Positions 1 through 53,068 of a stretch of 53,068 nt of DNA are shown in pieces. The first letter of the stretch is position 1. Every line of letters begins with the position of its first letter. Origin of the DNA: Verrucomicrobiaceae bacterium (GTDB lineage: Bacteria > Pseudomonadota > Gammaproteobacteria > Pseudomonadales > CAMLJR01); contig JAQGNY010000024.1 in the NCBI GenBank assembly GCA_028293825.1, positions 1 through 53,068 of the forward strand, read 5' to 3'. The notes beneath the pieces were generated by a model. The model made no database searches. It saw nothing but the letters and a program-made list of their open reading frames with translations, and had not been told where the DNA came from. The position numbers were made by a program, and so were the translations under genes.

Positions 1-640
1 GTCCTTCTCCGACAATGTAGGCCTTTTCGCAAATATCTAAGGTTTCACGCACGTTGTGATCAGTGATCAGCACGCCGATATTCTTGTCGCGCAAGTGCTT
101 AATGATTTCCTTAATGTCATTCACCGAAATCGGATCAACCCCAGCAAAGGGCTCATCCAGCAGAATAAATGCGGGGTCGAGCGCCAGCGCGCGCGCGATT
201 TCAACCCGCCGCCGTTCGCCGCCAGACAGAGCCATGCCCAAGCTTTTACGGATATGCGCGATGTGGAACTCTTCGAGAAGCTCATCGACGCGCTGACGCC
301 GCTGCGCTTTGCTCAGTTCTTTGCGAGTTTCCAGGATCGCCATGATGTTGTCGGCGACGCTGAGCTTGCGAAATACCGAGGCTTCCTGCGGCAGGTAACC
401 GAGACCGGCGCGTGCCCGCCCGTGCAGCGGCAGACCGGTGATGTCCTGATCGTCGAGAATAATACGGCCGCCATCGGCGCCGACGATGCCGACAATCATA
501 TAAAAGCAGGTGGTCTTGCCGGCGCCGTTCGGTCCCAGCAAGCCGACAATTTCGCCACTGCCGATTTCGAGCGATACGTCTTTGACGACTGCCCGCCCCT
601 TATAAGACTTAGCCAGATTGTGGGCTTGTAACTTGCGCAT
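1..640 (-). CDS. lptB: LptB, LPS export ABC transporter ATPase (C-terminus cut by window edge)
   Basis: Cytoplasmic ATPase of the LptB2FG transporter, which extracts LPS from the inner membrane and drives it along the LptCAD bridge. The reading frame starts at ATG 640 and runs off the left edge. About 213 residues are visible, and roughly 28 should be missing relative to the usual 241. Walker A (GPNGAGKT, about residues 36-43), the signature LSGGERRR, Walker B with [10 protein letters not shown] and the H-loop histidine in ITDHN are all readable. It ends the leftward kdsD-kdsC-lptC-lptA-lptB run, with three bases between the lptA stop and its start. The linkage and the LptB-type FAGVDP motif make a generic ABC ATPase unlikely. 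Confidence 0.96.
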
Positions 641-643
641 GGA

Positions 644-1225
644 TTAATTTGTTCCGGCAGGCGGCGTTGCGGGCTGAGAAGAATTTGTAGCTGGGGCCGG
701 CGGAGTGGGTGGTGGGGTTTGCTTAGCCTGATTTGGTTGCAGAACCATTTCGACACGTCCGCCCGGCTGGTTATTGGCAGTGCCTTCGGCACGCACGGTT
801 TTGCTCGGCAACAAATATTCGATGCGACTGCCTTTAACCGTCGATTTATCGCGATCCACGAAAGCTTCCTGCAGCAACTCCACGCGCTGATCGGCGTTGT
901 AGTAGATCAGCGTATTGGCGCTGCCGGTGATCAAGCCACCATCCACTTCGGGCTGCTCTTGAAATCGCGCCGGTTTGCCGGTCGCCACTGCTCGTTGCAG
1001 CTTGCCTTTCTCGTGATAAATCACCACTTGATCGGCGTTGATACGGATCGTGCCCTGCACCACCACAACGCTGCCGCGGTAGGTCACGACCGTGTTTTCC
1101 TGCACCGCAGAGTCAGCCGTGATATGGATCGGCTGTTGTTGATCTTCCGGGAGTGCCAGCGCGGCGCCGGCTTGGAGAGTGAGCGCGGCTAATAGCCAGC
1201 GCCAACGTGGCTTACGGTTGAGCAT
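644..1225 (-). CDS. lptA: LptA, periplasmic LPS transport bridge protein
   Basis: Periplasmic OstA-fold protein that polymerises between LptC and LptD to carry LPS to the outer membrane. The chosen ATG (1225) gives 193 residues beginning MLNRKPRWRW, a typical signal peptide that should be cut after an AxA near residue 25. An in-frame ATG 39 bases further upstream would put extra residues before the signal and is unlikely. The OstA core (ITADSAVQ..., NADQVVIYHE) fills residues 30-165. The last 30 residues are a Pro/Thr/Ala/Gln-rich tail, which looks disordered. The start overlaps the lptC stop by 14 bases, so translation is probably coupled. Confidence 0.94.
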   Translation of the reverse strand: MLNRKPRWRWLLAALTLQAGAALALPEDQQQPIHITADSAVQENTVVTYRGSVVVVQGTIRINADQVVIYHEKGKLQRAVATGKPARFQEQPEVDGGLITGSANTLIYYNADQRVELLQEAFVDRDKSTVKGSRIEYLLPSKTVRAEGTANNQPGGRVEMVLQPNQAKQTPPPTPPAPATNSSQPATPPAGTN

Positions 1226-1781
1226 GAATACTGTTAACCCTGTTGAGTAATTCGACACGATCACGCGCTAAGTAAGCGCGCATGCCAATGGCGGTGGTGG
1301 TATCGCCAGAGCGGATTAATTTCACCGGCACGTCCGTGGTGGCTTTTTGCTCATCCTGGAAGTACGTCAATACCTCGGTTTCAAAACGTGTGGTCTTATC
1401 GGCATCGACCACGACGACATTGTCGTGCAACTGGATTTCATTGTCGCTGATCAACACGCCCGTGACTGCCGTAGTATTCCAGAGTTTGCCGTCTTTACCC
1501 AGCGATAGCAGCACCGGCTGTTGCAGGATGGATGCGCCACTAGCCGGGTAATGGTCCATCTTCGTTGCGGTCAGTGTTTGCACGACACGGCCGTCCGGCC
1601 CGTATTTAACGCCGTGAACCTGCTCCGCGTATAAATCAATATGGTCTGGGTCGACAGTCGGAGAGAGCGACAATGTCGGCGGATTGCTTTCCCAAAACAA
1701 GGTCAGATAGAGCGCCATCGCAATCACCGCCGCCAGACCGGCCAGCAATGTTAATTGCGGCAATGCCAGCGGCTTGCGCAT
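1212..1781 (-). CDS. lptC: LptC, inner-membrane anchored LPS transport protein
   Basis: Bitopic protein that receives LPS from LptB2FG and passes it to LptA. The start at ATG 1781 gives 189 residues (MRKPLALPQL...), close to the E. coli length. One N-terminal membrane segment (about residues 9-28) is followed by a periplasmic beta-jellyroll domain with the LptC-type HIDLYAEQVHGVKY stretch. The ATG shares one base with the TGA of kdsC (TGATG), which supports this start over an open extension of 20 residues upstream. Assignment rests on position between kdsC and lptA and on domain architecture, since LptC proteins are weakly conserved in sequence. Confidence 0.93.
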   Translation of the reverse strand: MRKPLALPQLTLLAGLAAVIAMALYLTLFWESNPPTLSLSPTVDPDHIDLYAEQVHGVKYGPDGRVVQTLTATKMDHYPASGASILQQPVLLSLGKDGKLWNTTAVTGVLISDNEIQLHDNVVVVDADKTTRFETEVLTYFQDEQKATTDVPVKLIRSGDTTTAIGMRAYLARDRVELLNRVNSIHAQP

Positions 1782-2302
1782 CAAAGATAGGCTTCCACGA
1801 TGGCGTCCATTTTGCCTTGCGCTTGCAGCAATAAATCGCACACTTCGCGTACCGCGCCATCGCCGCCGCTGCGGGCAGTTTTGTAGTCCGCGTGTTCCGC
1901 GACCACAGATACGGCGTTGGCTACGGCAATACCTAAGCCGACGCCGCGAATCGCGGATAGATCGGGCAGGTCATCGCCCATGTAGGCAATTTCGCTCAGC
2001 GGAATTTCGAGGTCTTGCGCCAATGCTTGCAGCGCGACCAGTTTGTCCTCGCGCCCCTGCACGACGTGGCGAATACCGAGTTCGCGTGCGCGCCGCGCCA
2101 CCAGTGCCGAGCGGCGACCGGTAATGATGGCGATATCGATGCCGCTGCGCAGCACCAGCTTGATGCCGAGGCCATCCTGAATGTTGAACGCCTTTAATTC
2201 CTCGCCGCTGTTGTCGTACCACAGATGGCCGTCGGTGAGCACGCCGTCAACGTCGAGCACCAATAATTTGATTTCGCGCGCTTTCTGAATAGCTTCGAGC
2301 AT
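1781..2302 (-). CDS. kdsC: KdsC, 3-deoxy-D-manno-octulosonate-8-phosphate phosphatase
   Basis: Hydrolyses Kdo-8-phosphate to Kdo in the cytoplasm, the third step of Kdo synthesis for the LPS inner core. 173 residues, a C0-type HAD phosphatase without a cap. Nucleophile Asp17 and acid/base Asp19 lie in DVDGVLTDG. Motif II is ITGRRS, and motif IV is GDDLPDL near residue 109. The C-terminal region contains ARSGGDGAVRE, as expected of tetrameric KdsC. It lies 17 bases downstream of kdsD, which makes the Kdo pathway precursor, and overlaps lptC by one base. Confidence 0.96.
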   Translation of the reverse strand: MLEAIQKAREIKLLVLDVDGVLTDGHLWYDNSGEELKAFNIQDGLGIKLVLRSGIDIAIITGRRSALVARRARELGIRHVVQGREDKLVALQALAQDLEIPLSEIAYMGDDLPDLSAIRGVGLGIAVANAVSVVAEHADYKTARSGGDGAVREVCDLLLQAQGKMDAIVEAYL

Positions 2303-2319
2303 AGTTATTTCCGCTGGCG

Positions 2320-3291
2320 TTACGCGAGGCCGGCACGCGTCAGATCGCGCAAATGCAGCGCGCCGATCGGATGATTGTTGGCGTCGGTGACCAGCAGCGC
2401 GACAATTTTGAAGTCGTCCATCATGTTCAGCGCTTCGGCCGCGAGGATGTGCTGAGAGACTGTTTTGCTTTTGGTGTTCATCACATCGCCGATTAGCGCT
2501 TTATGGATGTCGATGCCAGCATCGATGCCGCGGCGTAAATCGCCGTCGGTGAAAATGCCGAGCAACACATCGTTGCGATCGACAATCGCTGTCATTGCCA
2601 AGCCTTTCGCGCTCATTTCCAGCAGCGCGCGACTGAGCGGCGCCTCCGCAAATACTTTCGGCACGGCGTCGCCGGTGCGCATGATGTCTTCAACTTTAAG
2701 CAGTAATTTGCGCCCGAGCGCGCCGCCCGGGTGTGAGAAGGCAAAATCCTCGGCGGTAAAGCCGCGCGCTTCCAGCAAGGCTACCGCTAACGCGTCGCCC
2801 ATCACCAATGCGGCGGTAGTGCTGGAGGTTGGCGCGAGATTGAGCGGACAGGCTTCTTCGCCAACGCTCACGTCGAGATTCACATCGGCCGCTTTAGCCA
2901 GTGCTGATTCGGCATTGCCGCTCAAGCTGATTAACGGCACGCGTAGGCGCTTAAATAGCGGCAGCAGTGTGACAATTTCAGCGGTATTTCCCGAGTTGGA
3001 AATGGCGAGCACAACGTCGTCGCGCGTGATCATGCCGAGATCGCCGTGACTGGCTTCGGCTGGATGTACAAACATTGCCGGTGTGCCGGTGCTGGCTAAA
3101 GTCGCAGCGATTTTGTTGCCGATATGACCGGGTTTACCCATGCCAGTAACGACGATGCGACCCTTGCATGCCAGCATTAACGCACATGCGCGCTCGAAAT
3201 TTGCGTCGAGTCGCGTTAATAATCCAGCCACTGCATCGCGCTCCATTTCAATGGTGCGCTGTGCCGATTGCAAATACGGGACGGTCGTCAT
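2320..3291 (-). CDS. kdsD: KdsD, D-arabinose-5-phosphate isomerase
   Basis: Converts ribulose-5-phosphate to arabinose-5-phosphate, the first committed step towards Kdo. 323 residues: an N-terminal SIS sugar isomerase domain (about 40-175, with GMGKPGHIGNK and ISNSGNTAE) followed by two CBS domains (about 205-320). Length and architecture match E. coli KdsD. The family usually reads GMGKSGH, and here a proline replaces the serine after the key lysine. First gene of the leftward operon, divergent from mlaF across 180 bases. I see no strong Shine-Dalgarno just upstream of this ATG, but the N-terminus aligns with the family. Confidence 0.95.
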   Translation of the reverse strand: MTTVPYLQSAQRTIEMERDAVAGLLTRLDANFERACALMLACKGRIVVTGMGKPGHIGNKIAATLASTGTPAMFVHPAEASHGDLGMITRDDVVLAISNSGNTAEIVTLLPLFKRLRVPLISLSGNAESALAKAADVNLDVSVGEEACPLNLAPTSSTTAALVMGDALAVALLEARGFTAEDFAFSHPGGALGRKLLLKVEDIMRTGDAVPKVFAEAPLSRALLEMSAKGLAMTAIVDRNDVLLGIFTDGDLRRGIDAGIDIHKALIGDVMNTKSKTVSQHILAAEALNMMDDFKIVALLVTDANNHPIGALHLRDLTRAGLA

Positions 3292-3416
3292 AATTGAAAT
3301 GAGAGGAGAAACCTAAGCGGAAAGTCGCGTAATGATACGTGCGCGCGATTGATATTAACAGCGCGCCACTGCACCGGTATGGCACCGTTCATTATCGCGA
3401 GCGCTGCAAATCACGG

Positions 3417-3422
3417 TATGAT
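3417..3422 (+). promoter_or_regulatory. Candidate -10 element upstream of mlaF
   Basis: The hexamer TATGAT lies 50 bases before the mlaF start in the 180-base divergent gap between kdsD and mlaF. No convincing -35 hexamer is found 16-18 bases upstream, so this is only a weak promoter candidate. Nothing else recognisable was seen in the gap. Confidence 0.25.
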
Positions 3423-3471
3423 GGCGGTCTTTCTTGCAATCCCTCTTGCGAAAAACAGCCACGAGTAAAGC

Positions 3472-4296
3472 ATGACATCACAGCAGGCGACCGCCGGCGA
3501 CAATTTGATCGAAATACGTAATTTGAAATTTCAGCGCGGTGAGCGCTGGATTTTCGATGGTGTTGATATCAACATTGCGCGCGGCAAAATCACCGCAATC
3601 ATGGGCCCGAGCGGTACCGGCAAAACCACATTGCTGCGTTTAATTGGTGGCCAGTTGCGTGCGGAAAGCGGCTCGATCCATCTCGATGGCAATAACATTC
3701 CCAAGCTGAGTCGCGATGAGTTATTTCAAGTTCGCCGCAAAATGGGCATGTTGTTTCAGAGCGGCGCGTTGTTTACCGATTTATCCGTTTACGAAAATGT
3801 CGCGTTTCCGCTGCGCGTGCACACGCAACTACCGGAATCGATGATTCGCGATTTAGTGTTGATGAAGTTGCATGCGGTCGGATTGCGCGGCGCGCGCGAG
3901 TTAATGCCGAGCGAATTATCCGGTGGTATGGCCCGGCGCGCGGCGTTGGCGCGTGCCATTGTGCTCGATCCGCAATTGATCATGTACGACGAACCTTTCG
4001 TCGGGCAGGACCCCATTTCAATGGGCATGGTCGTGCAATTAATTCGGCTGTTAAACGATAGCCTCGGTTTAACCAGCGTTATCGTCTCGCACGATGTTCA
4101 CGAAACAGCGAGCATAGCCGATTACATTTACGTGATTGCGGACGGCAAAGTAATTGGCCAAGGCTCGCCTGAGCAAGTGCTAAATACCGATGAGCCGCGT
4201 GTACGCCAATTTATTCGCGGTCTGCCTGATGGCCCAGTGCCATTCCAATATCCGGCGCTGGATTACCGGCAAGATTTGCAGCTGGAGCCTTTATAA
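3472..4296 (+). CDS. mlaF: MlaF, ATPase of the MlaFEDB phospholipid transporter
   Basis: Cytoplasmic ABC ATPase of the Mla system, which keeps the outer membrane asymmetric by moving phospholipids between MlaC and the inner membrane. 274 residues. Walker A GPSGTGKT is at 45-52, the signature LSGGMARR at 149-156, and Walker B LIMYDEP at 169-175 with catalytic Glu174. The FVGQDPISMG stretch after Walker B is characteristic of MlaF. First gene of an intact mlaFEDCB operon; the next gene begins at the base after its stop. The C-terminal arm (about 250-274) is where MlaF proteins clasp MlaB and the partner subunit. Confidence 0.96.
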   Translation: MTSQQATAGDNLIEIRNLKFQRGERWIFDGVDINIARGKITAIMGPSGTGKTTLLRLIGGQLRAESGSIHLDGNNIPKLSRDELFQVRRKMGMLFQSGALFTDLSVYENVAFPLRVHTQLPESMIRDLVLMKLHAVGLRGARELMPSELSGGMARRAALARAIVLDPQLIMYDEPFVGQDPISMGMVVQLIRLLNDSLGLTSVIVSHDVHETASIADYIYVIADGKVIGQGSPEQVLNTDEPRVRQFIRGLPDGPVPFQYPALDYRQDLQLEPL

Positions 4297-5079
4297 GTGC
4301 AGAATTTTTTGCAGCGACTGGGCATTACCGGTCTTGAGACGCTGACTGTTTTTGGGCGCGCCACACTGCTGTGGGCACGCGCAATTTTCAGCGCGCCGGA
4401 CTGGCGTAACGGCCCTGGTTTATTGATTCGACAATTGTATTTTGTCGGTGTGTATTCATTAATTATCACCGTGGTTTCCGGCCTTTTTATCGGCATGGTG
4501 CTAGCGCTGCAGGGCTACACCGTGCTGGTGCGTTTCGGCGCCGATCAAGCGCTCGGCCAGCTGGTTTCGCTGTCGTTATTGCGTGAGCTGGGTCCAGTTG
4601 TTGCCGCATTGTTATTTGCAGGTCGCGCCGGTTCGGCGTTGACGGCGGAAATCGGATTGATGAAAGCGACGGAGCAACTCGCTTCGATGTCGATGATCGG
4701 CGTCGATCCGATTAAGCGCATCGTGCGCCCGCGTTTGTGGGCCGGCATGATCGCGATGCCGATTCTCGCGCAGATTTTCAATATGGTAGCGATCTGGGGC
4801 GCGGTCGCGGTTGGTGTGCATTGGCTCAATGTCGACGCGGGTTCGTTCTGGGCGAACATGCAAGCATCGGTCGAGTTTCGCGCCGATGTGATCAATGGCG
4901 CTTTAAAGTCCGTCGCCTTTGGCGCGGTGGTGACGTGGATCGCGGTGTTTCAAGGGTACGACGCTGCGCCGACCTCTGAAGGTATTAGCGCCGCGACTAC
5001 CCGTACAGTGGTTTATTCATCGCTTGCGATTTTGGGAATGGATTTCCTGCTTACAGCCGTTATGTTTGGAGTTGGTTAA
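4297..5079 (+). CDS. mlaE: MlaE, permease of the Mla phospholipid transporter
   Basis: Inner-membrane permease of the MlaFEDB complex. 260 residues, with an N-terminal amphipathic stretch and several hydrophobic helices. It carries the MlaE/YrbE family core ([26 protein letters not shown]). The start is GTG 4297, abutting the mlaF TAA with no gap, so translation is probably reinitiated or coupled. MlaD follows after two bases. The assignment is secure from the family motifs and the operon. Confidence 0.95.
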
Positions 5080-5081
5080 TT

Positions 5082-5549
5082 ATGCGAATTCGTACCATTG
5101 AAATTAGTGTGGGTGCGTTCATGTTGGCGGGAATTCTCGCCCTTGGTTTTCTCGCCGTTCAGGTTAGCGGGCTTAGTATCCACGACAGCAACCGCGACAC
5201 GTACAAGTTGTATGCGCGTTTCAGCAATGCTTCCGGGCTGGCCGCGCGTGCAAAAATATCCGTTGCGGGTGTAGTAATCGGGCGCGTCAAAACGATTACG
5301 TTAGATCCGAAAGACAATCGCGCAAAAGTGGAAATGGCGCTGGAAAAAGATGTGAATTATTTAACCGTCGACAGCATCGCATCGATTCAAACCGCGGGCA
5401 TTCTCGGTGAAAAATACATTTCGATTTCGGTGGGCGGCGATCCTGAGGTATTGAAAGAGGGCGATGAAATCACCGACACGCAATCGTCTCTGGTGCTCGA
5501 AGATTTGATCGGCAAAGTGCTAACCAGCATTGGCAGCAAAAAGGATTAA
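5082..5549 (+). CDS. mlaD: MlaD, MCE-domain lipid-binding subunit
   Basis: Forms the periplasmic hexameric ring above MlaE and passes phospholipid to and from MlaC. 155 residues: one N-terminal membrane helix (about 8-28) and a single MCE domain (about 40-120) with the family pattern GLAARAKISVAGVVIGRV and the hydrophobic pore-loop region. Length is normal for single-MCE MlaD. A short C-terminal helix (LVLEDLIGKVL) matches the ring-stabilising helix of the family. Operon position three supports the call. Confidence 0.95.
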   Translation: MRIRTIEISVGAFMLAGILALGFLAVQVSGLSIHDSNRDTYKLYARFSNASGLAARAKISVAGVVIGRVKTITLDPKDNRAKVEMALEKDVNYLTVDSIASIQTAGILGEKYISISVGGDPEVLKEGDEITDTQSSLVLEDLIGKVLTSIGSKKD

Positions 5550-5559
5550 TCCAAAACCA

Positions 5560-6264
5560 ATGAAAAATATGACTCGTAATATTAATCGAATTTTTTTAAG
5601 TGTTATTTTCTGCGCGGTGGGCTTGGTAACTCGTGCAAATGCCGTCGAGCAGGACCCGTATAAAATTGTGCAGAACACCACCGAGCGCGTATTGGCGATC
5701 GTAAAAGAGGGCAAAGGCTATTACGACAAAGAGCCTGATCGCTTCAACAAACAAGTTGCCGTAGTGATGGATGAAGTTGTCGACTTCGACGGTTTTGCGC
5801 GGGGTGTGATGGGTACTTACGCCAGCGCGCAACGCTATCAAGCGCTGACTACAGAGCCTGAAAAAGCAGCATTTCGCGAGCGCATCGAACGCTTCAGCGG
5901 CACCTTCAAGCAAGGTTTAGTTCAGACATACGCCAAAGGTTTATTGAAGTTTAACGGCGAAAAAATTGAAACGCTACCGCCGCGCAAAGGCGATGATCTG
6001 AGCACCGGCACCGTTGCGGTAATGCAAAATATTTACGGCGCGTCCGATAAGCCTTACGTCGTGCAATACAGCATGCGTCGCAACAAGGCCGGCGAATGGA
6101 AATTGCAAAACGTCATTATCGAAGGCATCAATCTCGGTCAAACTTATCGCAGCCAATTTGCATCGGCGGCGGATCAGAATCACGGCGATTTGGAAAAAGT
6201 TATCGCGACGTGGAAAGTTGAGCCGCAAGCCGTAGCCGATAAAGTCGAGGCCGACAAAAAGTGA
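5560..6264 (+). CDS. mlaC: MlaC, periplasmic phospholipid shuttle
   Basis: Soluble periplasmic carrier that ferries phospholipid between the outer-membrane MlaA complex and MlaD. The start at ATG 5560 gives 234 residues and a signal peptide (positive MKNMTRNINR, hydrophobic FLSVIFCAVGLV, predicted cut after RANA). A second ATG nine bases on is equally possible. The rest is the Tol_Tol_Ttg2 domain, with VDFDGFARGVMG near residue 70. An open extension upstream overlaps the mlaD end and is less likely. The stop overlaps mlaB by four bases. Confidence 0.94.
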   Translation: MKNMTRNINRIFLSVIFCAVGLVTRANAVEQDPYKIVQNTTERVLAIVKEGKGYYDKEPDRFNKQVAVVMDEVVDFDGFARGVMGTYASAQRYQALTTEPEKAAFRERIERFSGTFKQGLVQTYAKGLLKFNGEKIETLPPRKGDDLSTGTVAVMQNIYGASDKPYVVQYSMRRNKAGEWKLQNVIIEGINLGQTYRSQFASAADQNHGDLEKVIATWKVEPQAVADKVEADKK

Positions 6265-6566
6265 CAGCGCTGGCCACAGCTACTATCGAAGGCGATACGC
6301 TGGCGCTCGCTGGCGTATTGGATTTTGATTCCGTACTCGATGTTGCCGAACAAGGTCAGCATTGGTTGCAGGAATCCGCGCCAGCGCAGTGCAATCTTGA
6401 TTTAAGCGCCATCAGCTACAGCAGCAGCGCTGGCATCGCGCTATTGCTCGGCTGGTTGCGCGTCGCCAAAAAACAGCAAAAAACACTGCATATTCTGCGC
6501 ATACCGGACGATATGGTGGCGCTTGCGCGTGTCGGCGGTTTGGAAGACTTATTGTCCGGCGCGTGA
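6261..6566 (+). CDS. mlaB: MlaB, STAS-domain subunit of the Mla transporter
   Basis: Small cytoplasmic STAS protein that binds MlaF and is needed for ATPase assembly and activity. 101 residues, starting at GTG 6261 inside the mlaC stop (GTGA overlap). The STAS core is visible: a beta-strand CNLDLSAI followed by YSSSAGIALLLGWLRVAKKQ. The Ser/Thr at the loop before the helix corresponds to the position phosphorylated in anti-sigma antagonists. Last gene of the mla operon before a 103-base gap. Confidence 0.9.
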   Translation: MTALATATIEGDTLALAGVLDFDSVLDVAEQGQHWLQESAPAQCNLDLSAISYSSSAGIALLLGWLRVAKKQQKTLHILRIPDDMVALARVGGLEDLLSGA

Positions 6567-6669
6567 GTCGAGCGCCCCGCTTGTTCGATCCCGGTTCCAC
6601 CTCCTGCTCGCCGGCTCATGCTGGTAGAATGCCTGTTTTCCCCATTTCCCCCAGAGGGTGTTTCGTTTC

Positions 6670-8228
<1,559 letters not shown>

Positions 8229-8230
8229 CC

Positions 8231-8257
8231 ATGAGCGTAATTGGAATAGGCCAATGA
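8231..8257 (+). CDS. Possible 8-codon leader ORF overlapping the hisG start
   Basis: ATG 8231 follows CGGAG by five bases and reads eight codons (MSVIGIGQ), stopping at a TGA that overlaps the hisG ATG (ATGA). Spacing and overlap are those of a translated coupling ORF. It contains no histidine run, so it is not a classical his attenuator peptide. It may simply be an accident of sequence. No homology can be judged at this length. Confidence 0.25.
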
Positions 8258-8895
8258 GTGCGCCGCTGACCATCGCGCTGACCAAAGGGCGCATTCTCAA
8301 GGAAACGCTGCCGCTGTTGGCGGAAGCGGGTATCGCGCCGCTCGAAGATATCAGCAGCAGTCGCAAATTGATTTTCGAAACCACCCAGGCCGATGTGCGC
8401 TTGGTTGTGTTGCGCGGCTCGGATGTGCCGACGTACGTGCGCCACGGCGCGGCGGATATCGGTGTGTCGGGAAAGGACATGCTGCTCGAATACAACGGCG
8501 CCGATTTGTACGAGCCGCTCGATCTCGGCATTGCACGCTGCCGATTGATGACGGCTGGTTTGAAAAATAAACCGCTGCCGCGCGCGCGCATTCGCGTCGC
8601 CACCAAATTCGTCAATGTAGCGAAACAGCATTTCGCTGCGCGCGGTGTGCAGGCCGACATCATCAAATTGTATGGCGCGATGGAATTGGCGCCGCTGATG
8701 GATTTGGCCGATTTAATTGTCGATATCGTCGACACCGGCAATACCTTGCGCGCCAACGGTATGGAGCCGCTGGAATTAATCGCCGATATCAGTTCGCGCT
8801 TGGTCGTCAACAAAGCTGCGATGAAATGCAAATACGCGCGCGTGCAAAGCATTGTCGATAAATTGCAAAGCGCTGTTGCCAAGCGCGGTAATTGA
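8254..8895 (+). CDS. hisG: HisG, ATP phosphoribosyltransferase catalytic subunit (short form)
   Basis: First step of histidine synthesis: condenses ATP and PRPP. The start at ATG 8254 gives 213 residues ([15 protein letters not shown]...). This is the short HisG, lacking the C-terminal regulatory domain, so established knowledge predicts a HisZ partner encoded elsewhere; none is seen here. The PRPP-binding loop is readable as [16 protein letters not shown] near residue 155. Its own Shine-Dalgarno is poor (GGAATAGG) compared with that of the tiny ORF just upstream. Clustered with hisD and hisC. Confidence 0.97.
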
Positions 8896-8901
8896 GATTT
8901 G

Positions 8902-10236
8902 ATGATGAGCCCGCTCGCGATTCGCCGCCTAAGCACCAACGACGCTTCCTTCGATCAGCAGTTTTCCGAATTGCTGTCGTGGGAGTCGGTGTCGGATAAA
9001 CAGGTGCGGGCGACAGTCACTGAAATTCTTCAAAATGTGCGCACGCGCGGCGATGACGCGCTGCTCGAATACAGTCGCCGTTTCGATCGGCTCACCATCG
9101 ATGACGTGGCTGCGTTGGAGTTGCCGCAGCAGCGCTTGCGGCAGGCGCTCTCTAACATTTCCGATGAGGCGCGAACGGCGTTGGAAACCGCTGCCGCGCG
9201 AATTCGCAGTTATCACGAAAAACAAAAGCAGGAATCCTGGCAATACCGCGAAGCCGATGGCACCGTGCTGGGCCAAAAAATCACGCCGCTGCATCGCGTC
9301 GGTATTTATGTGCCGGGCGGCAAAGCGTCTTATCCGTCGTCGGTATTGATGAATACGATTCCCGCCAAAGTCGCCGGTGTCAGCGAAGTGATCATGACGG
9401 TGCCGATACCTGGTGGTGAAATCAACGAGTGGGTTTTTGCTGCCGCCGCGATTGCCGGGGTCGATCGCGTATTTACCGTCGGCGGTGCGCAGGCAATTGC
9501 CGCGTTGGCGTACGGTACCGCGAGCGTGCCGAAGGTCGATAAAATCGTCGGCCCCGGCAACATTTATGTCGCCACCGCCAAGCGTATGGTGTTCGGTGAA
9601 GTAGGTCTCGATATGGTCGCCGGACCGTCGGAAATTTTGGTGATCTGCGACGGTAATACCGATCCGGATTGGATTGCGATGGATTTGTTTTCGCAGGCCG
9701 AGCACGACGAGGATGCGCAGGCGATCCTGTTGAGTCCTGATGCGCAATTTCTCGATGCGGTGGCGGCGAGCATGCAGTGTTTGGTGCAGACGCTGGAGCG
9801 CAAGGACATTGTCGCGGCATCGATTGCCCAGCGCGGCGCGTTAATTTTAGTGCGCGATCTGGACGAGGCCGTTGCGATCAGCAACCGCATGGCGCCTGAG
9901 CATTTGGAACTGTCGGTCGAAAATCCCGACGAGTTGTTGCCGGCTATTCAGCATGCCGGCGCTATCTTCATGGGGCGCCATACACCGGAAGCGTTAGGCG
10001 ATTACTGCGCCGGCCCGAACCATGTGTTGCCGACCTCCGGCACCGCGCGCTTTTCGTCGCCGCTCGGTGTTTACGATTTTCAAAAACGCAGCTCGATAAT
10101 TTATTGCTCGCCGCAGGGTGCGCAGACTTTGGGTCGGGTTGCCTCGACCCTGGCGCGCGGAGAGTCGCTGACAGCGCACGCGCGCTCGGCGGATTATCGC
10201 AGTGGATTACGCGATCAAAATAACGAGCAACATTGA
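8902..10236 (+). CDS. hisD: HisD, histidinol dehydrogenase
   Basis: Oxidises L-histidinol to L-histidine in two NAD-dependent steps. 444 residues from ATG 8902; a second ATG lies directly after and a TTG directly before, so the exact start is uncertain by one codon. Recognisable family blocks are [49 protein letters not shown] (zinc-ligand Gln and His), MAPEHLEL, and [12 protein letters not shown]. Length is normal. Six bases separate it from hisG, and hisC follows after 19 bases. Confidence 0.97.
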
Positions 10237-10255
10237 CCAAGATGGGAGAGCAAGC

Positions 10256-11359
10256 GTGAGCCGCGAGCGAGTCAGCGCCCGAATTCAGCAATGGGTGCGC
10301 CCTGAAATTCGCGTATTGAACGCGTATCACGTGCCACCGGCGAGCGGCATGATCAAGCTCGATGCGATGGAAAATCCCTATCGCTGGCCCGACGAAATGA
10401 TCGCGGCGTGGTTGGAAAAGCTGCGTGAGGCCTCGATCAATCGCTATCCCGATCCACAGGCTTCCATCGTGCGGGAAGGTTTACGCCGCGAAATGGGCGT
10501 GGCTGCGAGCCACGATATCCTGCTCGGCAACGGCTCCGACGAAATTATTCAGATGCTCGCGCTATTGGTCAGTGCACGCGGGCGCTGTATTTTGGCGCCG
10601 GAACCGGGCTTCGTGATGTACCGCATGATCGCGACGATGACCGGGCTCGATTATCTTGGCATTCCGCTCGATGCAAATTTCGATCTTGATCTCGATGCCA
10701 TGCTTGCTGCGGTGCAACAGCATCAGCCGGCACTTATTTTTCTCGCGCTGCCGAATAATCCCACCGGCAACTTGTTCTCGGTAGATCGCGTCCGCGCGGT
10801 TATCGAAGCAGCCGAGGGTCTGGTGATTCTCGACGAGGCTTACACCGCGTTCACCGATGCCGATCATTTAAGTTTTGCCGAGGATTACGACAACGTGCTG
10901 ATCATGCGCACGCTGTCGAAAGTCGGGCTGGCTGGGTTGCGTTTGGGGTTGCTAATCGGCGATGCAGCCTGGCTGGCGGAAATCGAAAAAATTCGGCTGC
11001 CTTACAACATCAATGTGTTGACGCAGTTAAGCGCCGAGTTTGCGCTGGAGAACTTCCAGGTCATTCGCCAGCAAACAGCGGCAATTCGCGCCGAGCGCGA
11101 GCGTTTGATTTCGGAACTGCGCAATATCACAACGTTGCAGGTATGGCCGAGCGAGGCGAATTTCGTGCTGGTGCGCACACCGGAAGGTCGCGCAAGAGAG
11201 GTTTTCGAGGCGTTGAAGCTGCGCAATATTCTGGTGAAATGTCTCGATGGCTCGCATCCGCAATTGCGCGATTGTTTGCGGCTGACAGTCGGCGAGCCGA
11301 CAGACAGCGATCAATTGCTGGCAGCGCTGAAAGATGCGCTCGCCGTCGTTAATTCTTAA
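10256..11359 (+). CDS. hisC: HisC, histidinol-phosphate aminotransferase
   Basis: PLP-dependent transamination of imidazole-acetol phosphate to histidinol phosphate. The start is GTG 10256, chosen because GGGAGAG lies five bases before it; this gives 367 residues. A frame opening further upstream would overlap hisD and lacks support. The fold-type I motifs LPNNPTGN, LDEAYTAF and SKVGLAGLRLG (with the PLP lysine) are all present. Only six bases separate its stop from that of the convergent protease gene, and I see no clear terminator between them. Confidence 0.96.
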   Translation: MSRERVSARIQQWVRPEIRVLNAYHVPPASGMIKLDAMENPYRWPDEMIAAWLEKLREASINRYPDPQASIVREGLRREMGVAASHDILLGNGSDEIIQMLALLVSARGRCILAPEPGFVMYRMIATMTGLDYLGIPLDANFDLDLDAMLAAVQQHQPALIFLALPNNPTGNLFSVDRVRAVIEAAEGLVILDEAYTAFTDADHLSFAEDYDNVLIMRTLSKVGLAGLRLGLLIGDAAWLAEIEKIRLPYNINVLTQLSAEFALENFQVIRQQTAAIRAERERLISELRNITTLQVWPSEANFVLVRTPEGRAREVFEALKLRNILVKCLDGSHPQLRDCLRLTVGEPTDSDQLLAALKDALAVVNS

Positions 11360-11365
11360 CCGGGT

Positions 11366-12484
11366 TTAGCTCGGCTCTTCATTGGCGGCGGGCCGCGTGC
11401 CCACCGTCATTTTCAACTGCAACTGCTGACCGTTGCGTACCACCAGCAGACTGACAGCATCGCCCGGCCGTGTATTGGCCAGCAAATAAAGCCCGGCGTG
11501 GCCATCGCCGACAGACTGACCGTTGATTGCGAGCAGGACATCGCCCGTTTTCAGGCCCGCCAATGCGCCGGGTCCTTCGTTGTAAACGTTGGTGATGACC
11601 ACGCCATTGCCGGCGTTGAGATTGTTGTCGGTCGCGACCGCTGGCGGCAGGCGCTGGACTTCGATGCCGAGCCAGCCGCGCATCGGATGACCGAACGTAA
11701 TCAAATCCTGCATCGTGCGCACGGCGATATCGACCGGAATCGCCAGGCCGATGCCGCTCGAGCCGCCACTCTGCGTGTAAATGGCGGTGTTGATGCCAAT
11801 CAGTTTGCCGTCGGCATCGATCAGCGCGCCGCCGGAGTTGCCCGGATTAATCGCCGCGTCGGTCTGAATAAAATCTTCGTAAGTGGTGAGCCGCAGGCCA
11901 TAGCGCCCGGTGGCCGACACGATGCCCTGGCTGACCGATTGGCCGAAGCCGTAAGGATTGCCGATCGCCAACGCAATATCGCCGACGCGAGCCCGGCTCG
12001 ATTCGCCGACTAGAATCGGCTCCAAGTTCGGCAGGTCGATTTTCAGTGCGGCCAGATCGGTTTCCTGGTCGAAGCCCACCACGCGCGCCAGCGCTTCGCG
12101 CCCATCAGCTAGCAACACGACGATTTCATCGGCGCCTTCGATCACGTGGTGGTTGGTGAGCAGATAGCCTTCCCGATTGACGATCACGCCCGAACCCAAA
12201 CTGCGCTGAATTTGTTCCTGTTGCTTCGGATTGCCGTGGTTGTAAAAGCGCCGTAGCAGCGGATCTGCCAACAAAGGGTTGCTCGGATTGCGCACGGTTT
12301 TGCTGGTGTAGATGTTGACCACCGCCGGCGCTGCGCGGCTTACGGCATCGGCATAGGAAAATGGTGCGCTGCGGTGATTGGAAAACAGATTGCCGGCGGC
12401 GCCGGACCAATACGTCGCGATCAGCAGCCCTGCTAAAATGCCGCACACTGTTGGCCAGCCAAGAAAACGCAGCAGGTTGCGCAT
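11366..12484 (-). CDS. algW: AlgW/DegS-type periplasmic serine protease
   Basis: Membrane-anchored HtrA-family protease that cuts the anti-sigma factor RseA/MucA to start the sigma-E envelope stress response. 372 residues: one N-terminal anchor (about 10-26), a trypsin-like domain with His113 (NHHVIEG), Asp143 (ETDLAALKI) and Ser217 (NPGNSGGAL), then one PDZ domain (about 265-360). A single PDZ and a retained anchor distinguish DegS/AlgW from DegP. It is convergent with hisC and divergent from the Nif3-like gene. The gene order matches that around algW in Pseudomonas, hence the symbol. Confidence 0.92.
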   Translation of the reverse strand: MRNLLRFLGWPTVCGILAGLLIATYWSGAAGNLFSNHRSAPFSYADAVSRAAPAVVNIYTSKTVRNPSNPLLADPLLRRFYNHGNPKQQEQIQRSLGSGVIVNREGYLLTNHHVIEGADEIVVLLADGREALARVVGFDQETDLAALKIDLPNLEPILVGESSRARVGDIALAIGNPYGFGQSVSQGIVSATGRYGLRLTTYEDFIQTDAAINPGNSGGALIDADGKLIGINTAIYTQSGGSSGIGLAIPVDIAVRTMQDLITFGHPMRGWLGIEVQRLPPAVATDNNLNAGNGVVITNVYNEGPGALAGLKTGDVLLAINGQSVGDGHAGLYLLANTRPGDAVSLLVVRNGQQLQLKMTVGTRPAANEEPS

Positions 12485-12613
12485 CGAAATGAGTGCCTCT
12501 GGCAGCGCGACAGGGCGCCGGAAATTGTTATGAAATCAGGGCTGGCAAGCCTATCACGCCTGCGTCTATGGCACTTTGCAAAAAAATGTCACATTCAAAA
12601 ATTGAGAACAGAT

Positions 12614-13369
12614 ATGACTACGCTCGCGCAATTAACCGCCACCGCGAATGCGGTGCTCGGCCCGGAACGCTTTCAAGACTATTGCCCGAATGGTTTGCAG
12701 GTCGAGGGCCGCGATTCGGTGCGGCTGCTGGTGAGCGGCGTCACTGCGAGCATGGCGTTAATCGAGGCCGCGCATGCGCTGGGTGCCGATGCGATTCTCG
12801 TACATCACGGTTATTTTTGGAAAAACGAAGCGCCCAGCATCGTCGGCATGAAGCGGCGCCGTTTGCAATTTTTGTTGCGCAACGATATCAGTCTGCTTGC
12901 TTATCACCTGCCACTCGATGCACATCCGCAGCTTGGTAATAACGCCCAGCTTGCGCAAAAGCTTGGGCTAACGATAACCGGCGGCATACAGGCGGTCGCG
13001 CATCCGATCGGCAATGTCGGTGAGTTGCGACAGCCTATGTCAGCGCAGGCATTTGCTGAGGATGTCGGGCTGCGCTTGGATCGGCGCGCGCAGTTAATCA
13101 GCGGCGGCAGTCATCTGATTAAAACCATTGCGTGGTGCACTGGCGCCGCGCAGTCCTATATCGAAGAGGCGGCGGCGCTGGGTGTCGATGCGTTTTTGAG
13201 CGGGGAGATATCCGAGCCCACCGTGCATATCGCCCGCGAACTCGGCATTCACTATATTGCGGCGGGTCATCACGCGACGGAGCGTTATGGCGTACAGGCG
13301 TTGGGTGAGTATCTAGCGGCGCAATTGAATATTTCGCACCGCTTTATTGATATCGACAATCCCGCATAA
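12614..13369 (+). CDS. Nif3-like dinuclear metal-centre protein (YbgI family)
   Basis: Member of the Nif3/DUF34 family (E. coli YbgI), a hexameric toroid with a two-metal site whose physiological reaction is still unclear; the label GTP cyclohydrolase 1 type 2 is often transferred but not proven. The start at ATG 12614 gives 251 residues. Metal-ligand motifs are visible: VHHGYFWKNE near residue 65, HLPLDAH near 102 and AGHHATERYG near 220. An upstream in-frame ATG at 12530 would add 28 unrelated residues. Stands alone between a divergent protease gene and a convergent zapG. Confidence 0.9.
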   Translation: MTTLAQLTATANAVLGPERFQDYCPNGLQVEGRDSVRLLVSGVTASMALIEAAHALGADAILVHHGYFWKNEAPSIVGMKRRRLQFLLRNDISLLAYHLPLDAHPQLGNNAQLAQKLGLTITGGIQAVAHPIGNVGELRQPMSAQAFAEDVGLRLDRRAQLISGGSHLIKTIAWCTGAAQSYIEEAAALGVDAFLSGEISEPTVHIARELGIHYIAAGHHATERYGVQALGEYLAAQLNISHRFIDIDNPA

Positions 13370-13375
13370 CGCTAA

Positions 13376-13399
13376 TTGTCGCTTTATTAACGGCGACAA
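13376..13399. terminator. Weak hairpin between convergent Nif3-like and zapG genes
   Basis: Inverted repeat TTGTCGC / GCGACAA with a ten-base loop, flanked by A/T-rich sequence on both sides. It fills the 31-base gap between the two convergent stops and could act as a bidirectional terminator, but there is no strong U-tract. Confidence 0.35.
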
Positions 13400-13400
13400 A

Positions 13401-13871
13401 TTATAAATAGCGCGGTGGTTCCGTAATTGCGCCACCGCGTGCTTTGTCGAGACCAAAATCCTCATCGAGCACGCCTTTATCGTACGGCGAGCGCAGTGCG
13501 TAATCGCGGGGCGGCTCTATCGCGGCGGCAAGTTGCTCTTCTAACACCGGCGCTTGTTCGGGCAGCAGTTTCAATAATTTCACCGCACCGGGATCGCACA
13601 AATCAATCGCGCCGCGCGCGAGGTGGTTGTGTACTTCGCGATAGCTATTGGCGAGATGGCCGAGCAATTCGGCGGTGTTATTGAAATGCGCGTTGACATC
13701 ATAGCGATAGTTTTTGTGCTGCTCTTGCAGCGCGTGCAGTTGCTCTTCGAATTCGCGGCCGCGACGCGGCAACGGGTTCAAATAGCGGTTGATAAAAAAC
13801 CCCACTGCACTTCCGACGATGACGGCGACGATCGCGATGATCCAGACTTCAGTGCTGCTATACACGGACAA
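13401..13871 (-). CDS. zapG: ZapG/YhcB (DUF1043) inner-membrane cell-envelope protein
   Basis: Conserved gammaproteobacterial protein linked to division and envelope biogenesis in E. coli. 156 residues: one N-terminal membrane helix (about 8-27), the family GSAVGFFINRYLNP exit from the membrane, then a coiled-coil cytoplasmic region (EFEEQLHALQEQHKNYRYDV...) and a disordered acidic tail. A Shine-Dalgarno (GGAGG on the minus strand) lies just upstream of ATG 13871. Divergent from zapE, the arrangement seen in many relatives. Confidence 0.88.
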   Translation of the reverse strand: MSVYSSTEVWIIAIVAVIVGSAVGFFINRYLNPLPRRGREFEEQLHALQEQHKNYRYDVNAHFNNTAELLGHLANSYREVHNHLARGAIDLCDPGAVKLLKLLPEQAPVLEEQLAAAIEPPRDYALRSPYDKGVLDEDFGLDKARGGAITEPPRYL

Positions 13872-13943
13872 CCTCCTAGACGTTTCAATTCTGCGGCGGT
13901 TGCTTAATTAAAACCGCGCTGACGCAGTATAAAGGCTAACGCG

Positions 13944-14054
13944 ATGTTGTTCATGACACGCTGGGAAAATTGCCAACAGCGCTGCATCTCTTTACAGTGC
14001 CTGCGTTGGCGCCATTCATTGGCAAAGTCCTACCGGCAGGTTTGTTCGCAGTGA
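13944..14054 (+). CDS. Possible small upstream ORF overlapping the zapE start
   Basis: An ATG at 13944, eight bases after AAGG, opens a 36-codon frame whose TGA overlaps the GTG chosen for zapE (GTGA). The peptide (MLLFMTRWENCQQ...) is Cys/Arg/Gln-rich and resembles nothing I know. Spacing and overlap suggest possible translational coupling. It may equally be chance, and it lies in a frame where zapE itself could be extended from a TTG at 13970. Confidence 0.2.
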   Translation: MLFMTRWENCQQRCISLQCLRWRHSLAKSYRQVCSQ

Positions 14055-15160
14055 CCCCATTAGAACGTTATCAGGCTGATTTGCTGAAGCCCGGCTTCGC
14101 GCGCGATGCCGCTCAGCAAATGGCGGTCGAGCATTTGCAGCGTTTGTACGATGCGCTTATTGCCGCCGAGCGCGAGGCGCAGCACAAAACCGCGCTGTCG
14201 AATTTTCTCGAAAAAATTAAGCGACCAAAAACCATTGAACCGGTTCGCGGCCTTTATTTTTGGGGCGGCGTCGGGCGCGGTAAAACGTATTTGATGGATA
14301 CGTTTTATGAATCGTTGCCGTTTTCGCGCAAATTGCGCGCGCACTTTCATCGGTTCATGCAGCGCGTACATCGCGATTTAAAAACATTGGCGGGCGAGAA
14401 AAATCCGCTGCTGCTGATCGCCGACCAATTAGCGTTGGAAGCGCGCGTTATTTGTTTCGATGAGTTTTTTGTTTCGGATATTGCCGATGCGATGATTCTC
14501 GGTGGGCTGTTCGAAGCGCTATGTCATCGCGGCGTGAGCTTTGTGGCGACCTCGAATATCGAGCCTGATGGCTTGTATAGAGATGGTCTGCAGCGCAGCC
14601 GATTTTTGCCGGCAATCGCGCTGTTGAAAAAGCACACGATCGTGCTGAATGTCGACGGCGGTACCGACTATCGGTTGCGTGCTCTCGAAAAAGCCGAGCT
14701 TTATCATTTTCCGCTCGGCGTCGAGGCTGACGAATTATTGCTGCATAATTTTCAGGTGTTGGTGCCGGAGACGACGGCCCGCAAAGATGAATTGCTCGAT
14801 ATCGAAGGCAGGACTATTTGCGCGCGGTTTGTTGCCGACGACGTTGCCTGGTTTGATTTCGCGGAATTGTGCGATGGTCCGCGCAGCCAAAATGATTACA
14901 TTGAGCTCGCGCGCGAATATCATGCGGTGCTTATCGGCGATGTTCCACAGTTAACCGCGCAGAAAGAAGATCAGGCGCGGCGCTTTATTAATTTGGTCGA
15001 TGAGTTTTACGATCGCAATGTAAAGCTGGTATTGACTGCTGCTGTTTCGTTGGCAGACATCTATACTGGCGTGCGCTTGCAGTTTGAATTCGAGCGCACG
15101 AAAAGCCGGCTGCTTGAGATGCAGTCGCACGAATATCTGGCGCGTGAACATCGCCCCTGA
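14051..15160 (+). CDS. zapE: ZapE, AFG1-like division ATPase
   Basis: AFG1/ZapE-family P-loop ATPase that associates with the Z ring late in division in E. coli. I chose GTG 14051 because the protein then begins (M)TPLERYQADL, matching the family N-terminus; this gives 369 residues. Walker A GGVGRGKT is at 72-79 and Walker B VICFDEF near 138. C-terminal family blocks (ARFVADDVAWFDFAELCDGPRSQNDY) follow. An upstream TTG at 13970 would add 27 residues without family support. Rightward, leading into rplM-rpsI. Confidence 0.93.
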   Translation: MTPLERYQADLLKPGFARDAAQQMAVEHLQRLYDALIAAEREAQHKTALSNFLEKIKRPKTIEPVRGLYFWGGVGRGKTYLMDTFYESLPFSRKLRAHFHRFMQRVHRDLKTLAGEKNPLLLIADQLALEARVICFDEFFVSDIADAMILGGLFEALCHRGVSFVATSNIEPDGLYRDGLQRSRFLPAIALLKKHTIVLNVDGGTDYRLRALEKAELYHFPLGVEADELLLHNFQVLVPETTARKDELLDIEGRTICARFVADDVAWFDFAELCDGPRSQNDYIELAREYHAVLIGDVPQLTAQKEDQARRFINLVDEFYDRNVKLVLTAAVSLADIYTGVRLQFEFERTKSRLLEMQSHEYLAREHRP

Positions 15161-15189
15161 GCTCTTGTTTGAAGAACATGAGTTTGAGC

Positions 15190-15218
15190 TTGAAAAGGGT
15201 GGGGGGGTTCTGTAGTAT
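15190..15218 (+). promoter_or_regulatory. Sigma70 promoter for rplM-rpsI
   Basis: TTGAAA (15190-15195) and TAGTAT (15213-15218) are separated by 17 bases. The spacer contains a run of seven G. The predicted start is about 70 bases before the rplM ATG, leaving a leader in which short repeats such as CCTTGTTGGAA recur. Strength is consistent with a ribosomal protein operon. Confidence 0.65.
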
Positions 15219-15293
15219 TCGCGCTCCTTGTTGGAACACCTTGTTGGAATTGCCCCTTCCCGGTTGGCGGATGTGGGTGCTAGAGGCTAAAAA

Positions 15294-15722
15294 ATGAAAA
15301 CCTTCAGTGCAAAACCCAATGCTGTGCAGCAGGACTGGTACGTAGTCGATGCGGCGGGCAAGACCTTGGGTCGCCTTGCTGCGGATATTGCGCATCGGTT
15401 GCGCGGCAAGCACAAGCCCGAATATACCCCGCACGTCGATACCGGTGATTACATCGTTGTCGTGAATGCGGAAAAAGTACATGTCACTGGCAAAAAAGCC
15501 ACCGACAAAATTTATTACAGCCACTCGGAATTTCCGGGCGGTATTAAAGAAATCAGCTTCGAGAAGCTGATCGATAAAGCGCCTACCCGCGCGCTGGAAA
15601 TTGCCATTAAAGGTATGCTCCCGCACAATCCGCTGGGTCGTGCGATGTTCCGCAAGCTGAAAGTTTATGCAGGCACCGAGCATCCGCATACCGCGCAACA
15701 GCCGCAAACTCTGAATATCTAA
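15294..15722 (+). CDS. rplM: Ribosomal protein L13 (uL13)
   Basis: Early-assembling 50S subunit protein. 142 residues, full length. Family blocks are visible: [22 protein letters not shown], the [16 protein letters not shown] strand and [21 protein letters not shown]. First gene of the rplM-rpsI operon, 12 bases before rpsI. In E. coli L13 represses its own operon by binding the leader; the leader here is long enough, but I cannot identify the operator. Confidence 0.99.
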
Positions 15723-15734
15723 CGGAAGACCACT

Positions 15735-16127
15735 ATGGCAGCCACCCAGTACTACGGAACCGGTCGTCGCAAAACTGCAACGGCGCGAGTTTTTTTGAAA
15801 TCCGGCAGCGGCAATATCGTGATTAACGATCGCACGCTGGATCAATATTTCGGTCGTGAAGTTGCGCGAATGATTGTGCGTCAGCCGCTTGAGAAAGTGG
15901 ATCTGGTCGGCAAGTTCGACGTCAATGTGTCGGTCGCCGGTGGTGGTAGCTTTGGTCAGGCCGGTGCAATTCGCCACGGTATTACTCGTGCGCTGATGGA
16001 ATACGACGAAGCATTGCGTCCGCCATTGCGTCAGGCAGGTTTTGTAACTCGCGATGCGCGTGAAGTGGAGCGTAAGAAAGTGGGCCTGCGCAAAGCGCGC
16101 AAACGTCCGCAGTACTCCAAGCGTTAA
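15735..16127 (+). CDS. rpsI: Ribosomal protein S9 (uS9)
   Basis: 30S subunit protein whose C-terminal tail reaches the P-site tRNA. 130 residues with the typical start ([17 protein letters not shown]), the [19 protein letters not shown] block and the conserved basic end KRPQYSKR. Partner of rplM. A clear terminator follows 37 bases after the stop. Confidence 0.99.
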
Positions 16128-16164
16128 TAGTTGTTGCATCGCGTTGGCGATGCGGCATCTATCG

Positions 16165-16200
16165 AAAACGTCCTCGGGAAAATCCGCAGGGCGTTTTTTT
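16165..16200 (+). terminator. Rho-independent terminator after rpsI
   Basis: Stem AAAACGTCCT-CGG / CCG-C-AGGGCGTTTT (one bulged C and one G-U pair) with loop GAAAAT, ending in a run of seven T. It separates the ribosomal operon from petABC. Confidence 0.8.
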
Positions 16201-16267
16201 ATGGTTACGATTTACCGTGCGCCAGGACTTAAATGGCCGCTATGACAAGGCTTTTCAGTCTTTATCC

Positions 16268-16296
16268 TTGTAAGCAGTAGGTAATTTCTTTACCAT
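16268..16296 (+). promoter_or_regulatory. Candidate promoter for petABC
   Basis: TTGTAA and TACCAT with a 17-base spacer, 79 bases before the petA start; each hexamer matches consensus at four of six positions. This is the best sigma70-like pair I found in the 247-base gap between rpsI and petA, which otherwise holds only the rpsI terminator. Confidence 0.35.
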
Positions 16297-16374
16297 TTCG
16301 CGCACTCGTTTTTTTCAATCTCGGGCCTGTCCTGAGCCGCATTTTAAGCAAGCTTGTAACGGGAGAATTGCGCC

Positions 16375-16962
16375 ATGAGCAATGACGGCGTGAATACTGG
16401 GCGCCGACGTTTTCTTACGCTTGCCACCACGGTTGTGGGTGCAGCAGGGGCCGTCGGAGTCGCCGTACCATTCGTGGGTTCGTGGAACCCCAGCGCAAAA
16501 GCCAGGGCTGCGGGCGCTCCGGTCAAGTGGGACATCAGCAAGATCGAGCCGGGCCAAATGGTGACTGTCGAGTGGCGCGGCAAGCCCGTCTATGTCGTGC
16601 GCAGAACAAAAGAAGCGCTCGAATCGATTCGCAAGATGGATGGCCGTTTGCGCGATCCGAACTCCGAAGAATCCAAGCAGCCCGCCTATGCAAAAAGCGA
16701 GTTTCGCTCGATTAAAGAAGAGTTTTTGGTGCTGCTCGCAGTTTGCACGCACTTGGGTTGCGCGCCGCAGTACAAGCCAGAGGTCGGCGCGGTTAGCCAG
16801 GATTGGTTGGGTGGGTTTTTCTGCCCCTGCCACGGCTCCAAGTTCGATTTGGCCGGACGCGTGCTGCAGGGCGTACCCGCTCCCACTAATTTAGAAGTTC
16901 CCCCTTATCGATACTTGAGTGACACCGTGATCGAAATCGGTGTGGATCAGGAGAAAGCTTGA
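16375..16962 (+). CDS. petA: PetA, Rieske iron-sulfur subunit of cytochrome bc1
   Basis: Carries the 2Fe-2S cluster that takes electrons from ubiquinol in complex III. 195 residues. The N-terminus has a twin-arginine signal/anchor (GRRRFLTLATTV), expected to send the folded protein through Tat and stay as the membrane anchor. Cluster ligands are Cys124-x-His126 (CTHLGC) and Cys150-x-x-His153 (CPCHGS), with the two disulfide cysteines 129 and 152. GGGAG precedes the ATG. It shares one base with petB (TGATG). Confidence 0.98.
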   Translation: MSNDGVNTGRRRFLTLATTVVGAAGAVGVAVPFVGSWNPSAKARAAGAPVKWDISKIEPGQMVTVEWRGKPVYVVRRTKEALESIRKMDGRLRDPNSEESKQPAYAKSEFRSIKEEFLVLLAVCTHLGCAPQYKPEVGAVSQDWLGGFFCPCHGSKFDLAGRVLQGVPAPTNLEVPPYRYLSDTVIEIGVDQEKA

Positions 16963-18203
16963 TGGCCAACGTGCTCATTGGTTTAAGAGATTGGGTGGAT
17001 GATCGTTTACCGATCATGCGTGCGTGGAATACGCACATGGCCAAATACTACGCGCCGAAAAACTTTAACTTTTGGTACTTCTTCGGCGTCTTATCGCTGC
17101 TGGTATTGGTCAATCAATTATTGACCGGTATTTGGTTGACGATGAGCTTTACGCCAAGTTCCGAAGGTGCATTTGCTTCCGTCGAATACATCATGCGCGA
17201 TGTCGATTACGGCTGGATTATTCGCTACATGCATTCCACTGGTGCGTCGGCGTTTTTCACCGTGGTGTATCTGCATATGTTCCGCGGTCTGCTCTACGGT
17301 TCGTATCAAAAGCCGCGCGAGCTGGTGTGGATTTTCGGCATGCTGATTTACTTGGCGCTGATGGCCGAAGGCTTCATGGGCTACGTGCTGCCTTGGGGTC
17401 AGATGTCGTATTGGGGCGCGCAGGTAATCGTTTCGCTATTCGGCGCTATCCCGGTTGTTGGTGATGCGATCGTACAGTGGGTGCGTGGCGACTTCCTGAT
17501 TTCCGGCATCACACTCAATCGCTTCTTCGCGCTGCACGTCGTGGCGATCCCGATTATTTTGCTGGCGTTGGTGCTGCTACATATTCTTGCGCTGCACGAA
17601 GTGGGTTCGAACAATCCTGACGGCGTTGAAATCAAGAAAAACAAAGATGCTAACGGCGTGCCGCTCGACGGTATCGCGTTCCATCCGTATTACACCGTGC
17701 ACGATCTGCAGGCGGTTGTCGTCTTCCTGTTCATCTTTTGTACCGTGCTTTTCTTCTTTCCGGAGATGGGTGGTTACTTCCTCGAGCACGCTAACTTCGA
17801 GCAAGCAAATGGTCTGAAAACACCTGAGCACATCGCGCCAGTGTGGTACTACACGCCGTTCTACGCGATGTTACGCGCGCTGCCGTCGAAGCTCGGCGGT
17901 TTCATGGTGATGGCGGCAGCTATTGCAATCATGTTTGTGTTGCCGTGGTTAGATCGCAGCCCAGTGAAGTCCTGGCGCTATAAAGGTGGCCTCACCAAGA
18001 TTGCATTGGCCAGTTTTGTCGTTGCATTTATCTTCCTCGGCTTTTTGGGGTCGAAACCAGCCGATCTGGAAATCTTCGGGATCGTAAGCACCTACTGGGC
18101 GCGGATAATGACGATCGTTTATTTCGCATTCTTCTTGTTGATGCCGATTTACACGTCGATCGAAAAAACCAAGCCGGTGCCGCAACGGGTGACGATGAAA
18201 TGA
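16962..18203 (+). CDS. petB: PetB, cytochrome b subunit of the bc1 complex
   Basis: Membrane subunit with two b hemes and both quinone sites. 413 residues from ATG 16962, a full-length undivided cytochrome b with eight expected helices. Heme ligands are His91/His192 and His105/His207, each pair in helices B and D with the usual 14-residue spacing. The Qo-site motif reads PVWY (293-296) where mitochondrial and many bacterial proteins have PEWY. Overlaps petA by one base and petC by four (ATGA). Confidence 0.98.
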   Translation: MANVLIGLRDWVDDRLPIMRAWNTHMAKYYAPKNFNFWYFFGVLSLLVLVNQLLTGIWLTMSFTPSSEGAFASVEYIMRDVDYGWIIRYMHSTGASAFFTVVYLHMFRGLLYGSYQKPRELVWIFGMLIYLALMAEGFMGYVLPWGQMSYWGAQVIVSLFGAIPVVGDAIVQWVRGDFLISGITLNRFFALHVVAIPIILLALVLLHILALHEVGSNNPDGVEIKKNKDANGVPLDGIAFHPYYTVHDLQAVVVFLFIFCTVLFFFPEMGGYFLEHANFEQANGLKTPEHIAPVWYYTPFYAMLRALPSKLGGFMVMAAAIAIMFVLPWLDRSPVKSWRYKGGLTKIALASFVVAFIFLGFLGSKPADLEIFGIVSTYWARIMTIVYFAFFLLMPIYTSIEKTKPVPQRVTMK

Positions 18204-19000
18204 GAAAACAACTGCTTGCTCTTGTCTTTTTACTCGCGCCGACGTTGGCGCTGGCGAATGAAGCAAAGTGGCCGCTCGATCATCGGGTGTGGGATGCCTC
18301 TAACAAGCCTTCGCTGCAGCACGGCGCGCAATTGTTCATGAACTACTGCATGGGCTGCCACTCCCTGCAGTACGAGCGTTATGAGCGACTTTCGACCGGT
18401 CTCGGTATCCCCGAAGATCTGGTTTTGCAAAATCTGCGTTTCGATACCAGTGCCAAAATCGGTGACCTAATGGTCAATTCGATGGCAACCAAACAAGCGA
18501 AGGAATGGTTTGGTGCACCGCCGCCCGATTTGACGCTGGTTACCCGTGCCCGGGGCGGCGCCGATTGGGTGTACACCTATTTGCGCACCTTCTACAAAGA
18601 TCCGGCGCGGCCCTGGGGCGTAAACAATAAGGTGTTCCCCGACGTGGGCATGCCGCACGTGTTGATCGGTTTGCAGGGTGTTCAGGAATGCGCGCCGGGT
18701 GAATCGCATGCTGAGAACGGCGGTGTTCGCCGCGATCCGCTGACCCGTGAAGAAGTGCTGCTTGGTGAAGACGGTAAGCCGCTGAATCCCTGCGGTCGTT
18801 TGAAGGTCACGGTGCCGGGTTCGTTAACGCCGCAAGAGTTTGACGATTCTGTTTATGATCTGGTGAATTTCCTCAACTACGTTGCGGAACCGATGCAGGA
18901 ACAGCGCAAGCACACTGGCACTTTCGTACTATTCTTCCTCGCAATATTGTTTGTATTCGCATGGCTGTTGAATCGCGAATACTGGAAAGACGTTCATTAA
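18200..19000 (+). CDS. petC: PetC, cytochrome c1 subunit of the bc1 complex
   Basis: Heme c subunit that passes electrons from the Rieske protein to soluble cytochromes. 266 residues: a Sec signal peptide (cut predicted after LALA near residue 19), the heme site Cys50-x-x-Cys53-His54 (CMGCHS), a candidate methionine ligand in DVGMPHVL, and a single C-terminal anchor helix (about 240-258, FVLFFLAILFVFAWLL). Unlike some relatives it is not fused to cytochrome b. A strong hairpin terminator follows. Confidence 0.98.
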   Translation: MRKQLLALVFLLAPTLALANEAKWPLDHRVWDASNKPSLQHGAQLFMNYCMGCHSLQYERYERLSTGLGIPEDLVLQNLRFDTSAKIGDLMVNSMATKQAKEWFGAPPPDLTLVTRARGGADWVYTYLRTFYKDPARPWGVNNKVFPDVGMPHVLIGLQGVQECAPGESHAENGGVRRDPLTREEVLLGEDGKPLNPCGRLKVTVPGSLTPQEFDDSVYDLVNFLNYVAEPMQEQRKHTGTFVLFFLAILFVFAWLLNREYWKDVH

Positions 19001-19007
19001 TAATTAA

Positions 19008-19040
19008 TTGAGTGCGGGCAAATGTCCGCGCTCAATCTTT
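19008..19040 (+). terminator. Terminator after petC
   Basis: A 12-base-pair stem (TTGAGTGCGGGC / GTCCGCGCTCAA, with G-U pairs) and loop AAAT, followed by a T-rich tract. It starts eight bases after the petC stop, so sspB probably has its own promoter, although I could not identify one. Confidence 0.7.
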
Positions 19041-19168
19041 CACTATATTTTTTCAACTCAATTTTTTGCATTTAACTAGTCGATCCGACAACAATCGCGG
19101 TAGCCCTCGCGAGACGTTCTTGTTTGCAATCTCGCCGTTCCCTCCGCTCGTGTTTCAAAGGATTCCTC

Positions 19169-19579
19169 ATGTCGTCGATGACCAGCAGTCGTCCCTATTT
19201 GATGCGCGCACTGTACGAATGGATTGTCGAAAATAACTGCACGCCGTACGTCGTCGTTAACGCGAATCGCGACGACGTGCAGGTGCCGCGCGCTCACGTT
19301 AAAGACGGTCAAATTGTTTTAAATATTGCACCTGGTGCGGTGGTCGGTTTTGTTGTCGACAATAATGCGATGGAATTTAACGCGCGCTTCGGCGGTGTCG
19401 CGATGCAAATTTACGTGCCGATGAGCGCGGTGCTTGGGATTTATGCGCGCGAGAACGGGCAGGGCATGATGTTCGAGCAGGAAGAAAATTTACCGCCAGA
19501 GCCATCGGCGCCGGAGCCACATGGCGATACCACAAAAACAAAAAAGCCCGGCAGGCCGGGCTTGAAAATTGTCAAATAA
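19169..19579 (+). CDS. sspB: SspB, ClpXP specificity adaptor
   Basis: Dimeric adaptor that binds ssrA-tagged proteins and delivers them to ClpXP. The start at ATG 19169, seven bases after AAAGGA, gives 136 residues; an ATG nine bases on is an alternative. The substrate-binding domain fills residues 5-110 (RPYLMRALYEWIVENNCTPY, then VPMSAVLGIYARENGQGM). A flexible acidic/Pro linker ends in the ClpX-binding tail GRPGLKIVK, closely matching the E. coli tail. The normal partner sspA, which should lie between petC and sspB, is absent: only 168 non-coding bases are there. Confidence 0.96.
   Translation: MSSMTSSRPYLMRALYEWIVENNCTPYVVVNANRDDVQVPRAHVKDGQIVLNIAPGAVVGFVVDNNAMEFNARFGGVAMQIYVPMSAVLGIYARENGQGMMFEQEENLPPEPSAPEPHGDTTKTKKPGRPGLKIVK
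19532..19563 (-). terminator. Rho-independent terminator for dolP, inside the sspB coding region
   Basis: A perfect nine-base-pair stem (AAGCCCGGC / GCCGGGCTT, two-base loop) followed on the minus strand by TTTTTTGTTTTTG. It lies 18 bases past the dolP stop. On the plus strand the same hairpin is made of sspB codons for the C-terminal tail and lacks a downstream U-tract, so it should end only the leftward lpoA-yraN-diaA-dolP message. Confidence 0.8.
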
Positions 19580-19581
19580 AA

Positions 19582-20151
19582 TTAACCGTCGACGTACTCG
19601 AATAGCAACACCACTTTCTGTACGCCGCCGGTGTCCTGCGTCGCTTTGCCGGCCAGGTCTGCTTCTTCATGAGTCACCAAACCCATCAAAAACACCACGC
19701 CATTTTCGGTAATGACTTTTACACGGCTGTCTTTAATATTGGCGGCGGTGAGCAATCGGCTTTTCACTTTCGTCGTTATCAATGTATCGGATGAATGCAC
19801 CGCGAAGCTGGCGTTATCGCCTACCGTCAATTCATTGCGCACGCTTTTAACGCTTTTAACATTGGCTGCAACTTCCGCAGCGCGCACGCGCAATTCTTCA
19901 TTGGGTACTTGTCCGATAAGTAATACGTTGCCGTTGTAGCTGACAACAATGACATTGGCATCGTCCAGTGCTTGCGCCGCTCTGTTGATATTTGCTGTCG
20001 CAGTTGTTTCAATAGTTTGATCGTCGATAACGCTGCCGAGACTGCGGCGCCCCGGATCTTCTTGCGCGGGTTGATCGTTGTGAGTAAACGTACTGCACCC
20101 GCCAGCCAATAGCGTTAAAGAAATAATTGCAATTCCGCGTAACAATTTCAC
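19582..20151 (-). CDS. dolP: DolP/YraP-like BON-domain outer-membrane lipoprotein
   Basis: Lipoprotein with two BON domains; DolP of E. coli binds anionic phospholipids at division sites and supports outer-membrane integrity. I chose GTG 20151, with AGGT five bases upstream and one base after the diaA stop; this gives 189 residues and a clean lipoprotein signal with Cys19 in LLAGGC. BON 1 is about residues 45-110 and BON 2 about 120-185. Last gene of the lpoA-yraN-diaA-dolP set, an order shared with E. coli. A 9-base direct repeat (19841-19858) encodes VKSVKSV. Confidence 0.9.
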   Translation of the reverse strand: MKLLRGIAIISLTLLAGGCSTFTHNDQPAQEDPGRRSLGSVIDDQTIETTATANINRAAQALDDANVIVVSYNGNVLLIGQVPNEELRVRAAEVAANVKSVKSVRNELTVGDNASFAVHSSDTLITTKVKSRLLTAANIKDSRVKVITENGVVFLMGLVTHEEADLAGKATQDTGGVQKVVLLFEYVDG

Positions 20152-20152
20152 A

Positions 20153-20746
20153 TCACACCTCGCTGCCAAAAAGTTGCAATTCAATTAATTCGCACAAGCT
20201 GTGCAACGTCAGCAATGCGATTTCCATAAATGTGGCGCGCGGTACATCGCCTATATTTAATTCGATATCGTCAGCAGTTAACAGCGCGCGAATATCATTG
20301 TCGTTATCGCCGCACAGCACTATTACGCGAATACCGCGATCGTGCGCCGCCTGAATCGTTTGCAATGCGGTGCCGCTGCCAGTGCCGTGACTAATTAGCA
20401 GCAGTATATCCTGCGCCTGTGCGAGCGTACGGATTTGCTTGGCGAAGATTTCGTTGAACGATGAATCGCTGGCGATAGCGGTGAGCATCGATGCGTCACC
20501 GCTGAGCGCGATAGCAGGTAACCCGGGTCGCTCGCGTTGAAAACGATTTAATAAAATGTTTGCGAAGTGCTGGCTCAATAAGCCGGAGCTTCCTTCGCCG
20601 CAGCACAGAATTTTGCCTTCGTTAAGTAGCGCGCCGACTAATACTTCGCTGGTTGCAACAATCAACGGCGAGAACGATTCGATGGTTTGCATGGTCGTGT
20701 CGATATGACGATGAAAAATATCGACCACGTAATCGGTGAGTTCCAT
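20153..20746 (-). CDS. diaA: DiaA-like SIS-domain protein (DnaA regulator / phosphoheptose isomerase family)
   Basis: SIS-fold protein close to GmhA. In E. coli DiaA tetramers bind DnaA and promote timely initiation. 197 residues with the SIS core (GKILCCGEGSSGLLSQHFA, SGDASMLTAIASDSSFNEIF, LLLISHGTGSG). The family GNGGSA loop reads GEGSSG here. Position between yraN and dolP supports DiaA over the heptose isomerase, but the enzyme activity cannot be excluded from sequence alone. Confidence 0.88.
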   Translation of the reverse strand: MELTDYVVDIFHRHIDTTMQTIESFSPLIVATSEVLVGALLNEGKILCCGEGSSGLLSQHFANILLNRFQRERPGLPAIALSGDASMLTAIASDSSFNEIFAKQIRTLAQAQDILLLISHGTGSGTALQTIQAAHDRGIRVIVLCGDNDNDIRALLTADDIELNIGDVPRATFMEIALLTLHSLCELIELQLFGSEV

Positions 20747-20786
20747 TGTTATTCAATTCTCGATAGTCGCACTGTTGCGATTGATA

Positions 20787-21173
20787 TTATTCAGCAAGAA
20801 AAGCGTCGCGCAACCATTGCCACTCAAGAATGCCAGCTAAATTTTTTGCTGCCATTACATCGAAGCGACAGCCGCTGTTTTGCCAGCGCGCATGCTCAGA
20901 TAAAAAATGGCGCGCCGCGCAAATTATTCGACGTTGCTTTGATCCAGTTACCGATTCCGCTGCACTGCCGTAATCATTGCGATTGCGCAGCCGTACTTCG
21001 ACAAAAACCAAATCGTCGCCATCGCGCATGATCAAATCGATTTCGCCACCTTTGCAGCGATAGTTTTTTTCCACCAGCGCTAATCCTTGGCGCTTCAGCC
21101 ATGCCGCCGCTGCAGCTTCCGCTGCGCTGCCATCACTGGTTTGCTGGGGGTGAAGTATTCGGTTGTTCGACAT
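20787..21173 (-). CDS. yraN: YraN family (UPF0102) endonuclease-like protein
   Basis: Restriction-endonuclease-fold protein of uncertain function, always near lpoA and rsmI. ATG 21173 is preferred because AGGG lies six bases upstream; an ATG six bases earlier is too close to that site. This gives 128 residues. The nuclease-like signature is present: GEIDLIMRDGDDLVFVEVRLR (Glu, Asp and E-x-R in place of the usual E-x-K), then KQRRIICAARHFL. It overlaps the lpoA 3' end by about 40 bases. Confidence 0.9.
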   Translation of the reverse strand: MSNNRILHPQQTSDGSAAEAAAAAWLKRQGLALVEKNYRCKGGEIDLIMRDGDDLVFVEVRLRNRNDYGSAAESVTGSKQRRIICAARHFLSEHARWQNSGCRFDVMAAKNLAGILEWQWLRDAFLAE

Positions 21174-23028
21174 TGTCATCCCTGCCGCTATCGTTGGTTT
21201 CCGCCAAAATGCCATTGCCGTCGATTACGCGTGGAGTACCGCCGCGCATTTCGGCCAGCGGTAATTCGCGCTGCACAATATGTTGCACACTCAGTGACAG
21301 CATGCCGGTTTGTCCACTCACATGCTGATCGCTATTCATCGTCATTTGTTGCAAGCGCGGATACAGCGTGAAACTGTCGATGCCCAGCGCGTACAGGCGC
21401 AAATAATTTTTGCTGTTGGCGCGCGTGGCAATAATTTGTTGTTTAAGAGCGCTCTGCTGCAATACCCACGGTATTTCGGTAAACCGAACTTTTTCGGCAT
21501 CGCGGTCGGGGTCCGCACCGGAATAGCCGCTGTAAATGCGCGAGGTCGAATAAATTGGCAAATCGCTCGCGTAATAAAAATCGAGCAGCGGTTTAATTAA
21601 GCGCGCCTGTGCGGGTTTCGCGAGCATAAAAACCATGTCGATATCGCGGCGCCGATGCGGTGTAAATTCAATGTTTCGATTTAGCACGCTTTCCATTTCT
21701 TTTGCGCGCGCTTCGCTGCGCGGAATATTGAGCGCAGTGCGAATGGCTGCCGATAAGCTTTGTTGGTCGCGATACAGCGCAGTCGCCGCGACAGTACCGC
21801 CCAAGCTTTGCCAACGTTGTGTGAATGCTTCTAGCTCGTGCGAATGCGCTTCATCCTCTGTGACAATCACCAACGCATTTGCGCGTTTCTCTTTCGCGGC
21901 AAAGGTCGCGAGCTGCGCGGTTTCATCTTCTGGCGCCAGCGCGAATTGATATAAATTCGCAGGCGCATTTTGCGCGGTGTCGGCGCGATTTAATGCGAGC
22001 AATGGCACTGTTAACGACTGCGTAAAAAATTGCGCAACCTGATTTTTTTCGAGCGGTCCGATAACGGCGGTGGCGCCCTCGGTCACTGCTTGTTGATAGA
22101 GCGCGACGATGCCAACGTTTTCGGTATCGTAAATGCGTACGCTCGGTACTGCTTCGCCACGGTGTTTCGCTTCGTATAGCGCAGCAAAAAAACCATCGCG
22201 CACGGCATCGCCGAAATTGGCAAGCTTGCCGCTTTGCGGTAACAGCAATGCGATTTGTTGCGATGCGTTGTTGCCAGGCGTTGGGCTCGAAGCCGGCTGC
22301 GAATTAGTGGGTTTTGCCGGTAATTTTTTCGACCAATCCGTCAGCGGCGATGTTTGATTAATTTTCGCAGCGAGTGCTAATTCGAGCCAGCGACGCAGTG
22401 CATCACTGTTTGCTTTGTCGCGATACTGCTGCAATTCGGCAGCCGTTAAATTCATCAGCGCGCGCTGTATTTCCTGATGATTTTGTTCGAGCTCGGCATC
22501 TTTGAGCATTGAATCGATGAAGATGCGTTCCTGCGCGCTGGCGTAAAATTTATTAGTGGCGGCCAATGCCTTCGCGCGCAGCAGGCTGATATTGGTTTGT
22601 TCGCGAGCGGGCAGTTGCGCGCTGTCCTGCTGTAACTCGTGCGTCTGTAGTATGGTCAATGCTTGCTCGGCTTTTCCTTGCAGCAATAATAATTGCGCGT
22701 GCAAGGCACCGCTGCGAGCGCGTTGATCGTCACGCAATTTCAGCTCATCGATTTCCTGCAAAATATGTTCGGCTTGTTGCGTGTCGTTTTGTTGCGTGTC
22801 GTTTTGTTGCAGCGCGATCTCGGCCGCATCGAGTAAATACAGCGCGCGCGTTTCCATCGGCGCCGCATGCGCTTTTTCTAATAGTTGCTGCACGTTGTCG
22901 ATGGGTGCTTTGGCGGCGCTGGATGCACTCGGAACCGCCGTGCAATTCACTAAGACGGCAATCAGTAGCAAAGCACCTAGCGCATTGGGCAGGCTATGAT
23001 TGCGCGACGATGCAAAATTTATTTTCAA
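21133..23028 (-). CDS. lpoA: LpoA, outer-membrane lipoprotein activator of PBP1a
   Basis: Outer-membrane lipoprotein that reaches through the periplasm to activate the class A synthase PBP1a. 631 residues. The start is TTG 23028, with AAGG eight bases upstream; no ATG gives an intact signal. The lipobox is atypical (LVNC, Cys29, with Asn where a small residue is usual). An N-terminal TPR-like helical domain (about 40-245) and a C-terminal type I periplasmic-binding-protein fold (about 260-600, QIALLLPQSGKLANFGDAVRDGF) give the classic two-domain LpoA. Residues near 75-86 contain a tandem QQNDT repeat. A Ser/Pro/Asn linker lies around 240-255. Confidence 0.92.
   Translation of the reverse strand: MKINFASSRNHSLPNALGALLLIAVLVNCTAVPSASSAAKAPIDNVQQLLEKAHAAPMETRALYLLDAAEIALQQNDTQQNDTQQAEHILQEIDELKLRDDQRARSGALHAQLLLLQGKAEQALTILQTHELQQDSAQLPAREQTNISLLRAKALAATNKFYASAQERIFIDSMLKDAELEQNHQEIQRALMNLTAAELQQYRDKANSDALRRWLELALAAKINQTSPLTDWSKKLPAKPTNSQPASSPTPGNNASQQIALLLPQSGKLANFGDAVRDGFFAALYEAKHRGEAVPSVRIYDTENVGIVALYQQAVTEGATAVIGPLEKNQVAQFFTQSLTVPLLALNRADTAQNAPANLYQFALAPEDETAQLATFAAKEKRANALVIVTEDEAHSHELEAFTQRWQSLGGTVAATALYRDQQSLSAAIRTALNIPRSEARAKEMESVLNRNIEFTPHRRRDIDMVFMLAKPAQARLIKPLLDFYYASDLPIYSTSRIYSGYSGADPDRDAEKVRFTEIPWVLQQSALKQQIIATRANSKNYLRLYALGIDSFTLYPRLQQMTMNSDQHVSGQTGMLSLSVQHIVQRELPLAEMRGGTPRVIDGNGILAETNDSGRDDNVEQPNTSPPANQ
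22776..22810. repeat. 15-base tandem repeat inside lpoA
   Basis: Two exact copies of a 15-base unit (GTTGCGTGTCGTTTT on the plus strand, 22776-22790 and 22791-22805) plus five bases of a third. On the coding strand it encodes a repeated five-residue unit in the TPR-like region, so length changes of one unit would keep the frame. Confidence 0.9.
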
Positions 23029-23039
23029 GGGAGCAACCT

Positions 23040-23879
23040 TTGGGTAGCGACGCAGTGTTGTATGTAGTGGCGACGCCGATCGGCAATTTGAGCGATATGG
23101 TACCGCGCGCGGTGAGTATCCTCCAATCGGTCGAATTGATTGCGGCGGAAGATACGCGGCACAGTCGCCGTCTGCTCGATCATTTTAATATTCAAACGCG
23201 CTGCATTGCATATCACGATCACAGCGGTCCCGCTGATTTGGCGAAATTGTTGGTCGAGCTGCAAAGCGGCAATAGCGTTGCGCTGATTTCCGATGCCGGC
23301 ACACCGCTCGTTTCCGATCCGGGTTTTCGGTTGGTGGATGCAGCGCTTAGTGCAGGAATTAAAGTGGTGCCGATTCCCGGGTCATGCGCAGTTATTGCGG
23401 CTTTGAGTGCGGCAGGGTTGCCAACCGATCGTTTCGTCTTCGAAGGTTTTCTTTCCGCGAAAATGCAAGCGCGCCAACAACGCTTACGCGAATTGCAGCG
23501 TGAATCGCGCACCTTGGTTTTTTACGAAGCGCCGCATCGCCTGTTCGAAATGCTGGCCGATTGCGCTGCGATTTTTGGCGAAGCGCGCGTTGGCGTGATC
23601 GCGCGCGAAATTACCAAACTGCACGAAACTATTTATCGCGCGCCGCTTGGGGAGTTAAGTCGCTGGGTAGTTGAACATCAGCAAGATCGTGGCGAGTGCG
23701 TGATATTAATTCACGGCGATCAGCGCGAGTCCGTAATCGCGGCTGAAAGCGAGCAGGTATTGCGCGTGTTGTTAGAGGAGTTGCCGGTCAAGCAGGCGGC
23801 GGCCCTCGCAGCGAAAATCACCGGTCTTAAAAAGAATGACTTGTACGACTTGGCGCTGGCTTGGAAAAACAGCGCTTGA
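23040..23879 (+). CDS. rsmI: RsmI, 16S rRNA 2'-O-ribose methyltransferase (C1402)
   Basis: Methylates the 2'-OH of C1402 of 16S rRNA using SAM. I prefer TTG 23040 because AAGGGAG lies six bases upstream and the protein then begins six residues before LYVVATPIGNL, giving 279 residues. An ATG at 23010 has no ribosome site and would overlap the divergent lpoA start. The tetrapyrrole methylase fold is clear: ATPIGNL, AAEDTRHSRRLL, SDAGTPLVSDPG, PGSCAVIAAL and FYEAPHRL. The frame stays open far upstream, but that part is antisense to lpoA. It ends within the rnpB promoter. Confidence 0.94.
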   Translation: MGSDAVLYVVATPIGNLSDMVPRAVSILQSVELIAAEDTRHSRRLLDHFNIQTRCIAYHDHSGPADLAKLLVELQSGNSVALISDAGTPLVSDPGFRLVDAALSAGIKVVPIPGSCAVIAALSAAGLPTDRFVFEGFLSAKMQARQQRLRELQRESRTLVFYEAPHRLFEMLADCAAIFGEARVGVIAREITKLHETIYRAPLGELSRWVVEHQQDRGECVILIHGDQRESVIAAESEQVLRVLLEELPVKQAAALAAKITGLKKNDLYDLALAWKNSA

Positions 23880-23904
23880 GTTGCCGAGGGCAAGTCGCTA
23901 ACCT
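23876..23904 (+). promoter_or_regulatory. Candidate rnpB promoter overlapping the rsmI stop
   Basis: TTGAGT (containing the rsmI TGA) and TAACCT with a 17-base spacer. The -10 ends seven bases before the first paired base of the RNase P RNA, and the intervening GCGCCGC is a GC-rich discriminator like those of stringently controlled stable RNA genes. The -10 is a poor consensus match. Confidence 0.5.
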
Positions 23905-23910
23905 GCGCCG

Positions 23911-24297
23911 CGAGTCGGCCGGACAGTCGCTGCTCGTATTTCTCTTCACTATGCCTTGTGCGTGTGCAGGGTGGCGGGTGGAGGAAAGTCCGGGCTCCAT
24001 AGGGCAAAGCGCCAGGTAACGCCTGGGAGGTGCGAGCCTACGGAAAGTGCAACAGAAAGGAAACCGCCTAAGCGCTGCGCAAGCAGCGACGGTAAGGGTG
24101 AAAAGGTGCGGTAAGAGCGCACCGCGCGACTGGTAACAGTTCGTGGCGATGGTAAACCCCGCTCGGAGCAAGGCCAAATAGGAATCCAATGCCGCGGCCC
24201 GCGGTGGATTCGGGTAGGCCGCTTGAGGTTTGCGGTGACGCAAATCCCAGATGAATGACTGTTCTCGACAGAACCCGGCTTATAGGCCGACTCACTT
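23911..24297 (+). ncRNA. rnpB: RNase P RNA, bacterial class A
   Basis: Catalytic RNA of RNase P, which matures tRNA 5' ends. About 385 bases. Helix P1 is a perfect nine-pair match between 23912-23920 (GAGTCGGCC) and 24285-24293 (GGCCGACTC). Universal blocks are present in order: GGAGGAAAGTCCGGGCTCC at about 23978, GCCAGGTAACGCCTGG, GGGTGAAAAGGTGCGGTAAG, GAGCAAGGCCAAATAGG, and ATGAATGACTG...GACAGAACCCGGCTTA near the 3' end. Ends are estimated from P1 and may be off by a few bases. Long minus-strand frames here are shadows, not genes. Confidence 0.98.
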
Positions 24298-24322
24298 TTT
24301 TCTCCTCGCTTTATCTGCAAAA

Positions 24323-24346
24323 AGGCTGGTTCACAGCCTCTCTTTT
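24323..24346 (+). terminator. Terminator downstream of rnpB
   Basis: Six-pair stem AGGCTG / CAGCCT with loop GTTCA followed by CTCTTTTAATC, about 25 bases after the RNase P RNA. A separate T6 run directly after P1 could also contribute. Confidence 0.55.
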
Positions 24347-24485
24347 AATCTTTTACTTTAAGTAAGTTGCGCAGTGCGCTGATTCCATTAGCTATCGCTT
24401 TTCTGCGTTTTTTCGTTTTTCGAAGAAGCCTGCACGTTCCCCGACTTTCCCTTCCAAATTGCTGCGTAACTGCTGTTTACCGTGC

Positions 24486-24515
24486 TTGACAAGGTTTTGA
24501 CTGTCTCCCTATAGT
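24486..24515 (+). promoter_or_regulatory. Sigma70 promoter of the division and cell wall cluster (Pmra)
   Basis: A perfect -35 TTGACA (24486-24491) and -10 TATAGT (24510-24515) with an 18-base spacer. The start should fall near 24522, just before the MraZ repeats and about 65 bases before mraZ. It sits in the 290-base gap between rnpB and mraZ. Confidence 0.75.
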
Positions 24516-24528
24516 GCGCCAGAATTGG

Positions 24529-24553
24529 TGGGTTAAAGTGGTTTTTTGTGGTG
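24529..24553 (+). promoter_or_regulatory. MraZ operator: three direct repeats at 10-base spacing
   Basis: TGGGT (24529), TGGTT (24539) and TGGTG (24549) are each separated by exactly five bases. E. coli MraZ is known to bind three TGGGN repeats separated by five-base spacers upstream of mraZ and repress the cluster. Only the first repeat matches TGGGN exactly; the other two read TGGTN. The array begins 13 bases past the -10, so bound MraZ would sit on the start region. Confidence 0.7.
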
Positions 24554-24587
24554 CAAAGCGGCATATGTTGCCGCCAGGTGGATGAAA

Positions 24588-25034
24588 GTGTATTCGGGCA
24601 GTCATGCCATCACCATGGACGCTAAAGGGCGTCTGGCGATCCCTTCGCGGATTCGCGACCAATTGGTTGCGGACTGCGGCGGACGCATTGTCGTGACCGC
24701 CCACCACGAAGAGCGCTGTCTGCTGGTGTATCCGGAATCGCAATGGCAGACGCTCGCGCCGCAGGTGCAGGCGTTGCCGAATATTCAGAGCGCCTCCGTG
24801 CGCAAGTTACAGCGGCGTCTCTTGGGCCACGCTGTGCCGCTTGAGCTCGATGCCAACGGCCGTATTTTATTGCCGCCAACGCTGCGCGATTTCGCCGGCC
24901 TAGACAAGGACTTGATCGTGGCCGGTTTGGGCCATCGCTTGGAAATTTGGAACGAGGCGGCCTGGGCTGCCAGCAATGAAGACGATAGCGACAGCGATGA
25001 ACTGCCTCCGGCAGCGCTGTTGTTGAATATCTGA
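24588..25034 (+). CDS. mraZ: MraZ, transcriptional repressor of the dcw cluster
   Basis: Ring-forming double AbrB-fold DNA-binding protein that represses its own operon; overproduction is toxic unless RsmH is also raised in E. coli. GTG 24588 is chosen because the protein then begins (M)YSGSHAITMDAKGR, matching the family start FRGANAISLDAKGR, and AGGTGG lies six bases upstream; ATG 24582 is too close to that site. 148 residues with both half-sites (DAKGRLAIPSRIRD near 11, DANGRILLPPTLRD near 86). The C-terminus is Asp/Ser-rich. Confidence 0.93.
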   Translation: MYSGSHAITMDAKGRLAIPSRIRDQLVADCGGRIVVTAHHEERCLLVYPESQWQTLAPQVQALPNIQSASVRKLQRRLLGHAVPLELDANGRILLPPTLRDFAGLDKDLIVAGLGHRLEIWNEAAWAASNEDDSDSDELPPAALLLNI

Positions 25035-25043
25035 TCCGCCACG

Positions 25044-25973
25044 ATGACGACTGAACATCAAACGGTTCTTCTCGAAGAAACCGTAACAGCGGTAATTGGT
25101 GCGCTCGACGGGGTTTACATCGATGGCACCTTCGGGCGTGGCGGGCACAGCCGTTTATTGCTGAGCCGGCTCGGGCCGCAAGCACGCGTGATTGGCGTCG
25201 ATAAAGACCCGGAAGCCGTGGCTGAGGGCAAGCGTTTGGCACAGCAGGATGTGCGCTTTTCGATGGTGCAGGGCTCGTTCGCGGATCTGCCTAACTTGCT
25301 GCGCACGCACGGCATCAGCGACACATTGGCCGGTGTGCTGCTCGATTTGGGCGTGTCGTCGCCGCAGCTTGATGTCGCCGAACGCGGGTTTAGTTTTTTG
25401 AAAGACGGCGCGCTCGATATGCGTATGAACCCGGCAGCGGGGCAGTCGGCAGCGGAATGGCTGGCGCTGGCGGAAGAAGACGAAATTGTGCGCGTTTTAA
25501 GAGAGTACGGCGAAGAGCGCTTTGCTCGCCGTATCGCCCGGGCGATTGTCAGTGCGCGCCAAGAACAGCCGTTAGTCGGCACCTTACAGTTCGCGCGCAT
25601 TGTGGCTGAGGCCAATCCGGCGTGGGAAAAAGGCAAGCATCCGGCCACGCGGACATTTCAGGCAATTCGCATTCATATCAATGACGAATTGACCGATTTG
25701 GAACGCTTTTTAGCGCAGGTGTTGGATCTGTTGTCGGTCGGCGGACGCTTGGCGGTAATCAGCTTTCACTCGCTGGAAGATCGATTGGTAAAACGTTTTA
25801 TCCGCACCCAGGTGCGCGGCGATGAATTACCGGCCTACATCCCGGTCACCGCGGACCAAATGCATGTGCGGATGCGCTCATTGGGTAAGGCAATTCAGCC
25901 CTCCGAGCAAGAGGTGGCAGTAAATCCGCGTGCGCGCTCTGCAGTTTTGCGCATCGCGGAAAAAGTGGCTTGA
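25044..25973 (+). CDS. rsmH: RsmH, 16S rRNA m4C1402 methyltransferase
   Basis: Methylates N4 of C1402 in 16S rRNA, the same nucleotide that RsmI methylates on the ribose; both genes lie within 3 kb here. 309 residues. The SAM-binding loop IDGTFGRGGHS is at 26-36. Further family blocks are LLDLGVSSPQLD, GFSFLKDGALDMRM, KHPATRTFQAIRIHINDEL and ISFHSLEDRLVK. Nine bases after mraZ. Its last codons and stop are part of a 14-base tandem duplication. Confidence 0.98.
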   Translation: MTTEHQTVLLEETVTAVIGALDGVYIDGTFGRGGHSRLLLSRLGPQARVIGVDKDPEAVAEGKRLAQQDVRFSMVQGSFADLPNLLRTHGISDTLAGVLLDLGVSSPQLDVAERGFSFLKDGALDMRMNPAAGQSAAEWLALAEEDEIVRVLREYGEERFARRIARAIVSARQEQPLVGTLQFARIVAEANPAWEKGKHPATRTFQAIRIHINDELTDLERFLAQVLDLLSVGGRLAVISFHSLEDRLVKRFIRTQVRGDELPAYIPVTADQMHVRMRSLGKAIQPSEQEVAVNPRARSAVLRIAEKVA

Positions 25974-25988
25974 TAAAAGTAGCTTGAT
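25961..25988. repeat. 14-base tandem duplication across the rsmH stop codon
   Basis: AAAAGTGGCTTGAT (25961-25974) is followed directly by AAAAGTAGCTTGAT (25975-25988), one mismatch. The first copy holds the rsmH TGA; the second repeats the stop in non-coding sequence. Confidence 0.85.
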
Positions 25989-26016
25989 CTAGGCGCTTTG
26001 AAGCGGCGCTGCGCTC

Positions 26017-26036
26017 AGGCTTGAGTATTCAAGCTT
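26017..26036. other. Small hairpin in the rsmH-ftsL gap
   Basis: GCTTGA / TCAAGC with loop GTAT, extended by a G-U and an A-U pair to eight pairs, in the 111-base gap between rsmH and ftsL. No U-tract follows, so it is not a normal terminator. It could be an RNA processing or stability element. Confidence 0.4.
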
Positions 26037-26084
26037 AAGTCTGATGGCGGGAATCGATAACAACATCCGATACGGGTCCAGCTG

Positions 26085-26402
26085 ATGCAGACGGCACAGA
26101 CACATAAAACGGCGGCGACACAGCGCTTTCTGCGACCCGGACAACTCGTCGTTAGTGGGCTGCTGGTAATTGCGGTCGTCGTTAGTGCGCTGATGCTGAT
26201 TTACACCACGCACCGCAATCGCGAGCTGTTTAACGAATGGCAACAACAACAGCGCCGGGAATGGGCTCTCGATGAAGATTGGGAGCGTCTATTGCTGGAG
26301 CAGGGCACGCTGGCGGCGTACGAACGCGTCAGTCAGAGTGCGGAAACCAGGCTCGATATGGTAATGCCCGATCCCGCCGCAATTAGTGTGGTAAATCCAT
26401 GA
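26085..26402 (+). CDS. ftsL: FtsL, divisome membrane protein
   Basis: Bitopic protein that joins FtsQ and FtsB and activates FtsWI. 105 residues: short cytoplasmic tail, one membrane helix (about 22-41) and a periplasmic coiled coil (HRNRELFNEWQQQQRREWALDEDWERLLLEQGTL region). FtsL is poorly conserved, so the call rests on size, topology, coiled coil and position between rsmH and ftsI. The Shine-Dalgarno is weak. Stop and ftsI start overlap (ATGA). Confidence 0.93.
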   Translation: MQTAQTHKTAATQRFLRPGQLVVSGLLVIAVVVSALMLIYTTHRNRELFNEWQQQQRREWALDEDWERLLLEQGTLAAYERVSQSAETRLDMVMPDPAAISVVNP

Positions 26403-28222
26403 GCGCAAGCGGCGTGCAAGCATTGCCGCGCTGGCGCCTGCCCGCGCTGGTGGCCGTGCTGGCGACGCTGCTGAGCTTGCTCGTCTGGCGTTTATTGATG
26501 CTGCAGGTGCTCGATACCGATCACGGTTATGAGTTCCTGAAAGACCAAGGCGACGCGCGCTCAGTCCGCACTGAAATTCTCCCTGCCCATCGCGGGCAGA
26601 TTCTCGACCGCAATGGCGAGCCTCTGGCTATTAGCACGCCGGTCGTGTCGATTTGGGTCAATCCTGCCGAAACCAATCCCGAAAAAACCGATACCGACTC
26701 CGGCAAGATTGCTTTGGCCGCTCAAACTCGCTGGCCGGAACTGGCCAAACGCCTGGGTATGTCGCGCGCCGAAGTGGAAAGCAAGCTGGCGCTGCGCGGC
26801 AAGCGTTTCGTCTATCTGCGCCGGCAAATGCCGCCGTCCGATGCGGACGCGGTGATGGCGCTGAAAATTCCGGGCGTCTACGCCAAGCGCGAATACCGTC
26901 GTTTCTACCCCGCCGGCGAAGTGACCGCGCACATTCTGGGCTTCACCGATATTGACGACGGCGGTCAGGAAGGTTTGGAGCTGGCCTATAACGATTACCT
27001 GAGCGGCGCGCCCGGCAGCAAGAGCGTGTTGAAAGACCTCGGCGGCAAAATCATCCGCGTGATCGAAGCCAACAAACCCGCGCGCCCCGGTCACGACCTG
27101 ACGCTCAGCATCGACCTGCGTCTGCAGTACATTGCGCACCGCGAACTGCGCAACGCGCTGCAGGAAATGGGCGCCAGCGCCGGCTCCGTAGTGATGCTCG
27201 ATTGCCAGACCGGCGAAATCCTGGCGATGGCGAATCAGCCGGCGTTCAATCCGAACAATCGCACCCGCGCCAACACCAACGGCATGCGCAACCGCGCCAT
27301 GCTCGACTTGATCGAGCCTGGTTCGACCATTAAGCCATTCAGCATGGTGGCGGCGCTGGAAAGCGGCAAATACAACCCGCTGACGCCGGTCGACGCCAGC
27401 CCCGGTTATATCGTGGTCGACGGCAAGACCCTTAAAGATCCGGTCAACTACGGCCCGATCAACATCACTCGCATCATTACTAAATCCAGCCAGGTCGGCA
27501 TGACCCGCGTGGCGCTGTCACTCGACGAGAAAAATATCTGGGATGCATTCCAGCGCTTTGGTTTGGGCAGCAGTCTCGAAACCGGCTTCCCCGGCGAGCA
27601 GCACGGCATGTTACCGATTCGCCGGCGCTGGTCGGATATCGAGCGCGCCAACTTCGCCTTCGGCTACGGCCTGCAAGTGACGCCGCTGCAATTGGCGCGC
27701 GCCTATTCGGTGTTCGCGATGGGCGGTGAACTGGCACCGGTTACGTTGCTTAAGCGCGACGGCGCCGCACCGGCCGGCAAGCAGGTGGTATCGGCGGGTG
27801 TCGCGCATCAAATTACCGAAATGATGCAAACAGTGATTGCGCCGGGCGGCACGGGTACACGCGCCAATATCCCGGGCTACTCAGTCGCCGGTAAAACGGG
27901 AACGGTGCACAAGGTTGGCGTGCACGGTTATGAAGACCGCTATCACTCTTTGTTCGCAGGATTCGCGCCGGTCTCGGCGCCACGCATTGTTACCGTCGTG
28001 ATTATCGATGACGCCAGCCTCGGTAAATACCACGGTGGCGATGTCGCCGCGCCCGTGTTTGCCAAAGTCGTTAGCGGCGCGATGCGTTTGCTCAATGTTG
28101 CGCCGGACCAAACTCAGAAGCCGCCAGCGCCTGTCGCAAAATCTGTAGTGACAAAGCCTGCAGAAATGAAACCAATCGTGGCTAAATCGACGTCGGCATC
28201 CGCCGTCAAGGGGCCGGTGTAA
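26399..28222 (+). CDS. ftsI: FtsI (PBP3), septal peptidoglycan transpeptidase
   Basis: Class B penicillin-binding protein that cross-links septal peptidoglycan with FtsW; beta-lactam target. 607 residues: membrane anchor (about 15-35), non-catalytic domain with RGQILDRNGEPLA (65-77), transpeptidase domain from about 255. Catalytic Ser309-x-x-Lys312 (STIK) and KTGT (499-502) are present. The SxN motif reads Ser363-Ser364-Gln365, not SSN. A Pro/Lys/Ala-rich tail of about 35 residues (after 570) exceeds the E. coli domain end. Two 60-base lines in this gene count 65% GC, above nearby genes. Overlaps ftsL by four bases and murE by one. Confidence 0.97.
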   Translation: MSASGVQALPRWRLPALVAVLATLLSLLVWRLLMLQVLDTDHGYEFLKDQGDARSVRTEILPAHRGQILDRNGEPLAISTPVVSIWVNPAETNPEKTDTDSGKIALAAQTRWPELAKRLGMSRAEVESKLALRGKRFVYLRRQMPPSDADAVMALKIPGVYAKREYRRFYPAGEVTAHILGFTDIDDGGQEGLELAYNDYLSGAPGSKSVLKDLGGKIIRVIEANKPARPGHDLTLSIDLRLQYIAHRELRNALQEMGASAGSVVMLDCQTGEILAMANQPAFNPNNRTRANTNGMRNRAMLDLIEPGSTIKPFSMVAALESGKYNPLTPVDASPGYIVVDGKTLKDPVNYGPINITRIITKSSQVGMTRVALSLDEKNIWDAFQRFGLGSSLETGFPGEQHGMLPIRRRWSDIERANFAFGYGLQVTPLQLARAYSVFAMGGELAPVTLLKRDGAAPAGKQVVSAGVAHQITEMMQTVIAPGGTGTRANIPGYSVAGKTGTVHKVGVHGYEDRYHSLFAGFAPVSAPRIVTVVIIDDASLGKYHGGDVAAPVFAKVVSGAMRLLNVAPDQTQKPPAPVAKSVVTKPAEMKPIVAKSTSASAVKGPV

Positions 28223-29721
28223 TGGCTGCGGCATTGCGTTTCGAATCGGGTAAACCGCTGGGCGAATTGTTGCCGGAAGCGGCGTCGGTATGGGCAAAAC
28301 TGCACGTTACCGGCCTCGCGCTGGACAGCCGTCAAGTTCACCCGGGCGATTTGTTCCTCGCGTATCCCGGTGAAGCGTCGGACGGTCGCAGCTTCGTCGA
28401 TCAAGCGATTGCCAATGGCGCGATTGCGGTTGCTGCCGAAGCGGGTTTCGAGCGCGCGGACCTTGGCGTGCCAGTGCTTAAAGTGGCCGATCTACGCGCG
28501 CAAGTCAGCAAGATCGCCGACCGCTTTTACGATCAGCCGAGCAAAGCGGTCGGTGTGATCGGCGTCACCGGCACCAACGGTAAAACCAGCACGACCCAAT
28601 TATTGGCGCACGCGTTGCGCATGGCCGGCCAAAGTTGCGGCGTGATCGGCACCCTCGGCAATAATCTGGACAGTGCGATTAGCAGCGGCAACCTGACCAC
28701 GCCCGATCCGATCGCGCTGCAACATCAATTGGCGCTGTGGCGCGATCAGGGCGTTGCGCACGCCGCGATGGAAGTGTCGTCGCACGGGCTTACGCAAGGG
28801 CGCGTCAATGGCGTGCGGTTTCGCGGCGCGGTTTTCACCAATCTGAGTCGCGATCATCTCGACTTTCACGGCAGCATGGAAAAATACGGCGCGGCGAAAG
28901 CGTCGCTGTTCGACATGCCCGCGCTCGAGTTTGCCGTTATCAATCGCGACGACGCTTTCGGTGCCGCACTTGCGCACAAATTGCGCGCGCGGTTGCCAGT
29001 GTTCGATTACAGCCTGCAACCGGGCGCGGCAATCTCGGTGGTGCAAGTCGATTACCGCGCCGACGGCGTGCTGGCGAAAATCGCCACACCGTGGGGCGCT
29101 ATCAATGCGCACAGTTATTTGCTCGGCGATTTCAATTTATCCAATTTGCTCGCGGTCATCGCCGTGCTCGGGCAAATGGGTTTTAACGCCGTACAAATCG
29201 AAGGCCTGCTACCGAAATTAAAACCCATCGCCGGTCGCATGCAGCGCGTTGACGCCAATGCGGATATCGAAGTCGTTGTCGATTACGCGCACACGCCGGA
29301 CGCGCTCGAACACGCGCTGACCGCGCTGCGTCAACATTGCAGCGGCCAGCTGTGGTGCGTGTTCGGTTGCGGCGGCGACCGCGATAAAGGTAAGCGGCCG
29401 TTAATGGGCGAAATCGCCGCGCGGCTGGCCGATCGCGTCGTGTTGACCAGCGACAACCCGCGCAGCGAAGACGCGCAAACCATTATCGATGCCATTCGCG
29501 CTGGGTTTACCGGTCCCGCGTTAATCGAAAGCGATCGCGCCTCAGCGATTGCGTTAGCAATCAAGCAGGCGCAAGCCGGCGATATCGTCTTGCTCGCTGG
29601 CAAAGGCCACGAAGACTATCAATTGATCGGCAAAGAAGTGCGTCCGTTTAGCGATGTCACCGTCGCCCGCGCAGTGCTGCTCGCACGCGACGCCAACGAC
29701 AGCGCAAGGGGACCGGCATGA
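28222..29721 (+). CDS. murE: MurE, UDP-MurNAc-tripeptide ligase (meso-DAP adding)
   Basis: Adds the third residue to the UDP-MurNAc-dipeptide stem. 499 residues. ATP loop GTNGKTST is at 117-124. The amino-acid specificity motif is DNPR (411-414), which established work links to meso-diaminopimelate rather than lysine. Shares one base with the ftsI stop (TAATG) and four with murF. Mur ligase N, central and C domains are all complete. Confidence 0.98.
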   Translation: MAAALRFESGKPLGELLPEAASVWAKLHVTGLALDSRQVHPGDLFLAYPGEASDGRSFVDQAIANGAIAVAAEAGFERADLGVPVLKVADLRAQVSKIADRFYDQPSKAVGVIGVTGTNGKTSTTQLLAHALRMAGQSCGVIGTLGNNLDSAISSGNLTTPDPIALQHQLALWRDQGVAHAAMEVSSHGLTQGRVNGVRFRGAVFTNLSRDHLDFHGSMEKYGAAKASLFDMPALEFAVINRDDAFGAALAHKLRARLPVFDYSLQPGAAISVVQVDYRADGVLAKIATPWGAINAHSYLLGDFNLSNLLAVIAVLGQMGFNAVQIEGLLPKLKPIAGRMQRVDANADIEVVVDYAHTPDALEHALTALRQHCSGQLWCVFGCGGDRDKGKRPLMGEIAARLADRVVLTSDNPRSEDAQTIIDAIRAGFTGPALIESDRASAIALAIKQAQAGDIVLLAGKGHEDYQLIGKEVRPFSDVTVARAVLLARDANDSARGPA

Positions 29722-31142
29722 TGTCGACTTTATCCCTGCGCGAAATTGCTGCTGCATTACAGGTCGAATACAGCGGCGCTGATATCGCCATTGAAAATAT
29801 CGCGACCGACAGCCGCAGCATTCGCGCTGGCGATTTGTATGTGGCATTGCGCGGCGAGCGTTTCGACGGCAATGAATTTATCGAAGCCGTTGCAGCGCAA
29901 GGTGCTGCCGCTGCTGTGGTTAACGACCCGCAGCCGCTGGCATTGCCGCAATTGCGCGTCGACGACGCGCGCGCGGCGCTGGGTTTAATTGCGCGCATAA
30001 ATCGTCGCCGTTTTCAGCACCCGCTTATCGGCATTACCGGCAGCGCCGGCAAAACAACTTGCAAAGAAATGCTCGCTGCAATTTTGTCGCAACGCGGTTC
30101 CGTGCTGGCAACGCAGGGCAATTTAAATAATGAAATCGGTGTGCCGTTGACGCTGCTGCGTATCGCGCCGGAGCATCGTTACGCAGTTATCGAAATGGGC
30201 GCGGCGCGCGCGGGCGATATCGAATACTTGTGTCGCTTTGCCGAGCCCGACATCGCGCTGATCACGACCGCATTGCCGGCGCATTTAGAAGGCTTCGGCA
30301 GTCTCGATACCGTGGCGACCACCAAAGGCGAAATCTATTCGAGCCTGCGTGAAAACGGCACGGCGATTATTAATATCGATAGCGATTATCAAAATTTGTG
30401 GCGGCAATTATCCGCTAGCCATCGCGTAATTAGTTTTGGTTTCAATGCTGCTGCAAATATCAGCGCCACCGCCATTGAGCGCACCGGCGCCGGCGTGCGT
30501 TTTTTATTGCGCAGTCCGCTCGGTGAAGTGGCAGTCGAAATGCAATTGCTCGGTTTACACAATATTCGCAATGCATTGGCCGCCGCCGCTGCGGCCATCG
30601 CCGCCGGCGCAACGCTTGCCGATATTCGCGCCGGTCTGGGGCAAGTGCGCGCGGTATCCGGTCGCCTTAATCCATTGCCCGGCTTGCGCGGCGAAATCGT
30701 TATCGACGATAGCTACAACGCAAACCCCGGTGCGGTGAAAGCCGCCATCGATGTACTTGCAGAATGTTCAGGTCAGCGCCAATTGATTCTCGGCAACATG
30801 GGCGAGCTTGGTCCGCAAGCAGAAGCCTTGCATCGCGAAGTAGCGCAATACGCCGCCGAACGTGGCATCGATACGCTCTGGTGCGTCGGTCCGTTTGCGC
30901 AGGCGCAAGTCGAAGCCTTTTTACAGTTTGGAAATGCAGTGCGCCACAGTAAGAGTGTTAGTAGTACGAGCGTCAGTAGTAAGAGCGTCTGCGCAAAAGC
31001 GTTTGCCGATAACGCCGCAGTAATTGCAGAGCTCAATACCATTACACCGGCTGTGGTGCTGGTGAAAGGTTCGCGCAGCGCCGGCACTGAAGTGATCGTC
31101 GCCGCGTTGCTCGGCAGCGATAACGCGCAGGGAGTGCACTGA
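29718..31142 (+). CDS. murF: MurF, UDP-MurNAc-pentapeptide ligase
   Basis: Adds D-Ala-D-Ala to complete the UDP-MurNAc-pentapeptide. 474 residues. ATP loop GSAGKTT is at 108-114; later blocks are [29 protein letters not shown] and [11 protein letters not shown]. Near residues 411-425 a Ser-rich tandem repeat ([14 protein letters not shown]) interrupts the C-terminal domain in a loop before [11 protein letters not shown]. Relatives are shorter there. Start overlaps murE (ATGA); mraY begins one base after the stop. Confidence 0.97.
30948..30992. repeat. Three imperfect 15-base tandem repeats inside murF
   Basis: Units at 30948-30962, 30963-30977 and 30978-30992 share the pattern AGTAMGAGYGTYAGT and encode [10 protein letters not shown] and SKSVC. 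The array is in frame and falls in a predicted surface loop of the C-terminal domain. Confidence 0.85.
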
Positions 31143-31143
31143 C

Positions 31144-32226
31144 ATGTTGTATGCACTCAGCATTTATTTATCGCAGCACGTCACCGGGTTTGCGGTGTTT
31201 CAATATTTAACACTGCGCGGCATTTTGAGCGTGATGACCGCGCTTGGTATCGCGTTGTTGATTGGCCCGGCTTTGATTCGCCAATTGGTCGATCGCCAGA
31301 TCGGGCAGTCGGTGCGTAACGACGGACCGCAATCGCACTTGAGTAAAAAAGGCACGCCAACGATGGGCGGTGCGCTGATTTTATTGGCCATTACTGTCAG
31401 CACATTGTTGTGGGCCGATCTGCGCAATCCCTACATTTGGGTAGTGCTTGCGGTGATGGTTGTTTTCGGCGCGGTCGGTTGGGTTGACGACTATCGCAAA
31501 GTGATCGAAAAAAATTCGCGCGGTTTGCCCGGCCGTTGGAAATATTTTTGGCAATCGGTTGCCGGTTTTGGCGCGGCGATATTTTTGTATTGGCATGCAG
31601 CGTCGCCGGTCGACACACAGCTTTATATTCCGTTTTTCAAAAATGCCGTGTTGCCGCTCGGTCCGTTTTTTATTTTGTTGGCCTACTTCGTCATTGTCGG
31701 TGGCAGCAACGCAGTGAACTTAACCGACGGTCTCGACGGTCTCGCGATCATGCCGACCGTAATGGTCGGTGGCGCGCTTGGGTTGATTACGTACTTAACC
31801 GGCAACGCCAGATTTGCGCACTACTTATTAATTCCGTACGTACAGGGCTCGGGCGAATTGATCGTGCTGTGCGGCGCCATCGTCGGCGCCGGTTTGGGTT
31901 TTTTGTGGTTCAACACCTATCCCGCGCAAGTATTTATGGGCGACGTTGGCGCGCTCGCGCTCGGTGCGGCGCTCGGCACCATTGCCGTTATCGCGCGCCA
32001 CGAAATTGTTTTTTTCATCATGGGCGGTGTGTTCGTGATGGAAACGGTCTCGGTAATTTTGCAGGTGGCGTCGTTCAAGCTCACTGGCAAGCGCATTTTT
32101 CGAATGGCGCCGATTCACCATCATTTTGAATTGAAGGGCTGGCCGGAGCCGCGCGTGATTGTGCGGTTCTGGATTATTACCGTGATGCTGGTGTTGTTCG
32201 GCATCGCGACATTGAAATTGCGTTAA
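31144..32226 (+). CDS. mraY: MraY, phospho-MurNAc-pentapeptide translocase
   Basis: Integral membrane enzyme that makes lipid I from UDP-MurNAc-pentapeptide and undecaprenyl phosphate. 360 residues, ten expected membrane helices. Active-site blocks are visible: [13 protein letters not shown] near residue 70, WVDDYRKV near 117, [14 protein letters not shown] near 190, and [10 protein letters not shown] near 265, followed by the cytoplasmic [18 protein letters not shown] loop. Full length, normal for the family. Confidence 0.98.
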
Positions 32227-32240
32227 CAGTGGCTGCGGCA

Positions 32241-33623
32241 ATGGCATTAATCACATCGGATAAACAGCGAGTGGTAGTCGGTCTCGGTCAGACCGGGCTG
32301 TCGTGCGCACGTTTTTTTGCCGCGCGCGGCATACCGTTTGTGTTAGTCGACAGCCGCACTAATCCGCCGGGTTTAGCGCAATTCAAAAATGAATTTGCCG
32401 ACGTGCCACTGCAGCTCGGTGCGTTCGATGCGCAATTGTTCAGCAGCGCCGATGAATTAATTGTCAGCCCCGGCGTGGCACTGGAAGAGCCGGCCATTGC
32501 AGGCGCGATTAAAAACGGCGTCAGTGTAATCGGCGATATCGATTTATTCGTGCGCGAGCTGGCGCAACAACAAAAATCAACTCCGATCGTTGCGATAACC
32601 GGCTCGAACGGAAAAAGCACGGTTACGACGCTGGTCGGCGAAATGGCCAAAGCGGCGCAGCGCAATGTCGGTGTCGGTGGCAATCTTGGTACACCGGCGC
32701 TCGATTTGCTCGATGCGCAACGCGATTTATACGTGCTCGAATTATCGAGTTTTCAACTCGAGCGCGGGCAGCCGTTAAATGCCGAAGTGGCAACTGTGTT
32801 GAATGTCAGCCCCGATCATATGGATCGCTACGCGTCGGTGCAGTCTTACCATCAGGCCAAACATCGTGTGTTTCGTGGCTGCAAACAAATCGTTATCAAT
32901 CGCGCCGATATGCTGACGCGCCCGCTGGTTGCGCCGTCCGTGATCGAGTGGTCGTTCGGTGTCGACGCCCCGGATTTCAAAGGCTTCGGCGTGCGCGAAA
33001 ATAATGGCGAGCGTTATTTCGCCTTCGAGCACACGTTGTTAATGCCAGTGCGCGAATTGCGCATTGTCGGCGAACACAATATTGCCAACGCACTTGCTGC
33101 ACTGGCGCTCGGACACGCGGTTGGCTTGCCAATGGCGGCGATGCTGCAAACGCTGCGCGAATTCAGCGGTCTCGCGCATCGCTGCCAATTAATTGCAGAA
33201 AAAAATGACGTCGGTTTTTACGACGACTCGAAAGGCACCAATGTCGGCGCCACGGTTGCCGCTATCGAAGGTCTTGCCAGCGCCGCCCCGAAAAATAAAG
33301 AGCGGAAAATTGTTTTGATTGCCGGCGGTGTCGGTAAGGGTGCGGAATTCAGCGGCTTAGCGTCGGTGTTAGAGAAGCACGGTCGCGCCGCCGTATTGAT
33401 TGGCGAATCCGCTCCGGCCATCGAGGCTGTAATGAAGTCGTTATTGCCGCTGGCACAGGCCGCGACAATGCAGGACGCGGTGACCAAGGCGGCGCAATTA
33501 GCACAAGCGGGCGATTGTGTGTTGCTGTCGCCGGCTTGCGCCAGTTTCGATATGTTCGATAACTACGCGCATCGCGGCGATGTTTTTATCGCCGCAGTAA
33601 ATGCTTTAGAGGAGACGCGCTGA
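32241..33623 (+). CDS. murD: MurD, UDP-MurNAc-L-Ala:D-Glu ligase
   Basis: Adds D-glutamate to UDP-MurNAc-L-alanine. ATG 32241 is chosen because MALITSDKQRVVVGLG aligns with the Pseudomonas-type start; a GTG at 32229 is possible. 460 residues. ATP loop GSNGKST is at 121-127; N-terminal GLGQTGLS binds the uridine nucleotide; FYDDSKGTNVGAT and LLSPACASFDMFDNYAHRG are family blocks. No clear ribosome site, so initiation may rely on coupling to mraY. Stop shares a base with the ftsW start (TGATG). Confidence 0.96.
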   Translation: MALITSDKQRVVVGLGQTGLSCARFFAARGIPFVLVDSRTNPPGLAQFKNEFADVPLQLGAFDAQLFSSADELIVSPGVALEEPAIAGAIKNGVSVIGDIDLFVRELAQQQKSTPIVAITGSNGKSTVTTLVGEMAKAAQRNVGVGGNLGTPALDLLDAQRDLYVLELSSFQLERGQPLNAEVATVLNVSPDHMDRYASVQSYHQAKHRVFRGCKQIVINRADMLTRPLVAPSVIEWSFGVDAPDFKGFGVRENNGERYFAFEHTLLMPVRELRIVGEHNIANALAALALGHAVGLPMAAMLQTLREFSGLAHRCQLIAEKNDVGFYDDSKGTNVGATVAAIEGLASAAPKNKERKIVLIAGGVGKGAEFSGLASVLEKHGRAAVLIGESAPAIEAVMKSLLPLAQAATMQDAVTKAAQLAQAGDCVLLSPACASFDMFDNYAHRGDVFIAAVNALEETR

Positions 33624-34777
33624 TGCTGGTCACTATCGCCGGCGAGCAACGCGTGCTCTGGCCGCTGCAAAAAGAAGCGAACTGGTTGGTGTTGAGCGCA
33701 GCCGCGTTGGTATTGATCGGTGTGATCGCGATGGGCTCGGCCTCGGTCGAATACGCGGTGCGTAATTACGGCGGCGCGTTCTCGTTTGTACAGCGTTATT
33801 TATTTCACTTCGCGCTCGGCGTGCTGGCGGCGATTGCAGTTATTCGCGTGCCGATGAGCTTGTGGCAGCGCACCGGCTGGATTTGGTTGATTACCGGCCT
33901 CGTGTTGCTCGCACTGGTTTTAATTCCCGGCATCGGCCGTACCGTTAACGGAGCGCGCCGCTGGTTTGCGTTGGGTCCGTTGACGTTGCAGGTTTCCGAA
34001 TTCGTCAAAGTGTTCGTGATTATTTATCTCGCCGGTTATTTGGTGCGTCGTCACGACGAAGTGCGCAGTCAGTGGAGCGGATTTATCAAGCCGATGGCCG
34101 TGGTGTTTATGGTCACGCTGCTGTTGATGTTGGAGCCGGACTTCGGCGCGACGGTTGTGACCGCCGGCACTGCATTTGGTTTGGTATTTCTCGCGGGTGT
34201 GCGCCTCAGCCAATTTTTATTGGTGATCATGAGCTGCGCATCGGCGTTCGCATTGTTGATTTTCACCTCGCCGTATCGCAAAGCGCGGTTGATCGGTTTT
34301 ACCGATCCGTGGGCCGACCAATTTAAATCCGGTTATCAATTGACGCAGTCGCTGATTGCATTCGGTCGCGGTGAATGGCTCGGTGTTGGTCTTGGCAACA
34401 GCGTGCAAAAATTGTCGTACTTGCCCGAAGCGCACACCGATTTCGTGTTCGCGATTTGGTCGGAAGAATTCGGTTTTATCGGCGCGCTGGCGGTGTTGAC
34501 GCTGTTTGCAATTTTAATCGGCAGTATGTTTCGCGTCGGTCGTCGCGCCGAAAAAGCCGGACAGTTATTCAGCGCGTTCGTCGTTTATGGCGCGGCGCTA
34601 TTAATCAGCGCGCAGGTGTTTATCAATATCGGTGTGAATATCGGTTTGTTGCCGACCAAAGGATTGACGTTGCCCTTCTTAAGCTACGGTGGCAGCAGTT
34701 TGATTGTGTGTCTGGTGCTGGTTGCATTGACGCTGCGTGTCGATGGCGAAACCAGCGGGAGATTTAAAGATGTCTGA
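33623..34777 (+). CDS. ftsW: FtsW, septal peptidoglycan glycosyltransferase (SEDS)
   Basis: SEDS-family polymerase that extends septal glycan strands together with FtsI. 384 residues with about ten membrane helices. SEDS signatures are NGARRWFALGPLTLQVSE, LEPDFGATVV (with the catalytic-type Asp), a large periplasmic loop GYQLTQSLIAFGRGEWLGVGLGNSVQKLSYLPEAHTDFVF read in pieces, and PFLSYGGSSL near the C-terminus. The FtsW call over RodA rests on its place in the cluster. Overlaps murG by eight bases. Confidence 0.97.
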   Translation: MLVTIAGEQRVLWPLQKEANWLVLSAAALVLIGVIAMGSASVEYAVRNYGGAFSFVQRYLFHFALGVLAAIAVIRVPMSLWQRTGWIWLITGLVLLALVLIPGIGRTVNGARRWFALGPLTLQVSEFVKVFVIIYLAGYLVRRHDEVRSQWSGFIKPMAVVFMVTLLLMLEPDFGATVVTAGTAFGLVFLAGVRLSQFLLVIMSCASAFALLIFTSPYRKARLIGFTDPWADQFKSGYQLTQSLIAFGRGEWLGVGLGNSVQKLSYLPEAHTDFVFAIWSEEFGFIGALAVLTLFAILIGSMFRVGRRAEKAGQLFSAFVVYGAALLISAQVFINIGVNIGLLPTKGLTLPFLSYGGSSLIVCLVLVALTLRVDGETSGRFKDV

Positions 34778-35870
34778 TACCACCGTGCTGATTATGGCCG
34801 GCGGTACCGGCGGCCATGTGTTTCCCGCGCTCGCGGTGGCCGATGTGTTGTTGCGCAAAGGCGCGCGTGTGCAGTGGCTGGGAACCGCGCGCGGTATCGA
34901 AGCCGATTTGGTGCCGAAAGCGGGAATTCCGCTGCACGTTATTTCCGTGGCCGGATTGCGCGGCAAAGGTTTACGCGCGCAATTGCTGGCGCCCTTTCAA
35001 CTCGCGCGCGCACTGTGGCAAGCGCTGCAATTGTTAAAACAATTAAACCCCGACTGCGTGTTGGGGCTCGGTGGTTTTGCGTCGGGACCGGGTGGACTTG
35101 CTGCGTGGTTGTTGCGTAAACCGCTCATTATTCACGAGCAAAATGCAATTCCCGGCACCACCAATCGCCTGCTGTCGTTTATCGCAAAACGCGTATTGCT
35201 CGGTTATCCGCACGCAATCGAAAACGAAAAAGCGGAGTTTGTCGGCAATCCGGTGCGCGCTGTTATCTCGCAATTACCGGCACCGGAGCAGCGCTGGGTG
35301 GAACGCACCGGCCGCATGCGCTTACTCGTATTAGGCGGCAGTTTAGGTGCGCAACCGATTAACGCATTGGTGCCGGCAGCAATTGCTGCATTGCCGGAAA
35401 ATCTGCGCCCCGAAATTATTCATCAAACCGGTCGCAAGCATAACGACGGCGTCGGCGAAAATTATCGCGCGCTGAATATCGACGCACGCGTCGATGCATT
35501 TATTGACGATATGGCGGCTGCGTACGCATGGGCCGATGTGGTGTTGTGTCGTTCCGGCGCGCTGACCGTGGCGGAATTAGCTGCTGCCGGTGTCGGTGCG
35601 ATTCTGGTGCCGCTGCCGCATGCGATCGACGATCACCAAACACATAACGCGCGTTGGCTGAGCGAACAGAGCGCCGGCGTATTGTTGCCGCAAGCGGAAT
35701 TCAATGTGGAAAGTTTGACTAAGTTGTTGCGCGATTTAAGCGCGCAACCGCAAGAATTGTTGGCGTGGGCGCGCAATGCACGCGCACTGGCAAAACCGGA
35801 AGCGGCTAGCAGCGTCGCCGATATTTGTCTGGATTCGATAGCGCCGCGCGCGGAGGTGGCTCATGTCTGA
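34770..35870 (+). CDS. murG: MurG, lipid II synthase (GlcNAc transferase)
   Basis: Peripheral inner-membrane GT28 transferase that adds GlcNAc to lipid I. ATG 34770, eight bases after GGGAG, gives 366 residues. The N-terminal [12 protein letters not shown] loop, the membrane-binding GLRGKG region, [12 protein letters not shown] and the donor-binding [15 protein letters not shown] block are present. Start overlaps the ftsW stop by eight bases (ATGTCTGA); the same sequence recurs at the murG/murC junction. Confidence 0.98.
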
Positions 35871-37284
35871 ACGCCGCCGTTTCACCGTTCCGGAAATGCG
35901 CCGTATCAAGCGCATCCATTTTGTCGGTATCGGCGGCGCCGGTATGTGCGGCATAGCGGAAGTGTTATTGAATCTGAGCTATCAAATTACCGGCTCGGAT
36001 ATGAAAGCGAGCAGCACCACCGACCGGTTGGAAAAACTCGGCGCGACGATATTTTTGGGCCACGCCGCCGAACATATTTGCGATGCGAATGTGGTGGTGT
36101 CATCGAGTGCGGTGAAAGAAAGCAATCCGGAAATTATCGCTGCACGCGCACGCCGTATTCCGGTCGTGCGCCGCGCGGAAATGCTCGCTGAATTAATGCG
36201 TTATCGCCACGGTATTGCAGTTGCCGGTACGCACGGCAAAACCACAACGACAACGATGATCGCGACGGTATTTGCCGAAGCGGAACTCGACCCGACTTTT
36301 GTGATTGGCGGTTTGGTCAACAGCGCCGGCGCCAATGCGCGCCTCGGCGAGAGCCGTTATTTAATTGCGGAAGCCGACGAAAGCGACGCATCGTTTTTGC
36401 ATTTGCAGCCGTTCGTTGCCGTGGTGACGAATATCGAAGCCGACCATATGGATACGTACGGCGGCGATTTTTCGCAATTGAAAAAAACCTTTATCGAGTT
36501 TTTGCACAACCTGCCGTTTTACGGCATCGCCGTGGTTTGCATCGACGATCCGGTGGTGCGCGAATTAATTCCGTCGATCAGTCGCACCGTGTTGACGTAC
36601 GGTTTTAGCGAAGACGCGGACTTTCGCATTACCGATTGGCAAAAAGACGGCATGCGTTCGCGCTTCAATGTGCAGCGGCGCAACGGTCTTGCGCCGTTGG
36701 CGCTCGAATTAAATTTGCCCGGTCAACACAACGTGCTGAATGCAACGGCGACGATTGCCGTCGCCAGCGATGAAGGTATCGACGATCAACATATCGTGGC
36801 TGGTTTAGCGCGTTATCAAGGTGTCGGTCGGCGCTTTCAGTTATATGGCGATATGCCGGTGGCAGATGGCACAGCGTTATTGGTCGACGATTACGGCCAT
36901 CATCCGACCGAAGTGGCGGCGACAATTAGCGGTGTACGACAGGCGTGGCCCGAGCGCCGTTTGGTCATGATTTATCAGCCGCATCGCTACACGCGCACAC
37001 GCGATCTTTACGAAGATTTTTCGGCGGTATTATCGAATGTCGATGCGTTATTAATGCTCGATGTTTATTCCGCTGGTGAAGAGCCAATTGCCGGTGCCGA
37101 TAGTCGCAGTCTGTGTCGCAGCATTCGCAGCCGCGGCAAAGTCGAGCCGGTATTTGTGGAAAAAATCGAACAAGTTGTCGATGTATTAAAAGGTGTAATT
37201 CGCGCTGGCGATATCGTGTTAACGCAAGGCGCGGGCAATATCGGTGCGCTTGCAGCCGAATTGGCGCAAGCGGATTTGCGGTAA
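35863..37284 (+). CDS. murC: MurC, UDP-MurNAc:L-alanine ligase
   Basis: Adds L-alanine as first residue of the stem peptide. 473 residues. Nucleotide fold [14 protein letters not shown] is at 22-35, ATP loop GTHGKTTT at 122-129, and the [12 protein letters not shown] and [10 protein letters not shown] blocks follow. Strong Shine-Dalgarno GGAGG within murG. Stop is followed six bases later by ddlB. Confidence 0.98.
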
Positions 37285-37290
37285 TCGAAA

Positions 37291-38229
37291 ATGAGTACGA
37301 CGAATGTGTTGCAACTTAATTTAAAAGGCAAAGTCGCCGTGTTGTACGGCGGCAATTCCGCTGAGCGCGAAGTGTCGCTGGAGAGTGGCGGCGCGGTGTT
37401 TGCTGCGCTGCAGAAAAATAATGTGCCCGCGGTATTGGTCGACACCAAAAATTCGAACTGGTGGCGCGATGTCGGCAGCGAATTTGCTCATGCATTTATT
37501 GCATTACATGGTCGCGGCGGTGAAGACGGTACTGTGCAAGGTTTATTGCAAACATTGGGCGTGAGTTATACCGGCAGCGGCGTTATGGCATCGGCGCTGG
37601 CGATGGATAAATTGCGCACCAAACAATTGTGGGCGGGCATCGGCTTGCCCTCGCCGGAATTTGAAGTGCTGACGGCGCACAGCGATTTCGCCGACATCAT
37701 TTCGCGCTTTGGTATGGTGATGGTGAAGCCCGTGCATGAAGGCTCCAGTGTCGGCATGGCGAAAGCGAGCAACGCTGCGCAATTAGAACAGGCTTTTGTT
37801 ACAGCGAATCAATTCGATGCATTGGTCATTGCCGAGCGCTGTATTCAGGGCGCGGAATTTACCGTTGCGGTATTGGGCGACACCGCGCTACCGGCAATTC
37901 GGCTCGAAACCGACAATGTGTTTTACGACTATGAAGCGAAATATATTTCGAACGACACGCGCTATATCTGCCCGTGCGGATTGAGCGATAAAAAAAATAA
38001 AGAATTGTCCGCGCTCGGACTCGCTGCATTTAAAAGCGTCGGTTGCGCCGGCTGGGGTCGCGCCGATGTGATGCAGGACGGCGATGGAAAATTTTATTTG
38101 CTCGAAGTGAATACCGTTCCCGGCATGACCAGCCACAGCTTGGTACCGATGGCGGCGCGCGCGGCGGGACTCGAATTCGATCAATTGGTGGTAGAAATTC
38201 TGCGTTTAAGCCTGGAGGCAAAACGCTAA
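37291..38229 (+). CDS. ddlB: DdlB, D-alanine:D-alanine ligase
   Basis: ATP-grasp enzyme that makes D-Ala-D-Ala for MurF. 312 residues. Family blocks: VLYGGNSAEREVSLESG (binding the first D-Ala), ALHGRGGEDGTVQG, the lid KPVHEGSSVGM and LLEVNTVPGMTSHSL. The active-site region EAKYISNDTRYICPCGLS reads like DdlB of Pseudomonas. One base shared with ftsQ (TAATG). Confidence 0.98.
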   Translation: MSTTNVLQLNLKGKVAVLYGGNSAEREVSLESGGAVFAALQKNNVPAVLVDTKNSNWWRDVGSEFAHAFIALHGRGGEDGTVQGLLQTLGVSYTGSGVMASALAMDKLRTKQLWAGIGLPSPEFEVLTAHSDFADIISRFGMVMVKPVHEGSSVGMAKASNAAQLEQAFVTANQFDALVIAERCIQGAEFTVAVLGDTALPAIRLETDNVFYDYEAKYISNDTRYICPCGLSDKKNKELSALGLAAFKSVGCAGWGRADVMQDGDGKFYLLEVNTVPGMTSHSLVPMAARAAGLEFDQLVVEILRLSLEAKR

Positions 38230-39140
38230 TGGCGCTGTTCAGCTTTAAAAAATTCGGCGGCAAAAAGCAGGGCGCAAGTCCGGCTCGCCGCGCGCGCGAA
38301 CAGCGCCGTGTCGTTGCGCACAGCGCAGTGGCAATGCCGATGAAAGCGCAGAACAAAAAGAAAGAAAGTAAACCGTTGCCATGGCAAGAGTGGCTCGGTA
38401 AAGCAATGCCGGTTGTTGCCGTGACATTAGTGTTGGGTTTGCTCGCTGGTGGTTGGCGCTTGTTACATTTTGTCGGTTCGGTGCCGGTTTCACGTGTCGC
38501 CGTTACCGGCACGCTATTGCATGTGGATCGCAATTTATTAGTGCAGCGCGTGCGCCCGTTGTTAAACGGCGCGGGATTTATGACGGTGGATCTACAGGCG
38601 ATTCGCGCCGAAGTGATGTTGCTGCCGTGGGTGGCCGATGTGTCGATTCAGCGCCGTTGGCCCGATCAATTAGTGATTGCTGTAACCGAGCAAGAAGCGA
38701 TTGCGCGCTGGGGCAAAGACGGTTTGCTGAATCGACGCGGCGAAGTATTTCGGCCGCAACCGCTAGGCGATGTCAGCGCATTGCCGGTGTTATTCGGACC
38801 GGATGAATTATCTGCCGATGTGGTGGCGCGTTATGCGGAATTGCGCGAATTGCTCGCCGAACAAAAATTAGCACTTGCGAGTTTAGGTGCGGATGAACGC
38901 GGTAGTTGGTCGGCGACGTTACAAGGCGGTACCGAATTGCGTTTAGGTACCGGCGATGTGTTAAAAAAAATGCGCAGTTTTGCGCGTGTCTATCAAGCCA
39001 ATTTAAGTTCGCAGATGGAACGCATCGCATACATCGATTTGCGTTACGGCAACGGTGTTGCGGTGGGTTGGAAACATAGCGAACTGCCTGCGGCAAGTAA
39101 CAATAATGCAACAAATTCTGGGGTGAACCGGCATGGCTAG
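38229..39140 (+). CDS. ftsQ: FtsQ, divisome scaffold protein
   Basis: Bitopic protein that recruits FtsL-FtsB and later division proteins. ATG 38229 gives 303 residues; longer open frames upstream lie inside ddlB. A Lys/Arg-rich cytoplasmic tail (1-58), one membrane helix (about 59-79), the POTRA domain (about 84-155, VSRVAVTGTLLHVDRNLL) and the FtsQ beta domain follow. The cytoplasmic tail is longer and more basic than in E. coli. Overlaps ftsA by eight bases (ATGGCTAG). Confidence 0.95.
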   Translation: MALFSFKKFGGKKQGASPARRAREQRRVVAHSAVAMPMKAQNKKKESKPLPWQEWLGKAMPVVAVTLVLGLLAGGWRLLHFVGSVPVSRVAVTGTLLHVDRNLLVQRVRPLLNGAGFMTVDLQAIRAEVMLLPWVADVSIQRRWPDQLVIAVTEQEAIARWGKDGLLNRRGEVFRPQPLGDVSALPVLFGPDELSADVVARYAELRELLAEQKLALASLGADERGSWSATLQGGTELRLGTGDVLKKMRSFARVYQANLSSQMERIAYIDLRYGNGVAVGWKHSELPAASNNNATNSGVNRHG

Positions 39141-40386
39141 TGGACACGACGGCAAAATGATTGTCGGTCTCGACATTGGAACGTCGAAGGTAGTGGCGAT
39201 TGTTGGTTCGATTACCGACGCGGGCGAACTCGAAATTATCGGCATCGGTTCGCATCCTTCGCGCGGTATGAAAAAAGGCGTGGTGGTTAATATCGAATCG
39301 ACGGTGCAATCGATTCAGCGCGCCATCGAAGAAGCTGAATTAATGGCGGGCTGTCAGATTCATTCGGTGTATGCCGGCATCGCGGGTAGCCATATTCGCA
39401 GTTTGAATTCGCACGGCATTGTCGCGGTGCGCGACCGCGAAGTGTATCCGTTGGATTTAGAGCGCGTGATCGATGCAGCGCAAGCCGTTGCAATTCCAGC
39501 CGATCAAAAAGTACTGCACGTGTTGCCGCAGGAATACGTGCTCGATAATCAGGAAGGAATTAAAGAACCGCTCGGCATGTCCGGTGTCCGACTTGAAGCG
39601 AAAGTGCATCTCGTTACCTGTGCGGTAAATGCTGCCCAAAATATTGAGAAATGTATTCGTCGCTGCGGCTTGGAAGTCGAGGAAATTATTCTCGAACAAC
39701 TCGCATCGAGTTATGCGGTATTAACCGATGACGAACGCGAATTGGGCGTGTGTTTAGTCGATATCGGCGGCGGTACCACGGATATCGCGATATTCACCGA
39801 AGGCGCGATTCGTCACACCGGTGTGATTCCGATTGCTGGCGATCAAGTCACTAACGATATCGCTATGGCGCTGCGCACGCCGACACAATTCGCCGAAGAA
39901 ATAAAAATTAAATATGCGTGCGCTTTGACGCAATTGGCGCGCGCTGATGAAACGATAAAAGTGCCGAGCGTGGGCGATCGTCCACCGCGCGATTTAAGTC
40001 GCCAGGCATTGGCTGAAGTGGTCGAGCCGCGTTACGACGAGTTATTTACATTGGTGCAAGCGGAGCTGCGTCGCAGCGGTTACGAAGACATGATCGCAGC
40101 CGGTATCGTACTCACCGGCGGCACTTCGAAAATGGAAGGCGTGGTCGAACTTGCTGAAGAAATTTTTCACACGCCGGTGCGTATCGGCGTTCCGCAAGAT
40201 GTATTGGGTTTAACCGACATTGTGCGCAATCCGATTTATTCGACCGGTGTTGGCTTGCTGCATTACGGCATCAAGCAGCAACGCGGCGCGGGTGCGCGTC
40301 ATAGCGCGCGGCAGCGTAAGACAAGGGACATTAATGCAGCGAGTTTATTTGCGCGTGCAAAAAACTGGTTGCAAAACAATTTCTAA
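39133..40386 (+). CDS. ftsA: FtsA, actin-like Z-ring membrane tether
   Basis: Actin-family ATPase that binds FtsZ and anchors it to the membrane. 417 residues. Phosphate-1 loop VGLDIGTSKVVAIVG, 1C domain, DIGGGTTDIAIF phosphate-2 loop and ILTGGTSKMEG adenosine motif are present. The C-terminal amphipathic membrane-targeting helix is visible (SLFARAKNWLQNNF). A 130-base gap follows before ftsZ, which may hold an ftsZ promoter that I could not define. Confidence 0.98.
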   Translation: MASGHDGKMIVGLDIGTSKVVAIVGSITDAGELEIIGIGSHPSRGMKKGVVVNIESTVQSIQRAIEEAELMAGCQIHSVYAGIAGSHIRSLNSHGIVAVRDREVYPLDLERVIDAAQAVAIPADQKVLHVLPQEYVLDNQEGIKEPLGMSGVRLEAKVHLVTCAVNAAQNIEKCIRRCGLEVEEIILEQLASSYAVLTDDERELGVCLVDIGGGTTDIAIFTEGAIRHTGVIPIAGDQVTNDIAMALRTPTQFAEEIKIKYACALTQLARADETIKVPSVGDRPPRDLSRQALAEVVEPRYDELFTLVQAELRRSGYEDMIAAGIVLTGGTSKMEGVVELAEEIFHTPVRIGVPQDVLGLTDIVRNPIYSTGVGLLHYGIKQQRGAGARHSARQRKTRDINAASLFARAKNWLQNNF

Positions 40387-40516
40387 AACTTTGCGGCGCG
40401 GTTTAAGTCGCGGGGTCAATTTTAAAAGAGTTGTAGCAATAACATTTTGATGTAGTGATTTTGGCGTAACGCGGTTTCCGGGCAAAGCCGGGTTTCAAAT
40501 TAAAGGGGAGAACAAC

Positions 40517-41698
40517 ATGTTTGAATTAGTAGATAACGTTCCGCAAAACGCGGTGATTAAAGTAGTTGGTGTGGGCGGCGGCGGTGGTAACGCGGTCAAG
40601 CATATGATTGCGAGCTCGGTCGAAGGCGTGGATTTTATTTGCGCTAACACCGACGCTCAGGCGCTCACCGATATTTTGTCGAGAACTGTGTTGCAGCTCG
40701 GCTCCGGTGTTACCAAGGGCTTGGGCGCAGGCGCAAATCCTGAGGTCGGTCGTCAAGCGGCGTTGGAAGATCGCGAGCGTATTGCCGAAGTGTTGCGCGG
40801 CGCTGATATGGTCTTCATCACGGCCGGCATGGGCGGCGGCACCGGCACTGGCGGCGCACCCGTAGTAGCGGAAGTCGCGCGCGAGCTCGGCATTCTCACC
40901 GTTGCAGTGGTGACCAAGCCGTTCCCGTTCGAGGGCAAGAAGCGCATGGCGATTGCCGAGCAGGGAATTAAAGAGCTGCAAGAGCACGTCGATTCGTTAA
41001 TCACTATTCCTAACGAAAAGCTGCTGGCAGTTCTCGGCAAAAACACCAGCTTGTTGACCGCTTTTAAGGCGGCCAACGATGTGTTGCTCGGTGCGGTGCA
41101 AGGTATCGCCGATCTGATCATTCGCCCCGGCATGATCAACGTCGATTTCGCCGATGTGCGTACAGTAATGTCGGAAATGGGCGCTGCAATGATGGGCACT
41201 GGCGTTGCTCGCGGCGAAAACCGTGCGCGCGAAGCCGCTGAAGCGGCAATTCGCAGTCCGTTGCTGGAAGACATCAATCTGCAAGGCGCGCGCGGTATTT
41301 TGGTCAACATCACCGCAGGTCTTGATCTTTCGCTGGGCGAGTTCACGGAAGTGGGCGATACCATTGAAGAGTTTGCGTCGGAAAGTGCGACTGTCGTTAT
41401 CGGTACCGTTATCGATCCAGAAATGCGCGACGAGATCAAAGTAACTGTAGTTGCGACTGGTCTGGGATCGCTTTCAGCTTCCGTTCAGGAGACGCCCTTT
41501 AAGGTGGTCGAAACCAAAAAGCCAGTAGCGACTGAATCGGCTCCGATCGTTTATCGCGATCTGGACCGTCCCACCGTATTGCGCAACCAGCAATCGGCGG
41601 CAGCAGTGGCTCGAGAGGTGGCAAAACCGGCTCCGTTAGCGGAAAAAGATATGGAGTATTTGGACATCCCGGCCTTCCTTCGGCGGCAAGCAGACTGA
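40517..41698 (+). CDS. ftsZ: FtsZ, tubulin-like division GTPase
   Basis: Polymerises into the Z ring. 393 residues. GTP-binding tubulin signature GGGTGTG is at 106-112; the T7 synergy region [11 protein letters not shown] follows. A Gln/Ala/Pro-rich linker leads to the conserved C-terminal peptide DIPAFLRRQ, the docking site for FtsA, ZipA and others. Strong Shine-Dalgarno AAAGGGGAG. Last division gene of the cluster. Confidence 0.99.
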
Positions 41699-41713
41699 GA
41701 AAGGACTCTCAGT
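41694..41713 (+). other. Hairpin containing the ftsZ stop codon
   Basis: A perfect seven-pair stem ACTGAGA / TCTCAGT with loop AAGGAC spans the ftsZ TGA. Only a short TTTG follows, so termination would be partial at best. It may stabilise the ftsZ 3' end or let some transcripts run on to lpxC. Confidence 0.45.
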
Positions 41714-41748
41714 TTGATGCTAGGTGCTTGAAGGTTGGGGGATGCGGT

Positions 41749-41778
41749 TTGGTAGGTGGTGACAGGTTCTGCTATTAT
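41749..41778 (+). promoter_or_regulatory. Promoter for lpxC with extended -10
   Basis: TTGGTA and TATTAT separated by 18 bases, with TG one base before the -10 (TGCTATTAT). The start would lie about 35 bases before lpxC. Suggests lpxC is at least partly transcribed independently of ftsZ. Confidence 0.55.
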
Positions 41779-41818
41779 TTCGAATCTGTTACAGCCTAAA
41801 TAGGGCGAATTCCCTTAA

Positions 41819-42730
41819 ATGATCAAACAACGCACTCTACGCAATGCGATCCGCGCCACCGGCGTAGGCCTGCACACGGGCGATAAAGTGTATTTAACTT
41901 TACGCCCTGCGCCGGTGAACACCGGTGTTGTGTTTCGTCGCACCGATCTTTCTCCGGTCGTCGAAATAGCCGCTACCGCTGAAAATGTGGGCGATACGAT
42001 GTTATCGACCACGTTAATTAAGGTCGATGTTCGCGTTTCGACGATTGAGCATCTGATGTCTGCACTGGGTGGCTTAGGGATCGATAACTGCATTATCGAA
42101 ATCAGCGCTCCCGAAGTGCCGATAATGGATGGCAGTGCGGCGCCGTTTGTGTTTCTGATTCAATCGGCGGGCGTTGAAGAGCAAAAAGCGCCAAAACAGT
42201 TTATTCGTATCAAGCAACCGATCACCGTTAAAGATGGGGACAAAGAGGCCAGCTTCCTTCCCTTTGCTGGTTTTAAAATGTCGTTCACGATTGACTTTGA
42301 TCACCCGGTATTCAAGGCCGAGCATTCGCATGCGGAAGTGGATTTTTCGCGGACTTCGTTTGTTAAAGAAGTCAGCCGCGCGCGGACTTTCGGTTTTATG
42401 CATGAGTTTGAATATCTGCGCAGTAAAGGTTTAGTGCGCGGCGGGAGCCTTGATAATGCTGTCGTTGTCGATGAATATCGCATCGTTAATGAAGATGGCC
42501 TGCGTTATCCCGACGAATTCGTGAAGCACAAAATGCTCGACGCGATCGGTGACATTTACTTGTTAGGGCACAATATTATTGGCGAGTACCGTGCATTCAA
42601 GTCCGGCCATGGCTTGAATAACATCGCGGTGCGGACTTTGTTGCAGAATCAGGAAGCATGGGAATTTGTTACTTTTCCCCGCAGTAAAGAAGCCCTCGGC
42701 GCTTATGCCAGCTCTTTTGCTTTCGCATAA
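41819..42730 (+). CDS. lpxC: LpxC, UDP-3-O-acyl-GlcNAc deacetylase
   Basis: Zinc enzyme for the committed step of lipid A synthesis. 303 residues. Zinc ligands His78 ([12 protein letters not shown]), His237 and Asp241 ([10 protein letters not shown]) are all present, as is the hydrophobic acyl-passage insert near 190-215. In E. coli LpxC is degraded by FtsH through its C-terminus; the tail here ends AYASSFAFA, similarly hydrophobic and Ala-rich, so comparable control is plausible. A strong terminator follows. Confidence 0.98.
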
Positions 42731-42747
42731 TTGATTGTGATTTTCTC

Positions 42748-42772
42748 AACGCCCGGTACGCCGGGCGTTTTT
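42748..42772 (+). terminator. Rho-independent terminator after lpxC
   Basis: Perfect nine-pair stem AACGCCCGG / CCGGGCGTT with loop TACG, followed directly by TTT and a T-rich tract. Marks the end of the division and cell wall cluster transcript. Confidence 0.88.
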
Positions 42773-42801
42773 GTTTCCGCCTTTTGCTTCTGAGTCGAGG
42801 T

Positions 42802-42831
42802 TTGCCTGAGCGTAAAAAGATGTGCGATAGT
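42802..42831 (+). promoter_or_regulatory. Candidate promoter for the M23 peptidase gene
   Basis: TTGCCT and GATAGT with an 18-base spacer and a TG one base before the -10 (TGCGATAGT, extended -10 form). It lies between the lpxC terminator and the peptidase start, about 40 bases upstream of the ATG. Confidence 0.45.
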
Positions 42832-42873
42832 TGCCCTCCACTTTTATCGCCTGGTTAATATTTGATCTGACCG

Positions 42874-43794
42874 ATGCGCATAACCCTGATCGTCAACAAG
42901 CTCTGGCAATCGACTACCGCGCTGAAAGGCTGCTGGTCGCGTACGTTGGTTTCGCTTTGCGTGTTCGGATTGCCGATGAGCGCCGGCTTGGCTGTGGGTT
43001 ATGCAATAGGTCATCAACCAGCCAACCCGCTTGAAGGGCACATCGAAAAGTCCTCGGCAGCTAGCGATAACGCATCAGCGGCGCCAGTGGTTCCGGACGA
43101 GCAGCGCATGCAAACGCTGAAGGAGCGAATGGTTGCGCTTGAGGCGCGCGTCGGTCGTCTCGATATTCTGGGTGAGCGCGTCGCGGACATGGCGCAAGTC
43201 GAAATCGATAACTTGCCCGCGCCGACCTCCAAGTTGCCTGCCATCGGTGGCCCAAGCCAATCGGAAACAACATTGCCGCAGCCGCAAGATATCTATGCGG
43301 CGATTGATCATTTGACCCAGCAAATCGATGACCGCGAACAACAGTTCGAGGACGTTCAAGCTTTGTTGGCAAGCCGCAGTGTTGGCGAGCAAGCATTGTT
43401 CGGCGCGCAGCCGGTATTACACAGCGACATTTCGTCTTACTTCGGCATGCGCATCGATCCGGTGACGGGCGTGCGCAATATGCACGATGGGATCGACTTC
43501 TCCGGCAAGGCTGGCACTGCGATCATGGCTGCGGCCGATGGCGTTGTTACATTTGCCGCCAACAAGCAAGGCTACGGCCGCCTGATTGAGGTCAATCATG
43601 GCGATGACTGTTTCACGCGCTATGCGCACAGCAAATTGATTTTTGTTAAACCCGGTGACGTGGTCAAGAAAGGACAGGTCATCGCTTTGATGGGCAGCAC
43701 CGGTCGCACTACCGGCACACATCTTCATTTTGAAGTCTACAAACACGGTCGTCCCGTCGATCCCTACATCTATATACGTCAAGCCAGTCGTTAA
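42874..43794 (+). CDS. M23 (LytM-type) zinc endopeptidase
   Basis: Membrane-anchored peptidoglycan endopeptidase or LytM-family regulator. 306 residues: one membrane helix (about 25-45), a coiled-coil periplasmic stalk (about 75-165) and a C-terminal M23 domain. The catalytic zinc set is complete: His204-x3-Asp208 (HDGID) and His283-x-His285 (HLHFE), with His252 also present, so it should be an active enzyme rather than an EnvC-type inactive activator. It sits directly before secA, as in Pseudomonas, where a DUF721 gene usually also lies between lpxC and this gene; that gene is absent here. Confidence 0.9.
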   Translation: MRITLIVNKLWQSTTALKGCWSRTLVSLCVFGLPMSAGLAVGYAIGHQPANPLEGHIEKSSAASDNASAAPVVPDEQRMQTLKERMVALEARVGRLDILGERVADMAQVEIDNLPAPTSKLPAIGGPSQSETTLPQPQDIYAAIDHLTQQIDDREQQFEDVQALLASRSVGEQALFGAQPVLHSDISSYFGMRIDPVTGVRNMHDGIDFSGKAGTAIMAAADGVVTFAANKQGYGRLIEVNHGDDCFTRYAHSKLIFVKPGDVVKKGQVIALMGSTGRTTGTHLHFEVYKHGRPVDPYIYIRQASR

Positions 43795-43817
43795 TCCCTC
43801 GCTCGTACGCAAAAAAT

Positions 43818-43845
43818 TTGATCTTTTGCATTCCCCGGGTATGAT
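43818..43845 (+). promoter_or_regulatory. Candidate secA promoter
   Basis: TTGATC and TATGAT with a 16-base spacer in the 110-base gap between the M23 gene and secA. The start would be near 43852, inside the GC-rich inverted repeats that follow; if this promoter is used, only part of those repeats is transcribed. Confidence 0.45.
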
Positions 43846-43846
43846 C

Positions 43847-43872
43847 CCACCCCAGCTTTGGGGGTGAGCCCC
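43847..43872 (+). other. Overlapping inverted repeats in the secA leader
   Basis: CACCCC (43848-43853) can pair with GGGGTG (43861-43866), while the same GGGG (43861-43864) can pair with CCCC (43869-43872). The two helices exclude each other. They lie about 20 bases before the secA ribosome site. No SecM-like arrest gene is present upstream. Confidence 0.4.
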
Positions 43873-43904
43873 ATTCATAGCAGCACTGAAACCAGTAGGA
43901 CGCC

Positions 43905-46628
<2,724 letters not shown>

Positions 46629-46633
46629 AAATT

Positions 46634-47854
46634 ATGGCGGTTGGAAGCGGTCAATTACCTACGTTACATCCAGTTGCCGGATTTAAAATCGGCATTGCCA
46701 GCGCCGGTATTAAAAAGCCGGGCCGGTTGGATTTGGTAATTATGCAAGTAGCAGAGGGTAGTGCCGTGGCTGCGGTATTTACCAAGAATGCGTTTTGCGC
46801 AGCGCCGGTTCAGCTCGCGAAACAGCACCTGCGTGCGCAAACACCGTTATTTCTCGTGACTAATACAGGTAATGCGAATGCGGGTACCGGTGCTGCGGGA
46901 TTAGCGAATGCACAACTGACTTGCGAAAAACTCGCGCACCTTGCCAACGCTTCCGTGCAATCCATTTTGCCGTTTTCCACCGGCGTTATTGGTGAGCCGC
47001 TTCCTGTCGAAAAAATCACAAATGCGTTGCCTGCGGGTCTCGCCGATTTGCGCGAAGATAATTGGCTGCAAGCCGCGCACGGAATAATGACCACCGACAC
47101 GCGCCCGAAAGCGACATCGGTGCAAATCGATCTCGATGGAAAGCGCGTGACGATCACCGGCATTAGCAAAGGCGCCGGCATGATCAAGCCTAATATGGCA
47201 ACGATGTTGGGCTATGTCGCCACCGACGCGGCAGTGCAGCAAGATGTGCTGCAACAAATTATCGAGCGTGCGGTCAATCGCTCGTTCAATCGCATTACCA
47301 TCGACGGTGACACATCGACCAACGATTCCTGCGTGTTGGTTGCAACCGGCCATGCGAGAAATGCAACGATCGATAGTGTCTCTCATCCGCTGTTTGAAAA
47401 ATTTTATAGCGCGGTAGAAAAAGTATTTGTCGAATTGGCGCAGGCGATTATTCGCGATGGCGAAGGCGCGACGAAATTCGTCACCATCAATGTGCAAGAT
47501 GGTGCAAACGAAAAAGAAAATTTATTAGTGGCGTATGCAGTTGCGGAATCGCCGTTGGTTAAAACAGCTTTGTTTGCGAGCGATCCGAATTGGGGTCGAA
47601 TTCTCGCAGCAGTTGGCCGTGCAGGCGTAGAAAACCTCGATGTGAATTTAATCAGTGTGCATATCAATAATGTATTGATCGCCGAGCATGGCGGACGCGC
47701 GCCGACCTATACCGAGCAACAGGGCGCTGATGCGCTGGCCGCTGAAGAAATTACGATTTCGATTAATCTCAGTCGCGGTGATGTCGATACAACCGTTTGG
47801 ACTACCGATTTCTCCCACGATTACGTGACCATCAATGCCGAATACCGCACCTGA
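46634..47854 (+). CDS. argJ: ArgJ, glutamate N-acetyltransferase
   Basis: Transfers acetyl from N-acetylornithine to glutamate, closing the arginine cycle; some members also make acetylglutamate from acetyl-CoA. ATG 46634 gives 406 residues. It is an Ntn-type self-cleaving enzyme: the cleavage site Ala189-Thr190 in KPNMATMLG is intact, with Thr190 as nucleophile. GITIDGDTSTNDS-type block reads RITIDGDTSTNDSC here. Five bases after secA; overlaps mutT by 20 bases. Confidence 0.97.
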   Translation: MAVGSGQLPTLHPVAGFKIGIASAGIKKPGRLDLVIMQVAEGSAVAAVFTKNAFCAAPVQLAKQHLRAQTPLFLVTNTGNANAGTGAAGLANAQLTCEKLAHLANASVQSILPFSTGVIGEPLPVEKITNALPAGLADLREDNWLQAAHGIMTTDTRPKATSVQIDLDGKRVTITGISKGAGMIKPNMATMLGYVATDAAVQQDVLQQIIERAVNRSFNRITIDGDTSTNDSCVLVATGHARNATIDSVSHPLFEKFYSAVEKVFVELAQAIIRDGEGATKFVTINVQDGANEKENLLVAYAVAESPLVKTALFASDPNWGRILAAVGRAGVENLDVNLISVHINNVLIAEHGGRAPTYTEQQGADALAAEEITISINLSRGDVDTTVWTTDFSHDYVTINAEYRT

Positions 47855-48266
47855 TAAACGCGTTCACGTCGCGGTCGGCGTTATCAGCGATGGCGCCGAT
47901 AAAATTCTAGTGGCGCATCGTGCCGAGCATTTACATCAGGGTGGTTTGTGGGAATTCCCCGGCGGTAAAGTCGAGCTGAATGAATCGGTACACGACGCAT
48001 TGCTGCGCGAGTTATCGGAAGAGTTGGCGATACAAGTAACGAGCTGTGAGCCATTGTTGGCAATTACACACGACTATAAAGATAAAGCTGTTCTGCTCGA
48101 TGTGTGGTGGATCAGCGCGTTTCAGGGTGAGCCGGTAGGGCGTGAAGGGCAACCACTGCGTTGGGTCGATGCCGCCGATTTAAATTCACTCGCTTTTCCC
48201 GCTGCCAATCTTCCCATTCTTACTGCCATTGAAAAGAAGCTGTCCTCAGTAAATACGGCGATTTAA
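47835..48266 (+). CDS. mutT: MutT-type Nudix hydrolase
   Basis: Predicted to hydrolyse 8-oxo-dGTP and prevent A:T to C:G changes. 143 residues. The Nudix box is at 44-66 (GKVELNE, seven residues, RELSEEL), with Ala replacing the usual final Gly. The ATG at 47835 lies inside the argJ 3' end. Pseudomonas relatives often carry an added ThiE-like C-terminal domain; this one lacks it and resembles E. coli MutT in size. The stop overlaps the convergent yacG stop. Confidence 0.9.
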   Translation: MPNTAPDKRVHVAVGVISDGADKILVAHRAEHLHQGGLWEFPGGKVELNESVHDALLRELSEELAIQVTSCEPLLAITHDYKDKAVLLDVWWISAFQGEPVGREGQPLRWVDAADLNSLAFPAANLPILTAIEKKLSSVNTAI

Positions 48267-48463
48267 TTATTTTCTAAATCGTCCGACAGTACATCGTCGT
48301 AATTGCTGTCGCCGCTAATTCGTTGTTTCTCATTTGCCCACGCAATAAAGTCTTTGTTTTTGCATTGCTCCGAACAGAACGGGCGATTGGGGCTTACTTC
48401 GCTCCATATTACGTCGGCACCGCAGCTTGGGCATTTCACTACGATCGGTTTTTTCTCGGTCAT
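48263..48463 (-). CDS. yacG: YacG, zinc-binding DNA gyrase inhibitor
   Basis: Small zinc protein that binds GyrB and blocks DNA binding by gyrase in E. coli. 66 residues. Zinc ligands Cys11, Cys14, Cys30 and Cys34 (CPSC...CSEQC) are in place, followed by DFIAWANEKQRI and an acidic disordered tail. The TAA shares four bases (TTAA) with the mutT stop from the other strand. Downstream of coaE by one base. Confidence 0.95.
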   Translation of the reverse strand: MTEKKPIVVKCPSCGADVIWSEVSPNRPFCSEQCKNKDFIAWANEKQRISGDSNYDDVLSDDLENN

Positions 48464-48464
48464 T

Positions 48465-49079
48465 TTAATTTCCTAAATTCGGCTTTTGCTTGGCGAGAAT
48501 TAAATAGCGCTGATGCATTTCAAGTACCTGCTCATGCAGCTGTTCCTGAGTGCCGTTATTTTCGATCACATCGTCGGCAAATCTTAAGCGTGCTTCGCGG
48601 CAAATTTGCGCCGCCATAATACGCTGCACCTGTTCGGCACTGTTACTGTCGCGTGTCATCGTGCGTTGCAGTTGCATATCTTCGGACACATCGATAACAA
48701 GTAAGCGGTCGCAGAAATTTTTTTGCGCAGTTTCGGCTAATAGCGGAGAAACAAAAATTACATAAGGGCTTGTTGCTTGCTGTAATTGGCTTTGAGTTTC
48801 TTGCGCGATAAGCGGATGCAACAATTGCTCAAGCCAGGTTTTTTCGCTCAAGTCTTTAAATACAATTTGCCGCAGCGCGGCGCGATTCAGAGCGCCATCT
48901 GTTTGTAGAATGGATGCGCCGAAATGCGCCGCAATTTTTTTCAAAGCGGGCGTACCTGGCTCGACAACGATGCGCGATACAACATCGGCGTCAACGATAT
49001 CAATTCCGAGCGCAGCGAAGATATTAGTGACTGCGGTTTTGCCGCTGCCAATGCCACCGGTCACACCGACAACAAACAT
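48465..49079 (-). CDS. coaE: CoaE, dephospho-CoA kinase
   Basis: Last step of coenzyme A synthesis: phosphorylates the ribose 3'-OH of dephospho-CoA. 204 residues. P-loop GGIGSGKT is at 8-15, DADVVSRIVVEPGT is the CoA-domain start, and SPLLAETAQKNFCDRLLVIDV the core strand. Full length. Order pilD-coaE-yacG matches the pil locus of many gammaproteobacteria. Confidence 0.97.
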   Translation of the reverse strand: MFVVGVTGGIGSGKTAVTNIFAALGIDIVDADVVSRIVVEPGTPALKKIAAHFGASILQTDGALNRAALRQIVFKDLSEKTWLEQLLHPLIAQETQSQLQQATSPYVIFVSPLLAETAQKNFCDRLLVIDVSEDMQLQRTMTRDSNSAEQVQRIMAAQICREARLRFADDVIENNGTQEQLHEQVLEMHQRYLILAKQKPNLGN

Positions 49080-49166
49080 GAGGATTCAGCTCCGATTATT
49101 TCGGAATGATTTTAACAAGAATTGGCGGTCGAGGTGCCTGAGAGAAAACAAGGTTTTGACGGCGGA

Positions 49167-50045
49167 TTAAAGACCGACGAACTGCAAATAATTTTGGATC
49201 AATAATTTGCCCCAGAAGAAGGCGATAACACCTGCACCGGCAAGATAAGGGCCGAATGGAATCGGTGTGCCGCGCCCCTTGCGCTGCGCAATCAACATTA
49301 ATGAGCCGATCACTGCACCGACCAGCGACGACAGCAAAATAATAACCGGCAACATCTGCCAGCCCATCCACGCGCCGAGCGCTGCCAGCAATTTGAAATC
49401 GCCGAAGCCCATGCCTTCTTTGCCGGTGAGTAATTTAAAAACGTGATACACGCTCCACAGGCTTAAATAGCCAGCGGCTGCGCCCCAGATGGCATCGTTC
49501 AGCGATACGAACATACCGCCGGTGTTCAGTAGCAATCCAAGCCACAACAGCGGCAGCGTTATTTGATCCGGCAATAATTGATGATCGACATCAATCATCG
49601 TCATCGCCAGCAATGCCCACAATAAAATCAGCGTTGCTAATAGCGGCCAGCCGAAACCCATTTGCCATGCGGTAAATACAGCCAGTAAACCGGAAACCAT
49701 TTCAATAATTGGATAGCGCTTCGAGATCGCAATTTTGCAATTCGCGCAGCGACCGCGCAAAAACAAATAGCTGATGACCGGAATATTTTGCCATGCGGCA
49801 ATTTTTGAATTACAGCCGGGGCAGCGCGATGGAGGAAAGGCGAGATTAAATGGTTCGCTGCTGACTGTCGGCGATTCTATATTTAATAGAAGCGAGCACT
49901 CCGAATGCCACTCACGCTGCATCATTACCGGCAGACGATAAATAACAACATTAAGGAAGCTGCCGACAATCAAGCCCAATAAAAAACACCCGGCGATTAA
50001 GTACGCCGGGTGTTCGAGAAAAAATGCGATATAGAGATTCAGCAC
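49167..50045 (-). CDS. pilD: PilD, prepilin peptidase and N-methyltransferase
   Basis: Inner-membrane aspartic protease that cuts type IV prepilin leaders and methylates the new N-terminus; often also serves type II secretion. 292 residues, about eight membrane helices. The cytoplasmic domain has the zinc tetracysteine C75-x2-C78 and C100-x2-C103. Catalytic aspartates are Asp152 (IDVDHQLLPD) and Asp216 (GFGDFKL). Seven bases after pilC. Confidence 0.97.
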   Translation of the reverse strand: MLNLYIAFFLEHPAYLIAGCFLLGLIVGSFLNVVIYRLPVMMQREWHSECSLLLNIESPTVSSEPFNLAFPPSRCPGCNSKIAAWQNIPVISYLFLRGRCANCKIAISKRYPIIEMVSGLLAVFTAWQMGFGWPLLATLILLWALLAMTMIDVDHQLLPDQITLPLLWLGLLLNTGGMFVSLNDAIWGAAAGYLSLWSVYHVFKLLTGKEGMGFGDFKLLAALGAWMGWQMLPVIILLSSLVGAVIGSLMLIAQRKGRGTPIPFGPYLAGAGVIAFFWGKLLIQNYLQFVGL

Positions 50046-50052
50046 TAGCGTC

Positions 50053-51270
50053 TTAGATAACCGAGCCGAGCGAGAAGATGGGCATATACATCGCGATCAT
50101 CAGGCCACCGACTAAAATACCGAGTACCGCCATAATCATCGGCTCAAGCAATGCGGTTAATGAATCGACCAGATTGTCGACTGCTTCCTCATAATGCGTT
50201 GCCACTTTGTCGAGCATTTCATCGAGTGCGCCCGACTCTTCGCCAATCGCCACCATCTGCGTCAGCATGGACGGAAACATATTGGTCGCTTTAATTGCGA
50301 CGTTGAGCTGTTGACCCGCGGTGACTTCCTCGCGGACACGTTGAATGGCATCGTGGTAGGGAATACTGCCGGCCGCTCCCGCTACGGAATCCAATGCATC
50401 CACCAGCGGAACACCGGCTGCGAATGTCGTGGAGAGGGTTCTGGCAAAGCGCGCAATTATCGATTGATAAACAATATTGCCGACGATAGGAATGCGTAAG
50501 GTCAGTCGATCCATATATTCATCAAATTTATGTGATCTTTTGCGCGCCTCAACGAATACAGCGCCACTGGCAATAATAATGATCAATATCAGCAGCCACC
50601 AGGATTGTACGGCTTCGGATAAATGCAGAACAAATAATGTAAAGGCCGGAAGTTGTGCGCCAAAGCCGGCAAATGTCGAAGCAAATTGCGGTACAACTTT
50701 AATTAACAAAATGGCAGTAACGACAACGGCGACGACAACCACCGCAGCAGGATAGGTCATCGCTTTTTTGATTTTTGCTTTTAATGCTTCGGTTTTTTCT
50801 TTGTAAGTGGCGATACGCGCGAGCATGGTTTCCAACGTACCGGCCTGTTCGCCAGCGCTGACCAAACTGCAAAATAATTCGTCAAAATATTTGGGATGCT
50901 TGCTGATTGATATGGCGAGCGAGGTACCGCTCGCAACTTCATTTTTAATTTCGATAACTAAATCACGCATCGTGCGATTTTCAAGACCTTCGGCCACGAT
51001 ATCGAAACTTTGTACCAGCGGCACACCGGCTTTCATCATGGTCGCGAGTTGACGCGCAAATATAGCAATGTCTGCGGGTTTTATTTTTTTCTGACCGCTG
51101 AACAGCGGCTTCGATTTGCGCTTAACCGTTTTGGCGGCAATACCCTGCTTGCGTAATTGAGCCTTAACCATCGCTTGATTGGAGCCGATAGCCTCACCTT
51201 TCGCGGGGCGACCCTGCCGATCGGTGCCCTGCCAAGTGTATGTCTGCGATTTCGCGGCAACGGTTGCCAT
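50053..51270 (-). CDS. pilC: PilC, type IV pilus inner-membrane platform protein
   Basis: Polytopic GspF-family protein that couples the PilB/PilT motors to pilin assembly. 405 residues with two repeated T2SSF domains (about 70-195 and 270-395) and three membrane segments (about 175-200, 220-240, 375-395). The FARQLATMMKAGVPLVQSFDI signature is clear, and FARTLSTTFAAGVPLVDALDSV repeats it. Four bases after pilB. Confidence 0.97.
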   Translation of the reverse strand: MATVAAKSQTYTWQGTDRQGRPAKGEAIGSNQAMVKAQLRKQGIAAKTVKRKSKPLFSGQKKIKPADIAIFARQLATMMKAGVPLVQSFDIVAEGLENRTMRDLVIEIKNEVASGTSLAISISKHPKYFDELFCSLVSAGEQAGTLETMLARIATYKEKTEALKAKIKKAMTYPAAVVVVAVVVTAILLIKVVPQFASTFAGFGAQLPAFTLFVLHLSEAVQSWWLLILIIIIASGAVFVEARKRSHKFDEYMDRLTLRIPIVGNIVYQSIIARFARTLSTTFAAGVPLVDALDSVAGAAGSIPYHDAIQRVREEVTAGQQLNVAIKATNMFPSMLTQMVAIGEESGALDEMLDKVATHYEEAVDNLVDSLTALLEPMIMAVLGILVGGLMIAMYMPIFSLGSVI

Positions 51271-51274
51271 TCAA

Positions 51275-52996
51275 TTAATCCTTTGTGACCCGGTTTACTT
51301 CTTCAAGACTGGTAACGCCTGCCGCGCACTTAACCAATGCAGAGGCGCGCAAACTATTGAAGCCCTCGGCACGAGCAGCCTCATCGATCATTATCGAATT
51401 GCCTTCTTCCATAATGATGCGGGAAATTTTCGGTGTGATTCGCACCACTTCATAAACGCCGACGCGCCCCTTATAGCCGTTCTGGCATTTGGGGCAACCG
51501 ACCGGTTTCATTATAGTCGCGGTCTTTAATTGTTCCTCTTTAAAGCCCTCATGGATCAGCGTTTCGTGAGGAAGGTCCGCCTTTACTGCACAAAATGGAC
51601 ACAACTTGCGCGCCAGCCGCTGCGCAATAATCAAATTGACCGTAGTCGCGATATTGAATGGCGCCACACCCATGTTGAGCATACGGGTGATGGTTTCCGC
51701 GGCGCTGTTGGTGTGTAGCGTCGACATCACCATGTGGCCCGTTTGCGCCGCTTTAATTGCAATTTCAGCCGTTTCTAAATCGCGAATCTCACCGACCATG
51801 ATGACATCGGGGTCTTGGCGCAGAAATGAGCGTAGCGCATCCGCAAAATTGAGCCCCACTTTCGCGTTGACGTTAACCTGGTTAATACCTTCCAGGTTGA
51901 TCTCGACCGGATCTTCCGCCGTGGAGATATTAATTTCCGATGTATTGAGAATATTCAAGCCGGTATATAAAGAAACCGTTTTACCGCTGCCGGTCGGGCC
52001 GGTAACCAAAATCATGCCCTGCGGTTGCTGCAGCGCGCGCATATACATTTCTTTTTGAATGGCTTCATAGCCCAGCGCGTCAATCCCGAGTTTTGCGCTG
52101 GATGGATCAAGAATCCGCAGTACGATTTTCTCGCCCCAAATGGTGGGCAAGCTGTTTACCCGAAAATCGATTGAGCGATTTTTCGAGAGTTTCATTTTTA
52201 TTCGGCCATCTTGCGGTATCCGCCGCTCAGAAATATCCATCTGCGACATAACTTTCAACCGCGCTGCCATACGTCCAGCTAGATTCACTGGCGGTTTTGC
52301 CACATCAAACAAAATGCCATCTGTTCTGTAACGAATGCGATACAGCTTTTCATACGGCTCAAAGTGAATATCCGAGGCACCGCCGCGAATCGCATCAATC
52401 AGGATTTTATTCACGAACTTAACAATCGGCGCTTCATCGGCGGCGGGCGCTGCGTCATCATTACCACCTGCCTCATCCACAGCTTCAATATCAAGATCTT
52501 CAAGGCCGGCCTCGTTCAAATCACCCAACGAATCCATCGAATCTTCGTTGGCGTCCAGATATTTCAGAATCGCCGCAGCCAGCGCGGTTTCTTCTACCAG
52601 AATTGCATCGGTATTAATGCCGGTGTGAAATTTAATTTCATCCAGCGCACGCAAATTGGTCGGATCGGACACGGCAATAAATAAGCGATTGCCACGACGA
52701 AATAGCGGCAGCGTGTGATGCTTCTGAATTAATTTCGAATCGACTAAGTTTTTGGGGCTGGTCGCCATATTGAAAGCGGAGAGATCGAACAGCGGCGTGC
52801 CGAACTCATCGGAAGCGGCTTCGGCAATAGCGGCGCTGGTGGCCAATCGATTGTCGACCAGGAAAGTCACCAGTGGCTTTTTATCGCGCGTGGCAGATTG
52901 CAAAGCGTCTTGCGCAATTTGTTCGCTTAATACGCCATCTTTAACCAGCCGGCGAGCCAAGCCACTGAGCGCAATCGAAGAAGTGGGTGCATTCAT
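51275..52996 (-). CDS. pilB: PilB, type IV pilus extension ATPase
   Basis: Hexameric ATPase powering pilus extension. 573 residues: N-terminal MshEN-type domain (about 10-140), an acidic linker (150-190), then the GspE ATPase. Walker A GPTGSGKT is at 333-340, the Asp box around DIHFEPYE (209-216), Walker B VIMVGEIRD with Glu403, and His box TLHTNSA. Zinc tetracysteine Cys466/469 and 501/504. First gene of the leftward pilBCD operon. pilA is not in the window; the last 72 bases hold no gene that I recognise. Confidence 0.97.
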   Translation of the reverse strand: MNAPTSSIALSGLARRLVKDGVLSEQIAQDALQSATRDKKPLVTFLVDNRLATSAAIAEAASDEFGTPLFDLSAFNMATSPKNLVDSKLIQKHHTLPLFRRGNRLFIAVSDPTNLRALDEIKFHTGINTDAILVEETALAAAILKYLDANEDSMDSLGDLNEAGLEDLDIEAVDEAGGNDDAAPAADEAPIVKFVNKILIDAIRGGASDIHFEPYEKLYRIRYRTDGILFDVAKPPVNLAGRMAARLKVMSQMDISERRIPQDGRIKMKLSKNRSIDFRVNSLPTIWGEKIVLRILDPSSAKLGIDALGYEAIQKEMYMRALQQPQGMILVTGPTGSGKTVSLYTGLNILNTSEINISTAEDPVEINLEGINQVNVNAKVGLNFADALRSFLRQDPDVIMVGEIRDLETAEIAIKAAQTGHMVMSTLHTNSAAETITRMLNMGVAPFNIATTVNLIIAQRLARKLCPFCAVKADLPHETLIHEGFKEEQLKTATIMKPVGCPKCQNGYKGRVGVYEVVRITPKISRIIMEEGNSIMIDEAARAEGFNSLRASALVKCAAGVTSLEEVNRVTKD

Positions 52997-53068
52997 TAAT
53001 AATTATCCGACTAATAATTGGCCGATTGAACGAAGCGCAATTTGGAACGAATTAAACGTTTCAATAGG

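Follow-up and report, generated by a model that had tools for sequence, protein, structure and literature searches.

The convergent junction of sspB and dolP raises the question of where transcription of a leftward operon can end when its last gene stops almost against its neighbor. In the window, by which we mean the whole 53,068-nucleotide stretch of DNA that was analyzed, sspB (19169-19579, + strand; PF04386, E 2.6e-37) converges on a gene for a DolP-type lipoprotein with two BON domains (19582-20184, − strand; PF04972, E 4.1e-31), whose start is uncertain (20184 in the open reading frame list, 20151 in the gene call) and whose stop codon occupies 19582-19584 on the minus strand, leaving a gap of 2 bp. 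On the minus strand, dolP is preceded by a DiaA-type SIS gene (20153-20746), a YraN-type UPF0102 gene (20787-21215), and an LpoA-type LppC gene (21133-23028, extent of the open reading frame), all reading leftward. We consider it very likely, judging from the sequence, that the putative lpoA-yraN-diaA-dolP message has a one-directional intrinsic (Rho-independent) terminator lying antisense in the last ~16 codons of sspB, a position explained by the fact that genes 2 bp apart leave no intergenic room.

The other flank of sspB is also unusual, in that sspA is absent between petC and sspB (19000-19169). Among the 121 loci having more than 800 nt upstream of sspB, 118 have sspA there, the three without it being the window, L027, and L043. 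A Pseudomonas SspA query gave weak matches in the window's own genome (25-26% identity, E 1.5e-6 and 1.6e-4), for which reason sspA may have been lost from this genome, the assembly of which is 96% complete. Downstream of petC, the + strand at 19010-19040 reads GAGTGCGGGCAAATGTCCGCGCTC, a possible stem-loop by eye.

A predicted terminator in the SspB tail codons

On the minus strand, positions 19563-19544 read AAGCCCGG-CCTG-CCGGGCTT and run into the tail TTTTGTTTTT (19563-19534 in all), giving a perfect stem of 8 Watson-Crick pairs, 6 of them G-C, with a 4-nt CCTG loop. The hairpin energy is −13.7 kcal/mol, and the tail score of 4.7 (4.71) is the highest among the 33 minus-strand sites compared. 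This predicted terminator hairpin (19544-19563) lies entirely within sspB, separated from the dolP stop codon by an 18-nt spacer (19564-19581), and has the traits of an intrinsic terminator, namely a G+C-rich stem, a short loop, and an adjoining U-tract (19534-19543), all on the same strand and 3′ of the dolP stop. The 170 nt that follow this stop codon contain no second canonical terminator on the minus strand.

The codons that hold the terminator (19535-19576) encode KTKKPGRPGLKIVK. Its stem covers AAG CCC GGC AGG CCG GGC TT(G), which specifies K P G R P G (L), and the preceding AAA ACA AAA AAG, read as Lys-Thr-Lys-Lys on the + strand, provides the U-tract on the opposite strand. The first-pass annotation had placed a hairpin with a minus-strand U-tract at 19544-19563, had assigned the GRPGL part of the SspB tail to the same bases, and had traced the U-tract to the A-rich Lys-Thr-Lys-Lys stretch, all of which agrees with our re-reading of the sequence and codons; its nine-pair stem is corrected to eight. 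It had also stated that E. coli SspB ends in RPALRVVK, and the E. coli protein in PDB chain 8et3_Y indeed ends in GRPALRVVK, to which GRPGLKIVK corresponds here. The C-terminus of the window SspB is accordingly predicted to be of the ClpX-binding type; in E. coli, binding of the SspB end (XB peptide) to the ClpX zinc-binding domain is established (PMC12373786). A comparison of the tail peptide with PDB sequences returned 2 matches, both weak and irrelevant. In the hairpin loop, Arg is encoded by AGG (19550-19552), a codon used for ~1% of Arg residues in the sampled part of the genome and not needed for the stem.

Chance, codon usage, and relatives

We searched a sample of the window's own genome (28 pieces, 1,176,502 of 4,338,548 bp, with 966 genes called by a simple hexamer script rather than taken from an annotation) for canonical sites, defined as a perfect stem of at least 7 bp with at least 5 G-C pairs, a loop of 3-8 nt, and a tail score of at least 4. 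The 1,176,502 bp held 55 such sites, 52 of them intergenic, 1 at a gene edge, and 2 within called genes, 1 in sense and 1 in antisense orientation; the latter (1/55) is the window hairpin. Intergenic terminators are undercounted, because the stem rule, in favoring the longest stem, takes T's away from the tails of symmetric terminators and so reduces their scores. The sense in-gene site (49986-50013, − strand) is a strong terminator-like hairpin 32 nt inside the called gene 49167-50045, whose called start probably lies too far upstream; the gene at 50053-51270 may terminate at this hairpin.

When the last 31 SspB residues were recoded synonymously with genome codon usage in 200,000 draws, a stem of at least 7 bp with a tail score of at least 4 arose in 1237/200,000, and one of at least 8 bp with a tail score of at least 4.5 in 140/200,000. 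The minus-strand folding energy was moderately unusual relative to dinucleotide shuffles (z −1.76, 10/200 as good), and that of a tighter minus-strand stretch gave z −2.80, with 3/200 as good. A looser, energy-based scan (126/142 convergent pairs, gap ≤400) found in-gene candidates at 6/84 gene ends with a gap ≤30 versus 21/665 control ends with a codirectional downstream neighbor, and the combination of ΔG ≤ −12 with a tail score ≥4.5 was reached by 0/665 controls; the other 78 of these 84 ends had no candidate. A repeat or mobile palindrome was rejected, as the genome contains the stem pattern, arms exact, only twice, the second time as an intergenic hairpin with a T-run. The window hairpin is more than chance, and rarer than the protein and codon usage predict.

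Its distribution was followed across 196 sspB loci from Pseudomonadales-type and other gammaproteobacterial genomes, which came to 183 after loci with identical last 120 nt were merged. A convergent dolP lies nearby in 102/183; in the other 81 it was either not detected or lay farther away, some of these loci being cut by contig ends. With criteria fixed after the window and one relative, L074, had been looked at, 3/183 distinct tails contain a minus-strand terminator, namely those of the window, L074, and L159 (gaps of 2, 14, and 59), and at 30/183 loci the terminator is intergenic or overlaps the sspB stop. Evidently a canonical terminator is dispensable at such junctions, given that 150/183 have none by the criteria used, and even where the gap is ≤30, 34/36 sspB/dolP junctions are without one; Rho, collision, or weaker signals may serve these junctions. 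Synonymous shuffling within each gene gave an expected mean of 0.33 in-tail hits (0/300 shuffles reached 3), and of 0.36 in a rerun (3/400 reached 3). With the window left out, because it had been chosen for its hairpin, 2 were observed, a number reached in 15/400 shuffles. There is thus a modest family-wide excess of in-tail terminators over synonymous shuffling.

The two other in-tail cases come from two genera (g63 for L074 and g44 for L159) of family f44, which is not the window's family. Like the window hairpin they are one-directional and consist of AAA AAG codons followed by a GC-rich stem that ends at or just before the tail Leu codon, whereas their stem sequences and codons differ from those of the window and their tail scores are lower (3.7-3.8 vs 4.7). 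Since L074 and L159 belong to separate lineages, the three hairpins probably arose independently. Within the L074 clade, GGA GGC AAG AAG CCT CC in L074 corresponds to GGG GGC AAA AAG CCC CC in L059 and L062, with the hairpin over the same codons; the change from GGA:CCT to GGG:CCC converts an A-T pair to G-C and is synonymous on both sides, although as one pair in effectively two lineages it is weak evidence. SspB identity is 75% between L074 and L059/L062 and 96% between L059 and L062, and no such stem was found in L058, L173, or L174 (72, 69, and 67% identical to L074). In L059 and L062 no strong U-tract accompanies the in-tail hairpin on the dolP strand; the hairpin of L059 reaches −19.8 kcal/mol (z −4.59, 0/200 shuffles as good).

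The only same-genus relative in the sample (L004, SspB 64% identical, gap 79 bp) has no such hairpin, and the family-level search took in 2 genomes. A conserved stem with third-position compensation at the window junction was rejected, as no sampled relative shares the stem. The first-pass annotation had read the DNA as a terminator and a protein tail under joint constraint, and had named relatives with the same tail and no stem as evidence against this. Its canonical, one-directional terminator-like hairpin for the dolP strand stands. A conserved dual constraint is not supported, the hairpin being absent from L004 and 180/183 tails having no in-tail terminator; relatives with the tail and without the stem speak against conservation and not against function in this genome. 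The predicted double constraint of terminator and tail is local and lineage-specific.

The same tails differ in how the two strands are used. Intergenic and stop-overlapping hairpins at the sspB/dolP junctions of relatives (30/183) occupy the same junction as the window hairpin and presumably do the same job for dolP; unlike it, they lie after or over the sspB stop codon, and on the sspB strand their tail scores have a median of 3.76, with 19/30 at ≥3.5. The three in-tail hairpins score 0.17 (window), 0.12, and 1.10 on that strand. One-directionality is expected of an in-tail hairpin, because a sense-strand terminator inside sspB would truncate the sspB message. A bidirectional terminator was rejected for the window, where the + strand continues with GAAAATTG, which contains no U-tract.

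A more speculative possibility concerns the residue before the tail Leu, which is G in the window, P in L074, and A in L159, versus Ser or Thr in 125/182 and Gly in 10 of the 182 other tails. The tail could be a recurrent landing site for antisense terminators, at which the usual Ser/Thr before the invariant-looking Leu gives way to a residue with a G+C-rich codon. We think this unlikely; if true, the docking motif of a protease adaptor would have been changed on three or more occasions by a transcription signal of the neighboring operon.

Alternative readings of the hairpin

The plainest alternative is coincidence, in which a disordered tail rich in Lys and Pro/Gly happens to spell a hairpin and an A-run that have no selected role, with some termination still possible. 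Such tails are predisposed to this, since the window tail shuffled synonymously within its own gene gave 19/300 hits under looser criteria, and both the missing conservation of the hairpin and the absence of a terminator from many junctions are what coincidence would produce. It sits poorly with the rarity of a hairpin of the observed strength (the 140 recodings above), with a tail score that is the best of the 33 sites, with a strand and position that fit dolP, and with the finding of no further CDS-antisense site of such quality in 1.18 Mb, so that we regard it as improbable.

Two further readings place the function on the sspB strand, and to both we assign a very small probability. The hairpin might act on the sspB message, for example as a 3′-end structure that slows decay or as a brake on translation of the tail codons, and the + strand does fold well (z −2.76, 1/200 shuffles as good). 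However, the + side has no U-tract (tail score 0.17) and ribosomes translate across it, and the long U-run on the minus side would be left unexplained. The stable stem might otherwise stimulate a programmed −1 frameshift at A_AAA_AAG (ACA AAA AAG CCC, 19538-19546), changing PGRPGLKIVK to ARQAGLENCQIKLTVDVLE and yielding an SspB product without the ClpX-binding end. The heptamer is in frame at the base of the stem, and an in-frame A_AAA_AAR occurs within the last 30 codons of 3/183 tails, those of the window (L001), of L074, and of L047, the first two of which have in-tail hairpins. Known −1 frameshift stimulators stand several nucleotides from the slippery heptamer, whereas this stem starts inside it with a spacer of ~0; the third in-tail case, L159, reads T_AAA_AAG, which is not slippery; and a minus-strand terminator already accounts for the A-run and the stem. 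Frameshifting at this site therefore seems about as remote as a role in the sspB message, and a terminator for dolP is the reading we prefer.

Mechanism and known systems

If the hairpin is a dolP terminator, RNA polymerase passing the dolP stop codon would read through the 18-nt spacer into the SspB tail codons in antisense, where the G+C stem would fold and the U-run would free the RNA, so that antisense RNA over sspB would be limited to about its last 45 nt. The tail would be well suited to this, as its Lys codons AAA/AAG become a U-tract when the opposite strand is transcribed, and its Pro/Gly/Arg codons can pair together. We infer that termination would occur at the hairpin, that it would serve the whole operon, and that selection would have placed it there. 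In one E. coli system, termination was maximal with a spacer of >27 nt (PMC4824070). The 18-nt spacer here is shorter, and by analogy a terminating ribosome may weaken the window terminator and possibly reduce its efficiency. The junction is a clean natural case of a single DNA segment that encodes a protein tail on one strand and a predicted terminator on the other, and it illustrates how, when convergent genes abut, a terminator could shift into the disordered, Lys/Pro/Gly-rich end of the neighbor and lose its second U-tract. Gene ends read as plain codons may in this way carry regulatory signals for the neighboring gene; with such a signal in the sspB codons, recoding or deleting sspB in genomes of this kind could give read-through from dolP.

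Bidirectional terminators between convergent genes are described by Zymomonas Term-seq (PMC7566282) and reportedly by Ju et al. 2019. These resemble the window hairpin in being intrinsic terminators at a tail-to-tail junction, and differ from it in having U-tracts on both strands, whereas the window hairpin is intragenic and has its single U-tract on the minus strand. Other reports indicate that terminators between convergent genes are common (PMC7566282), that some terminators overlap genes (PMC4824070), and that convergent genes with overlapping 3′ ends occur widely (PMC7821165); we found no paper on the sspB/dolP junction in open-licence PMC text. A close parallel is the mscL/arfA convergent pair of Enterobacterales (PMC10070815), where the last codons of one gene double as the 3′ UTR of its partner and contain a stem-loop, at an intergenic distance that differs between species. 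There, however, the stem-loop belongs to the arfA message and is cleaved by RNase III, with antisense regulation demonstrated, whereas here the U-tract points to dolP. The arrangement is of a known kind, an ordinary compaction of the genome particular to this lineage, and it opens no new class of element.
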